Assembly: GCA_017440585.1 (NCBI GenBank)
Contig: JAFSGW010000030.1
Span: forward strand, 1 to 47,266
Length of the DNA: 47,266 bases
Source: Clostridia bacterium
GTDB taxonomy: Bacteria > Bacillota > Clostridia > UMGS1883
Direction of reading: 5' to 3'
Each line of letters starts with the position of its first letter. Within the stretch, counting starts at the first letter, position 1. The translations under genes were made by a program, and so were the position numbers. Of the stretch, positions 1-47,266 are shown in pieces. Under the pieces are notes generated by a model. That model saw nothing but the letters and a program-made list of their open reading frames with translations. It ran no database searches and was not told where the DNA came from.

Positions 1-38
1 AAAAGAAAACCCAAGTCCTACGGACCTGGGTTTTCTTT

Positions 39-39
<1 letters not shown>
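1..39 (-). terminator. Intrinsic terminator after tRNA-fMet
   Basis: An 18-pair stem (1-18 with 22-39) has a 3-base loop and ends in a T-rich run when read on the minus strand, immediately after the tRNA CCA end. The only imperfect position, 14 with 26, is A/C on the plus strand but a G-U wobble on the minus strand. That supports the minus strand as the functional orientation. Confidence 0.85.
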
Positions 40-116
<77 letters not shown>

Positions 117-146
117 ATATTTAACTGTTTTGCTGTCAGCTATATT

Positions 147-175
147 AATATAGCACAAAGTTTTCTGTTTGTCAA
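147..175 (-). promoter_or_regulatory. Sigma-A promoter of tRNA-fMet
   Basis: On the minus strand TTGACA (175-170) and TATATT (152-147) are separated by exactly 17 bases, about 30 bases upstream of the tRNA 5' end. This is a near-consensus housekeeping promoter. Apart from it, 117-246 shows nothing. Confidence 0.85.
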
Positions 176-246
176 CCCTTTTTTTATTTTCATTATAATT
201 CTATGCAAAAATAATTTGTTTATGCCTTCTTTTTTAGTTTTACTAT

Positions 247-280
247 AAAAAGAAGAGAGTCCTCCAACTCTCTTCTTTTT
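247..280 (-). terminator. Terminator of the phage-like gene cassette
   Basis: A perfect 14-pair stem (247-260 with 267-280) with a 6-base loop is flanked by A and T tracts. It sits directly after the stop codon of the 63-residue gene and closes the three-gene minus-strand cassette. Its symmetry means it could also work on the plus strand. Confidence 0.8.
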
Positions 281-282
281 GC

Positions 283-474
283 TTAAATTTCCGGGCACAC
301 AATATTTTCTTCCTCGTATTGTGCATCAATCTTAATCTGGATTTCAGCAAGGTCATCCTCTGTCAGAACGCCTTTTTCCATCCATGCCGCAGAATTAAGT
401 ATCACCTGATAGTCTGCCATTTTGCCAACAGCATTCAAAAGTCCCTTTTTGATAAAATTTCTTAAACTGAACAT
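283..474 (-). CDS. Small phage-type protein, 63 aa
   Basis: I do not recognise a named family with certainty. The acidic second half (WMEKGVLTEDDLAEI) resembles the short XkdX-like proteins that follow tail-fibre genes in Clostridia and Bacillus phages: a small amphipathic unit with a W-x-x-x-G turn. The ATG is preceded by GGGAGG at nine bases. It overlaps the TAA of the upstream fibre gene (TAATG), which implies translational coupling. It is the last gene of a three-gene cassette ending in a strong terminator. Function is inferred from position only. Confidence 0.6.
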   Translation of the reverse strand: MFSLRNFIKKGLLNAVGKMADYQVILNSAAWMEKGVLTEDDLAEIQIKIDAQYEEENIVCPEI

Positions 475-1814
475 TACACATTACCTCCCAATGAAATTAT
501 TGCATTACACATTTCTTCAAATGCCTTGTTTATATCTCTGTTATATTCGCACTCAAGCACAGCACCCTCTGTATCACTCATAAGTGTCATTTCCGATGAA
601 ATAAGCCCGTCAACTTTACCATCTTCGCCAACAAAATACTCAACCGGTTCGACATAAGGCACATAGCCCGTATCACCATATCCTGCTTCAACCTGCACGT
701 TGGAAAAGTTAACTGCTACTTCTCCGTCTTCGTAAACAGTCTGGCCTGCATTATTTTGCAAAACAAGTCTTATATATTTACCTTCTGTTAGTGTCATAGT
801 GAAACTTAAATGCCCGCTCTTCTCCGTGCTTTGAGAACTACCAAGCTTAGTGTAAGTCTTATCGCCGTATTCATAAGCATATATGCTGGCTTTAGAATAA
901 GTAGTCCCCACGTTTTCGTAGTCGCAGGATACTGTATATGTACCTGCCGACATCAATACATTATCTTTATCGGGATTACTCCAGCCATAGCTTTGTCCTG
1001 CATTTGCCCTGCCGTATGACAACGTAATAACTCCGTTTGTGGCCTTCCTCATTATATCACTCAGATTTTTACCATACCCTTTTACATGTACAGCCTCTCC
1101 CCTTACAACACATTTAACCGCATGCTTTAAAGGTGATATATCATCAAGCCTTACAACTGCACCTGCTTTTCTGCCCTTTAATACATTGGCAAAAAGCTCT
1201 GCCCCCCGTTCCTCGGAAATCTTTTTGCCCCATTCGTTCACCTTTTCTTCAGTAACTGAGTTGAGAATGGTTATGTTGTCATGTGAATGTGCTTTTTCAA
1301 CAACCGCCTGCTCATCTTCGGTGTGTCTTGTTATGTTATCGAGCTCAAAAAGAGCAAAATCATTGGGATTGCCCTTTTTGTTAACCCGAACCAGTGTATA
1401 TACTTTCCCTGCCTCAACAGCTTTCCAGGTTGCGTCACTCCCGAACATCAATGAAGGGTAATCAAAGCCTGCATCAAACCTGCCTGTATTTTCAATTTCT
1501 GCAAGGTTTATAACGCACCTCCAGCCAATATGGCAGTCCTCGGGCACAACAACATCTACACATGCCCCATTTCCTCTCACAACAAGCTCTCTTGTGTTCT
1601 TATTGAGGTAAATAACCCTGTCACTTTCAACCACAATCACATCACGTGCGTCATTTTCAACCTTTTCAAAGGCCTCTTTTGTCACGATGGTTTCAAGCCA
1701 TTCCTCTTCAGTGCCTGTAAAGCCATGCTTGCACGCCACCTCATATGCACTCAGCCCCTCCTTGCCGGTAAGTCCCCGAAGGGGCATTTCAATTGTTCCC
1801 GTCAATTCATTCAA
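474..1814 (-). CDS. Phage tail-fibre / baseplate-like protein, 446 aa
   Basis: The N-terminus carries the motif GLSAYEVACKHGFTGTEEEW (residues 20-39), a short module that recurs in phage tail-fibre and upper-baseplate proteins of Firmicutes phages, where it links the virion to receptor-binding domains. Residues 60-170 look like a beta-rich domain. Residues about 270-390 resemble a carbohydrate-binding jelly roll (a Trp/Tyr/Gly-rich stretch with LTEGKYIRLVLQNN). There is no signal peptide or membrane segment. The start is TTG, overlapping the end of the preceding gene, with a weak GGGCGG site. No head, portal, terminase or integrase gene lies nearby, so this is probably a phage remnant or a host-kept surface or tailocin-type part. 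Confidence 0.65.
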   Translation of the reverse strand: MNELTGTIEMPLRGLTGKEGLSAYEVACKHGFTGTEEEWLETIVTKEAFEKVENDARDVIVVESDRVIYLNKNTRELVVRGNGACVDVVVPEDCHIGWRCVINLAEIENTGRFDAGFDYPSLMFGSDATWKAVEAGKVYTLVRVNKKGNPNDFALFELDNITRHTEDEQAVVEKAHSHDNITILNSVTEEKVNEWGKKISEERGAELFANVLKGRKAGAVVRLDDISPLKHAVKCVVRGEAVHVKGYGKNLSDIMRKATNGVITLSYGRANAGQSYGWSNPDKDNVLMSAGTYTVSCDYENVGTTYSKASIYAYEYGDKTYTKLGSSQSTEKSGHLSFTMTLTEGKYIRLVLQNNAGQTVYEDGEVAVNFSNVQVEAGYGDTGYVPYVEPVEYFVGEDGKVDGLISSEMTLMSDTEGAVLECEYNRDINKAFEEMCNAIISLGGNV

Positions 1815-2160
1815 ATGTATGCACCGCCCTTTTCAATATATATTTTCCTTCAATCACGGTTTGCCGTTCACCGTTTCCGCATTTTATGAATACATCATAA
1901 AAATATGACCCCGAGCCTAGGTTTTCTGTATCCTTGCCCTCAAAAATTATTTCCGTCCCTGTTTTACAAAGAACGACAGGCTCGGATTTATACTTCTTTT
2001 CTTTTACCGAAAAAACCACTTCGTCGCCCTCCTCAGGTATAAATTCTGTGCCGTCACGGTTTTTAAGCTTTATCACAAAACAGCCTGAGTCGCCTTTTGT
2101 CATTGTAATATCGTTGTTTTTTATTTTAAAAATATTCCTCACTCCTTTCCCAATCAACAT
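1807..2160 (-). CDS. Phage baseplate-type protein, 117 aa
   Basis: This compact beta-rich protein has the arrangement DITMTKGDSGCFVIKL ... GDEVVFSVKEK ... GSYFYDVFIK, which resembles the N-terminal domain of BppU-like upper-baseplate proteins and small phage proteins encoded just before fibre genes. It overlaps the fibre gene by eight bases. The ATG at 2160 has no good ribosome site. An AAAGGAG lies inside the frame about 15 bases later, so the true start may be further in and non-canonical. It is the first gene of the cassette. Role inferred from architecture and neighbours. Confidence 0.55.
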   Translation of the reverse strand: MLIGKGVRNIFKIKNNDITMTKGDSGCFVIKLKNRDGTEFIPEEGDEVVFSVKEKKYKSEPVVLCKTGTEIIFEGKDTENLGSGSYFYDVFIKCGNGERQTVIEGKYILKRAVHTFE

Positions 2161-2194
2161 ATCATATATTTCAGTTTCATTTCATCTCTAATTT

Positions 2195-2229
2195 AAAAAG
2201 CGTGTCGACTTTTTCGACACGCTCTTTTT
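2195..2229 (-). terminator. GCGTGTCG-type terminator hairpin, copy 1
   Basis: A nine-pair stem GCGTGTCGA/TCGACACGC (2200-2208 with 2214-2222) with a CTTTT loop is flanked by AAAAA and T-rich tails. It follows the stop codon of the MATE gene on the minus strand and separates it from the phage cassette. The same stem recurs at 5276-5300 and 11519-11540. Confidence 0.8.
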
Positions 2230-3559
2230 ACATATAATTATATTTTTTTCGCATCGCTACAAAGAACACCACCGCCGCCACAGCACTGAATATTTCCGTC
2301 ATGGGGCTTGAAATCCATATTCCGTCAAGACCCCACACCATGGGAAGCAATAACACAAACAGCACCTGGAACACAACCGTTCTTAAAACGCTCAGCACAG
2401 CCGAAATAACGCCGTTATTAAGTGCCGTGAAGAAGCTTGAAGCAAATATATTAACACCGCACGCTAAAAACGCTCCTGAGAACAGCTTAAAGCCTCTTAC
2501 CGTCATATTGTAAAGTTCCATGTCATAGCCGACAAAAACCTTTGACAAGGCTCCTGAAAGCAAAAATGAGGCAATTGTCATCACAACACCGCTGGCTACC
2601 ATAACAATAAGGCTCTTTCTGAACACACCCTTAAGCTCATTTTCGTTCCCTGCACCGTAGTTATAGCTTATAATAGGTGCACTTCCTATGGCATAGCCAA
2701 TAAATATCGACACAAAAATGAACTGCAGATACATAATAACGCCAAATGCCGCAACGCCGTCATTGCCTGCAACCTCAATAAGCTTGAAGTTGTAAAGCAT
2801 GCTCACTAAACTCATGGAAACGTTACCTAAAAGCTCACTCATACCATTTGAGCATGTTTTAATAAGCACTTTAGGATAAACCCTTGTTCTTGTAAGCTTA
2901 AGTGCACTTTTATTGGGAAATGCAAAATACAAAAAGGGCACAATACCGCCCACACACTGGCTTATTGCCGTAGCCCATGCCGCACCCGTGAGCCCGAAAG
3001 GTAAAACGCCTACAAGTAAATAGTCCAGCACAATATTTGTAACCCCTGCCGCCACAGTCACAAATAGACCAAGCTGAGGCTTTTCCGCACTTACAAAAAA
3101 GCTCTGAAAAATGTTCTGCAGCATAAATGCAGGCAATGCAAAAAGTATAATCCTGCCGTATATCACACAGTAGTCAACCATTATGCCCTCTGCACCTAAA
3201 AGCTGTGCCATTGGCTTTAAAAGTGCGATGCCCGCTATTGCAATGATTGTACCAAATAAAATTGTTGCATAAACAAGGAACGAAAAATATTCCTTCGCTT
3301 TTTTACTGTCGCCCTCACCTAAAGTTTTTGCCACAATGGCAGTACCGCCCGTGCCTATCATAAAGCCCACGGCACCTAAAACCATTATAAAAGGGTAAAT
3401 TAAATTTACTGCCGTGAAAGCTTCCTTACCCGCAAAGTTTGACACAAAAAGCCCGTCCACAACACCATATATGGAGGTAAAAACCATCATCACAATGCTG
3501 GGGAAAACAAATTTAAAAAGTCTTCTCAGGGTAAAATGATCCGATAACTTAATAGCCAT
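2228..3559 (-). CDS. MATE family multidrug/cation exporter, 443 aa
   Basis: This integral membrane protein has about twelve hydrophobic segments. Two homologous halves are visible, each beginning with a P-x-I/V-M/V element (FPSIVMMVFTSIYGVVDGLF near residue 17; the second half starts near residue 230). VSNFAGKEAFTAVNLIYPF is typical of the MATE (NorM/MepA/DinF) superfamily, which exports organic cations or drugs in exchange for Na+ or H+. The length is normal. The ATG (3559) sits behind GGAGAAATTT and overlaps the 3' end of the NAD(P)HX repair gene by 11 bases, so the two are co-translated. The substrate cannot be read from the sequence. Confidence 0.9.
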   Translation of the reverse strand: MAIKLSDHFTLRRLFKFVFPSIVMMVFTSIYGVVDGLFVSNFAGKEAFTAVNLIYPFIMVLGAVGFMIGTGGTAIVAKTLGEGDSKKAKEYFSFLVYATILFGTIIAIAGIALLKPMAQLLGAEGIMVDYCVIYGRIILFALPAFMLQNIFQSFFVSAEKPQLGLFVTVAAGVTNIVLDYLLVGVLPFGLTGAAWATAISQCVGGIVPFLYFAFPNKSALKLTRTRVYPKVLIKTCSNGMSELLGNVSMSLVSMLYNFKLIEVAGNDGVAAFGVIMYLQFIFVSIFIGYAIGSAPIISYNYGAGNENELKGVFRKSLIVMVASGVVMTIASFLLSGALSKVFVGYDMELYNMTVRGFKLFSGAFLACGVNIFASSFFTALNNGVISAVLSVLRTVVFQVLFVLLLPMVWGLDGIWISSPMTEIFSAVAAVVFFVAMRKKYNYM

Positions 3560-5003
3560 AAATTTCTCCTGTTACTTTTCCTATGTTTCTTACAGTATCG
3601 CTTGCTGTCATGCTGAGGGCGTTGACCTCCCTCTGTGCTTCCTCACCTGCACGGGCAGCAATGTATGCCCCCAAACTTACGCTCTTAATATCAAATTCCA
3701 TATATCCGCCAATACCGCAAAGTATGCCGGAAAGTACATCGCCGCTTCCTGCCGTTGCCATACCGGGGCAACCACGGTTTATAAAATAAACCTCATCCCC
3801 GTCAGTAACAGCGGTTGCAGTGCCCTTTAAAAGCACCACTACTCCGTACTCCTTTGCAAATTCTTTTGCCTTTATAAAGTCAACTTCCTTCATATCAATC
3901 TTTGCAAGGCGTGAAAACTCTTTCACATGAGGGGTAAGACAAACATTGCATTTTGTTCTCTTTAAAATATCCAAATCCATATTGGAAAGAGTGTTGAGTC
4001 CGTCTGCATCTATAACCACATTAATGGCATAGCTTTCAAGAATATATTTAAGTACTTCTTCGTATTCTTTCCCCTTGCCCCAGCCCATGCCTATGGCAAG
4101 GCATTTTATGCCACCTAAAGCCTCGTCTGTTTTTTCTTTATCAAAGCCCCCGGGCATTTTAAAAAGGGTGCTTTCAAGTAAATAGGGTGCCACAAAGGGT
4201 GCAATATTTTCTTTCACAATAAGCCTCGTAACTCCACACCCACTCTTCAGTGCTGATAAGCTCAAATTACCAAGCTTCACCGCCCCTGCATACTCCTCAC
4301 AGCCACCCCATATGGCAGTATAACCGTAGGTGCCCTTGTGTGAGAAGCTCTTCCTTTCGGGGAGCATGCCGTAAAAATCCTCTTTGTCCAAAAGATAGTA
4401 TTTTTCGCCCACAATATCAATGCCTATAGGGCAGTTTATAAGCTTTTTTATTTTATCCTTCGCTTCATTCAGTATAAGCCCCGTTTTTATCGTGCCGATG
4501 GAAACTGTCATGTCACTTATAACGCTGTAGCCCGTTCCCGTGTCACCGTTTAACCCCGAGGGTATATCCACGCTTATAACATATTTTCCGCTTCCGTTTA
4601 TCTTGTCAATAATATCTTTAACAATCCCCGTCACTTCGCCACGAAAGCCCGTGCCGAAAATGCAGTCAACAATTGTGTCAAAGCCCTCAAAGCTTATGTT
4701 TTCATCTATAAAAGAGTACTTCACGCCCTTTTTTATGCACTCGTCAAAGTAAAACCTTCCATCTGAAGAAAATTTATCCCACAGCAAAAAAAGGTGACAT
4801 TCTTCACCTAAAAGAGACGCCAATACATACCCGTCTCCTGCATTGTTGCCTCCTCCGCAGATAATGGCGGTCTTCCCTTTCCAATTGTAGGCATTATACA
4901 CCGCCTCTCCTGCCCTTTTCATAAGAGTGAGGGAGTCTGTTTTATTTTTAATTGTAGCCTCGTCGCTTTCACGCATCACTTTAACACTTACAACTTCCTG
5001 CAT
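3549..5003 (-). CDS. nnr: Bifunctional NAD(P)H-hydrate epimerase / ADP-dependent dehydratase
   Basis: The enzyme repairs damaged NADH and NADPH. The N-terminal YjeF domain epimerises R/S-NAD(P)HX (nucleotide-binding ICGGGNNAGDGYVLASLL near residue 49). The C-terminal ribokinase-like domain dehydrates S-NAD(P)HX at the expense of ADP (GCPGMATAGSGDVLSGILCG near residue 415, the family G-SGD active-site loop). At 484 residues it is a normal-length fusion. ATG 5003 is preferred because AGGTG lies six bases upstream. The longer GTG start at 5012 would lie inside that ribosome site. The gene overlaps the MATE gene downstream. A terminator at 5044-5070 isolates it from the hairpin block upstream. 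Confidence 0.92.
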   Translation of the reverse strand: MQEVVSVKVMRESDEATIKNKTDSLTLMKRAGEAVYNAYNWKGKTAIICGGGNNAGDGYVLASLLGEECHLFLLWDKFSSDGRFYFDECIKKGVKYSFIDENISFEGFDTIVDCIFGTGFRGEVTGIVKDIIDKINGSGKYVISVDIPSGLNGDTGTGYSVISDMTVSIGTIKTGLILNEAKDKIKKLINCPIGIDIVGEKYYLLDKEDFYGMLPERKSFSHKGTYGYTAIWGGCEEYAGAVKLGNLSLSALKSGCGVTRLIVKENIAPFVAPYLLESTLFKMPGGFDKEKTDEALGGIKCLAIGMGWGKGKEYEEVLKYILESYAINVVIDADGLNTLSNMDLDILKRTKCNVCLTPHVKEFSRLAKIDMKEVDFIKAKEFAKEYGVVVLLKGTATAVTDGDEVYFINRGCPGMATAGSGDVLSGILCGIGGYMEFDIKSVSLGAYIAARAGEEAQREVNALSMTASDTVRNIGKVTGEIYGY

Positions 5004-5039
5004 ATAAATCACCTATCGCCATTGTAACACTATCCCCAC

Positions 5040-5070
5040 AAAAAAACAAGAGCCCGAAGGCTCCTTGTTT
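5040..5070 (-). terminator. UUCG-loop terminator upstream of nnr
   Basis: On the minus strand the stem AAACAAG...AGCC closes on a C(UUCG)G tetraloop (5044-5054 with 5059-5070, one bulged base) and is followed by seven T residues. It lies upstream of nnr, so it must end transcripts arriving from the hairpin block or from the 5334-6404 gene. A near copy is at 5301-5330. Confidence 0.8.
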
Positions 5071-5091
5071 CAGACTATCGATAAACCTAAA

Positions 5092-5222
5092 CTTTCGCAC
5101 TAATGCGAAGGGTTCGGGGAAGAAGGTTCCCCGAATAAAATCGGAGGGGCAATCGCATTGCTCCTCCGAAAGTGCCGATTTTAGGGGGCTCGCAAGCCCC
5201 TTGCACGATAAATCGGCACTTT
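5092..5222. repeat. Cluster of four contiguous inverted repeats
   Basis: No gene fits in 5004-5333. This part holds four back-to-back hairpins: 5093-5098/5105-5110; 5113-5121/5127-5135 (nine pairs); 5141-5152/5158-5169 (twelve pairs, one wobble); and 5169-5181/5210-5222 (thirteen perfect pairs) enclosing a smaller hairpin 5184-5190/5195-5201. Another, 5241-5255/5261-5275, follows. Together with the terminators on both sides, nearly every base pairs. It could be a structured RNA, a small mobile or REP-like element, or stacked terminator debris. Confidence 0.7.
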
Positions 5223-5275
5223 TTTCCTCAAAATAACATTAACAAAAAATATTGCTCTCTGCAAGATTTTTTGTT

Positions 5276-5330
5276 GCGTGTCGACTTTTTTTCGACACGC
5301 TTAAACAAAAGCCCGAAGGCTCCTGTTTAA
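5276..5330 (-). terminator. Tandem terminators after the 5334-6404 gene
   Basis: Two hairpins abut. The first, 5301-5330, directly follows the stop codon and has a UUCG tetraloop like the one at 5044-5070. The second, 5276-5284/5292-5300, is a second copy of the GCGTGTCGA stem seen at 2200-2222, with a longer T loop. Confidence 0.75.
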
Positions 5331-5333
5331 ATC

Positions 5334-6404
5334 TTATTCTACTATAAGCCACTTGCCGTCTGTCACCTTTAATCTGACATCAAGCTTCTCTTCCTCAGCC
5401 TTGGGAAGCATCTTAATGCTTGTTTCAATAGCACCGCTTAAGTATTCAATCATCTTGATTGTAACTTCAATTGTCAATTCAGCCTCAGCCTCTTCAGTAA
5501 GATATTCCAGCTCTTCAAGAGAAATACCCTGCTCTTCCATTACTTTAAGCATAAGAACCATCATAAGCTGTTCATTTACCAGAGATGTTGTATCAAGGGC
5601 TTCAAAATCAGGTGAAGACAAATTAACGTGTATTATAACCTCTGTTTCGCTTACAGCCTCTGTAGCATCAACTGTGAGCACCATGCTCTTAAGGAAAGTA
5701 TCTACAACCTTGGCTGTTGCAGCTTCCAGTTTTTCTCTCTGTGCAGGTGTGAATGCACTGAAATCAAGCTCTTCTCCCCAGAGAGATTCGCCCATAACCG
5801 CCTCAATATCTGTCAGTCCTTCAATTTCTACACCCTCTGCACAGTATGACCTTACCTTTTCAAATTCGCCTGCAGTAAGTGCAGCCCACATGTCGAGCAC
5901 AACCTGCTCTGCAGCGGCATAATCAAGGGGCTTTTCTTCCTTAACCGTTGTAATAATAACAGTTCTTGTTTCGCCCTGCCATTCAACCTTACAGCCGAAA
6001 GCTTCCGCAACGGCACGAACGGGTACCATTGTTCTGGAGTTCATTATGCATGCAGGCACGTCAAGGGTTTTCACTTCACCGTTTACCGTCATTTCCTTTG
6101 AATCAACAGCAAGGGAAACCGTAACGTTGCCCTTAACGCTTGTAACGCTTCTTGATTCACCGTTCCACTCAACAGTAGCACCCAAAGCTTCAAAAACGCT
6201 TCTTAAGGGCACAAGTGTTCTGCCCTCAACAATAACGGGCATCTGACCGTATGCCATGCAGTCAACTGCTACTGTGTCAACCGTAATTGTGATAGCATCC
6301 TTCGCATCCATCTGTGCCATAGGCATGCCCTCTGCCAGTGTGGGCACAACACAAACAGAAAGCATAATGCACATTGCCAGTACAATACTTAAAATTCTTC
6401 TCAT
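5334..6404 (-). CDS. Secreted copper-amine-oxidase N-terminal domain protein, 356 aa
   Basis: A signal peptide is visible at residues 1-24 (RR, then a hydrophobic core, then an ALA-type TLAEG cut). Residues 35-150 carry the two-part copper-amine-oxidase N-terminal (stalk) domain with its hallmarks GRTLVPLRSVFEALGATVEW and SRTMVPVRAVAEAFGCKVEW. In Clostridia this is a non-catalytic extracellular module. The remainder (160-356) is an acidic helical region ending in a beta-rich segment (VRLKVTDGKWLIVE) resembling DUF3887 or NTF2-like tails. No catalytic residues are evident. It probably acts on or outside the membrane. A promoter and a 13-bp inverted repeat surround its ribosome site, and two terminators follow it, so it is a monocistronic, possibly regulated, unit. 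Confidence 0.8.
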   Translation of the reverse strand: MRRILSIVLAMCIMLSVCVVPTLAEGMPMAQMDAKDAITITVDTVAVDCMAYGQMPVIVEGRTLVPLRSVFEALGATVEWNGESRSVTSVKGNVTVSLAVDSKEMTVNGEVKTLDVPACIMNSRTMVPVRAVAEAFGCKVEWQGETRTVIITTVKEEKPLDYAAAEQVVLDMWAALTAGEFEKVRSYCAEGVEIEGLTDIEAVMGESLWGEELDFSAFTPAQREKLEAATAKVVDTFLKSMVLTVDATEAVSETEVIIHVNLSSPDFEALDTTSLVNEQLMMVLMLKVMEEQGISLEELEYLTEEAEAELTIEVTIKMIEYLSGAIETSIKMLPKAEEEKLDVRLKVTDGKWLIVE

Positions 6405-6441
6405 AATTAATTATCCTCCCAAAAGTATGATAATTAATTAT
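6403..6441 (-). promoter_or_regulatory. 13-bp perfect inverted repeat around the ribosome site
   Basis: The arms 6403-6415 and 6429-6441 are exact reverse complements (ATAATTAATTATC type). The GGGAGG ribosome site is in the loop and the ATG is in the downstream arm. The upstream arm overlaps the -10 box of the promoter at 6437-6465. It could be an operator for a repressor or, in read-through RNA, a hairpin hiding the start codon. Confidence 0.6.
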
Positions 6442-6465
6442 ACCACCTATTTTCTTTGGTTGCAA
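6437..6465 (-). promoter_or_regulatory. Sigma-A-like promoter for the 5334-6404 gene
   Basis: On the minus strand TTGCAA (6465-6460) and TATAAT (6442-6437) are spaced 17 bases apart. The -35 box lies inside the last codons of the upstream FAD/Rieske gene. Confidence 0.65.
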
Positions 6466-7772
6466 CACCCATTCGTGCCAATATTATGCATTGCAGGGTT
6501 GTCTATAACCTCTCCCGTCTCACTAAAGCGAGACCCGTGGCAGGGGCAGTCCCAGGTGTGCTCATACCTGTTCCACTTTAATGCACAGCCTAAATGTGAG
6601 CATCTTCGGGTAGTGGGGGTAAGAAGGTTAACTGTGCTCTCAATGCCGTTTATCAAAAGCTGCGGATGCAGTATTTTCCTCTGTGGCAAAAAAAGAGGCT
6701 CGTACTCGTTTTCCTTTCCCAAAACCATGTCTGAAAGCAGCCTTGCCGCCACCATGGAATTGCTCATGCCCCACTTGTTAAACCCCGTTGCCACATATAA
6801 ATCAGGCGTGTTTTTTGAATATTTCCCTATATAGGGCACCTTGTCAAGGCTCATGCAGTCTTGTGCCGCCCACTCATACTTAAGCTTTGCCAAAGGATAG
6901 CAATTTCGGGCAAACTCTTCCGCCTCACTCCAGGCGGTGCCCTTTTTCCCCGTGCGGTGACCGCCACCGCCGATAAGCATAAGGTTTTTATAGCTTCTGA
7001 AGCTCATGCCCTTCATGTCCTCGTCCACATACATTCCCGAAAGAGTGGGCACATTTTCAAAAGCGGCAACATAGCTTCTGTGCTGATAAAGCTTTAAAAA
7101 ATAGCTTCCGTGCTTATTAAGGAAGGGAAAATGTGTGCACACAATTATTTTTTCTGTCTGTATTCTGCCCATATCCGTAACTGCCGCTCCGTTTTCAATG
7201 CCGTAAGCAAAGGTGTTTTCAAAAATATTTAAATCCTTTGCAATTTCCTTAATAAACATCAATGGGTTAAACTGTGCCTGACCTGGAGCCTTAACCGCTC
7301 CTTTTATTTCAAAGGGAAGCTCCGTTTTTTCACAAAATTCGCATTCTCCCCCCAGTGCTTCAATGCACCGCACTTCTCTTTCAATCAGCACACGGCTTTT
7401 TCTGCTGTAGGTATATGCATCCTTTATTTCAAATTCACATTCAATATTTTCGCAAAGCTTTTTGTACTCCTCCATTGCCTCCATATTTGCCTTTAAATAC
7501 ATCTGTGCCTTTTCTTTCCCGTAGGTTAACAAAAGGTCTGAATATATCAGCGAATGAAGGTATGTTATCTTCCCCGTCGTATTCTCCGTTATGCCCCCTG
7601 CAATGTGCCCTCCTTCAACCACCACGCAGTCAATCCCCTTATTTTTAAGGTAATAAGCACAAAGTATTCCGCACAAGCCTCCGCCGATGATAAGAACCTC
7701 GCACCTTTTGTCCCCCTCCAAATTATTGAATGAAGGCATTTTAACCTCGTCTGTCCATACCGATTTTTTCAT
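6447..7772 (-). CDS. FAD-dependent oxidoreductase with C-terminal Rieske [2Fe-2S] domain, 441 aa
   Basis: The N-terminal DAO-type fold has a dinucleotide-binding GGGLCG near residue 30 and an FAD-motif downstream. The C-terminus carries a Rieske cluster site, CSH at 391-393 and CPCH at 409-412. This fusion matches the YhfW-type 'glycine/D-amino-acid oxidase plus Rieske' proteins. The substrate is unknown for the family. A cytoplasmic location is likely because there is no signal peptide. The start at 7772 is chosen because AAAGGAGC precedes that ATG. A longer in-frame start at 7823 would translate the terminator of spoIVA. The Rieske cluster presumably passes electrons from the flavin. It lies downstream of spoIVA but is separated from it by a terminator. 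Confidence 0.88.
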   Translation of the reverse strand: MKKSVWTDEVKMPSFNNLEGDKRCEVLIIGGGLCGILCAYYLKNKGIDCVVVEGGHIAGGITENTTGKITYLHSLIYSDLLLTYGKEKAQMYLKANMEAMEEYKKLCENIECEFEIKDAYTYSRKSRVLIEREVRCIEALGGECEFCEKTELPFEIKGAVKAPGQAQFNPLMFIKEIAKDLNIFENTFAYGIENGAAVTDMGRIQTEKIIVCTHFPFLNKHGSYFLKLYQHRSYVAAFENVPTLSGMYVDEDMKGMSFRSYKNLMLIGGGGHRTGKKGTAWSEAEEFARNCYPLAKLKYEWAAQDCMSLDKVPYIGKYSKNTPDLYVATGFNKWGMSNSMVAARLLSDMVLGKENEYEPLFLPQRKILHPQLLINGIESTVNLLTPTTRRCSHLGCALKWNRYEHTWDCPCHGSRFSETGEVIDNPAMHNIGTNGCCNQRK

Positions 7773-7790
7773 AAAAAGCTCCTTTACATA

Positions 7791-7819
7791 AAAAAATAAC
7801 CGCCATGCGGTTATTTTTT
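7791..7819 (-). terminator. Terminator of spoIVA
   Basis: A thirteen-pair stem (7791-7803 with 7807-7819) has a 3-base loop and A/T tracts on both sides. It lies just after the spoIVA stop codon and before the ribosome site of the oxidoreductase. Confidence 0.8.
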
Positions 7820-7827
7820 TCAAAAGC

Positions 7828-9300
7828 CTACAATATTATGCAGATTAAGCCTCCACTGCCCTCATTTATAATTTTCTGCAGGGTTTCCTGAAGCTTGAAC
7901 CTTGCCTCCTCAGGCATTTTATACAATTTTGTCTGTAACCCCTCGTTAACTAAGCTGTAAAGGCTCTTTCCGAAAATGTTACTTTCCCATATTTTGCCCG
8001 GGTCGCTTTCAAACTCGCTCAAAAGATATTTTATAAGCTCCTCGCTCTGCTTTTCGCTTCCCACAATGGGGCTTACCTCGGTCTGTATGTTTGCCTTTAT
8101 AATGTGCAAGCTTGGTGCACTTGCCTTTAATTTCACCCCGTAGCGACCGCCCTGCTTTATTATCTTGGGCTCCTCTAAGCTCATTTCTCCAACCTCAGGA
8201 GGCACAATGCCGTAGCCCGTATTATTTGCCGCCTCCAAGGCATACTTTATTCTTTCATACTCCTTCTTAACCTTTGACAAATCATACATAAGCTCAATCA
8301 ATTTGTCCTCGCCTGCAACCTCAAAGCCCGTCATTTCGCCTAAAATTTTGTAAAACAGTGTTCTCGCAACATCTGCCTTTATAAAAATTTTACCGTCACC
8401 AAGGCTTATTTTATCGCATTGCACGCTTTCTATGTACTCGTTCTTTCTCAGTGCCTCCACAATGTCTGCCGCGTTTTTAACAATTTTTGCGTCCTTTACG
8501 CTCTCCCGCACGCTTTCAAAAAGGCTTTCCTTTAAATAATGGGTGCTCTCCAAAGCATCAATCCAGTCGGGAAAGTCAATGTCAATCTCTGTTATGGGGA
8601 ACTCAAAAAGCACCGCCTTTAAAATTTCCTTAATGTCATCCTCTTCCATATCTGCACAGGATACTGCCACCACGGGAGCGGAATATTTTTCCTCAAGCTC
8701 ACCCTTAAGGTGTAAGGCATCCTTCCCGTCAGGGTAACGGCTGTTTAAAAGAATAACAAAGGGCTTTCCAATTTCCTTTAATTCTCTTACAACCCTTTCC
8801 TCCGCCTCAACATATTCATACCGTTCAATATCCGTTACAGAGCCGTCGGTTGTTACCACAACGCCAATGGTGCTGTGCTCCTTTATAACCTTCTGTGTAC
8901 CAATCTCCGCCGCCTTGTTAAAGGGTATATCTTCCTCAAACCATGGGGTTGAAACCATCCTTGCTTCCCCGTCCTCGGTATGACCCAAGGCAGAATTAAC
9001 AACATACCCCACACAGTCAATAAGCCTCACGTTAAAGGTTGCATTATCCTCCACCTTTACCTCAACAGCCTCATTGGGCACAAACTTTGGTTCTGTTGTC
9101 ATAATTGTCCTTCCGCCTGCACTCTGGGGAAGCTCATCAACGGCACGGTCTCTCTTGTAGCCCTCATCAATGTTCGGAAGGATGCTTTTATCCATAAACC
9201 GCTTTATAAAAGTGGACTTGCCCGTTCTTACGGGACCTACAACACCAATGTAAATATCTCCGCCGCCACGTGCGGCAATGTCTGTATATATATTTCCCAT
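7828..9300 (-). CDS. spoIVA: Stage IV sporulation protein A (spore-coat ATPase)
   Basis: SpoIVA polymerises on the forespore surface using ATP and forms the basement layer of the spore coat. The N-terminal P-loop domain has Walker A GPVRTGKST (22-30) and a Walker B-like IDCVGYV with Asp95. The long central and C-terminal regions end in the hydrophobic GGLICIIL tail typical of SpoIVA, which is needed for SpoVM-dependent anchoring. At 490 residues the length is normal. The ATG at 9300 has CGGGAGG seven bases upstream. A sigma-E-type promoter precedes it, matching mother-cell expression, and a terminator follows, so it is monocistronic. Its membrane anchor SpoVM is at 11444-11515. Confidence 0.97.
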   Translation of the reverse strand: MGNIYTDIAARGGGDIYIGVVGPVRTGKSTFIKRFMDKSILPNIDEGYKRDRAVDELPQSAGGRTIMTTEPKFVPNEAVEVKVEDNATFNVRLIDCVGYVVNSALGHTEDGEARMVSTPWFEEDIPFNKAAEIGTQKVIKEHSTIGVVVTTDGSVTDIERYEYVEAEERVVRELKEIGKPFVILLNSRYPDGKDALHLKGELEEKYSAPVVAVSCADMEEDDIKEILKAVLFEFPITEIDIDFPDWIDALESTHYLKESLFESVRESVKDAKIVKNAADIVEALRKNEYIESVQCDKISLGDGKIFIKADVARTLFYKILGEMTGFEVAGEDKLIELMYDLSKVKKEYERIKYALEAANNTGYGIVPPEVGEMSLEEPKIIKQGGRYGVKLKASAPSLHIIKANIQTEVSPIVGSEKQSEELIKYLLSEFESDPGKIWESNIFGKSLYSLVNEGLQTKLYKMPEEARFKLQETLQKIINEGSGGLICIIL

Positions 9301-9332
9301 TAAAAATCCTCCCGTAAATACATGTTTACTTA

Positions 9333-9361
9333 ATTGTATTCACGGAAGGACTGCTTTATTC
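9333..9361 (-). promoter_or_regulatory. Sigma-E-like promoter of spoIVA
   Basis: On the minus strand GAATAAA (9361-9355) is followed after 14 bases by AATACAAT (9340-9333). The first fits the sigma-E -35 pattern (K-M-A-T-A-W-W). The second matches CATACAAT at seven of eight positions, with the expected spacing. The -35 box overlaps the stop codon of the WYL regulator. Confidence 0.6.
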
Positions 9362-10330
9362 CACAAAATTTTTAACTACTTCGTTAAATTTTTCCTTTGC
9401 CTCCAAAGGAGCTGCAATTTTCATTTTTCCCCCGAAGGTGAAAATCCATGCAAAGAAGGTTGGGCTCAGGTCAACACTGACAATCGCCTTAAAATGCTCA
9501 TCATCCACCTTCAGCACAAAAACGTCCTTGCCAAAGCGGTCAATAACAGAATTCATCACCTTGTTTTCGCAAAGTATTTCCACACGGGAGCTTTCGCCCG
9601 AGTACATGGAAAAGAGCTTTCTTGAATATTCGCCAACGCTGAAGTTTTCGCCCATGACGTTTTCAACCTTTTCGCAAGCTTCCTCTGTAATTTTAATGTC
9701 ACTCATTCTGTCAACACGGAAATGGGTTAAATCCTCGTGCTTTGGGTAGTGGGAAATAAGGTAATAGTTTTCATCGGACACCGTAAGGCTGTAGGGGCTC
9801 ACTATGTATTCATTACCGCCGTTGCGGAACTTTCTCTTTTTGTCAACGTCATACTCAAAGTAGCGGAAGCTCACCTTTTTCTTTTCGTTTATTGCCTCGC
9901 TCAAGGTATCCACGCTTCTGTAAATGTCCTCATTGCCTGCCTTTATGCGGTCTGCAATGTAAACCTGACGCTGGAGCTTTCCTGCCTCATGGCGTGATGC
10001 TAAGCCTTCAATTTTCTTTATAAGCCTCTCACTCTTTTTTTCTGTTATAAATTTCGATGCCGATACACAGTCAACAAGCATCTTTAATTCAGGCAGCTCA
10101 AAATCACGGGACACAACATAATAGCCCTTAGGGGAGGATAAAATGTCCACTCCGAAAAGCTGTAAACCCTCTATATCAGAGTATATGCTTTTTCTCTCTG
10201 CACTTATTCCCATGCTTTCAAGGTATGCAATAATGTCTCTCATGGGAGCAGGATGCTCCTCGTCGGTATTACGCATCAAATAGTCCATTACATAAAGTGC
10301 TTTCATTTTCTGATTTGGCATCTTTGTCAA
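9356..10330 (-). CDS. WYL-domain transcriptional regulator
   Basis: An N-terminal winged helix-turn-helix (about residues 5-60, with MKALYVMDYLMRNT and MRDIIAYLESMG) is followed by a WYL ligand-sensing domain (about 150-225; YIVSPYSLTVSDENYYLISH and FRVDRM are family hallmarks) and a WCX C-terminal extension ending near 320. WYL proteins bind nucleotides or nucleic acids and usually act as repressors or activators. The start is ambiguous. A TTG at 10339 abuts GGGAGG, whereas the TTG at 10330 has a nine-base spacing and is preferred; ATG 10321 is a third option. The gene overlaps the end of the HD gene, so the two form an operon with the 57-residue peptide. Confidence 0.85.
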   Translation of the reverse strand: MTKMPNQKMKALYVMDYLMRNTDEEHPAPMRDIIAYLESMGISAERKSIYSDIEGLQLFGVDILSSPKGYYVVSRDFELPELKMLVDCVSASKFITEKKSERLIKKIEGLASRHEAGKLQRQVYIADRIKAGNEDIYRSVDTLSEAINEKKKVSFRYFEYDVDKKRKFRNGGNEYIVSPYSLTVSDENYYLISHYPKHEDLTHFRVDRMSDIKITEEACEKVENVMGENFSVGEYSRKLFSMYSGESSRVEILCENKVMNSVIDRFGKDVFVLKVDDEHFKAIVSVDLSPTFFAWIFTFGGKMKIAAPLEAKEKFNEVVKNFVE

Positions 10331-10331
10331 T

Positions 10332-10892
10332 TTAACCAACCTCCCAAGTTGTCATAATGAGCCTTTCAAAGGCATTAATTTCCCTGAGCATCATCTGTTC
10401 AACTGCACCCATGTCCATTTTTTCCACATTGGGCACACTGCAAAGCTGAGGCGTTTTTTCAAAGCAGATGGGTATTGTGTGAAGGCACTTGAACTCGTAA
10501 TACAAAAGTGCCTCGTCAATTATTTTAACCATCCGCTCTTCCTCCCCACTTAAAGGGTACAAGCCGAATTTTTTAAAAATTTCCCTCTGGAAAGCTTTCT
10601 CAATTTTTCTGTAATCGGGCAAAAGCTCCTTTAAGGGCGTGGGCACATCGCACAAATATGCCTCGCTGGCATCGTGCAGCAGGCAGGCAAAGCAAACTCT
10701 TTGTGAAAAGCCCCTTGCCTGAGCCTCACGCATGCAGTTTAAGCTGTGCTGTGCCACTGAGTAAAAATGCCTGAAGTTACCCGTTGCACGGCATACCATG
10801 CTCAATGCATGGGCAATGTCCTCACCGCAGAAGGAATCCATATCGGGCTTTGCCATATCTATCATTTTTCCGCTGTTTGTGTAAAAGCTCAT
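10332..10892 (-). CDS. HD-domain phosphohydrolase, YfbR-like 5'-deoxynucleotidase, 186 aa
   Basis: The metal-binding HD signature is clear: H-F-Y-S-V-A-Q-H-S near residue 40, LLHDASEAYL with the HD pair, and a downstream Asp in IDEALLYYE. This pattern (VAQHS, HDASEAY, DVPTPLKE) matches YfbR-type nucleotidases that dephosphorylate deoxynucleoside monophosphates. Start 10892 is chosen because this ATG overlaps the TGA of the small upstream gene (ATGA), which implies translational coupling. A longer frame to 10964 would overlap that gene and lacks a ribosome site. The specific substrate is inferred. Confidence 0.85.
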   Translation of the reverse strand: MSFYTNSGKMIDMAKPDMDSFCGEDIAHALSMVCRATGNFRHFYSVAQHSLNCMREAQARGFSQRVCFACLLHDASEAYLCDVPTPLKELLPDYRKIEKAFQREIFKKFGLYPLSGEEERMVKIIDEALLYYEFKCLHTIPICFEKTPQLCSVPNVEKMDMGAVEQMMLREINAFERLIMTTWEVG

Positions 10893-11062
10893 GCTTCCTG
10901 ACCCCTTCCCAGCATCATTCCGCCCGATAAAATAAGAAGTGCCGAAAGAGCGGACTGCATACAAATTCTGCCTGTGCCTATAATTCCGGAGTCAAAGCCA
11001 CCTGCTGTAGCCATAGCAAGCACCAAGCCTGCAAACATCATAAATGCAAAAATCTTTTTCAT
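10889..11062 (-). CDS. Small membrane peptide, 57 aa
   Basis: This gene is short and unrecognised. The ATG at 11062 has GGGAGG eight bases upstream. The product starts MKKIFAFMMFAGLVLAMATA (one hydrophobic helix, or a signal-like segment), then a Gly/Asp turn with GRICMQ, then a second hydrophobic stretch SALSALLILSGGMMLG. The stop overlaps the start of the HD phosphohydrolase by four bases (ATGA). That overlap, the strong ribosome site and the two-helix hydropathy make it a credible gene. It may be a membrane partner of, or merely a translational lead for, the HD enzyme. Confidence 0.65.
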   Translation of the reverse strand: MKKIFAFMMFAGLVLAMATAGGFDSGIIGTGRICMQSALSALLILSGGMMLGRGQEA

Positions 11063-11228
11063 ATCAAGTACCTCCCAATCAATCTTACTATCTGTCTCTG
11101 AGATAATAATAACCGATTAGGTGTACCATAAAAAGGACACGCCCAAAGCCTACCATAAAATTTTTTCTCTGTCAATCGCTGTAACAAAAAATGCTTTTTT
11201 ACGTACAATAATAACGGGAGGTTTGCCC

Positions 11229-11378
11229 ATGTACAGAAACAGAAAACCCATCGGGCTTGGCTGTCTTTTCTTTGTGACGGGAATATTCACCGCACTTGTG
11301 TGCCCCATATGGTTAATTGCCGCCATCGAGGGCATTATCATCATAATATTTGTGCTTTCCTGCCACAAACGGTTTTGA
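11229..11378 (+). CDS. Small membrane protein, 49 aa, upstream of spoVM
   Basis: This unrecognised plus-strand gene starts at the ATG at 11229, seven bases after GGGAGG. The longer frame from 11121 has no ribosome site. The product has a basic N-terminus (MYRNRKPIG) and two hydrophobic helices (about 10-27 and 28-44) with two Cys, ending in CHKRF. It precedes spoVM by 65 bases in the same orientation, so a role in sporulation or the forespore membrane is an inference from position. A CGTACAAT sequence at 11202-11209 resembles a sigma-E -10 box, but I see no convincing -35 partner. 11063-11201 shows nothing else definite. Confidence 0.6.
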   Translation: MYRNRKPIGLGCLFFVTGIFTALVCPIWLIAAIEGIIIIIFVLSCHKRF

Positions 11379-11386
11379 ACATAAAA

Positions 11387-11419
11387 TTTACCAAATGGGG
11401 ACAGTCCCCTTTTGGTAAA
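11387..11419. repeat. REP-like hairpin with a GGGGACAGTCCCC core
   Basis: The arms TTTACCAAA/TTTGGTAAA (11387-11395 with 11411-11419) and GGGG/CCCC (11397-11400 with 11406-11409) form a long hairpin between the 49-residue gene and spoVM. There is no T tract after it, so it is not a normal terminator. The core resembles the palindromic units of REP-type repeats. I see no second copy in this window. Confidence 0.6.
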
Positions 11420-11443
11420 TAATCTTAAATCAAGGAGGATTAT

Positions 11444-11515
11444 ATGAAAATACTCGTCTTTAAAATGCCCAGATTCTTATCAAGCCTCACAAAAACCATA
11501 CTCCGCATAAAGTAA
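11444..11515 (+). CDS. spoVM: Stage V sporulation protein M (SpoVM), 23 aa
   Basis: A 23-codon frame follows a near-perfect CAAGGAGG ribosome site at five bases. The peptide MKILVFKMPRFLSSLTKTIL aligns with Bacillus subtilis SpoVM (26 residues, MKFYTIKLPKFLGG...): M-K start, basic-hydrophobic-Pro9 and FL at 11-12. SpoVM is an amphipathic helix that recognises the convex forespore membrane and tethers SpoIVA. The position next to thiN matches the B. subtilis neighbourhood (thiN-spoVM). Here it faces thiN and shares a bidirectional terminator with it. It is shorter than the Bacillus peptide by three C-terminal residues. Because of its size it is easily missed by gene callers. Confidence 0.9.
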   Translation: MKILVFKMPRFLSSLTKTILRIK

Positions 11516-11545
11516 AAAGCGTGTCGCCTCTGCGACACGCTTTTT
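11514..11545. terminator. Bidirectional terminator between spoVM and thiN
   Basis: The stem GCGTGTCGC/GCGACACGC (11519-11527 with 11532-11540) with a CTCT loop is flanked by AAAAA and TTTTT. It is the third copy of the GCGTGTCG hairpin; its ninth pair is C-G where the other two copies have A-T. Confidence 0.85.
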
Positions 11546-11548
11546 GCC

Positions 11549-12163
11549 TTATCCTTTTGATTTTATCACAATCAAACTTCCCTCTTTAATTTTAATTACG
11601 GCATCCTCTCCGGTAAACTCATTGCTCACCGCTAAAGATTCCGAAAACTTCAAGTCATAATCATCAAGGGAATACTTAAGTCCTCTTAATGTGACACCCT
11701 TAACGGTGCCTATGGGAATAAGCGACAAATGCCACCCTTCCTCGCTCTTAATTACAGTATCCTTATCTATAACCGTTATCTTGTTTGTTTCGTTTATTAA
11801 ATAGCCCGTAGCACCCTTTTCTGTGATATATTCTAAAAGCCCTATATTTGAAAGGGTATGGTCAAGCCTTGTGCCCGAAGCACCAAGCATAACAATTTCC
11901 TTATATCCACGCTCCAACGCCTCAGTTACCGCAATATGTGTATCGGTGTAGTCCTTTTCGGGGTTAAACCGTCTCACCTCGCCCGTAACAATGCCCCTGT
12001 AGGAGTCAAAATCCCCTACAGTAAGGCTTGGGGTAATACCCATTTTTTCAGCGTGGGCAAGCCCTCCGTCGGCACATATCACAAAATCGCCATCGTCAAT
12101 AAAGCCTTTGGTATAACCGTAATCTGTTATACTGCCTGCAGAAATAATTACCGCCTTACTCAT
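11549..12163 (-). CDS. thiN: Thiamine pyrophosphokinase
   Basis: ThiN transfers pyrophosphate from ATP to thiamine to give thiamine diphosphate. The N-terminal catalytic domain shows ICADGGLAHAEKMGITPSLTVGDFDSY (residues 29-54, with the acidic DGG and GDFDS motifs) and a central LGASGTRLDHTLSNI loop. The C-terminal thiamine-binding domain contains WHLSLIPIGTVKGVTLRGLKY. At 204 residues the length is normal. It overlaps rpe by eight bases and is the last gene of the long collinear run, ending at the terminator shared with spoVM. This is the conserved Firmicutes position. Confidence 0.94.
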   Translation of the reverse strand: MSKAVIISAGSITDYGYTKGFIDDGDFVICADGGLAHAEKMGITPSLTVGDFDSYRGIVTGEVRRFNPEKDYTDTHIAVTEALERGYKEIVMLGASGTRLDHTLSNIGLLEYITEKGATGYLINETNKITVIDKDTVIKSEEGWHLSLIPIGTVKGVTLRGLKYSLDDYDLKFSESLAVSNEFTGEDAVIKIKEGSLIVIKSKG

Positions 12164-12827
12164 TTGTAGCCGCCTTACATAATTTCTCTGCCGCTTCCTT
12201 TATGTTTTCCTTGCCGAAAACGGCACTTCCTGCCACAATCACGTTTGCACCGCTATCAACAACAGTCTTTATGTTTTCTTCATAAACACCGCCGTCAACC
12301 TCAATGTCAACGTCAAAGTTCTTTGTCATTTCACGGACACGGGCAATCCTCTCCAAACTTTCGGGAATGAACTTCTGTCCCCCAAAGCCGGGGTAAACGC
12401 TCATAATAAGCACCATGTCAACCTTATCCTTATAAGGCTCAATAACCTCAACGGGTGTGTCGGGGCTTATGGAAAGCCCTGCCTTAATGCCAAGGCTTCT
12501 TATGTAACTAAGTGCCTCGCCCGTTTTGTCGCCCAATGCTTCGTAATGTACGGTTATATTGTCAACCCCTGCCTTATAAAAAGCATCAATAAAGTCGTAG
12601 GGCTTTTCCACCATAAGGTGGCAGTCGTAAAACATGTCACTGCACTTGCGGATGGTTTTAACCAAAAGTGCACCAAAGGTAAAGTTAGGCACAAACCTGC
12701 CGTCCATAACGTCAATATGCAAAACCTTTGCACCGCCTGCCTCAGCTTCCTTAATCTGCTGACCAAGCACAGAAAAGTCTGCCGAAAGAATACTCGGTGC
12801 AAGCTTGAATTCTCTTTTATTTTCCAT
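12156..12827 (-). CDS. rpe: Ribulose-phosphate 3-epimerase
   Basis: Rpe interconverts ribulose 5-phosphate and xylulose 5-phosphate in the pentose phosphate pathway. This TIM-barrel protein of 223 residues has the expected motifs: LAPSILSADF (9-18), HIDVMDGRFVPNFTFG (catalytic Asp and metal His), HLMVEKP, SVYPGFGGQKF and DIEVDGGVY. It overlaps both neighbours, rsgA upstream by 11 bases and thiN downstream by 8, in the classical rsgA-rpe-thiN order. Confidence 0.96.
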   Translation of the reverse strand: MENKREFKLAPSILSADFSVLGQQIKEAEAGGAKVLHIDVMDGRFVPNFTFGALLVKTIRKCSDMFYDCHLMVEKPYDFIDAFYKAGVDNITVHYEALGDKTGEALSYIRSLGIKAGLSISPDTPVEVIEPYKDKVDMVLIMSVYPGFGGQKFIPESLERIARVREMTKNFDVDIEVDGGVYEENIKTVVDSGANVIVAGSAVFGKENIKEAAEKLCKAATNE

Positions 12828-13707
12828 TGGTGCTACCTCTTTCCCAGTCTTTAATAAGCTTTAATTTTTCATACATCTTCACATAGCTGTCGTAACGGCT
12901 TTGAGAAACATTGCCCTCATCGAGAGCCTCCTTCACCGCACAGTCAGGCTCACTTATGTGACTGCAGCCGCGGAAACGGCACATTCCCTCACATTTTTCA
13001 ATCTCGGGAAAGTATTTGTAGAGCTCATTAGCTCTTATATCCTCCACCTCAAGCTGTGAAAAGCCCGGGGTGTCGAAAACATAACCTTCCTCTATTCTGA
13101 TAAGCTCAACATGGCGTGTTGTATGCTTGCCCCGCTCTATTCGGCTCGTATCGCCCGTTTCAAGCTCTCTTCCCGTAATTATGGTTAAAATGCTTGATTT
13201 GCCAACCCCCGAAAGCCCTGCAAAGGCTGTTGTTTTGTCCTTAAGAGTTGCTTTTAATTCCTCAATGCCCTCGCCCTTTTCAGCACTTGTTACAAAAACC
13301 TTATAGCCTGCGTTTTCATAGCATTCCTTAAGCTTTTCAGCCTCGCCTGTGCTGTCAAGGTCAATTTTATTGATACATAATGCACCCTGTATGCCATTTT
13401 TTGCCGCAATCACAAGCATTTTGTCAATAAGGCTTGTGTCGGGCATTGGGTTTGTAATTGCCGCCACAATCATCAGTGTATCAATATTACTTACCGCAGG
13501 GCGTATGAGTGAATTACGGCGTTTCTCAATCTCCTTCACGCTGCCCTGCTTTTTGTCCTCTGTTTCAACTATAACCTTGTCTCCCACAGTGGGAAGAACA
13601 TCGTTTTTCCGGAACTTACCCCTTGCCCGACACTCAATAATTCCGTCCGTGGTGTCAACATAGTAAAATCCGCCTATTCCTTTAATTATTGTGCCTTTTA
13701 AAAGCAA
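12817..13707 (-). CDS. rsgA: Small-subunit ribosome maturation GTPase RsgA
   Basis: RsgA is a circularly permuted GTPase that checks late 30S assembly. It has an N-terminal OB fold (residues 1-60), then G4 NKID (113-116), G1 GLSGVGKSS (164-172) and G3 DTPG (212-215), in that permuted order, followed by the zinc knuckle C243-x4-C248-x-H250-x5-C256. At 296 residues the length is normal. The start is TTG behind GGGGGA at seven bases. It lies between prkC and rpe as in Bacillus, where RsgA (CpgA) is a PrkC substrate. Confidence 0.96.
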   Translation of the reverse strand: MLLKGTIIKGIGGFYYVDTTDGIIECRARGKFRKNDVLPTVGDKVIVETEDKKQGSVKEIEKRRNSLIRPAVSNIDTLMIVAAITNPMPDTSLIDKMLVIAAKNGIQGALCINKIDLDSTGEAEKLKECYENAGYKVFVTSAEKGEGIEELKATLKDKTTAFAGLSGVGKSSILTIITGRELETGDTSRIERGKHTTRHVELIRIEEGYVFDTPGFSQLEVEDIRANELYKYFPEIEKCEGMCRFRGCSHISEPDCAVKEALDEGNVSQSRYDSYVKMYEKLKLIKDWERGSTNGK

Positions 13708-13727
13708 GGTTAAATCCCCCTACAATA

Positions 13728-15689
13728 TCATAATCCTGTATCCGATGTGTTGCCGTCATTGCCTGCCGCTTCGGGCGCTGTGTTCATAGCAGGTGCAGTT
13801 TCTGCTCCCTTACTAACCCATATATCAACCGCTGTATTTGCCTGAACCTGTGTATCGGGTGCAATGCTCTGCTTTACAATAAGCCCCTTTGCCTTGCCTG
13901 AGGAAATTTCAGTCACCTCGCCCAGCTTAAGCTTTTTATTTGTAAGTGCATCTCTCGCCGCATCAACTGTTAAGTCCATAAGGGTAGGCACGGTAATGAT
14001 TTCAACGCCTAAGCTTACTGTAAGTGTAACCTTACTGCCCTTCATCATTTCTGTTCCCGGTGCAGGGCTCTGGCTTATAATAACGCCCTTGGGAACAGTG
14101 TTGTTGTATTCCTCCGTAACTGTAACCTCAACCCCCTGAAGCTCAAGCTCTGCCTTTGCTTCACTAAGCTCACTGCCCACGTAACTGTCAAGTGCAAACT
14201 TATTTGGACCGGAGGACACAAACAGCCTTATGGAGTCGCCCGTTTCAAGCACATGACCGGCAGAAGGCAGCTGGCGTATAACCTTGCCCTCTTCAATCTC
14301 GTCGCTCATTTCCTGGCTTGTTTTTACAATAAGACCCATGTTCTCAAGGCTTGTGATAGCCTCCTCCAATGGAGCATTTGTGTAATCGTCAAGGTTAATT
14401 TTTTCCTTACCGCTGCTTATTGTAATTACAATTTTAACGTCCTTTTCTATCTGACCCATCTTGGGCTCCTGGTCAATAACCTCGCCCTTTTTAACGTTTC
14501 TGTCGAACTCGTAAATCTCTTCTATTTCAAAGCCTTCATCACGAAGAGATTGCAGTGCCTTTGTCATTTCAGCTTCTGTCATGCCTTTTACATGGGGCAT
14601 TTCAAAAACCGTAACCTCCTGAGGCTTACTTACCACCTTTGCCACTATAACTCCCATTATAATTGCCACTATAACGCAGGTTACAGCTGCCGCCACAATT
14701 GCAACAGTGTCCTTTTTGTTGCTCTTCTTTTTCTTTATTCTGTCCTCGTCTGTACGTCTCACAACGTTTTTGCCTGAGCCGCCATCCCCGGGGATGGTAA
14801 TATTTACAATAGGTGTAATCTTCTTCGTACCGAACTTATCCTCTTCTTCCTCGTCGCTTTTCACGATGGAGTCAGGGTCGGTATAAGCCTTCTTTATATC
14901 ACTAAGCATCAGTCCTGCACTTTCATAGCGCAGTCTCTGCTCCTTGCTCATAGCCTTAAGTATAATGCTTTCAATGCTTCTGGGCAAATCCTCCTTAATA
15001 CGGCAGGGCTTAACGGGCTCCGACTGCATATGCTGCATAGCAACCGCTACAGTAGTATCCCCGTCAAAGGGAAGCTGGCCGGTGTAAAGCTCATACAAAA
15101 GCACGCCGAAGGAATAAATATCGCTCCTCTGGTCTGTGTAACCGCCTCGTGCCTGCTCGGGAGAAAGGTAATGTGCACTGCCCATTGCCTCCATGGTAAG
15201 TGTACCGCCGGATGCAGCTCTTGCAATACCGAAGTCTGTAACCTTAATAACGTTTTCGGTATTTATCATAATGTTCTGAGGCTTTATATCTCTATGTATA
15301 ATGTGCTTGGAATGAGCGTGCTCCAGTGCCGAGCAAATCTGCATAGCAATATCGGTAGCCTCTTTCCAGTAAATATTGCCCTTTCTTTCAGCAATATATT
15401 CCTTTAAGGTCTTACCTTCGATAAATTCCATTACAATATAGTGCATGTCGCCGCTCTGACCCACATCGTAAATGGACACAATGTTAGGGTGCGACAGGCT
15501 TGCCGCCGCCTGTGACTCAATATTAAACCTTCTTATAAATTCCTCATTACCCTGAAACTCGCTTCTTAAAAGCTTAACGGCAACATGGCGGTTCAGAAGC
15601 TTATCTGTAGCCTTGTAAACCACAGCCATACCGCCTACGCCAACCTTTTCCAAAAGCTCATATCTGTTTCCCAACACGGTTCCTATCAT
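13728..15689 (-). CDS. prkC: Ser/Thr protein kinase with PASTA repeats (PrkC type)
   Basis: This membrane kinase senses cell-wall fragments. The Hanks-type kinase domain (10-270) shows a Gly-rich loop, Lys39, HRDIKPQN (132-139) and DFG (152-154), followed by a charged juxtamembrane region. One transmembrane helix (about 335-358) and four extracellular PASTA repeats (about 365-630) follow, before a short Ala/Asn-rich tail. PASTA domains bind muropeptides or lipid II, so the kinase probably links wall status to growth, division or germination. It is adjacent to its cognate phosphatase upstream, separated by 18 bases. At 653 residues it matches the family. Confidence 0.96.
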   Translation of the reverse strand: MIGTVLGNRYELLEKVGVGGMAVVYKATDKLLNRHVAVKLLRSEFQGNEEFIRRFNIESQAAASLSHPNIVSIYDVGQSGDMHYIVMEFIEGKTLKEYIAERKGNIYWKEATDIAMQICSALEHAHSKHIIHRDIKPQNIMINTENVIKVTDFGIARAASGGTLTMEAMGSAHYLSPEQARGGYTDQRSDIYSFGVLLYELYTGQLPFDGDTTVAVAMQHMQSEPVKPCRIKEDLPRSIESIILKAMSKEQRLRYESAGLMLSDIKKAYTDPDSIVKSDEEEEDKFGTKKITPIVNITIPGDGGSGKNVVRRTDEDRIKKKKSNKKDTVAIVAAAVTCVIVAIIMGVIVAKVVSKPQEVTVFEMPHVKGMTEAEMTKALQSLRDEGFEIEEIYEFDRNVKKGEVIDQEPKMGQIEKDVKIVITISSGKEKINLDDYTNAPLEEAITSLENMGLIVKTSQEMSDEIEEGKVIRQLPSAGHVLETGDSIRLFVSSGPNKFALDSYVGSELSEAKAELELQGVEVTVTEEYNNTVPKGVIISQSPAPGTEMMKGSKVTLTVSLGVEIITVPTLMDLTVDAARDALTNKKLKLGEVTEISSGKAKGLIVKQSIAPDTQVQANTAVDIWVSKGAETAPAMNTAPEAAGNDGNTSDTGL

Positions 15690-15707
15690 AGTAACCTATC
15701 CTCCTTC

Positions 15708-16418
15708 TCAGACGCGGAACAAAATAACGGTAATATTGTCGTCTCCACCGTTTTCTTTTGCTCTTCTTACAAGCTCCTCTGCCGCGTCATCCACGCTGTC
15801 CGAATTTTTTATAACAGAGTGTAAAACTTCTCTTTCAATCATGTTCGTCAGTCCGTCAGTACACATAAGCACCCATTCACCGCTATGTATTTCCTCACAG
15901 ATAATGTCAACCTCAATGTTCGCACTTGAGCCCACAGCACGTGTTATATAGTTTCTCTGAGGATGTACACGTGCCTCTTCTTCGGTTATACTGCCCTCTT
16001 CGAGCATCATTCCTACAATGCTGTGGTCACGGGTAACACGGCGTATGCTCTCGTTATTCACAATGTAAACCCTGCTGTCGCCCACATGAGCAATATGAAG
16101 CTTGTTGCCATCAATTACGCAAACATCTATTGTTGTGCCCATGCCCTTCATAGCATCGTTTTCGCAGGAGCGCACATAAATGTCACGGTTAGCCTTCACA
16201 ACACCGTCACGGAGCACATCGTCAATATTGCCCTTGCCCTCAAGCACAAAGCTTTCGGTTATACGGCATGCCTCCAAAGAGGCAATTTCGCCTGCATTGT
16301 GCCCACCCATGCCATCAGCCACAATAAAAATCTTATCGTTGCCCGACACGTTCACAATGTACGAATCCTCGTTGTTGTGCCTTCTCATTCCAACATCTGT
16401 CAAAGCTGCATATTCCAT
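15708..16418 (-). CDS. prpC: PP2C-type Ser/Thr phosphatase (Stp/PrpC)
   Basis: The Mn2+-dependent PPM phosphatase reverses PrkC phosphorylation. Motifs in order: MRRHNNEDSY near residue 12, VADGMGGHNAGEIAS near 35 (metal-binding DGMGGH), HVGDSRVYI near 115, LMCTDGLTN near 190 and GGDDNITVIL at the end. ATG 16418 is chosen because GAGGTGG lies five bases upstream; the longer GTG start at 16427 falls inside that site. It sits between rlmN and prkC, the standard order. Confidence 0.95.
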   Translation of the reverse strand: MEYAALTDVGMRRHNNEDSYIVNVSGNDKIFIVADGMGGHNAGEIASLEACRITESFVLEGKGNIDDVLRDGVVKANRDIYVRSCENDAMKGMGTTIDVCVIDGNKLHIAHVGDSRVYIVNNESIRRVTRDHSIVGMMLEEGSITEEEARVHPQRNYITRAVGSSANIEVDIICEEIHSGEWVLMCTDGLTNMIEREVLHSVIKNSDSVDDAAEELVRRAKENGGDDNITVILFRV

Positions 16419-16435
16419 TAAGACCACCTCGCATC

Positions 16436-17476
16436 TCAGTCTTTCTGTAAATTTTTCTCTGTTGCACTGTTTCTCAGCTGTCCGCAGGATGCGGATATAT
16501 CACTGCCTAATTCACGGCGAACGGTTGCGGTCACATGACCGCGGTTGAGCATGTTTTTAAACTCCTCAACCCTCTTTTTTGAAACCCTCACATTGCCTCT
16601 TTCCTTAACGTCATTTACGGGTATAAGGTTTATGTGACAGTTGTCGCCGCCAAGAAGCTCTATCAAAAGCCGAACACATTCATCAGAGCTGTTTTTGCCC
16701 TCAATCAAAGCATATTCATAAGTAATTCTTCTGCCCGTTTTGTCAAAATAATATCTGCAGGCATCTATAAGTTCCTTTAAGGAGTACCTTTTTGCAACAG
16801 GCATTATAGCCTTACGGTATTCATCCGTAGGTGCATGAAGAGAAACTGCCAAGTTTACGCTCATGCCCTCGTTTGCAAAATCAATAATTTTCGGCACAAT
16901 ACCGCAGGTCGAAACTGTAATATGCCTGTACCCCAAATTTACACCCTCGGGGCTGTTTATAATTTTCAAAAACTTAATAAGGTTATCGTAGTTGTCGAAG
17001 GGCTCGCCAATGCCCATTACTACTATATTCGACACTCTTTCCCCCAAATCCTTCATAACACGGATAATCTGCCCCGTTATTTCCCCCGGACTAAGGTTTC
17101 TCACCCTTCCTCCCAATGTGGAGGCACAGAAGGTGCAGCCCATGGCACAGCCCACCTGGCTTGACACACAAACGGAAATGCCGTGGTGATAGCTCATGGC
17201 AACAGTTTCAATAATGTTGCCGTCAGAAAGCCTTAAAAGGTACTTTATTGTGCCGTCAAGCTTTGATACAAGCTTTCTTTCAATCTCGGGCACAAAAATA
17301 CATGCCTCTTCCTTAAGCTTTTCCCTCAGTGCCTTGGAAAGGGTTGTTAAATCATCAATACTTTCAGCACCCTTTGCAATAAAGGAAAAAACCTGCTTTG
17401 CACGGAACTTTGCCTCGCCAAGAGAAACAAAATATTCACATAATTCCTCGTATGTCATATCACAAAGATTAATCAC
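16436..17476 (-). CDS. rlmN: Dual-specificity 23S rRNA/tRNA m2A methyltransferase RlmN
   Basis: This radical-SAM enzyme methylates A2503 of 23S rRNA and A37 of some tRNAs. The [4Fe-4S] motif C-x3-C-x2-C is at Cys110, 114 and 117 (CAMGCTFC). Cys331 (SASCGQLRN) is the mechanistic Cys near the C-terminus. GEPFDNYDN and SLHAPTDEYR are family motifs. Its 346 residues are normal. It begins at GTG 17476 and overlaps the stop of rsmB by eight bases, so the pair is co-translated. Confidence 0.96.
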   Translation of the reverse strand: MINLCDMTYEELCEYFVSLGEAKFRAKQVFSFIAKGAESIDDLTTLSKALREKLKEEACIFVPEIERKLVSKLDGTIKYLLRLSDGNIIETVAMSYHHGISVCVSSQVGCAMGCTFCASTLGGRVRNLSPGEITGQIIRVMKDLGERVSNIVVMGIGEPFDNYDNLIKFLKIINSPEGVNLGYRHITVSTCGIVPKIIDFANEGMSVNLAVSLHAPTDEYRKAIMPVAKRYSLKELIDACRYYFDKTGRRITYEYALIEGKNSSDECVRLLIELLGGDNCHINLIPVNDVKERGNVRVSKKRVEEFKNMLNRGHVTATVRRELGSDISASCGQLRNSATEKNLQKD

Positions 17477-18755
17477 GTCGTATAAACCTCGCTATAAAAA
17501 ATCCGTCTGTGTTGTTTTCGTGGGGCAGAAGCTGACGGTAGCCCTTTTCCAGAAAGGCAGAGGGCAGAAGCTCAAAGTTCTTGTTCTCCCTCAAAAAGGT
17601 CTTAACCATCTGCTCGTTTTCCATTTTGCTTATTGTGCAGGTGGAATACACAAGTATTCCGTCCTTTTTAACATATCTTTTTGCATGACGGAGCATTCTG
17701 TACTGTGTCTGTGCCAGAGCGGAGCAGTCAGTTGCTCCCTTTGTCCACTTTATGTCAGGCTTACGGCGTATAATGCCAAGCCCCGAGCAGGGTGCATCAA
17801 GAAGCACTCTGTCAAACTTATCTTCAAATTCCTCATTGAATTTTTCAGCATCGTTAACCCTTGTTTCCACAATGCTTATGCCAAGCCTTTCACAGCTTTT
17901 GTCAATAAGCTCTGTTTTGTGAGGGTATAAATCGCAGGCAATAATATGACCATCGTTTCCCATCAGCTCCGCACAGTACTCGCTTTTACCGCCCGGTGCC
18001 GCACAAAGGTCAAGCACATCCATTCCGCCCTTTATGTCAAGTGCTTCAACTGCAAGCTGACTTGCCGCATCCTGAATGGAAAAATAGCCTTCTCTCTGAA
18101 GAGGTGAGCCGTGGAAGGCTCCGCCCTTTGTGTAAATATAGGCGTTTTCGCCCAAAGGTGCCTTTTCTATGCCCTCAGGCACTTCAAATTCACCCTTTAA
18201 AAGATTACGTCTTAAGTATGTAGGCGGTGTGCTGTTACCCGCCTCTAAAAGCTTCACAACCTCCTCTGCCCATTCCTTGCTCCACTTCTGCACAATCCAC
18301 TCAGGGTAGGAATAAAAAACAGAAAGGTATTCTATACTGCCCTCCTCGGGCAGAAAGTTTCCGCTTGTCATGGCCTTTCTCAAGACCGCATTTACAAAGC
18401 CCGAGCTTTTCTGATGGCCGTAACGCTTTGCAAGCTTCACACATTCATTTATTGTGGCACTTTCGGGTATTTTTTCCATAAACCTTAAGGAGTATATTCC
18501 CATTCTTAAAATGTTTAAAATCCATACAGATATCTTCTTAAGCCTTATGGAGGACAAATTCGAAATTATATTATCAAGAAAAAGTCTGTTACGCTCAACA
18601 CCCAGCACAATATTTGTACAAAGTGCCGCATCGGGTGCCGAAAGCTTGCTTGCCGCTATAATGTCGTTTAAAGCAATATTCATATATGCGCCGTCATGGT
18701 CAACGGCATATAAAGTTTTAAGTGCCGCTTCTCTGGCAGGCGATAAATTACTCAT
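17469..18755 (-). CDS. rsmB: 16S rRNA (cytosine-967-C5)-methyltransferase RsmB
   Basis: The N-terminal NusB-like RNA-binding domain (about 1-140) is fused to a Rossmann methyltransferase domain. SAM is bound by LDLCAAPGGKSEYCAELM (near 245). The two catalytic cysteines are in DAPCSGLGIIRRKPDIKW and YSTCTISKMENE. It methylates C967 of 16S rRNA. Its 428 residues are normal. It overlaps rlmN downstream and adjoins the Zn peptidase upstream with a one-base overlap. Confidence 0.95.
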   Translation of the reverse strand: MSNLSPAREAALKTLYAVDHDGAYMNIALNDIIAASKLSAPDAALCTNIVLGVERNRLFLDNIISNLSSIRLKKISVWILNILRMGIYSLRFMEKIPESATINECVKLAKRYGHQKSSGFVNAVLRKAMTSGNFLPEEGSIEYLSVFYSYPEWIVQKWSKEWAEEVVKLLEAGNSTPPTYLRRNLLKGEFEVPEGIEKAPLGENAYIYTKGGAFHGSPLQREGYFSIQDAASQLAVEALDIKGGMDVLDLCAAPGGKSEYCAELMGNDGHIIACDLYPHKTELIDKSCERLGISIVETRVNDAEKFNEEFEDKFDRVLLDAPCSGLGIIRRKPDIKWTKGATDCSALAQTQYRMLRHAKRYVKKDGILVYSTCTISKMENEQMVKTFLRENKNFELLPSAFLEKGYRQLLPHENNTDGFFIARFIRRD

Positions 18756-19456
18756 TAATCTCTGTCCCTTGCAATTAAAATCAGTCTCAAAAGCTGTGCA
18801 ATGCTTGTTGCCGCCGCAGCCACATAGGTCATAGCCGCCGCACCAAGCACCTTCTTAACATCCTTAACCTCATCACCGTAAAGGTAACCGCCCTCGTCAA
18901 GCACCTTTATAGCCTTGTTGGAGGCATCAAATTCCACAGGCAGTGTAACCACCTGGAAAAGCACTGCAAGTGAAAACATTATAATACCTGCATAAACCAT
19001 TGTTACGCCGAAAAGGCTTTCACCGCCCATTAAAACCAAACCTAAAATAATAAGCGGAATTGATAACTTGCTTCCTAAATTTGCAACGGGCACCAGGGAA
19101 TTTCTTATCTTTATAAAGCTGTAGCCCTCTGCATGCTGTACCGCATGGCCTGCTTCATGTGCCGCAACACCAACAGCCGCCACGGAAGTGGAATTTCTTA
19201 CAGAGTCCGAAAGTCTTATAACATTGCTTTTAGGGTCATAATGGTCTGTAAGGTTACCTGAAATTGCTTCAATCTTCACATTCTGAAGACCGTGGCTGTC
19301 AAGTATCTGCCTTGCAGCTTCCGTTGCGGTAAAGTTTCTCCTTGTTGTTACCTTGGAGTACTTTTTAAAGCTTGAATTCACCTTTGCTGATGCCCACATG
19401 GATAAAATAACCATAGGGAGCACAAGCACAAGATAATACATATCATAATATAACAA
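18755..19456 (-). CDS. Membrane zinc metallopeptidase, YugP-like
   Basis: This belongs to the Zn-peptidase-2 (YugP) family. An N-terminal membrane helix (about 6-24) is followed by VGVAAHEAGHAVQHAEGYSF with the HEAGH zinc motif (around residues 117-121), then two hydrophobic segments and a C-terminal membrane-associated helix. LPVEFDASNKAIKVL is a family-specific block. The physiological substrate is not known. It sits between fmt and rsmB, a frequent insertion in Clostridia compared with Bacillus. The start is uncertain: TTG 19456 or ATG 19441, neither with a clear ribosome site. Confidence 0.88.
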   Translation of the reverse strand: MLYYDMYYLVLVLPMVILSMWASAKVNSSFKKYSKVTTRRNFTATEAARQILDSHGLQNVKIEAISGNLTDHYDPKSNVIRLSDSVRNSTSVAAVGVAAHEAGHAVQHAEGYSFIKIRNSLVPVANLGSKLSIPLIILGLVLMGGESLFGVTMVYAGIIMFSLAVLFQVVTLPVEFDASNKAIKVLDEGGYLYGDEVKDVKKVLGAAAMTYVAAAATSIAQLLRLILIARDRD

Positions 19457-19458
19457 AA

Positions 19459-20391
19459 TTACTCACTCTTTCCTAAAACTATTCCCTTTTCAATCTTGTT
19501 TCCCACAAGATAATCCTTAACACTCATTCTCTTTTTGCCGTCAAACTTAACGGCTTTAATCTTTATTGCACCCTTACTGCAGGCAACAATGAAGCCTTCC
19601 CTGTTAACCTCCACTATTTCGCCCGGAATGCCTTCTGCCTCTACCTTTTCGCATTCATAGGGTACAAACCTTTTGCCCATATAATAGGTATATGCCATAG
19701 GCCAGGAATCCATACCCCTTATAAGGTTATAAACTTCATCGCACGTTTTATCCCACACAATTTCGCCCTCTGCCTTTGTGAGCATAGCAGCATAGGTTGC
19801 CTTTGAATCGTCCTGCTTTATGGAGGAAAAATCCCCTGCTTTAAACCTTTCAATGGTCTTTATAAGCACTTCTGCACCTAAAACTGCAAGCTTATCGTGC
19901 AAGGTTTCTGCAGTGTCGTTATCATCAATTGCAATTTTTTCCACAAGGATAATATTGCCCGTGTCAAGCCCCTTTTCCATGTACATGGCTGTAACGCCTG
20001 TTTCCTTCTTGCCGTCAATTATAACTCTCTGAATAGGTGCCGCACCGCGGTATTCAGGAAGTATTGAGGCGTGTCCGTTTACACAGCCGTATTTTGGGTA
20101 ATTAAGCACGTATTCGGGCAGTATTTTTCCGTATGCCACAACAATTATAATATCGGGGTCAATCTCCTCTAAAAAAGGCTGAAGCTCAAAGTGCTTTAAG
20201 CTGTCGGGCTGAAAAGTGGGAATATCATACTCCATTGCCACCGCCTTTACGGGAGTGGGCATAACGCTCATGCCTCTGCCCTTTGGCTTGTCGGGCTGAC
20301 TTACAACCCCTCTCACATCGTAGCCCTTTTCACAAAGCTCTCTTAAGGTAACCGCCGCAAAATCAGGCGTTCCCATAAACATTATTTTCAT
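19459..20391 (-). CDS. fmt: Methionyl-tRNA formyltransferase
   Basis: Fmt formylates Met-tRNA-fMet with 10-formyl-THF. It has an N-terminal formyltransferase fold (GVVSQPDKPKGRG near 35, catalytic NGHASILPEYRGAAPIQRVI near 105) and a C-terminal OB-like tRNA-binding domain from about 205. ATG 20391 gives 310 residues, the family norm, with AGGAG 13 bases upstream. The longer ATG at 20424 would add 11 residues not expected in the family. It forms the def-fmt pair with peptide deformylase just upstream. Its tRNA substrate is encoded at the window start. Confidence 0.95.
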   Translation of the reverse strand: MKIMFMGTPDFAAVTLRELCEKGYDVRGVVSQPDKPKGRGMSVMPTPVKAVAMEYDIPTFQPDSLKHFELQPFLEEIDPDIIIVVAYGKILPEYVLNYPKYGCVNGHASILPEYRGAAPIQRVIIDGKKETGVTAMYMEKGLDTGNIILVEKIAIDDNDTAETLHDKLAVLGAEVLIKTIERFKAGDFSSIKQDDSKATYAAMLTKAEGEIVWDKTCDEVYNLIRGMDSWPMAYTYYMGKRFVPYECEKVEAEGIPGEIVEVNREGFIVACSKGAIKIKAVKFDGKKRMSVKDYLVGNKIEKGIVLGKSE

Positions 20392-20428
20392 ATCGCAATA
20401 TTCACTCCTGACCAACAACACCATAACG

Positions 20429-20449
20429 CAATTACTAATTGCTGATTAA
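20429..20449 (-). repeat. CAATTAG-type repeat at the 3' end of def
   Basis: On the minus strand the def stop codon runs into a short array of AGCAATTAG/TAATTGC units. Similar arrays overlap the stop codons of coaBC (24807-24843) and trmFO (36761-36781). Confidence 0.5.
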
Positions 20450-20910
20450 TCTTCTTCTAAATCAAGCCATTCAATTACCTTTTCAGCATAAAGTATGCCG
20501 TCAAGATGGTCGTTTTCATGGCAAATGCACTTTGAATATAAATCCTCACCGGTGTATTCAAACTCCTTGCCGTTTCTGTCAAAGGCTTTAACCGTAGTTT
20601 TCACAGGTCTTTCAACGTTGCCTGCCTTGCCGGGAAGGCTTAAACAGCCCTCAACGTCAATATAGCTTCCCTCCATAGACACTATAGTGGGGTTTACAAA
20701 TTCCACCATACCGCCGTCGGGTGTGTCAATCACAAAAACCCTCTTTAAAATGCCCACCTGAGGTGCCGCAAGACCAACCCCCTGGGATTTTATTAAAGTA
20801 TCCTTCATGTCGTCAAGAAGCACATGAAGCCTTTCGTCAAACTTTTCAACCTCACGGCAAACCTTTTTGAGGCAAGGGTCGCCCTCCAGTCTTATCTCTC
20901 TTATAGCCAT
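20446..20910 (-). CDS. def: Peptide deformylase
   Basis: This metalloenzyme removes the formyl group from nascent proteins. The three signature motifs are present: GVGLAAPQVG (44-53), EGCLS with the metal Cys89, and HENDHLDG (131-138) with metal His131/His135 and catalytic Glu132. At 154 residues it is a type 1 enzyme. It lies between priA and fmt, with 21 and about 50 bases respectively. Its stop codon overlaps a CAATTAG-type repeat. Confidence 0.96.
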   Translation of the reverse strand: MAIREIRLEGDPCLKKVCREVEKFDERLHVLLDDMKDTLIKSQGVGLAAPQVGILKRVFVIDTPDGGMVEFVNPTIVSMEGSYIDVEGCLSLPGKAGNVERPVKTTVKAFDRNGKEFEYTGEDLYSKCICHENDHLDGILYAEKVIEWLDLEED

Positions 20911-20931
20911 AATTTTTCTCCTTTATCTGTT

Positions 20932-23364
20932 TCAACTCATACTGTACGGGTCAATATCAACTGTTATCTGTATGCCCTCGGGGCGTTTTGCACCAAGCAT
21001 TTTACGAAAATCCTTACCAAGGGCTTTACTATCCTTTATTTTAAACCATATTCTCTTACGGTATCTTCCCTGAATTTTTTTAATGGGTGCATCGTGTGGT
21101 CCGTAAAGTATTGCCCCCTCACTTCTCACACCCTCTGCAACCTTCAGCTCAGCCAGAACAAGTGCTGCACACTTTTCGCATTTTTCCTCGTCCTCGCCCG
21201 TTATAAGTATATTTACTATATGCTCGAAGGGCGGATAGCCAAACGCCTTCCTGAATGCAATTTCATCACGGTAAAAGGCCTTGTAATCCTGCTTTGCCGC
21301 CAGCTGCAACACCCTATTTTCAGGGGCATAGGTCTGTATAACGGCTCTTCCCTCTTTATCGCCTCTGCCTGCTCTGCCCGAAACCTGGCAGATAAGGGCA
21401 AAGGTTCTCTCCTGTGCACGGAAATCGTCGGAAAAAAGTGAAGCATCAGCAGCTAAGGCGCCAACTAAGGTAACACGTGGAAAATCGAGCCCCTTAGAAA
21501 CCATCTGTGTGCCTAAAAGAATATCGCTTTCATCCTTTTCAAATTCACTTAAAACCTTTTCGTGGCCGTTTTTACCGCCGGTTGTATCCGCATCCATCCT
21601 CACAACCTTCGCCGTGGGGAAAATTTCGGCAATCTGCCTTTCAGCCTTCTGTGTGCCTGCACCAAAATCCTTTATTTTACGGCTTCCGCATTCAGGGCAG
21701 AGGGCATCTCTCCCTTGTCTGTGAGAGCATATGTGACAGTTTAAGGTGTCATTTGATGCATGATATGTAAGTGACACACTGCAGTTGGGGCACATATACA
21801 CAAAACCGCAGTCACGGCAGGAAACAAAGGTTGAAAAACCGCGTCTGTTTAAAAACAATATGGTCTGCTCACCATTTCTGAGGTTTTCATACATGCCCTT
21901 TGCAAGGCTTCTGCTTAAAACCGTGCGGTTACCCTCCTCAAGTTCCTTCCTCATGTCCACAATTTCAACCTTCGGAAGTGGGTTAAGATTATATCTTTTT
22001 GTTAGCTCAATTAATGTATATTCGCCGCATTCTGCCTTATAATAGCTTTCCGCCGAAGGTGTTGCCGATGCTAAAACAAGAGGGCAGTCAAAGCTTTCTG
22101 CCCGCATTCGGGCAACCTCAATGGCATGATATTTGGGCGTTGTTTCTGACTTGTAGGAGTATTCATGCTCCTCGTCTACTATTATTATGCCCAGATCTCT
22201 CACAGGTGCAAATATGGCACTTCTTGCACCCACAACAACCTTTGCCTCGCCTTTACGTATTCTTGAATATTCGTCGTATCGCTCACCTAAGGACAATGCC
22301 GAGTGCATAATTGCAACCACTGAACCAAACCTTTTATAAAAACGGTCTGTTATCTGCGGTGTGAGGGAAATTTCAGGCACTAAAACAATTGCCTGCTTTC
22401 CCATTCTTATCACATCTTCAACAAGCTGAAGGTAAACCTCTGTTTTACCGCTGCCCGTTACGCCGTGTATTAAAAAGGTGCCCCGCTTTGCATTTTTAAT
22501 CTTTTCAATGGCAGTTTTCTGCTCATCCGTAGCTTCAAAAGCAAGGCTTCGCTCTTCCTTATCCTCTACGGGGCTTCTTAAAATTCTCTTTTCTTCAAAT
22601 TCTATTATGCCCTTTATGTTAAGTGCTTCAATGCTGTTTCGTGAAGCCTCACATTCTGCCATAATGTCGGAAATTGTATATTTACCCCCATTGGCTAAAA
22701 ACTCAATAATTTTTGCCTGCACGGGGCTCTTTTTTCGCATTTTTTCGGCTAAAAGGTACGCATCCTCATCACAGGAATAGTATGCCACCTTAACAGTTTT
22801 TTCACTTACCTTTTTAATGCTTTTAAATTCAAGGGTAGCAATGCCTTTTTTAATGAGTGCATTAACCTGCCCTCTTGCACCCTTGCCCATTTCCGCCCGT
22901 ATTGCAGTCATTTCCATACTGCCTCCGGCGTTATTTAAAAGCATTAAAAGCCTCTCCTGCAGGGCACTTCTTTTTACAAGTGAACAGGCTTCCTCAAAAG
23001 TGAATTTATCCGTAAGGTTAACCCATTCCTCCTTCTTCTGCTCGCTTCCTGCAGGCAGAAAAAGCTTTGCTGCGGCGTAAAAGGTGCAGTAGTAGTCCTC
23101 CCGCATTTTAAAAATAAGGTCAATATCCTTTTTGCTTAAAAGGGGCATGGGGTCAATAACGCTTTTGATTTCCTTTATGTTTTCAAAGGAAACCTCCTCT
23201 GTAATATTTGTTATAATGCCCTCACTGAGGCGGTTTGTGTACCCAAAAGGAACATAGCACCTTGCCCCCACAGCACATTCGCCCAAAAGCTTTTTAGGTA
23301 TGCGGTAGGTAAAGGGCTTGTCAAGGCTTAAAAGTGGTGTATTAATATAAACCTCTGCGTACAT
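20932..23364 (-). CDS. priA: Primosomal replication-restart helicase PriA
   Basis: PriA reloads the replisome at stalled forks by 3'-5' unwinding and primosome assembly. It has an N-terminal DNA-binding domain (1-110), a winged-helix region, helicase domain 1 with Walker A GVTGSGKTEVYLQ (near 300) and DEEH, and a Cys-rich zinc insertion in helicase domain 2 (CRDCGFVYMCPNC ... CHIC ... CPECG, near 515-560). GLDFPRVTLVGAL and QVSGRAGRG are helicase motifs V and VI. At 810 residues it is complete. It stands between a secreted parvulin and def. Confidence 0.96.
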   Translation of the reverse strand: MYAEVYINTPLLSLDKPFTYRIPKKLLGECAVGARCYVPFGYTNRLSEGIITNITEEVSFENIKEIKSVIDPMPLLSKKDIDLIFKMREDYYCTFYAAAKLFLPAGSEQKKEEWVNLTDKFTFEEACSLVKRSALQERLLMLLNNAGGSMEMTAIRAEMGKGARGQVNALIKKGIATLEFKSIKKVSEKTVKVAYYSCDEDAYLLAEKMRKKSPVQAKIIEFLANGGKYTISDIMAECEASRNSIEALNIKGIIEFEEKRILRSPVEDKEERSLAFEATDEQKTAIEKIKNAKRGTFLIHGVTGSGKTEVYLQLVEDVIRMGKQAIVLVPEISLTPQITDRFYKRFGSVVAIMHSALSLGERYDEYSRIRKGEAKVVVGARSAIFAPVRDLGIIIVDEEHEYSYKSETTPKYHAIEVARMRAESFDCPLVLASATPSAESYYKAECGEYTLIELTKRYNLNPLPKVEIVDMRKELEEGNRTVLSRSLAKGMYENLRNGEQTILFLNRRGFSTFVSCRDCGFVYMCPNCSVSLTYHASNDTLNCHICSHRQGRDALCPECGSRKIKDFGAGTQKAERQIAEIFPTAKVVRMDADTTGGKNGHEKVLSEFEKDESDILLGTQMVSKGLDFPRVTLVGALAADASLFSDDFRAQERTFALICQVSGRAGRGDKEGRAVIQTYAPENRVLQLAAKQDYKAFYRDEIAFRKAFGYPPFEHIVNILITGEDEEKCEKCAALVLAELKVAEGVRSEGAILYGPHDAPIKKIQGRYRKRIWFKIKDSKALGKDFRKMLGAKRPEGIQITVDIDPYSMS

Positions 23365-23379
23365 CCAATCACCTGCAGT

Positions 23380-24762
23380 TTATTTTGTAATTACAACCGT
23401 ACGTGTATCATTATCCCAGTCTGCCTTCATGGAGAGAGCTTCAACAATAGCTCTCACGGGCACATAGGTTGTGCCGTCAACATTTTTGGGTTCAACGTAG
23501 TTTCCGTTAACGTCACGGGGCACAACAAGCTTTCCGTCAACATAAACCTTAAGCTTTCTGAAAACCTCAATTTCTGTTTCACGAAATGCCTTTTCAGCAT
23601 CACTGTCGTCACCTATAACGTTGCCGTCAAACATAGCCTCGTAAAGGCTTGCAAAAAGCATCAGCTCATAGTCAAGGTTAAATTCCTTACTATTATCCTC
23701 CACAAGTCCGATATTTCTTGCAAGGCGGTTTATCATTGCAACTACAGAGGCATACTCAAAAGCCTCGGAGTACAAAACATATGTATCGTCACCTGTAAAG
23801 AGCTTATTTACCTTCTTAAGCATTTCGGCATTATAGGTAACACCGTTAATTTTTCCGTAGTCACCATAGCCTTCAAGGTTTATAACATCACACTCTGTGC
23901 TTTCAATTTCAAGAGGCAGATAAAAATTCTGATAGTAATGCGCATCTGCATAGGCTTCATCAAGGGGAAGCTTCTTTATAACATGGTAGCCAAAGTCCGA
24001 CTTTACGGGCTCTTCGGTGTATTTTTCCACTTCAAGTGCAAATGCCGCCTTTTCAAATTCAGGAACCATTTCACCGTAGGTGAAGGTATAGCTTGAATCC
24101 TTCGCCTGACCGGGGTCAAGGTTGTATTCTTCAATTAAATCTTCAAACAGAGCACCGCCGTGAAGCTCATCAATAATCTCTAATGCAGTTTCTTCTTCAT
24201 TTACAAGTATGTGCTGTGCTGTTACATACTTTTCCTTGTCTGCAATACCCACGGGCACAGTATTTTCCAGAAGCCCACCGCAGGCTGTGTAGTAGTAATA
24301 ATCAGCATATTCTGCCGCCTGCTCATCATTGAACCAGGAAACAACCTCTTCGTAAGCTTTGTTTATTTCCTCTTGGGTAAACTTACTCTCGGCAAGCTTT
24401 ATAACCTTCACCATGGTAATAAAATCATAAGCGGAAAAGTCTTCAAGCTCGTCCTTATAAATAACCTCGCCGTCAACCATCATAACAGGCTCTCTTGTTT
24501 TTTCACTGTCAAGAGGCTCTTCTCCGATATAAACGGCATAGTTTTCTGTATCAAAGGCTACAGCCTTACCCACAGCCTCACCCATTGCTCTCACGGGAAG
24601 GTATGTTGAGCCATCTTCAATAAAAGGCATTACAACCTCACCTAAAGCATTCTTTGGGATAAACTCCTCATTATCAATTTTTATATTTATATCAGCTGCC
24701 ACAGCAGGTATAGCTCCCAAAAGCATACATCCCGCCATAAGGCCACATATCAACTTCTTCAT
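23380..24762 (-). CDS. Secreted parvulin-type prolyl isomerase flanked by stalk domains, 460 aa
   Basis: A signal peptide occupies residues 1-22 (MKKLICGLMAGCMLLGAIPA, AVAA). An N-terminal copper-amine-oxidase stalk half follows (PFIEDGSTYLPVRAMGEAVG near 45-65). The middle holds a SurA-like helical part and a parvulin core (YVTAQHILVNEEETALEIID ... GEMVPEFEKAAFALEV ... SDFGYHVIKKLP). The C-terminus has a second stalk half (VDGTTYVPVRAIVEALSMKA). So the isomerase appears inserted between two halves of, or two copies of, the stalk domain. The probable role is folding of exported proteins at the cell surface. ATG 24762 follows AAAGGAAAAG; a longer frame to 24840 only translates repeat DNA. The gene interrupts the usual coaBC-priA junction. 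Confidence 0.85.
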   Translation of the reverse strand: MKKLICGLMAGCMLLGAIPAVAADINIKIDNEEFIPKNALGEVVMPFIEDGSTYLPVRAMGEAVGKAVAFDTENYAVYIGEEPLDSEKTREPVMMVDGEVIYKDELEDFSAYDFITMVKVIKLAESKFTQEEINKAYEEVVSWFNDEQAAEYADYYYYTACGGLLENTVPVGIADKEKYVTAQHILVNEEETALEIIDELHGGALFEDLIEEYNLDPGQAKDSSYTFTYGEMVPEFEKAAFALEVEKYTEEPVKSDFGYHVIKKLPLDEAYADAHYYQNFYLPLEIESTECDVINLEGYGDYGKINGVTYNAEMLKKVNKLFTGDDTYVLYSEAFEYASVVAMINRLARNIGLVEDNSKEFNLDYELMLFASLYEAMFDGNVIGDDSDAEKAFRETEIEVFRKLKVYVDGKLVVPRDVNGNYVEPKNVDGTTYVPVRAIVEALSMKADWDNDTRTVVITK

Positions 24763-24781
24763 TAAACTTTTCCTTTCAATC

Positions 24782-24843
24782 AAATTCCGCAAAGCGGAAT
24801 TTATTCCATAATTGCTAATTACTAATTGCTCATTGCTCATTGA
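24782..24843 (-). repeat. CAATTAG/CAATGAG array plus palindrome after coaBC
   Basis: On the minus strand the last codons and stop of coaBC pass into AATGAGCAATGAGCAATTAG-type units (24807-24843), then a palindrome AAATTCCGC/GCGGAATTT (24782-24790 with 24794-24802). The same heptamers occur after def and trmFO. Confidence 0.6.
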
Positions 24844-26026
24844 TAGTTGCTATTTTATCCAAAATAACCGCCGCTAAATTCTCCTTTGTATCCATAGGCA
24901 GTTCCATCTTTTCCCCGTCCTTTGTGAGAATGGTCAGCACATTTGTGTCAACCCCGAAGCCTGCCCCGGGAACAGTTAAGGAATTTGCGCATATCATATC
25001 AAGGTTTTTTCCTTCAAGCTTCTTCTTTGCATTTTCAATAAGGTTTTCCGTTTCCATGCAGAAGCCCACAAGCACCTGATGAGCCTTCTTTTGTCCTAAA
25101 TACTTTAAAATATCGTCTGTTCTGTCAAGCTCTATATTAAGTTCCCCGTTTTCCTTTTTGGTTTTTTTGTCGTTTACATTCTTTGGCTTAAAATCGGCAA
25201 CAGCCGCCGCTTTAATGACAATATCCTGTTCAAAATACCTTTCCGTTACCTCACGGAACATGTCACGGGCAGAAGTTATCTCCACCACGTCAACGCCAAC
25301 GGGGGCAGGAAGGTTAGTTTTCCCCGTAACAAGGGTAACATTAGCTCCCTTTGCCTTTGCAACACGTGCTAAAGCATAGCCCATTTTGCCTGTTGAATGG
25401 TTTGTTATATACCTTACGGGGTCAATTGCCTCCTGAGTAGGTCCTGCAGTAATTAAAACCCTTTTACCCAAAAGGTTCTTTTCAAAGGCAAGCTCCATTA
25501 CAACTCTTTCCACAATTTCACCGGGCTCAGGGAGCTTTCCCACTCCTTCGGCACCGCAGGCAAGCCTGCCAGTTGCAGGCTTTATTACGACAAAACCCCT
25601 GCCACGTAATTTCTCCAGATTTTCCTGCACTACTTTATTTTCGTACATATGAGTATTCATGGCGGGGGAAATTATTATCTTTTTATCATTTGCCGCAAGA
25701 ATGGTAGTGGAGAGCATATCGTCACCAATGCCTCCTGCAGCCTTTGCTATAAAATTAGCGGTAGCGGGCGCAATTAAAATCGCGTCCGCTTTTCTTGCTA
25801 AGTCAATATGGGGTACACCCTCTTCGTTTTCATCAAAAAGCGAGGTATGTACCTTGTTTCCCGTGAGGCTCTTAAAGGTTAAGGGCGCAACAAACTCACA
25901 GGCAGCACGTGTCATTATAACATGCACCTCTGCCCCAAGCTTTATAAGACGTGATGCAATATCGCATGCCTTGTACGCCGCAATACCGCCCGTTACACCC
26001 AATACAATGTTTTTTCCTTTAAGCAT
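24830..26026 (-). CDS. coaBC: Bifunctional phosphopantothenoylcysteine decarboxylase / phosphopantothenate-cysteine ligase
   Basis: The enzyme makes 4'-phosphopantetheine precursors for coenzyme A. The N-terminal flavin-dependent CoaC half has GGIAAYKACDIA (15-26), catalytic His in GVPHIDLARKAD and SPAMNTHMYEN. The C-terminal CoaB half begins near 190 with LITAGPTQEAIDPVRYITNH and the CTP-site block KAAAVADFKP. At 398 residues it is complete. Its final residues INEQ and the stop are encoded by a repeat array, so the C-terminal tail was probably altered by that repeat. It follows rpoZ closely. Confidence 0.95.
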   Translation of the reverse strand: MLKGKNIVLGVTGGIAAYKACDIASRLIKLGAEVHVIMTRAACEFVAPLTFKSLTGNKVHTSLFDENEEGVPHIDLARKADAILIAPATANFIAKAAGGIGDDMLSTTILAANDKKIIISPAMNTHMYENKVVQENLEKLRGRGFVVIKPATGRLACGAEGVGKLPEPGEIVERVVMELAFEKNLLGKRVLITAGPTQEAIDPVRYITNHSTGKMGYALARVAKAKGANVTLVTGKTNLPAPVGVDVVEITSARDMFREVTERYFEQDIVIKAAAVADFKPKNVNDKKTKKENGELNIELDRTDDILKYLGQKKAHQVLVGFCMETENLIENAKKKLEGKNLDMICANSLTVPGAGFGVDTNVLTILTKDGEKMELPMDTKENLAAVILDKIATINEQ

Positions 26027-26041
26027 AGCCCTACTCCTTTT

Positions 26042-26215
26042 TTACTTTAATTTTACCTTGCCTTCGCTGATTTCGCCTATAGCATAGCTAACGTGCTTAT
26101 CTGTGATAGCTTCGTTTCTTTCTGCAAGCTGTCTTGCTCTCTTTGCTGTTACAATAACAAGAGAATATCTTGAGGGCATACCCTCCATAAGTTTAGCAAT
26201 TTCGGGATACAACAT
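26042..26215 (-). CDS. rpoZ: RNA polymerase omega subunit, 57 aa
   Basis: A 57-residue frame starting MLYPEIAKLMEGMPSRYSLV continues VTAKRARQLAERNE and ends EISEGKVKLK. These are the conserved omega blocks (Y-L-V-x-x-A-K-R-A-R-Q). Omega stabilises beta-prime and aids polymerase assembly. The position between gmk and coaBC is the standard order, and it starts two bases after the gmk stop. It is short for omega but not unusual for Firmicutes. Confidence 0.95.
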   Translation of the reverse strand: MLYPEIAKLMEGMPSRYSLVIVTAKRARQLAERNEAITDKHVSYAIGEISEGKVKLK

Positions 26216-26217
26216 AA

Positions 26218-26814
26218 TTAAAACTCCTTTATAAATTCTGTATTGTTTTCTCTTCTGCAGCGTGAAGAAGTGAATATTGCACCAAGCTCCTCTGCCGCAG
26301 TTTCAATGCTGTCGTTTATAATAACAAAATCGTACTTATCTGCATACTTTATTTCATTATGTGCCTCATTAAGCCTTTTTTCAACCACATCCATAGCTTC
26401 TGTGCCTCTGCCGATAAGTCTCTCACGTAAAATCTCATAAGAGGGAGGAAGGGTAAATACCAGCACCGCCTCAGGGCAGTTTTCCTTAACCTGCATAGCT
26501 CCCTGCACGTCAATTTCCAATATTACGTCCACACCCTCGTTAAGCTTCTTTTCAACGCTTTCGCGAGGAGTGCCGTAATAGTTTTCGCAAAACTGTGCAT
26601 GCTCTAAAAAGCCCTTTTCCTCAATACGCTTTTTAAACTCGTCAACTGTCAGGAAAAAGTAGTTAACGCCATGCACTTCGCCCTCACGGGGCTTACGTGT
26701 TGTTGCCGAAACCGACAAAAACACCTCAGGATGCTTATCTGTATATTCCTTCACAAGTGTGCCCTTACCCGAGCCTGAAGGGCCTGAAAGCACCAGCAAT
26801 ACTCCTTTTCGCAA
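26218..26814 (-). CDS. gmk: Guanylate kinase
   Basis: Gmk phosphorylates GMP to GDP. The P-loop LSGPSGSGKGTLV lies near the N-terminus. SVSATTRKPREGEVHGVNYFF is the GMP-binding segment, DVILEIDVQGAMQVK the core strand, and GRGTEAMDVVEKRLNEA the lid. TTG 26814 is preferred because GAGGAG lies eight bases upstream; a GTG at 26823 would touch the ribosome site. It lies between remA and rpoZ, the canonical order. Confidence 0.94.
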   Translation of the reverse strand: MRKGVLLVLSGPSGSGKGTLVKEYTDKHPEVFLSVSATTRKPREGEVHGVNYFFLTVDEFKKRIEEKGFLEHAQFCENYYGTPRESVEKKLNEGVDVILEIDVQGAMQVKENCPEAVLVFTLPPSYEILRERLIGRGTEAMDVVEKRLNEAHNEIKYADKYDFVIINDSIETAAEELGAIFTSSRCRRENNTEFIKEF

Positions 26815-26831
26815 AAAACTCACTCCTCTTA

Positions 26832-27098
26832 TTATTCTTCGCCTATAACAATAGTCTGCTTTTCCTCGGTTTCGTTACGTTCATAAATAATGTCCGCAGT
26901 GAGTGCCGAAAGAATAACATGTCCCGAGTCAGCCATAATAACGCTTTTTGTTTTTCTGCCGTAGGTGGCATCAATCAGCATACCCTTTTCGCCTGCATCT
27001 CGTACAAGCCTTTTAACGGGTGCCGAATCGGGGCTCACTATGCTCACAATTTTTTCGTCGGAAACCATGTTCCCGAAGCCGATGTTTATAAGTTTCAT
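26832..27098 (-). CDS. remA: RemA family DNA-binding regulator (DUF370)
   Basis: At 88 residues this is a full-length RemA/YlzA-type protein: [31 protein letters not shown], and [15 protein letters not shown] with the family ATYGRKT block. In Bacillus RemA forms an oligomeric ring that wraps DNA and activates biofilm-matrix and osmolyte genes. It is located just upstream of gmk, as in Bacillus. The 119-base gap upstream holds a long structured repeat that would sit in the remA 5' leader if transcribed from yicC. Confidence 0.94.
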
Positions 27099-27109
27099 TC
27101 TAACACCTC

Positions 27110-27218
27110 AAAATCCGAGATAAAATCGTTCAGATTGCCGTTTTGTGTGGATGGTGCTGTGCTGACTGCACCGCCCATACGCACAAAATGGTGAGATGGG
27201 CGATTTTCTCCGGATTTT
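27110..27218. repeat. 109-base nested hairpin element between yicC and remA
   Basis: The outer arms 27110-27128 and 27201-27218 pair almost throughout (AAAATCCG, one bulge, one mismatch, then AAAATCG). An inner stem 27138-27149/27180-27191 pairs with two G-T wobbles, and 27153-27157/27168-27172 forms the tip. The whole gap is therefore one long, branched foldback. It could be a small mobile repeat or a leader RNA structure for remA-gmk. Confidence 0.7.
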
Positions 27219-28093
27219 TATTCTATGTTTTGAACCTGTTCCCTTAACTTTTCAATCTCCGCCTTAACGTCAATCACGTTTCTGGCAATGGAAAGGTTGT
27301 TGCACTTACTGCCGGTGGTATTTATTTCACGGTTCATTTCCTGAATGAGGAAGTCCATCTTACGTCCTATGGGCTCTGTTGCCTTGAACATTTCCCTCAT
27401 CTGGTCAATGTGGCTCTTTAAGCGTGCAATTTCCTCGTCCACGTTAACCTTGTCTGCAAAAAGAGCAACCTCTGTTAAAAGCCTTGATTCATCATAGGGC
27501 ACATTGCCCATGATTTCCTTCATTCTTGCTTCAATCTTCGTGCGGTAGTTTGTAACAATCTCGGGAGCATGCTCCTCGATAATGTTTACAATGCTTTCAA
27601 TCACGTTAAGGTGCTCTGTTAAAACAAGAAGCATGTTATAGCCCTCGTCCTCACGCATTGCAGTGTAAATCTTACCTGCCTCCTCTAAAGCCTCGAGCAC
27701 AACCCGGGTCATTTCCTCCGCGTCCTCGTCCTCAGAGTCAATAGTCAGAACATCGGGAAGGCGTGCAAGGGTAATTGCATTAACCTCGCCTGAGGTTTCC
27801 GTTTCCCCCGCAATTTTGCCAATAGCCTCCTTGTAAGCCTTTGCAAGGCTCACATTAACGTTTACCGCCTTTGTTTCATCCTCGGAGGAATCAATGTTTA
27901 TATAAACATCAATCTTACCTCTTGAGGTGTATTTTGTTACCTCCTTCTTTACGGGAGCCTCTAAAAAGGAGTAAAGACGGGGCATTTTAACGGAAATATC
28001 GCTGTAACGGCTGTTAACGCTTTTAATTTCAACCGTAATCTTTTTTCCTGCATAAAGTGTCTCGGCAGTGCCGTAGCCTGTCATGCTTCTCAC
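27218..28093 (-). CDS. YicC/YloC family endoribonuclease
   Basis: This is a YicC-like RNase, a family that cleaves RNA and helps turn over small RNAs. The N-terminus [10 protein letters not shown] is diagnostic. The C-terminus contains [20 protein letters not shown] and a final helix [15 protein letters not shown]-type segment, the DUF1732 block with acidic metal-binding residues. At 291 residues it is complete. The GTG start at 28093 overlaps the stop of ftsH by three bases and gives the family-typical N-terminus. It precedes remA-gmk, as in Bacillus. Confidence 0.92.
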
Positions 28094-30573
28094 TGGTCAA
28101 TCGCCTCTCCTTCTTCTGTAGCCGCCTTTGTCATTCTTCCTTCAAAGGCTGTAACAAACTCATCGCTGTCAAGCTTTTCGTTTTCAATAAGTGCCTGTGC
28201 CACCAAATGGAGCTTTTCAAGGTTTTCACGCAAGAGCTCCTCGCACTTATTGTAGCAGTAATCAATTATGCCCTTAACCTCGGAATCAATAAGTGCCGCT
28301 GTTTCGGGAGAATAATTGTTGCCCTGGGAGAAGTCTCTTCCTAAGAACACCTCGTGGTCACCACTTGTAAAGGTCATGGAGCCAAGCTTGTCGCTCATAC
28401 CGTACTGCATAACCATTTTCCTTGCAAGTGTTGTTGCACGGTCAATATCGCTTGATGCACCTGTGTTTATTTCGTCAAAAATTATTTTTTCTGCAAGTCG
28501 GCCGCCCATTAACACAATAATGCTTTCAAGCATTTCTGTCTTGGAAATGTATGCCTTATCTGTGTCGGGAAGGCTTAAGGTAAAGCCGCCTGCACTGCCA
28601 CGGGGGATAATGGAAACCTGATGCACATTATCCTGAGTGGGAAGAATGTGGGAAAGTATCGCATGACCTGCCTCGTGGTAAGCTGTCTGCTTTTTATCCT
28701 TTTCCTTGTTTACCTTATCCTTCTTTTCAGGGCCCATAACAACCTTCAGTATAGCCTCGTCAACCTCGCTCTGACCGATTTTGTCCTTCTTTACTCTCGC
28801 CGCCATGATAGCCGCTTCGTTGAGAATGTTTTCAAGGTCAGCACCCGTGAAGCCGTAGGTAGACTTTGCAACCTTCTCTAAGCTCACCGTTTCGTCAAGA
28901 GGCTTATTCTGTGCATGAATGTTCAGTATTGCCTCTCTGCCCTTCTGGTCGGGGTAGCCGACTGTCACCTGGCGGTCAAATCTGCCGGGTCTTAAAAGTG
29001 CGGGGTCAAGTATATCGGGGCGGTTTGTTGCCGCAATAATTATAATGCCCGAGTTTGTGCCGAAGCCGTCCATCTCAACCAAAAGCTGGTTAAGTGTCTG
29101 CTCGCGCTCATCGTGTCCGCCTCCTAAGCCTGCACCACGCTGTCTGCCCACCGCATCAATTTCATCAATAAATATAATTGCAGGAAGGTTTTTCCTTGCC
29201 TGTTCAAACAAATCTCTCACTCTGGATGCACCCACGCCTACGAACATTTCAACAAAGTCCGAGCCGCTCATTGAGAAGAAGGGCACACCTGCCTCACCTG
29301 CAACAGCCTTTGCAAGTAAGGTTTTACCTGTACCGGGAGGGCCTACAAGAAGCACACCCTTGGGAATTCTCGCACCAAGAGAGGTAAACCTCTTGGGGTC
29401 ACGAAGGAAGTCAACAATTTCGGAGAGCTCCTTCTTTTCCTCTTCAACACCCGCTACGTCTGCAAAGGTAACTCTCTTTCCGTTTTCATCGGGAGACTTT
29501 GCCTTGCTCTTGCCAAAGCCGCTCATGCCCTTGTTTCCGCCCTGTGTCTGACGTAACATAAAGAACCAGCAGGCTCCGAGAATAAGCAGTGTTATAAGTG
29601 TGGGCATCAGGGAAATAAGCCAGGATGCCTTTTCGGGCTCAGGTGTGGAAACCTTTAACTTGTCTGCCTTCATCAGCCCGATTACAGTTTCGTTTTCAAG
29701 GAAATATCTTCCGGGAGCCTCAATAATCTTTTTCTCGGCTTCCTTGTATTTCACAACAGTCTTGTCACCCTTGAAGGCGATTTCCTTTATACGGCCTTCC
29801 TTCACTTCCTTAAGAAGGTTAACGTAAGCACTCTTCTTTATATCGGGTGTGTCTTCAACCACCACGGAAACAGTAAGCTTACCAAGCTTCTGGCGTGTAA
29901 GCACGGCTTTGTTGGAAAGAAGTGCCTCACCGGGCATTTGTACAAACCTTACTTCCTTATTCTTGTCGGTATATGCAACCTTACCCTCCATAATGGCAAG
30001 CTCTGTCACATTATCTGCCTTAATTTCGCCTGCAAGGTCAATATATGTGACAGTGCCGTCTTTTTCAACGGGTGCAAGCACCTTAAGGGTGCCGTCGTTA
30101 TACCTTTTAAGCACCTTTTCGTTGCTCATCACAGCATCTGAAGACACATTAAGAAACCTTGTTTCCTTGCTTTTATTGGTATATGCAACCTTAGTGTCCA
30201 TAAGGACAAGCTCTGTCACACTGCCATCTTCAACATAACCTGCAAATTCAAGGTAAGAAGCATCTTCCCTATAGCTTTCATCCTCAGGCAGGGAATATAC
30301 CTTAAGCACACCCTCGCCCACAAGCTTGAAAACATCCTTTTCCTTAAGCATTGCCTTAGCGGAAATATCAAGGCTCTTGGAATTGTCATATGTTACCTCA
30401 ACCCTGCTGTCCGTAAGAACAAGCTCCGAAACCTTACCCTCTTCAATTTCCTGTATAAGGTCCGAATATACGGTTTTCTCAACCTTGGGTGCGGTTTCAA
30501 ACATACCTGCCACAATAAGCACTACCATAACAAGTGCCATGAGAAAACCTATGTTTTTAAAATTTTTCTTCAA
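28090..30573 (-). CDS. ftsH: Membrane AAA+ protease FtsH with four extracytoplasmic domain repeats, 827 aa
   Basis: The ATP-dependent zinc protease degrades membrane and regulatory proteins. Transmembrane helix 1 is at 7-24 and helix 2 at 316-340. AAA+ motifs are Walker A GPPGTGKT (411-418), Walker B IIFIDEID (466-473) and the arginine-finger region RPGRFDR; the peptidase motif is HEAGH (633-637) with Asp709 as likely third ligand. The oddity lies between the helices. Instead of one FtsH-extracellular domain there are four diverged copies (about 35-95, 105-168, 175-237, 248-309), each with a Y-x-D/E/N-L start, an E-L-V/A-L strand and a K-V-x-Y strand. This makes it far longer than usual FtsH. 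TTG start behind GGAGG. tilS-hpt-ftsH is a standard order. Confidence 0.95.
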
Positions 30574-30591
30574 TTAACCTGCCTCCTTGGC

Positions 30592-31149
30592 TTACTTTTC
30601 ATAGACTTCCGGCTTCAACACGCCTACAAAGGGGAACTGACGGAAGCTGTGGTCATAGTCAAGACCGTAGCCTACTGCAAACTTATTGGGAATATTAAAG
30701 CCTATGTACTTGGGATAAAGCTCCACAACTCTTCTTTCGGGCTTATCGAGGAAGGTACAGATTTCAACGCTCTTTGCACCTTCATCAAGAAGTATCTTTG
30801 TAACAGCGTCAAGTGTTCTGCCCGTGTCAACAATATCTTCAACAATAAGGATATCCTTATCCTTTACGTTAAAGCCCTTACCCTTAATTATGTCCACTTT
30901 TCCTACAGATTCAGTGCCTTCATAGCTTGAGGCAAAAATGCACATTACCTTTGCAGGCACGCTTAATGCTCTTATAATGTCTGCCGCAAACATAAAGCTG
31001 CCCGTAAGAACAGTAAGCACACAAACCTCTCTGCCTTCATAGTCACGGCTTATTTCTTCGCCCAGCTCCTTAACTCTTGCCTTAATCTGTTCCTCACTTA
31101 CAAGGATTTCTTCGATAACATCTGTTATCAAGCCGTTTTTCTGTTCCAT
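30592..31149 (-). CDS. hpt: Hypoxanthine phosphoribosyltransferase
   Basis: Hpt salvages hypoxanthine and guanine to IMP and GMP using PRPP. The PRPP-binding loop is ILIVEDIVDTGRTLDAV (about 97-113). VLTGSFMFAADIIRAL forms the upstream pyrophosphate loop, and KYIGFNIPNKFAVGYGLDYD binds the purine. At 185 residues the length is normal. The ATG has GAGGAAACT in front. It lies between tilS and ftsH, where it is commonly co-transcribed and where TilS-Hpt can act together on ftsH expression in Bacillus. Confidence 0.95.
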   Translation of the reverse strand: MEQKNGLITDVIEEILVSEEQIKARVKELGEEISRDYEGREVCVLTVLTGSFMFAADIIRALSVPAKVMCIFASSYEGTESVGKVDIIKGKGFNVKDKDILIVEDIVDTGRTLDAVTKILLDEGAKSVEICTFLDKPERRVVELYPKYIGFNIPNKFAVGYGLDYDHSFRQFPFVGVLKPEVYEK

Positions 31150-31170
31150 AGTTTCCTCACCTTCTGCTGA

Positions 31171-32520
31171 TTATTCAGCTCTTTTGTATTCAGCCGATAA
31201 AATTATTTTTGTGGTTTCGTCGGGCAGGTAATTTTTTGTTTTCCTTATGCCCGGTATGAACAGAATTTCATTTCCCATTGCAAGCATTGAAATTCTATCA
31301 CGAATTTGAGTCGGAATTTTTAAATCAATGAAAACTTTTTTTAACTTTTTTGTGCCCTGCATCCCAAAAGGCGAAATAAAATCCCCCTCATGCCTGCACC
31401 TTACCGAAACACCCTCTGTGAGCTTTTCGGCATCTAAAAGTATCATCATTTTATTATCTCTTATTTTTTCTGTTTTGTCAACTGTTTTTATGCTCCAGAT
31501 GCCCCCAAAAGCCTTTATTTCAAGGCTTTCTCCAATGGGCACAGGGTATGGAGCAAATTCATCAGCCGTATTTTCTTCGGGCATTTTATAAACATCTCCG
31601 TAGCTTGCCGTAAGCCTCACTCCGTCGCCCATGTCATAAACCTTGCCCGTTTCACCCTGCACTGCATCCTTTACAATGCAGATTTTTGTAAAATCAATAT
31701 CCCTGACGCCCCAATATTCAAGTGCTTTAATAACAACACGCCTTTTAAGGCTCTCGTGAAGGGAAGCGAATTTTTCGCATTTTATAACACCCTCACAAAA
31801 AGCACCGGACTCTCTTGCCATAGCATCAAGGCAGTCCTCGTCAATTTTTATAATTTCCGAAGCATCGGCAATTTTTTCCGTTGCACCGGGAAATTGCTCT
31901 TCAATTTCCTTTAAAATTATATTCCTTATTCTGTTACGGGAATAGGTGCAGTCCTTATTCGTAGCATCCTCACGCCAACCAATGCCCCTGCCTTCAAGGA
32001 AGGCTTCTATAGTCTTTTTCGGCACGTCCAGCATGGGGCGGATTATATTATCCCTTTTATAGGGAATGCCTCTTAACCCCTTAAGCCCGCTTCCGCGGAA
32101 AAGGTTAAAAAGCACCGTTTCCGCATTGTCGTTTTTATGGTGCCCCGTTGCAATCTTTGCTCCGCCCAATTCCTCTGCCACAAGGTTAAAGAATCGGTAT
32201 CTCTCTATCCGCCCTGCCTCCTCCTCACCTATGTGAGCCTGTGCGGCAATGGATGGAATATCAAGCTTTCTGTAAAAAAGCCTTACTCCAAGCCTCCGGC
32301 AGAAATCCTTCACAAAAAGGTAATCGCCCTCTGCAGCATCGCCTCTTATGGAGTGGTTTAAGTGGGCTGCAACAACTTCAATTCCCAAATCATCTTTTAA
32401 TGCATAAAGTGCACAAAGCAGAGCCATGGAATCTGCACCTCCGCTGAGTGCGCATATCACCTTGTCCCCTGCTTTGAGCATGCTATTCTCTTTTATTGTT
32501 TTAAGTACTCTTGTAAGCAC
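31171..32520 (-). CDS. tilS: tRNA(Ile)-lysidine synthetase
   Basis: TilS converts C34 to lysidine in the CAU-anticodon tRNA-Ile so that it reads AUA. The N-type ATP pyrophosphatase has the PP-loop SGGADSMALLCAL (near 27-39), AAHLNHSIRGDAAEGD, and TGHHKNDNAETVLFNLFRGSGLKG. The substrate-binding TilS and C-terminal domains (360-449; RCRHEGDFISPFGMQGTKKL, LFIPGIRK) are complete. The start is GTG behind AGGTGAAAAA. It immediately follows dnaB in the run. Confidence 0.95.
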   Translation of the reverse strand: MLTRVLKTIKENSMLKAGDKVICALSGGADSMALLCALYALKDDLGIEVVAAHLNHSIRGDAAEGDYLFVKDFCRRLGVRLFYRKLDIPSIAAQAHIGEEEAGRIERYRFFNLVAEELGGAKIATGHHKNDNAETVLFNLFRGSGLKGLRGIPYKRDNIIRPMLDVPKKTIEAFLEGRGIGWREDATNKDCTYSRNRIRNIILKEIEEQFPGATEKIADASEIIKIDEDCLDAMARESGAFCEGVIKCEKFASLHESLKRRVVIKALEYWGVRDIDFTKICIVKDAVQGETGKVYDMGDGVRLTASYGDVYKMPEENTADEFAPYPVPIGESLEIKAFGGIWSIKTVDKTEKIRDNKMMILLDAEKLTEGVSVRCRHEGDFISPFGMQGTKKLKKVFIDLKIPTQIRDRISMLAMGNEILFIPGIRKTKNYLPDETTKIILSAEYKRAE

Positions 32521-32528
32521 TTTTTCAC

Positions 32529-33881
32529 CTAATTTCTGTTATCCAGATTCATAAACTTTGTATATTCGCCTCTCCATGCCAGGTTTATAACGCCCTGAGA
32601 GCCTCCGCGGTGCTTTGCAACAATACATTCAACAATGTTACTCTTTTCCGCATTGGGGTCATCTGCAGCTGTGTCGGGGTTATACAAAAGCATAACAATA
32701 TCTGCGTCCTGCTCGATAGAGCCACTTTCACGAAGGTCGCTTACCTGGGGGCGTTTGTCCTTTCTGCCCTCGCTGAGACGGTTAAGCTGTGAAAGTGTAA
32801 TAACAGGCACCTCTAATTCCTTTGCCATAATCTTCAGTGCACGGGAAATTTCTGCAACTGCCTGAGCACGGTTGTCGCTGCCGCCCTTTGTTTCCATCAG
32901 CTGTAAATAGTCCACAACAACCAAACCAAGGTTTTTCTCAAGCTTCAGCCTTCTGCACTTTGCCCTTATTTCCGAAATGGAAATATCCGAAGTGTCGTCA
33001 ATGTAAATAGGTGCCGACATAACACCGCTCAGGCAATGTGCAATTTTTGCCATGTCGGGTGCATCAAGTGCACCAATACGCATCTTTTCGCTTGAAACAA
33101 GTGCCTCACTTGACAAAACTCTGTTTACAAGCTCTTCCTTGCTCATTTCCAGGCTGAATATAGCCACGGGAATTTTATGCCTTATTGCCGCATGCTCGGC
33201 AATGTTTAATGCAAAAGAGGTTTTACCAACACCGGGACGTGCCGCCACAATTACCAGTGCACCCTTCTGAAGTCCTGCTGTAAGTGTGTCAAGGTCCTTG
33301 AAGCCCGTGGGTACACCGGTGATGTTTTCGCCCTTTTTACGCCTTTCTTCAATCTGTGCAAGGGCACTCTTTGTAACCTCACTTATATGATAAAAGCCCT
33401 TCTGCCCCTGCTTGTCAAGTATGTTGAATATAAGCTGTTCGCTTTCGTCAAGTATGTGCTCAACCTCGTCCTCGTCACGTGTTGCAATGTCAACAACCCT
33501 GCTTGCAGCACCAATTAAGCGTCGCAGTATGCTCTTATCCTTCACTATGTTCATGTAGTGCTCTAAATTTTCTGTACTGAGCACGTTCTGCACAATGCCC
33601 GAAATGTAGCCAATACCGCCAACAGAGTCAATCTTTGAGCCCAGTTCGTCCGAAAGAGTAACTATATCCACAGGTGTAGCCGACTCAAAAAGCGAGGTTA
33701 TGGCGTTAAAAATAGTCTGATGTGCCGCCGTATAAAAATCCTCTGTGTCAAGCTTTTCAACGCAGGTGTTAAGTGCCTTATCGTCAAATATCATACTGCC
33801 TAAAACAGCCTGCTCTGCTTCTATGTTGTAGGGCATGCTTTTCCCGGGCGGAAGCTCAATGGCTCTTTCCCTTTCTCTCAT
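32529..33881 (-). CDS. dnaB: Replicative DNA helicase DnaB/DnaC type
   Basis: The hexameric replicative helicase has an N-terminal domain (NIEAEQAVLGSMIFDDKAL near 20) and a RecA-like motor with Walker A ARPGVGKTSFALN (near 207-219), LGLVVVDYLQLM (Walker B), and PVITLSQLNR. It lacks an intein. The end, SNIVECIVAKHRGGSQGVINLAWRGEYTKF, is standard. At 450 residues it is normal. It follows rplI, the usual gdpP-rplI-dnaB order. Confidence 0.96.
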   Translation of the reverse strand: MRERERAIELPPGKSMPYNIEAEQAVLGSMIFDDKALNTCVEKLDTEDFYTAAHQTIFNAITSLFESATPVDIVTLSDELGSKIDSVGGIGYISGIVQNVLSTENLEHYMNIVKDKSILRRLIGAASRVVDIATRDEDEVEHILDESEQLIFNILDKQGQKGFYHISEVTKSALAQIEERRKKGENITGVPTGFKDLDTLTAGLQKGALVIVAARPGVGKTSFALNIAEHAAIRHKIPVAIFSLEMSKEELVNRVLSSEALVSSEKMRIGALDAPDMAKIAHCLSGVMSAPIYIDDTSDISISEIRAKCRRLKLEKNLGLVVVDYLQLMETKGGSDNRAQAVAEISRALKIMAKELEVPVITLSQLNRLSEGRKDKRPQVSDLRESGSIEQDADIVMLLYNPDTAADDPNAEKSNIVECIVAKHRGGSQGVINLAWRGEYTKFMNLDNRN

Positions 33882-33924
33882 AAGGTCCCCTCCTTTTTAT
33901 TAAAAATCCTTTTCGGGAGGAGTT

Positions 33925-34371
33925 TTACTCCGATACAACTTCTACTGTAATCTTTGCACTGATTTCGGGATAAACCTTAATTTCAACCTCGTGTGAACCG
34001 ATTGTCTTAATACCGTCGGGAAGCTGAACCTTTCTCTTGTCAACAACAACGTGAAGCTGATACTTAATGGCCTCAGCCACGTTCTGGTTTGTAATTTTAC
34101 CGAAAAGCTTGCCGTTGTCCCCTGCCTTGGAGGCAATAGTTACCTTACCGCCCTCAAGCTTGCCTGCTGTTTCCTTTGCAGCTAAAATTTCCTGCTCCTT
34201 ATGGTAAGCCATAGCTTCGTTTTTACCCTTAACCTCGTTTAAAGCACCCTTTGTTGCTTCCTTTGCAAGACCCTTTGGTAAAAGGAAGTTGCGGGCATAT
34301 CCGTCGCTTGCCTCCACAACCTGACCCTTCTTACCGTGTCCCTTTACATCTGCAAGTAATACTACCTTCAT
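33925..34371 (-). CDS. rplI: 50S ribosomal protein L9
   Basis: This binds 23S rRNA domain V. The N-terminal globular domain has [20 protein letters not shown] and [13 protein letters not shown] (residues 26-38), the L9 signature. A long connecting helix (40-75) and the C-terminal RNA-binding domain (80-148) complete it. At 148 residues it is full length. It lies between gdpP, 15 bases away, and dnaB. Confidence 0.97.
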
Positions 34372-34386
34372 AATTTATCTTCCTTT

Positions 34387-36363
34387 CTATTTTTCACTTA
34401 AAACGCTGTCGATGGCAGTCTTTAAAAGATACAATGCCTCGTCCATGTCCTTGCAGTCAAGCTGTGCCGCACCTGCAAGCATATGACCTCCGCCACCTAA
34501 TTTTTCTGCAATAAGCTGCACGTTCACGTCGCCGTAGCTTCTGCAGCTTACCGATATAACCCCATCTACGGGAGCAAGCACGAAGGATGCAACCACATCC
34601 TCAATTTCAAGCATGTCGTTTGCCGCCTTGGCTATAACCTCCTGCTTTATGCCCTCATCGTAAGCTGTGCCAATGGCAAACTTTCCTTCGTACATCTGCA
34701 TACCTGTCACAATGCCGCTTCTCTGGCTGTAATTTTCAATGCTTTCACGGAAGCTCTTTCTAACCCTTAAGGTGTCGGCACCAAGCCTCTTGAGATATGC
34801 CGCCGCCTCTAAGGTTCTTACGCCCGTTTTATAAATAAAGTTATTTGTATCAATAAGCACCCCTGCATACATTGCCTCGGCAATTTCCGCATTTATACCG
34901 CCTCTGCCTATATACTGAAGCATTTCCGCCACCATTTCGCAGCTGGAGGAGGCAAAAGGCTCGTGATAGAGAAGGTCGGTGTTTGAAATAAAGTCCTCGC
35001 TTCGTCTGTGGTGGTCAATAAGTACCACCTGCTGAGCCTCGTCAAGTATTTCCGGCGATGCCACAAGGCTTCTTCTGTGTGTGTCGCACACAATAACAAG
35101 GGTTTTAGGTCTCATAAGCTCCCTTGCCTGCATTCTGTTCACAAAAAGCCCTATATGTGTCTGGTTACTTTCAAAGCTCTTCAAAAGTGCCTTCACCGTG
35201 GTGTCATAGGTTTCAAGAAGCACCTTTGCCTGCTTACCGTGAGCCATTGCAATACAAGCCAGTGCCACGGAAGCACCGAAGGAGTCCGCATCGGCATTTG
35301 TATGCCCCATAACAATAACGTTGTCACTTTCTTCAATAAGGCCAAGCATTGCAAGAGCCTTTACTCTTACCTTAACCTTTGTTCTCTTTTCTGTTTCACG
35401 GTTTTTACCGCCATAGTAGGAGAAGTCGCCACCGTCCTTGATAACCGCCTGGTCGCCGCCACGGCCAAGTGCCATATCAAGGGCAGTTTTTGCAAAAACG
35501 TCAATCTCGTTTATGTCCTCTCCGCCTATACCAACGCCAATACTCAGCGTAGGCTCAATCACACTGCCTGCACCTCTTGTTTTGGCTTTTTCCAGTATGT
35601 CAAACTTTTCGCTCTTTATTTCATCAAGCTTTTCCGAGCTGAAAAGGCACATATATCTGCCCTTTTCCACGTGTCTCACACTACCGCCCAGGCTCTTTAC
35701 CCAGTCAAAAATAAGTGCTTCAATTTCCTTTTCCGCCTCGTAGGAAACATCGTCGCCCTCTTCTGTCAAAAGCTCGTCGTAGTTGTCAATAAGAACATGC
35801 ATAATAACTGTTCTTATGTCGCTTGCCTTTTTCTTGTAATACTCAAGCTCTGTTATATCCTTCAAGGTTATAACAAAGGCACTGTCCGATATGTTTTCAG
35901 CCTTAAAGGGCACATTTGTCAGTAAATAGCACTTGTCGCCGTGGTCAATACGGCACTCTGCACCGCTTTCCATTTTACTTAAAAGGTCCATGGTAATTGC
36001 AGGCATGTGCTCTGTTATGCCGTCATGCATTGTAACTGTGGGGCATATGGCGTCAAAGGCCTCATTCCACCAGTTGATTTTGCCGTCTGTGCCAACAGAA
36101 ATCATTGCAATTGTAACGCCCTTTGTCAAATCAAACTTGTCGTTAACGTCTGCCATGGAGGAATAGTATTTCACCGTCTCATTAAGAGCCTTTTTTTCCT
36201 CATTAAGCTTCACCGTAAAGGTTATAACCGAAACAATCAGAAGCATAAGCCCCACAAAAATATTGTAAAAGCAAATGCCTATTGCACAAAGTGCAACCAG
36301 TAAACAATACAAGAACAGTCCGTTTTTCAATATTAAATTAAAAATTCCGTTTTTCTTATTCAT
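34387..36363 (-). CDS. gdpP: Cyclic-di-AMP phosphodiesterase GdpP (DHH/DHHA1)
   Basis: This membrane phosphodiesterase hydrolyses c-di-AMP to pApA and so tunes wall and osmotic homeostasis. Two N-terminal helices (about 14-34 and 36-51), a PAS domain (about 75-170), a degenerate GGDEF domain (about 180-320) and the DHH/DHHA1 catalytic half can be read. Metal residues are in HTNADAD (His354, Asp358, Asp360), Asp427 and DHH (450-452). The C-terminus has GGGGHMLAGAAQ. At 658 residues it is normal. It heads the long minus-strand run, with a promoter immediately upstream. Confidence 0.95.
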   Translation of the reverse strand: MNKKNGIFNLILKNGLFLYCLLVALCAIGICFYNIFVGLMLLIVSVITFTVKLNEEKKALNETVKYYSSMADVNDKFDLTKGVTIAMISVGTDGKINWWNEAFDAICPTVTMHDGITEHMPAITMDLLSKMESGAECRIDHGDKCYLLTNVPFKAENISDSAFVITLKDITELEYYKKKASDIRTVIMHVLIDNYDELLTEEGDDVSYEAEKEIEALIFDWVKSLGGSVRHVEKGRYMCLFSSEKLDEIKSEKFDILEKAKTRGAGSVIEPTLSIGVGIGGEDINEIDVFAKTALDMALGRGGDQAVIKDGGDFSYYGGKNRETEKRTKVKVRVKALAMLGLIEESDNVIVMGHTNADADSFGASVALACIAMAHGKQAKVLLETYDTTVKALLKSFESNQTHIGLFVNRMQARELMRPKTLVIVCDTHRRSLVASPEILDEAQQVVLIDHHRRSEDFISNTDLLYHEPFASSSCEMVAEMLQYIGRGGINAEIAEAMYAGVLIDTNNFIYKTGVRTLEAAAYLKRLGADTLRVRKSFRESIENYSQRSGIVTGMQMYEGKFAIGTAYDEGIKQEVIAKAANDMLEIEDVVASFVLAPVDGVISVSCRSYGDVNVQLIAEKLGGGGHMLAGAAQLDCKDMDEALYLLKTAIDSVLSEK

Positions 36364-36398
36364 TGTTACCCCTCATAAAACATACATATACATAGTGT

Positions 36399-36427
36399 AT
36401 TATATAACAAATATTTGGTTTTGTACA
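36399..36427 (-). promoter_or_regulatory. Candidate sigma-A promoter of gdpP and the long run
   Basis: On the minus strand TGTACA (36427-36422) and TATAAT (36404-36399) are spaced 17 bases, about 36 bases before the gdpP ATG. The perfect -10 and spacing outweigh the weaker -35. The same 91-base gap must also hold the divergent promoter of the plus-strand ylmC-type gene, which I cannot define. Confidence 0.55.
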
Positions 36428-36454
36428 GCATTTTTTTATAAAAGGAGTCCTTCC

Positions 36455-36709
36455 GTGAACGAAAATATAAACCGTGCCTCCACCTTCCGCCATAAAGAGG
36501 TTATCGACATATCAACGGGTGAGCGTTTAGGCTTCATGACCGATATCGACGTAAACCTTTCCACGGGCAGGGTCAACGCCATTATTATTCCGGGCAAACG
36601 CCGTTTTTTCGGCTTTCTCCCTCCCGAGGAGGATATTGTTATAGAATGGCACCGCATCAAAAAAATCGGCGACGACATAATCCTTGTCGCCACCGAAACC
36701 GAATCGTAG
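36455..36709 (+). CDS. YlmC/YmxH family sporulation-associated PRC-barrel protein, 84 aa
   Basis: This small PRC-barrel protein contains KEVIDISTGERLGFMTDIDV, GRVNAIIIPGKRRFFGF and EDIVIEWHRIKKIGDDIILV, the three-strand pattern of the YlmC/YmxH family. The family is tied to sporulation in Firmicutes, but its molecular role is not established. GTG 36455 follows AAAGGAGTC; the longer frame starting at 36275 lies inside gdpP and is not credible. It is divergent from gdpP and convergent with trmFO, with hairpins after it. Confidence 0.85.
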   Translation: MNENINRASTFRHKEVIDISTGERLGFMTDIDVNLSTGRVNAIIIPGKRRFFGFLPPEEDIVIEWHRIKKIGDDIILVATETES

Positions 36710-36757
36710 GGGGCGATGCCCCATCAAAAAAGGGATTTTGCCTCCGCAAAATCCCTT
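36710..36757. terminator. Bidirectional terminator between ylmC-type gene and trmFO
   Basis: A short GGGGC/GCCCC hairpin (36710-36722) directly follows the plus-strand stop. The main hairpin AAGGGATTTTGC/GCAAAATCCCTT (36730-36741 with 36746-36757) is followed on the minus strand by a run of T. It ends trmFO and probably ylmC as well. Confidence 0.75.
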
Positions 36758-36760
36758 CCT

Positions 36761-36781
36761 TAATTGCTCATTGCTAATTGC
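36761..36781 (-). repeat. CAATTAG/CAATGAG repeat spanning the trmFO stop
   Basis: On the minus strand the last codon and TAG of trmFO lie in AATTAGCAATGAGCAATTA, the same heptamer array as after def and coaBC. Confidence 0.55.
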
Positions 36782-38081
36782 CCAAAGCCTCTCCGAGGCT
36801 TTGAAGCGCCTCTTCTGCAATTGCAAGATAGCGTTCCTTTTTGTTCTTAATTCGTCCCACGTGGTGCTCTATAATGCCGAAATTGGCGTTCATAGGCTGG
36901 AATCTGCCCTTCACGGCACCAACGGTAATGTAATTACTAAGTGCTCCCGTAACGGTAGAGGTTGGAAGCACCAATTCTTCCTCGCCCTTCATTGCCTTTG
37001 CAGCGTTCATGCCTGCCATAAGCCCGCTTACCGCACTTTCAACATAGCCTTCAACGCCCGTTATCTGCCCTGCAAAGTAAACTTTGGGGTAGTTTATCAT
37101 ACCAAAGGTTGCCTTTAAAACCTCGGGCGAATTTATATATGTGTTATGGTGCATAACACCCAGGCGTAAAAAGTTTGCATTCTCTAAACCGGGTATCATG
37201 GAAAAAACCCTCTTCTGCTCCCCGAACTTCAAATTTGTCTGGAAGCCTACCATGTTGAACATTGTGCCCTCGGTGTTATCCTGCCTCAACTGCACAACAG
37301 CGTAAGGCTCTCTGCCTGTTTTGGGGTCGGGCAAGCCCTTGGGCTTTAAGGGACCAAAGCGGAGAGTGTCTACCCCACGGGATGCCATGATTTCAACGGG
37401 CATACAGCCCTCGAAAACGTTTGGCTTGTCAATATCCTCGTGAAGAGGTGCACGTTCTGCATTTATAAGTGCCTCGTAGAATGCCGTATACTCGTCCTTG
37501 TCCATAGGGCAGTTTATATAGTCTGCCGTGCCCTTGCCGTAGCGTGCACTTTTGTAAACCTTGTCAAAGTCAATGCTTTCCGTTTCAATAACCGGTGCCG
37601 CCGCATCGTAGAAGGACAAGTACTCTGCCCCCGTAAGGCGTGCTATTGCATCACAAAGAGAGCCGTGTGTCAAAGGCCCCGATGCAACAATTGTGTACTC
37701 GTCGGGGTTTATATCCCCTACAAGCTCATTTATAATCTCAATGTTTTCGTGCTCACGTATCCTTTTTGTAACCAGAGCTGCAAACTTGTCGCGGTCAACA
37801 GCCAGTGCACCGCCTGCAGGCACGCTTGTTTCATCGGCACAAGCTATAACAAGAGAGCCCATACGGCGCATTTCCTCCTTTAAAAGACCGCAGGCATTAT
37901 CAAGCCCTGCACCCTTTAAGGAGTTTGAGCACACAAGCTCACACAAGTCGGGGTTTGTATGTGCAGGAGAAAACTGAACAGGCTTCATTTCGTAAAGCTT
38001 TACCTTTACCCCACGCTGTGCCGCCTGCCACGCCGCTTCACAGCCGGCGAGGCCTCCGCCTATAATTTTAAGCTCTGCCAT
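36774..38081 (-). CDS. trmFO: Folate/FAD-dependent tRNA m5U54 methyltransferase TrmFO
   Basis: TrmFO methylates U54 of the tRNA T-loop using methylene-THF. The FAD-binding IGGGLAGCEAAWQAA lies at residues 7-21. ELVCSNSLKGAGLDNACGLLKEEMRRMGS, CPMDKDEYTAFYEAL and AGQITGVEGYVESAVSGLMA are TrmFO blocks. ATG 38081 follows AGAGGTGGAG and gives 435 residues, as expected; an upstream ATG at 38132 would overlap the end of topA. It lies downstream of topA in the classical dprA-topA-trmFO order. Confidence 0.96.
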   Translation of the reverse strand: MAELKIIGGGLAGCEAAWQAAQRGVKVKLYEMKPVQFSPAHTNPDLCELVCSNSLKGAGLDNACGLLKEEMRRMGSLVIACADETSVPAGGALAVDRDKFAALVTKRIREHENIEIINELVGDINPDEYTIVASGPLTHGSLCDAIARLTGAEYLSFYDAAAPVIETESIDFDKVYKSARYGKGTADYINCPMDKDEYTAFYEALINAERAPLHEDIDKPNVFEGCMPVEIMASRGVDTLRFGPLKPKGLPDPKTGREPYAVVQLRQDNTEGTMFNMVGFQTNLKFGEQKRVFSMIPGLENANFLRLGVMHHNTYINSPEVLKATFGMINYPKVYFAGQITGVEGYVESAVSGLMAGMNAAKAMKGEEELVLPTSTVTGALSNYITVGAVKGRFQPMNANFGIIEHHVGRIKNKKERYLAIAEEALQSLGEALGN

Positions 38082-38095
38082 TTTCTCCACCTCTT

Positions 38096-40186
38096 TTACT
38101 CTTCTGTCTTTTTGTTTTTGTTGGAACTGCACTCAGCATTTGAGCAGGTTGTTATACTGCCCTTTTTGAAGTACTTTTTAACCATCACCGAGCCACAGAT
38201 GGGGCAGGGTGTTTTAATGGGCTGATCCCACAGTAAAAAGTCACACTTGGGTGCATTTTCGCAGGTAAAGAACTTTTTGCCCTTCTTGCTCTTTCTTTCC
38301 ACAATCCTTGCCTTGCACTTGGGGCATTCAACGCCAGTGTCCTTAATGATGGGCTTTGTGTTCTTGCATTCGGGGAAGCCGGGGCAAGCCAAGAACTTAC
38401 CGAACTTACTTACCTTAATAACCATGTGTCTGCCGCACTTGTCGCAAACCTCTTCGGAAACCTCGTCTGCTATTTTAACCTTGTCAATGTTCTTTTCTGC
38501 ATTTTCAAGGGTTGCCTTAAAGGGGTTATAGAACTCCTCAAGAAGGTCAACCCAGTCTCTCTTGCCTTCTTCAACCTTGTCAAGCTCAGCTTCCATTTCA
38601 GCTGTAAACTCAGCATCAACAATGCTTTCAAAGTTTGCCTGCATAATGTCGTTTACAATACAGCCCAAATCTGTAGGCTTAAGCATCTTTTTCTCACGTG
38701 CCACATATCCACGGCCTATAATTGTTGTAATTGTAGGTGTGTAGGTGCTGGGTCTGCCTATGCCTGCATCCTTCATTGCCTCAATAAGGCTCGCTTCAGT
38801 AAAGCGTGCAGGAGGCTCTGTAAAATGCTGGTCGGGTGTAATTTCGCTTAAAAGAAGCTTCTGACCTTCAGTAAGCTTTAAGAGCTTCTTTGAGTCCTTC
38901 TCAACCTGAGTGTCGCTGCCTTCAATGTAAACTGCACGGTAGCCCAAAAACTTTATTGCACTTCCCGATGCCTTGAAGGTTACACCGCCCGATGTAATAT
39001 CTGCCGCAACAGTATCGTAAACCGCACTTGTCATCTGGCAGGCAATAAACCTTTCCCATATAAGCTTATAGAGCTTATACTGGTCAGCTGTTACGCTTTT
39101 CTGTATCATATCTGGTGTAATTGTACAGTCTGTGGGTCGGATTGCTTCGTGTGCATCCTGAGCATCCTTGCCCGTGCGGTAATAATTGGGCTTTACGGGC
39201 AGGTATTCTCTGCCGTACTTTTCGTCAATAAAGCTCCTTACCATACCGAGTGCTTCTTCGGAAATTCGCATAGAGTCTGTTCTCATATATGTTATAAGAC
39301 CCATGGGACCCTTGCCGGGCACTGTAACGCCCTCATAAAGAGCCTGAGCCGCACTCATTGTTCTCTGTGAGGTAAAGCCAATCTTACGGCTTGCATCCTG
39401 GAGAAGAGTGCTTGTTGTAAAGGGAGGAAGCGGATGCTTCTTCTTTTCCGTATAGGTTGCCTTTGTAACCGTATACTCATTATCCTTTACAATCTTAAGA
39501 ATATTTTCAGCATCTTTTTCGTTTGTAATTTCCTTTTTCTTGCCGTTTATGCCGTGGTAGCGTGCTTCAAAGGGATGCTTGCCCTTTTCGTCTGTAAGGG
39601 TAGCGGTAATTGTCCAGTATTCCTTGGGAATAAAGTTTTCAATTTCCTTTTCTCTGTCCACAATCATTTTTGTAACAGCACTCTGCACTCTGCCTGCACT
39701 AAGACCTCTTTTTACCTTTTTCCACAAAATGGGGCTTATTTTATAGCCCACAATGCGGTCAAGAACTCTTCTTGCCTGCTGTGAATTAACAAGGTCAACG
39801 TCAATGCTTCTGGGGCTCTTCAAGGATGCCACCACCGCCGACTTTGTAACCTCGTTAAAGGTAATACGGCATTTTGACTTTTCGTCAAGCTCTAAAAGCT
39901 GTGCCAAGTGCCAGCTTATAGCCTCACCCTCACGGTCAGGGTCGGCTGCCAGATAAATTTTATCGGCACTTTTTGCCGCTTTTTTCATTTTTGCAATAAG
40001 GTCGCCTTTGCCTCTTATTGTGATGTACTTAGGCTCAAAGCCATCCTCAACATCAACGCCAAGGGTGCTTTTGGGCAAATCCCTCACGTGACCTACAGAT
40101 GCCATAACCGTGTAGTTCTTGCCCAGATATTTATTTATGCTTTTCGCTTTTGCAGGCGACTCCACTATAACAAGACTTTTTGCCAT
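38096..40186 (-). CDS. topA: DNA topoisomerase I (type IA)
   Basis: TopA relaxes negative supercoils. The N-terminal Toprim domain (VIVESPAKAKSI, residues 6-17; DPDREGE 82-88) and the active-site Tyr300 in ITYMRTDS are clear. Three C-terminal zinc-finger motifs follow (CDKCG..., CPKCK..., CPICG...) from about residue 580. At 696 residues the length is typical. It is 17 bases from dprA and overlaps nothing vital downstream. Confidence 0.97.
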   Translation of the reverse strand: MAKSLVIVESPAKAKSINKYLGKNYTVMASVGHVRDLPKSTLGVDVEDGFEPKYITIRGKGDLIAKMKKAAKSADKIYLAADPDREGEAISWHLAQLLELDEKSKCRITFNEVTKSAVVASLKSPRSIDVDLVNSQQARRVLDRIVGYKISPILWKKVKRGLSAGRVQSAVTKMIVDREKEIENFIPKEYWTITATLTDEKGKHPFEARYHGINGKKKEITNEKDAENILKIVKDNEYTVTKATYTEKKKHPLPPFTTSTLLQDASRKIGFTSQRTMSAAQALYEGVTVPGKGPMGLITYMRTDSMRISEEALGMVRSFIDEKYGREYLPVKPNYYRTGKDAQDAHEAIRPTDCTITPDMIQKSVTADQYKLYKLIWERFIACQMTSAVYDTVAADITSGGVTFKASGSAIKFLGYRAVYIEGSDTQVEKDSKKLLKLTEGQKLLLSEITPDQHFTEPPARFTEASLIEAMKDAGIGRPSTYTPTITTIIGRGYVAREKKMLKPTDLGCIVNDIMQANFESIVDAEFTAEMEAELDKVEEGKRDWVDLLEEFYNPFKATLENAEKNIDKVKIADEVSEEVCDKCGRHMVIKVSKFGKFLACPGFPECKNTKPIIKDTGVECPKCKARIVERKSKKGKKFFTCENAPKCDFLLWDQPIKTPCPICGSVMVKKYFKKGSITTCSNAECSSNKNKKTEE

Positions 40187-40203
40187 TTTCTGATCCCCTC
40201 TGT

Positions 40204-41298
40204 TTAGTTGTTCAATTTATATTTATTTCTGAAAGCAAGCTTTATTATGCCCTTTATTTCCATAATTGTCAAGACCGAAGTTAACCGGCTTGCCTCCATC
40301 TGGGTATATTCAAGTATTTCTTCATAGGTTTCTTTGCCCGTTTTTATGGCATTTACCACGCTTTTTTCAAAGGGAGACAAATGTTCATTTTCGTCCTTTT
40401 CTTTCTCTTCGGGCAAAGCTTCGGGTACAACCTCTTCCTCAGCCTCTTCCCCGAAATTATCCTTCAGGCGGAATTTTTCGGGCACTCTGTCCATCATTTC
40501 GTACAAAATGTCGCTTCCCGATAAGGCAAAGGATGCACCATCACGTAAAAGTGCATTTGTGCCTGCACTGTTGGGGCTGTCAATGTTACCGGGCACCGCA
40601 AAAACAACCTTCCCCTGCTCTAAAGCATGTGATGCAGATATAAGTGCACCGCTTCTCTGTGCCGCTTCAACAATTGTAACCGAGTCGCTCAAAGCTGTCA
40701 TAACACGGTTTCTCACAGGGAAGTTTTCCTTCAGGGGCCCCATCCCCATGGGAAATTCCGACACTATAAGACCACCCTTTGCAACAAGTGAGGCAAAAAG
40801 CTCCGCATTTTCCTTCGGGTAGTCAACATCAATACCCGTACCTATAACAACAATAACGTTTCCGCCCTGCCTCATAGCACCTCTTATTGCCGCAGTGTCA
40901 ATACCTCTTGCACCGCCGGAGACAATGCAAACGCCGTTGTCTGCAAGCTCGTGTGCAAAATTTGCCGCAACGTTCATGCCGTAGGGCGTAGCCTCTCTGC
41001 TTCCCACAATTGTTGCCTTAATAGGGTACTCAAGAAGCTTTTTATTGCCCCTTGTGAATAAATATGGCGGAGGATATGCAATATTCCTCAATTCCTCAGG
41101 GTATTCCTTATCAATATATGTAACAAGAGAGTAGCCTGAGCGTATTGCCTTCTCCAGGCTGTTACAAAGCAAACTTGCTTCCTCGCCCGTAAAATCAACG
41201 CTCTTCTTTTTCTTGTCAAAGTCCTTTGCTAAGGCTCTCATCTTTTTATTCGTTCTGTTTTTTGCCGAAAGAAGTATCCATGCAAGCTTGTTTTCCAT
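40204..41298 (-). CDS. dprA: DNA-processing protein DprA
   Basis: DprA loads RecA on incoming single-stranded DNA during transformation. The Rossmann core has TIVGSREATPYGMN (near 94), SGGARGIDTAAIRGAMRQGG (near 130) and GIDVDYPKENAELF. The C-terminal winged helix (about 300-364; FEKSVVNAIKTGKETYEEIL) is preserved, while the N-terminal SAM-like part is short. At 364 residues it is normal. It starts five bases after the methyltransferase stop and lies before topA. Confidence 0.95.
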   Translation of the reverse strand: MENKLAWILLSAKNRTNKKMRALAKDFDKKKKSVDFTGEEASLLCNSLEKAIRSGYSLVTYIDKEYPEELRNIAYPPPYLFTRGNKKLLEYPIKATIVGSREATPYGMNVAANFAHELADNGVCIVSGGARGIDTAAIRGAMRQGGNVIVVIGTGIDVDYPKENAELFASLVAKGGLIVSEFPMGMGPLKENFPVRNRVMTALSDSVTIVEAAQRSGALISASHALEQGKVVFAVPGNIDSPNSAGTNALLRDGASFALSGSDILYEMMDRVPEKFRLKDNFGEEAEEEVVPEALPEEKEKDENEHLSPFEKSVVNAIKTGKETYEEILEYTQMEASRLTSVLTIMEIKGIIKLAFRNKYKLNN

Positions 41299-41302
41299 TT
41301 TT

Positions 41303-42097
41303 TCAGCCCTCTTTATAGGTTTTATTCTGCCTTACAAATTCATACATCATAACAGTGCCTGCTGTGGAGGCGTTAAGGCTTTCCGCACCGCCAAGCATAG
41401 GTATTGTAACCTTCACGTCGCACCTTTTTATTGTGTCTTCTGTAAGCCCGTTACCTTCGTTACCTATAAAAACAGCCACATTCCCCGTCATGTCCGCCTC
41501 AAAAATCGGCTGTGAATTTTCAGTAAGTGCACCTGCAACGGATTTAATTGCATTGCTCTTTAAAAACCCGAAAACAGAGTCAACATTCTTATTTCTTACA
41601 ACCTTTACGGAAAATAAGCTTCCCATAAGGCTTCTTGTAACCTTGGGGTTATAAATGTCAACACAGCCCTTTGTCATAATAACAGCCTTTGCCCCTGCCG
41701 CATCGGCACTTCTTATAATTGTGCCTGCATTACCCGGGTCCTGCAAATTCTCACAAACAACAATAAGGCTCTTTCCCGAAAGGTCAATGTCTGAAAAGCT
41801 CAATTCCTCCATACGGCATATTGCCATAACGCCCTGAGGTGTTACAGTATCGGAAACATAGTCAAAAATCCTGGGTGCTAAGGTGTACATCTTCACACCC
41901 TTTAAAACTGAAAGGTCATAACTGCATCTGTCGCTTACAAGAATAAATTCAACTTTTGCACCCTTCTTTATTGCATCGCACACATTTCTGTAGCCCTCTA
42001 TTATAAATAAGCCTTCCTTGTCTCTGCCCTGCTTTGTTGTAAGGCTTTTTGCCAGCTTTACATATTTATTGTCTCTGCTTGTAATTAAACTTTCCAT
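41303..42097 (-). CDS. SpoU/TrmH-family RNA 2'-O-methyltransferase, 264 aa
   Basis: This is a SPOUT-fold rRNA methyltransferase. It has an N-terminal substrate-binding domain (SLITSRDNKYVKLAKSLTTK, FIIEGYRNVCDAIK) and a C-terminal knot with motif 1 VCENLQDPGNAGTIIRSADA (near 118), motif 2 VFIGNEGNGL and motif 3 IPMLGGAESLNASTAGTVMM. The exact target nucleotide cannot be assigned; it resembles YsgA-like enzymes. ATG 42097 has GGGAGGAAG six bases upstream. A longer reading frame to 42196 only translates the 40-bp tandem repeat that abuts this ribosome site. It is followed by dprA after five bases. Confidence 0.92.
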   Translation of the reverse strand: MESLITSRDNKYVKLAKSLTTKQGRDKEGLFIIEGYRNVCDAIKKGAKVEFILVSDRCSYDLSVLKGVKMYTLAPRIFDYVSDTVTPQGVMAICRMEELSFSDIDLSGKSLIVVCENLQDPGNAGTIIRSADAAGAKAVIMTKGCVDIYNPKVTRSLMGSLFSVKVVRNKNVDSVFGFLKSNAIKSVAGALTENSQPIFEADMTGNVAVFIGNEGNGLTEDTIKRCDVKVTIPMLGGAESLNASTAGTVMMYEFVRQNKTYKEG

Positions 42098-42110
42098 AAA
42101 TCTTCCTCCC

Positions 42111-42217
42111 ACCCATAAGGGCTGATTGAGTTTAGATAAAATATACTCGCACCCATAAGGGCTGATTGAGTTTAGATAAAATATACTCGCACCCATAAGG
42201 GCTGATTGAGTTTAGAT
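42111..42217. repeat. 40-bp tandem repeat, 2.7 identical copies
   Basis: The unit at 42111-42150 is repeated exactly at 42151-42190 and again for 27 bases at 42191-42217. It begins ACCCATAAGGGCTGATTGAG. The array ends five bases from the GGGAGG ribosome site of the SpoU-type gene. There are no spacers, so it is not a CRISPR array. Copy number may vary between strains. Confidence 0.95.
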
Positions 42218-42222
42218 GCACA

Positions 42223-42311
42223 ATGAATCAAACTCAGGAGGATGCAACACCTTGCATCCGACCGTTGCCCGACGGCGTACACAGGTACGCCGAGCGGTGA
42301 GTTTGGTTCAT
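42223..42311. repeat. Structured dispersed repeat, copy 1
   Basis: An outer stem of 14 pairs with one wobble (42223-42236 with 42298-42311) encloses hairpin A (42240-42247/42252-42259) and hairpin B (42273-42280/42285-42292; CGGCGTAC/GTACGCCG). A second copy in opposite orientation is at 45671-45756; see the finding. Confidence 0.8.
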
Positions 42312-42312
42312 A

Positions 42313-42413
42313 GCTCAAAGGCATACAATATGAAAGAAATCCGCAATGAATTGCGGATTTCTACATATTTGCTTCTTTATAATTGTCGCCTTTGAGCGGT
42401 GTGCGCTAAAGGC
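42313..42413 (-). terminator. Structured 3' end of the infC-rpmI-rplT operon
   Basis: Just after the rplT stop, on the minus strand, a hairpin (42413-42404 with 42398-42388) is followed by an 11-pair hairpin (42361-42351 with 42346-42336, TTCA loop) and then TTTC. The segment 42388-42397 can instead pair perfectly with 42313-42322, enclosing the second hairpin. So two mutually exclusive folds are possible. Confidence 0.6.
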
Positions 42414-42425
42414 AACAGCCCATTC

Positions 42426-42779
42426 TTACAGAGCAGCCTTAGCTGTCTCTACAAGCTTTGTGAATGCAGCAGCATCGTTGATAGCGATTTCGGAAAGCAT
42501 TTTTCTGTTGATTTCAACATTAGCCTTCTTTAAACCGTTCATGAATCTGGAATAGTTAATACCATTCATCTTGCATGCAGCGCTGATTCTTGTGATCCAG
42601 AGCTTTCTGAAATCTCTCTTCTTAAGCTTTCTACCTACATAAGCATAGCTCATGGACTTCATAACAGCCTGGTTTGCTGTTCTGTAAAGCTTACTCTTAC
42701 CGCCACGGTAACCCTTAGCAAGCTTTAAAACTTTTTTATGATGTTTTCTGGTGTTAAGTGCACCCTTTACTCTAGCCAT
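42426..42779 (-). CDS. rplT: 50S ribosomal protein L20
   Basis: L20 is essential for early 50S assembly. [20 protein letters not shown] and [20 protein letters not shown] are the signature N-terminal blocks, with [20 protein letters not shown] in the globular domain. It is 117 residues long. In Firmicutes L20 represses its own operon by binding the leader. It is the last gene of infC-rpmI-rplT. Confidence 0.98.
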
Positions 42780-42798
42780 TAGTTAATCCTCCTATCAA

Positions 42799-42996
42799 TT
42801 ATTTGTAAGGTATAAGCTTCTTGATAACTTTTGCGTTAGGAACGGAAGCATAGCTTACCTTTCTGAGTCTTCTCTTTCTCTTAGTGTCCTTCTTATTAAG
42901 GATGTGGCTCTTAAAAGCCTTTGCTCTCTTTACCTTGCCGCTCTTAGTAAGACTGAAGCGCTTAGCAGCAGCTCTGTGTGTCTTTATTTTAGGCAT
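42799..42996 (-). CDS. rpmI: 50S ribosomal protein L35
   Basis: A basic 65-residue protein, [20 protein letters not shown] ... [19 protein letters not shown], is the typical L35. It lies between infC and rplT in the universal order, with about 20 bases to rplT. Confidence 0.98.
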
Positions 42997-43053
42997 AATA
43001 CCTCTCCTCTCATAATCTTGTGATTTATTTATTCACGCCTAAGCGTAAAAACC

Positions 43054-43563
43054 TTATTTCTTAGGCGATAAGAACATCGCCATGTTTCTGCCTTCAAGCT
43101 TGGGCTTCTTGTCAACAATACCAACCTCGCCGCAGCCTTCAGCGAACTTATTGAGAAGCTCTTCACCAACAGCACTGTGGTGAACCTCTCTTCCGCGGAA
43201 ACGAACTGTTACCTTGACCTTGTCGCCGCCCTTTAAGAACTTAACGGCATTTCTGAGTTTTGTTTCAAAATCGTGTGTATCAATGGAAGGTGAAAGTCTT
43301 ACTTCCTTTGTGTCAACTACCTTCTGGTTCTTACGGTTTTCCTTTTCTCTCTTAGCTTCTTCGAACTTGAACTTACCGTAGTCCATAATTTTGCAGGTAG
43401 GAGGAACAGCCTTAGGCGCAATAAGCGCAAGATCCATGTTTTCCTTTGCAGCAACCTCTAAAGCATCCTTAATGGGCATAATGCCAAGCTGACTGCCGTC
43501 CTTGCCTATTACTCTGACTTCCTTTTCACGAATTTCTTCGTTTATCAACAATTCCTTACTGAT
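43054..43563 (-). CDS. infC: Translation initiation factor IF-3, probable ATC start
   Basis: IF-3 prevents premature subunit joining and proofreads start codons. The N-domain has ELLINEEIREKEVRVIG, and the C-domain VRLSPSIDTHDFETKLRNAV and KVKVTVRFRGREV, ending GRNMAMFLSPKK. The most plausible start is the ATC at 43563, eight bases after GGAGGTG; it gives 169 residues, the family norm. The ATG at 43632 would place that ribosome site inside the gene. A rare AUH start is a known property of infC and underlies its autoregulation. Confidence 0.93.
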   Translation of the reverse strand: MSKELLINEEIREKEVRVIGKDGSQLGIMPIKDALEVAAKENMDLALIAPKAVPPTCKIMDYGKFKFEEAKREKENRKNQKVVDTKEVRLSPSIDTHDFETKLRNAVKFLKGGDKVKVTVRFRGREVHHSAVGEELLNKFAEGCGEVGIVDKKPKLEGRNMAMFLSPKK

Positions 43564-43718
43564 AAAAAACACCTCCGAAAATTTCTGAACAAAACAAAAA
43601 ATACGATGAAAACCCACTTTCACCGCACTCAAATAAATTTACCGGTACTTTTCCGGTTACATTATTAACCCCGTCCGCGTTTTGCTCGAGGTGAGAAGCG
43701 GTTACTTCTGCTTTATTC
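43564..43718 (-). ncRNA. infC leader, candidate L20 leader
   Basis: About 155 bases lie between the predicted transcription start and the infC ribosome site. On the minus strand they begin with a small hairpin AGAAG-TAACCG-CTTCT followed by CACC, and later a CCGG-type hairpin (43641-43645 with 43653-43657). In Firmicutes this operon is controlled by an L20-binding leader RNA, so that is the likely identity. I do not see a textbook attenuator T-run. Confidence 0.5.
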
Positions 43719-43724
43719 CCGTAT

Positions 43725-43753
43725 ATATTAGCACACCTTCAGCCCCTTGTCAA
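43725..43753 (-). promoter_or_regulatory. Strong sigma-A promoter of infC-rpmI-rplT
   Basis: On the minus strand TTGACA (43753-43748) and TAATAT (43730-43725) are spaced by exactly 17 bases, as expected for a highly expressed ribosomal operon. Confidence 0.85.
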
Positions 43754-43799
43754 TACCTTTTTAAAAAAAAATTCCGAACCCTGCCATTTTAATTTTTTA

Positions 43800-43828
43800 T
43801 TGCATTTCCCGCTATACTGTTATATAAT
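43800..43828 (+). promoter_or_regulatory. Promoter of the Lrp-aminotransferase operon
   Basis: TTGCAT (43800-43805) and TATAAT (43823-43828) are spaced 17 bases, about 40 bases before the Lrp-type ATG. Together with the infC promoter this fills the 303-base divergent gap. Confidence 0.6.
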
Positions 43829-43866
43829 ATGTACAATTATAACTTTACTCCGAAAGGATGGTAAAT

Positions 43867-44349
43867 ATGAACAAGGAACTTTTATCAATACTTGAAAAAA
43901 ACAGCCGTATCACTCCCGCCGAAATCGCCGTAATGCTGGGCACAACAGAGGATAGTGTAAGGGCAGAAATAAAGGAGCTTGAGGAGAGCAAAATTATCCT
44001 TGGCTACCGCACCCTCATTAACTGGGAGCATGTTGAAAAGGATACAATCAAGGCTTATATCGAGCTTAAGATAACACCTCAGGCAGCAAAGGGCTTTGAC
44101 CGTGTTGCTGAAAAAATTTATACCTACCCCCAGGTTAAGAGCCTCACTTTAATGAGTGGTGCATACGACCTTCTTTTGGAGGTTGAGGGCGAAACACTCC
44201 GTGATGTGGCAATGTTCGTTTCCGAAAAGCTTTCACAGATGGACTCTGTAACAGCCACAACAACACACTTCGTTTTAAAAACCTATAAGAAAGAAAACGT
44301 TATTTTTGAACATCCCGAAAAGGATCCCAGAGAGGTTATTACATTATGA
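43867..44349 (+). CDS. Lrp/AsnC family transcriptional regulator, 160 aa
   Basis: An N-terminal helix-turn-helix (ILEKNSRITPAEIAVMLGTT, EDSVRAEIKELEESKIILGY) is followed by a RAM/AsnC ligand domain (about 65-150; AYIELKITPQAAKGFDRVAE, LMSGAYDLLLEVEGETLRDV). Such regulators sense amino acids. ATG 43867 follows AAAGGA at eight bases; ATG 43858 overlaps that site. The stop overlaps the start of the aminotransferase (ATGA), so regulator and enzyme are coupled and the regulator probably controls this operon. Confidence 0.9.
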   Translation: MNKELLSILEKNSRITPAEIAVMLGTTEDSVRAEIKELEESKIILGYRTLINWEHVEKDTIKAYIELKITPQAAKGFDRVAEKIYTYPQVKSLTLMSGAYDLLLEVEGETLRDVAMFVSEKLSQMDSVTATTTHFVLKTYKKENVIFEHPEKDPREVITL

Positions 44350-45530
44350 TAAATTACGATAACATTCTGTCAAAAACCGCTTCTGACATTCCCCCTTCGG
44401 GAATAAGAAAGTTTTTTGACATAGTTTCAGAAATGAAAGATGCCATCAGTTTAGGCGTTGGTGAGCCCGACTTTATAACACCCTGGCCCATCCGCGAGGC
44501 AGGCATCGAATCCCTTGAAAAGGGCAGAACCCACTATACCTCCAATGCAGGTACATTGGAACTACGAGAAGAAATTTCACGCTATTCCAAGCGTAAATAC
44601 AACCTTGACTATGACCCCAAAGATGAAATCATAGTTACAGTAGGCGGCAGCGAAGCTATCGACATCACCCTCCGTGCTCTTATAAACCCCGGCGACGAGG
44701 TTTTAATTCCTGAGCCCAGCTTTGTATGCTATAAGCCCTGCACCTCCCTTGCAGGCGGTGTGCCTGTACCCATCGTAACAGAAGAGAAGGACAATTTCCG
44801 TTTAACAAAGGAAAAGCTTTTAGAGAAAATCACAGACAAAACAAAGGTTTTAATTCTCCCCTTCCCCAATAACCCCACCGGTGCTATTATGGAAAAGGAG
44901 GATTTAGAGGAAATCGCCTCTGTTCTCCGTGACACAAATATCATGGTTTTGTCCGACGAAATCTATTCCGAGCTTACATACAACAATAAAAAGCACGTTT
45001 CCTTTGCCTCTATCGACGGCATGAGGGAAAGAACAGTTACCATCAACGGCTTTAGTAAGGCATTTGCCATGACAGGCTGGAGATTGGGCTACGCCATGGC
45101 TCCCGAGCCCATTTGCAAGGTTATGTACAAAATCCATCAGTATGCAATCATGTGTGCTCCCACAACAAGCCAGGCGGCTGCTGTGCAGGCACTTAAAAAC
45201 TGTGACAAAGACGTTGAAAACATGTGTAAGGAATATAATCAGCGTCGAAGGATACTTGTTGACGGGTTCAGGAAAATGGGTCTTTCCTGCTTTGAGCCCG
45301 AGGGTGCATTTTACGTGTTCCCCAACATTTCCTCCCTTGGCTATTCAAGCGAGGACTTTGCAAAGAAGCTTTTAGAGGAAGAAAAGGTTGCAGTGGTACC
45401 GGGCACCGCATTCGGTGAATGTGGCGAAGGCTTTGTACGTTGCAGCTATGCTTACAGTATCGAAAGCATTATGGAAGCCTTAAAGCGTATCGGTCACTTT
45501 GTTGAAAGACATAAAAACAAGGGGCTGTAA
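44346..45530 (+). CDS. PLP-dependent class I/II aminotransferase, 394 aa
   Basis: This fold-type I aminotransferase probably acts on aspartate, aromatic or alanine-type amino acids. VGEPDFITPWPI and the Y-T/S-N-A-G motif mark the N-terminus. NNPTG lies at 175-179. VLSDEIYSEL has Asp204 and Tyr207, FSKAFAMTGWRLGY has the PLP lysine at 238, and RCSYA carries the carboxylate-binding Arg near the end. Length is normal. It is translationally coupled to the Lrp-type regulator. A terminator hairpin follows at 45617-45645. The precise substrate is not readable. Confidence 0.93.
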   Translation: MINYDNILSKTASDIPPSGIRKFFDIVSEMKDAISLGVGEPDFITPWPIREAGIESLEKGRTHYTSNAGTLELREEISRYSKRKYNLDYDPKDEIIVTVGGSEAIDITLRALINPGDEVLIPEPSFVCYKPCTSLAGGVPVPIVTEEKDNFRLTKEKLLEKITDKTKVLILPFPNNPTGAIMEKEDLEEIASVLRDTNIMVLSDEIYSELTYNNKKHVSFASIDGMRERTVTINGFSKAFAMTGWRLGYAMAPEPICKVMYKIHQYAIMCAPTTSQAAAVQALKNCDKDVENMCKEYNQRRRILVDGFRKMGLSCFEPEGAFYVFPNISSLGYSSEDFAKKLLEEEKVAVVPGTAFGECGEGFVRCSYAYSIESIMEALKRIGHFVERHKNKGL

Positions 45531-45616
45531 AAATCGTCCAGACCGCCAAAAGGCGAAAGTACGAGTTTGAGAAGCTCCAGAATATCTTGAAAAAGTTCAA
45601 ACTTTTCATCAATGTA

Positions 45617-45645
45617 GAAAACCCTCACGTTCTGTGAGGGTTTTC
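45617..45645 (+). terminator. Terminator of the Lrp-aminotransferase operon
   Basis: The stem GAAAACCCTCAC/GTGAGGGTTTTC (45617-45628 with 45634-45645) has a 5-base loop and T-rich flanks. The 86 bases before it (45531-45616) are open in one frame without any start codon and carry no recognised feature. Confidence 0.75.
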
Positions 45646-45670
45646 TGTGATTTTATGCCTTTTGGCTATC

Positions 45671-45756
45671 GGCAAACCTCACCGCTCGACGTACCCATGT
45701 ACGTCGTCGGGCAGGGGCAACTGCGGGGCGGACACCGCAGTTGCCTTCGGTTTGTC
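45671..45756. repeat. Structured dispersed repeat, copy 2 (inverted relative to copy 1)
   Basis: The outer stem 45671-45678/45749-45756 encloses hairpin B (45687-45694/45699-45706; CGACGTAC/GTACGTCG) and hairpin A (45716-45726/45735-45745, eleven pairs). Read on the minus strand it has the order, joints and bases of copy 1. Confidence 0.8.
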
Positions 45757-45792
45757 AATTCTGAACAATTTTTTCTACCCCCTTAAACACAG

Positions 45793-45824
45793 AAAAAGCC
45801 TTGTTTCGTAAAACAAGGCTTTTT
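45793..45824 (-). terminator. Terminator of the GH43-like gene
   Basis: A fourteen-pair stem AAAAAGCCTTGTTT/AAACAAGGCTTTTT (45793-45806 with 45811-45824) with a CGTA loop directly follows the minus-strand stop codon. Confidence 0.85.
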
Positions 45825-45828
45825 TTGT

Positions 45829-47266
45829 TTACTCTTTAACCGTTTTTACCGTCCATCTCTGTCCTTCTGCCCCTTTTTCCCTCTGGCAGAAATGAGAGTC
45901 CTCATAGGTAAGGTACAAGTTTGAATTTGCACTTCTTATAAGATAGCTTCCGTCTATCTCCTTTTCAAAAAACCACTTCTGGTTGTCACCATAGGTTTTT
46001 TTGTAATCTATCACCCATGCACCCGACTCCTTACTTCCGCCGGATACATCAAGTGTACGAACCTCCTGCCCGTCCTCTCTGGCAGTATTTACAAGACAGC
46101 TTCCTTCCATGTTGTACTCAAGCATCCATTTCTGGTTTTCCGTGCCCTTGTACTTCTCGGCACGAAGCCCGCCCTCTTTATCATAGGTAAGTGCAAGTAC
46201 CGTGCCCTTGATTGTCAGTATCTTCGGAAGAGGGTTGTATTCCTCTAAAACTACTTCCATGCCTTCTTCGGGATTTTCTTCATTTTCAATATCCTTCACA
46301 TCACCCTCGCTTACCATAATCCAGCTTATTACAGGGTCAAGCTGTCTCTCCACTGACTTTTCGTCACGCACCGAGGAAACCGTTATTTCGCCATTTTCCG
46401 CTTCAACACCCTTTATGAGGAACACTCTGTAGCCACCCTCTGTGTTGTAGCCGTCAACAACGTTTTCTCCGTTTATCAGAAAGTCTAAATATCTGCCCTT
46501 TTCACCCCATGGGTCTTTAACGCCGATAAATACCGAATATTCCTTATCCGCTTCAACCTCCATACGGTAGGTTATGCCCTTTCCGATGTTCTCCTCACCG
46601 CCTTCGGAATAATCGTATCGTACAGAGCTTTCCATACGGGCGTTTCCAAGGTGCCCTGCTTCATTGTCAGCAGTATAGCCCCAGCTCTTTCCCGTTTTTT
46701 CATCAACGCCGTATTCCTTGTCGGGGGAGGAATTAAAGGTGTTCTGTGCTATAAAACTGAAATCCTCTCCGTTTTCAGAACCGCAGTCCACAAAATAAAT
46801 CAGTTTTTCGGGAACAGAGTAAACCTCTGCCTCGGTTTTGAGCTTGCTGTTCTCCACAATTCCCGTAACCTTATAATGCCCGGGGTAATTCATATGAGGT
46901 ATCTGCCATGTAACCTCTCGTTCTTCTTCACCCTCTGAATTTATAAGCTTCACTTTTTCGGGGAGCTTTACCTCTTCTCCGTACAAAGCCCTCGTGTCCT
47001 CAGGCTTTATAACAGTGCTTCCCACATCCTCCAGCTTCCACTCATCAATCCATTCAATCCTTATTTCACCGTCAGGCTGAATTTGTATGGGAAGCCATAT
47101 GCTTCCGCTTTCCGAGTGGTGGTCAGGTCTCCATATGTCTGCCATAAATATAAAGTGACCCTTTTTGCTGTCAAGAGGCATAACCCAATGGCTCTGTCCG
47201 CCGAAGGTTATATGGGCATTCTCTCCCACGCAGGGGTTGCCGTGCTGTGTCCAGGGGCCCGTAGGT
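45829..47266 (-). CDS. GH43-like secreted glycosidase, C-terminal part (runs off the window)
   Basis: The frame is open through the window edge, reading PTGPWTQHGNPCVGENAHIT before the first possible internal start, so the gene is 5'-truncated here. The upstream part (GENAHITFGGQSHWVMP, HFIFMADIWRPDHHSESGSI) is the last blade region of a five-bladed propeller glycosidase of the GH43 type. A bacterial Ig-like segment follows, then a carbohydrate-binding-like domain (VDCGSENGEDF ... SVFIGVKDPWGEKGRYLDFL). The C-terminus is a ricin-type beta-trefoil with three Q-x-W repeats (NQKW, NQKW, GQRW). It probably acts on plant or mucin glycans outside the cell. The exact specificity is not readable. A strong terminator follows. 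Confidence 0.8.
   Translation of the reverse strand, partial: PTGPWTQHGNPCVGENAHITFGGQSHWVMPLDSKKGHFIFMADIWRPDHHSESGSIWLPIQIQPDGEIRIEWIDEWKLEDVGSTVIKPEDTRALYGEEVKLPEKVKLINSEGEEEREVTWQIPHMNYPGHYKVTGIVENSKLKTEAEVYSVPEKLIYFVDCGSENGEDFSFIAQNTFNSSPDKEYGVDEKTGKSWGYTADNEAGHLGNARMESSVRYDYSEGGEENIGKGITYRMEVEADKEYSVFIGVKDPWGEKGRYLDFLINGENVVDGYNTEGGYRVFLIKGVEAENGEITVSSVRDEKSVERQLDPVISWIMVSEGDVKDIENEENPEEGMEVVLEEYNPLPKILTIKGTVLALTYDKEGGLRAEKYKGTENQKWMLEYNMEGSCLVNTAREDGQEVRTLDVSGGSKESGAWVIDYKKTYGDNQKWFFEKEIDGSYLIRSANSNLYLTYEDSHFCQREKGAEGQRWTVKTVKE

What the first reader, a model, noticed from the sequence alone, without database searches (positions are those of the whole stretch)
5040..5330. Gene-free block composed almost entirely of eight consecutive hairpins
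In order: 5044-5070 (UUCG loop), 5093-5110, 5113-5135, 5141-5169, 5169-5222 (13 perfect pairs with a nested 7-pair hairpin), 5241-5275 (14 pairs, one mismatch), 5276-5300 and 5301-5330 (UUCG loop). The end hairpins are near copies of each other (AGCC-CGAA-GGCT cores), so the block is bracketed by a repeated terminator. Two or three terminators would be ordinary; the four between them have no terminator tails on the minus strand. This could be a highly structured small RNA ending at 5044, or a composite of palindromic mobile repeats.
Basis: seen in the sequence. Interest (0 to 1): 0.68.

Follow-up and report, generated by a model that had tools for sequence, protein, structure and literature searches.

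The report
Mobile hairpin element inside duplicated terminators
The hairpin block is one of at least two dozen copies of a small jumping DNA element that lands in the stop signals at gene ends and copies the whole stop signal to both sides of itself, and its own fold is kept by matched mutations as if it worked as RNA.

Summary
The hairpins are real (z = -11.9). Window 5071-5302 is one copy of a 232-bp non-autonomous transposon, not a single-locus RNA gene. The host genome gives 30 matching stretches (about 25 places), three sister species hold more, and none turned up elsewhere. The 'repeated terminators' bracketing it (5044-5070, 5303-5328) are its target-site duplication. A sister species has the same gene junction with one terminator and no element. 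Of 35 copies with readable flanks, 27 sit between two copies of their own local terminator hairpin, 22-34 bp. The mobilising family is inferred: an intact IS1182-family element in a sister species has the same ends (CAGACTGTCGA) and a 29-bp duplicated terminator. Known IS1182 relatives (IS1272) target hairpins but delete them; here they are duplicated whole. Insertion strips the U-tract from the gene-proximal terminator in both directions and leaves it on the distal one, so read-through should place the element in the 3' UTR (inferred). Internal stems covary strongly, with G-U tolerated and A-C avoided on the plus strand, suggesting selection as plus-strand RNA. Its function and expression are untested.

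The parts
5044..5070 (.). left copy of the target-site duplication: terminator hairpin AAACAAGAGCCCGAAGGCTCCTTGTTT; its outer (left) side keeps the original T7 tract read on the minus strand
   Evidence: (95% direct repeat; 93% alignment with the right copy; single terminator at the orthologous empty site of G002; minus-strand distal tail TTTTTTTGTG)
5071..5302 (+). the 232-bp mobile element (MITE) of the IS1182 group; plus strand is the strand favoured by G-U/A-C asymmetry
   Evidence: boundaries shared by copies; same ends and target as an intact IS1182 element
5071..5085 (.). left terminal inverted repeat CAGACTATCGATAAA (IS end in G001: CAGACTGTCGAAGAA)
5288..5302 (.). right terminal inverted repeat, inside the last hairpin (reverse complement reads (C/G)AGCGTGTCGAAAAA in other copies; IS end CAGACTGTCGAAAAA)
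5092..5111 (+). stem H1, weakly supported (75.9% of cells paired)
5113..5135 (+). stem H2, loop GAAGG; 6 of 9 pairs with changes on both sides
5141..5169 (+). stem H3, 13 pairs, conserved AAUCGCAUU apex; 5 of 13 pairs with changes on both sides
5170..5221 (+). stems H4 (12 pairs, 99.5% of cells paired) and H5 (8 pairs, 98.5%) with the conserved CUUGCACGA internal loop
5241..5275 (+). stem H6; whole stem sequence is replaced in other subfamilies while pairing is kept
5276..5300 (+). stem H7, right-end hairpin GCGTGTCGA...TCGACACGC
5303..5328 (.). right copy of the target-site duplication: AAACAAAAGCCCGAAGGCTCCTGTTT, directly after gene 5334-6404 (-)

Best explanation
The block is a miniature, non-autonomous transposon (MITE) that uses the ends of an IS1182-family insertion sequence. 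Shown: it is multicopy; it has short terminal inverted repeats that match an intact IS1182 element of a sister species; both the element and that insertion sequence lie between two copies of a whole rho-independent terminator hairpin; an orthologous site without the element has one terminator. Inferred: the IS1182 transposase recognises the palindrome (perhaps extruded as a cruciform) and joins the element at the two opposite feet of the stem, so that gap filling copies the entire hairpin to both sides. Shown from the sequence: the copy next to the gene loses most of its T-tract and the far copy keeps it, on either side. Inferred: transcription therefore reads through the weakened near terminator into the element and stops at the far one, so the element becomes part of the gene's 3' UTR with little harm. 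Inferred, less certain: the plus-strand fold (H2-H5) is itself selected as RNA (for example to protect, process or terminate that 3' UTR, or to interact with a protein).
For: 30 matches in the own genome to the window block; shared boundaries and locus-specific duplicated hairpins; 27 of 35 readable copies exceed the 99% level of mismatched-flank controls. Intact IS1182 (NF033551 415 bits, PF13751, PF05598) with ends CAGACTGTCGAA and a 29-bp exact terminator duplication. The same behaviour in IS1182 elements of two other clostridial families: L124 with a 30-bp hairpin duplication, L128 with a 32-bp hairpin on both sides. Empty site in G002. U-tract loss on the near copy in both directions (p about 4e-5 and 7e-6). 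Copies lie at gene ends: 18 convergent, 20 tandem, 2 divergent pairs. Covariation: 208 doubly changed cells against 71 in shuffles and 14-53 in slid controls. WC>GU 33 against WC>AC 9 parsimony events in H3-H5, p 3e-4.
Against: No IS1182 transposase was found in the host genome itself; the draft is 93% complete, so an active source may be missing or gone. The MITE shares only its ends with the insertion sequence, not its interior. Eight of 35 copies show no duplication above the control, some truncated. No transposition, transcript or cruciform has been observed; read-through and any RNA function are inferred. Terminator stems are known to evolve by compensatory change (PMC5381666), so stem covariation need not mean an RNA function beyond termination.
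Confidence: 0.9

Rival explanations
1. It is the same terminator-targeting MITE, but the internal hairpins have no RNA function: they persist because palindromes are corrected by template switching, because recombination among copies spreads them, or because any terminator-like hairpin is harmless there.
For: MITEs commonly form stable folds (PMC10969869); mosaic copies exist (L108 joins an L109-like left part to an L064-like right part); H2 and H6 show little or no G-U preference in the cell counts; apex inversions in flanking hairpins suggest that palindromes here change by strand-switching events.
Against: Loop and linker motifs (GCGAA, AAGAAGG, AATCGCATT, CTTGCACGA, ACTTTGTTC) are largely conserved while stems change. 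Palindrome correction is strand-symmetric, but H3-H5 tolerate G-U and avoid A-C on the plus strand.
Confidence: 0.3
2. A stand-alone small RNA gene of this locus.
For: Strong fold and conserved structure.
Against: Many copies at unrelated loci, each flanked by its own duplicated terminator; absent from the orthologous junction of G002; no Rfam match at gathering level and only sub-threshold noise.
Confidence: 0.03
3. A composite of several independent palindromic repeats that landed side by side.
For: Some copies carry extra modules in their loops (103-nt and about 115-nt inserts), and right-end-like hairpins also occur alone as terminators (window 2200-2224).
Against: The core hairpins occur together, in fixed order, with fixed ends, in 34 aligned copies.
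Confidence: 0.03
4. The hairpins were duplicated by something other than an IS1182 transposase, for instance an RNA-primed or integrase-based insertion at transcript ends.
For: Duplications are unusually long; a second repeat family in these genomes has about 40-60-nt direct repeats at tRNA 3' ends.
Against: The intact IS1182 element of a sister species has the same terminal sequence, the same target and the same exact hairpin duplication.
Confidence: 0.04

Closest known systems
IS1272 / TnSha1 (IS1182 family, staphylococci; PMC4923244, PMC5678879)
   Same: IS1182-family transposase; target is a hairpin, often a rho-independent terminator, with no sequence consensus; both orientations
   Different: IS1272 deletes or replaces the hairpin and leaves no duplication; here the whole hairpin is duplicated (the 'pathway b' that PMC5678879 drew only as a theoretical option), and most copies are 232-bp MITEs
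IS1182-family insertion sequences of Clostridia (L123, L124, L128 here)
   Same: terminal CAGACTGTCGA or CAGTCTGTCGA and whole-hairpin duplication
   Different: these carry the transposase; the MITE shares only the ends
Pneumococcal BOX, RUP and SPRITE repeats (PMC3049150)
   Same: small interspersed non-coding repeats with strong RNA folds, enriched at 3' ends of convergent genes, modular and nested in one another
   Different: BOX and RUP make TSDs, not reported there as whole-terminator duplications; SPRITE is a single terminator-like stem with AAAA/TTTT ends and no established TSD; no sequence comparison with them was made here
Intrinsic terminators evolving by compensatory change (Bacillus cereus, PMC5381666)
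   Same: stems keep pairing through double switches with G-U as the commonest intermediate
   Different: there single terminators at fixed loci; here a 232-bp mobile fold with several stems and conserved loops

Membership tests
MITE (non-autonomous transposon) | short, no transposase gene, many copies | tested here: met
   232 bp, no ORF of 60 aa or more within the block, 30 matches in own genome
MITE (non-autonomous transposon) | terminal inverted repeats | tested here: met
   CAG(AC)TGTCGA(T)AAA against CAG(CG)TGTCGA(A)AAA, imperfect
MITE (non-autonomous transposon) | target-site duplication and an empty site | tested here: met
   27 of 35 copies; G002 junction without element
IS1182 family (as its MITE) | ends match an intact family member with transposase | tested here: met
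   L123 ends and NF033551/PF13751 transposase
IS1182 family (as its MITE) | a source transposase in the same genome (usual, not strictly defining) | tested here: not met
   none in G000, a 93%-complete draft; present in sister species G001
IS1182 family (as its MITE) | mobilised by the IS1182 transposase | not testable with these tools
   needs a transposition assay
IS1272-type hairpin-replacing transposition | target hairpin removed, no duplication | tested here: not met
   hairpin present on both sides
known structured RNA family (Rfam 15) | match at gathering score | tested here: not met
   only a tRNA in the window; sub-threshold noise in the element
functional structured RNA | covariation above controls, with a strand preference | tested here: met
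functional structured RNA | transcript and phenotype | not testable with these tools
   no RNA data held

The most novel reading that the evidence does not exclude
A transposon family that duplicates whole terminators and thereby places itself as a transcribed 3'-UTR cassette, carrying a previously undescribed structured RNA (H2-H5) whose plus-strand fold is selected and works at the RNA level for the element or its host.
Probability: 0.35. Interest if true: 0.75.

Novelty: new variant of a known kind. Interest (0 to 1): 0.58.

Why it matters
Hairpin-targeting by IS1182 elements was known from IS1272, where the hairpin is destroyed. Here sequence evidence from four related genomes, and from IS1182 elements of two further clostridial families, shows the other outcome, duplication of the whole hairpin. 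That explains how such elements can accumulate at gene ends without removing terminators and gives a natural record of target-strand joining at the feet of a palindrome. If the plus-strand RNA fold is functional, these elements would be self-installing 3'-UTR cassettes and a source of new structured RNAs.

Tried and rejected
Rfam at gathering and permissive thresholds gave nothing. PF13751 in the own genome gave nothing; NF033551 in relatives gave the source element. A genome-contig scan with the neighbouring NnrD protein returned no locus. A core covariance model over 391 clostridial genomes found only the own genus, though only about nine candidates per genome were scored. Weak DNA matches in G016, G034 and G046 are short stretches, judged chance without further analysis. 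A kissing interaction between GCGA of H1 and the H3 loop UCGC was considered; changes are mostly wobble-compatible but too few to claim. An internal promoter was looked for by eye and not found. Taxonomy and record look-ups gave no finer name than Clostridia bacterium.

Full report
OBSERVATION. The plus strand of 5030-5340 folds at -131.1 kcal/mol against -71.9 for shuffles (z -11.9), the minus strand at z -7.6. There is no ORF in the gap between 3549-5012(-), an NAD(P)H-hydrate epimerase/dehydratase, and 5334-6404(-), a copper-amine-oxidase-N-domain protein. The end hairpins are a 22-nt direct repeat at 95%.

IT IS A DISPERSED REPEAT. A search of the host genome with the block returned 30 matching stretches, ten of them (the window's own included) covering 228 bp or more at 89% identity or more. 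Some copies are split by inserts, so the number of places is lower, about 25. Sister species G001, G002 and G003 carry more. Of 84,980 bacterial and archaeal species scanned with a core motif, only three metagenome-assembled Clostridia from ruminant hindgut matched; the contig lengths fit G001 = RGIG7308, G002 = RGIG4683 and G003 = RGIG4545. A covariance model of the core found only the own genus among 391 clostridial genomes. No match was found in viral contigs.

THE BRACKETING TERMINATORS ARE A TARGET-SITE DUPLICATION. In the alignment of copies with their flanks, the similarity stops at 5071 and 5302; outside, each copy has a different hairpin, but in most the same one on both sides. A local alignment of left with right flanks exceeded the 99% level of 1,297 mismatched flank pairs in 27 of 35 copies. 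The repeated stretch is mostly 22-34 bp and is usually the complete stem-loop, abutting the element. In the window the copies are 5044-5070 and 5303-5328. In sister species G002 the same two genes are separated by one terminator (AAACAAGAGGCGCAAGCCTCTTGTTTTTTTGTG) and no element: an empty site. Copies sit at gene 3' ends: among those with both neighbours called, 18 convergent, 20 tandem and 2 divergent.

THE MOBILISING FAMILY. G001 holds an intact IS1182-family insertion sequence (NF033551, 415 bits; PF13751 and PF05598). Its ends are CAGACTGTCGAAGAA... and ...TTTTTCGACAGTCTG, and it lies between two exact 29-bp copies of the terminator AAACGCCCGACGCATTGCGTCGGGCGTTT. The block begins CAGACTATCGATAAA, and the right ends of the family read (C/G)AGCGTGTCGAAAAA in inverse; MITE L064 of G001 begins CAGACTGTCGAAAAAGTC, the same 18 letters as one IS end. 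IS1182 elements of two other clostridial families behave alike: L124 has a 30-bp hairpin duplication and L128 a 32-bp hairpin on both sides. No transposase was found in the host genome, a 93%-complete draft; mobilisation by IS1182 is therefore an inference from ends and target.

HOW IT PROBABLY WORKS. Shown: hairpin target, whole-hairpin duplication, both orientations. Inferred: joining at opposite feet of the stem, then gap filling. A model with this outcome was drawn as an option in PMC5678879, whose own data showed the opposite, hairpin replacement; PMC4923244 likewise reports hairpin targeting with deletion and no duplication. Shown: after the GC stem the near copy has on average 4.6 (plus) or 4.5 (minus) T in ten bases, the far copy 7.0 or 7.4. 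Inferred: transcription from a flanking gene passes the weakened near terminator, runs through the element and stops at the far one, so the element becomes 3' UTR.

THE FOLD IS KEPT BY MATCHED CHANGES. In 34 copies from four species, 92.3% of cells pair (shuffled 83.9%); 208 cells carry changes on both sides (shuffled 71; slid controls 14-53); 32 of 73 pairs have such changes. The shuffles do not remove shared ancestry, and the structure was taken from one of the sequences. Several loops and linkers are nearly invariant. On a tree, H3-H5 show 33 changes from Watson-Crick to G-U against 9 to A-C on the plus strand (p 3e-4; H2-H7 46 against 20, p 0.002); over columns, 21 against 7 (p 0.013). Strand-symmetric DNA processes would not do this; plus-strand RNA, or plus-strand single-stranded DNA, would. 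Terminator stems are known to evolve with G-U intermediates (PMC5381666), so a role in termination would suffice. In tandem contexts the element lies antisense to the gene reading into it in 15 of 20 cases, so how the plus strand would be transcribed there is unclear.

A SIDE OBSERVATION. Differences between the two flanking hairpins concentrate at the apex (26 of 157 positions against 6 of 565 elsewhere). In six of the seven listed pairs with two or more differences the second copy is closer to the inverted than to the direct first copy; L044 and L128 are exact inversions. L013, L024 and L026 were not in that comparison. Loop inversion in a palindrome at or after insertion would explain these; relaxed selection on loops may explain others.

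VERDICT. A new MITE of the IS1182 group that duplicates whole terminators; its target choice is like that of IS1272, but the hairpin has the opposite fate. The RNA-level function is the open and most interesting part.

Noticed in passing
window 2200-2224: The terminator after the MATE gene (2228-3559, minus) is AAAAAGCGTGTCGACTTTTTCGACACGCTCTTTTT, the same hairpin as the element's right end, standing alone; similar lone hairpins are in L115 (G001) and L119 (G003). Either the element captured a terminator or left one behind.
   Followed up: partly
L072, L074, L075 (also inside element copies L025 and L032): A second small repeat family sits at tRNA 3' ends or terminators between long direct repeats (about 40-60 nt, judged by eye) and is also found nearly identical inside the H3 loop of two diverged element copies.
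   Followed up: partly
L020, L021, L023, L026: A 103-nt insert, 98-100% identical, occurs at the same internal loop (CACGA^) of four element copies, one of them much diverged otherwise; in the own genome it occurs nowhere else.
   Followed up: partly
L044, L128, L021, L010, L019: Flanking hairpin copies whose loops look inverted relative to each other (exact in L044 and L128, closer to inverted than direct in the others).
   Followed up: partly
L197 (G001), between the copper-amine-oxidase-N gene and nnrD: The orthologous terminator of G001 carries a different, longer insertion inside its loop (AACAAGAGCTTCGG|...|CCGAAGCTCTTGTTTTTTTG): the same terminator was hit by another element.
   Followed up: no
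L108: Mosaic element copy: left part like L109, right part like L064, so copies appear to recombine.
   Followed up: no
window 7828-9300: spoIVA gene (stage IV sporulation protein A), so the host probably belongs to a sporulating lineage.
   Followed up: no
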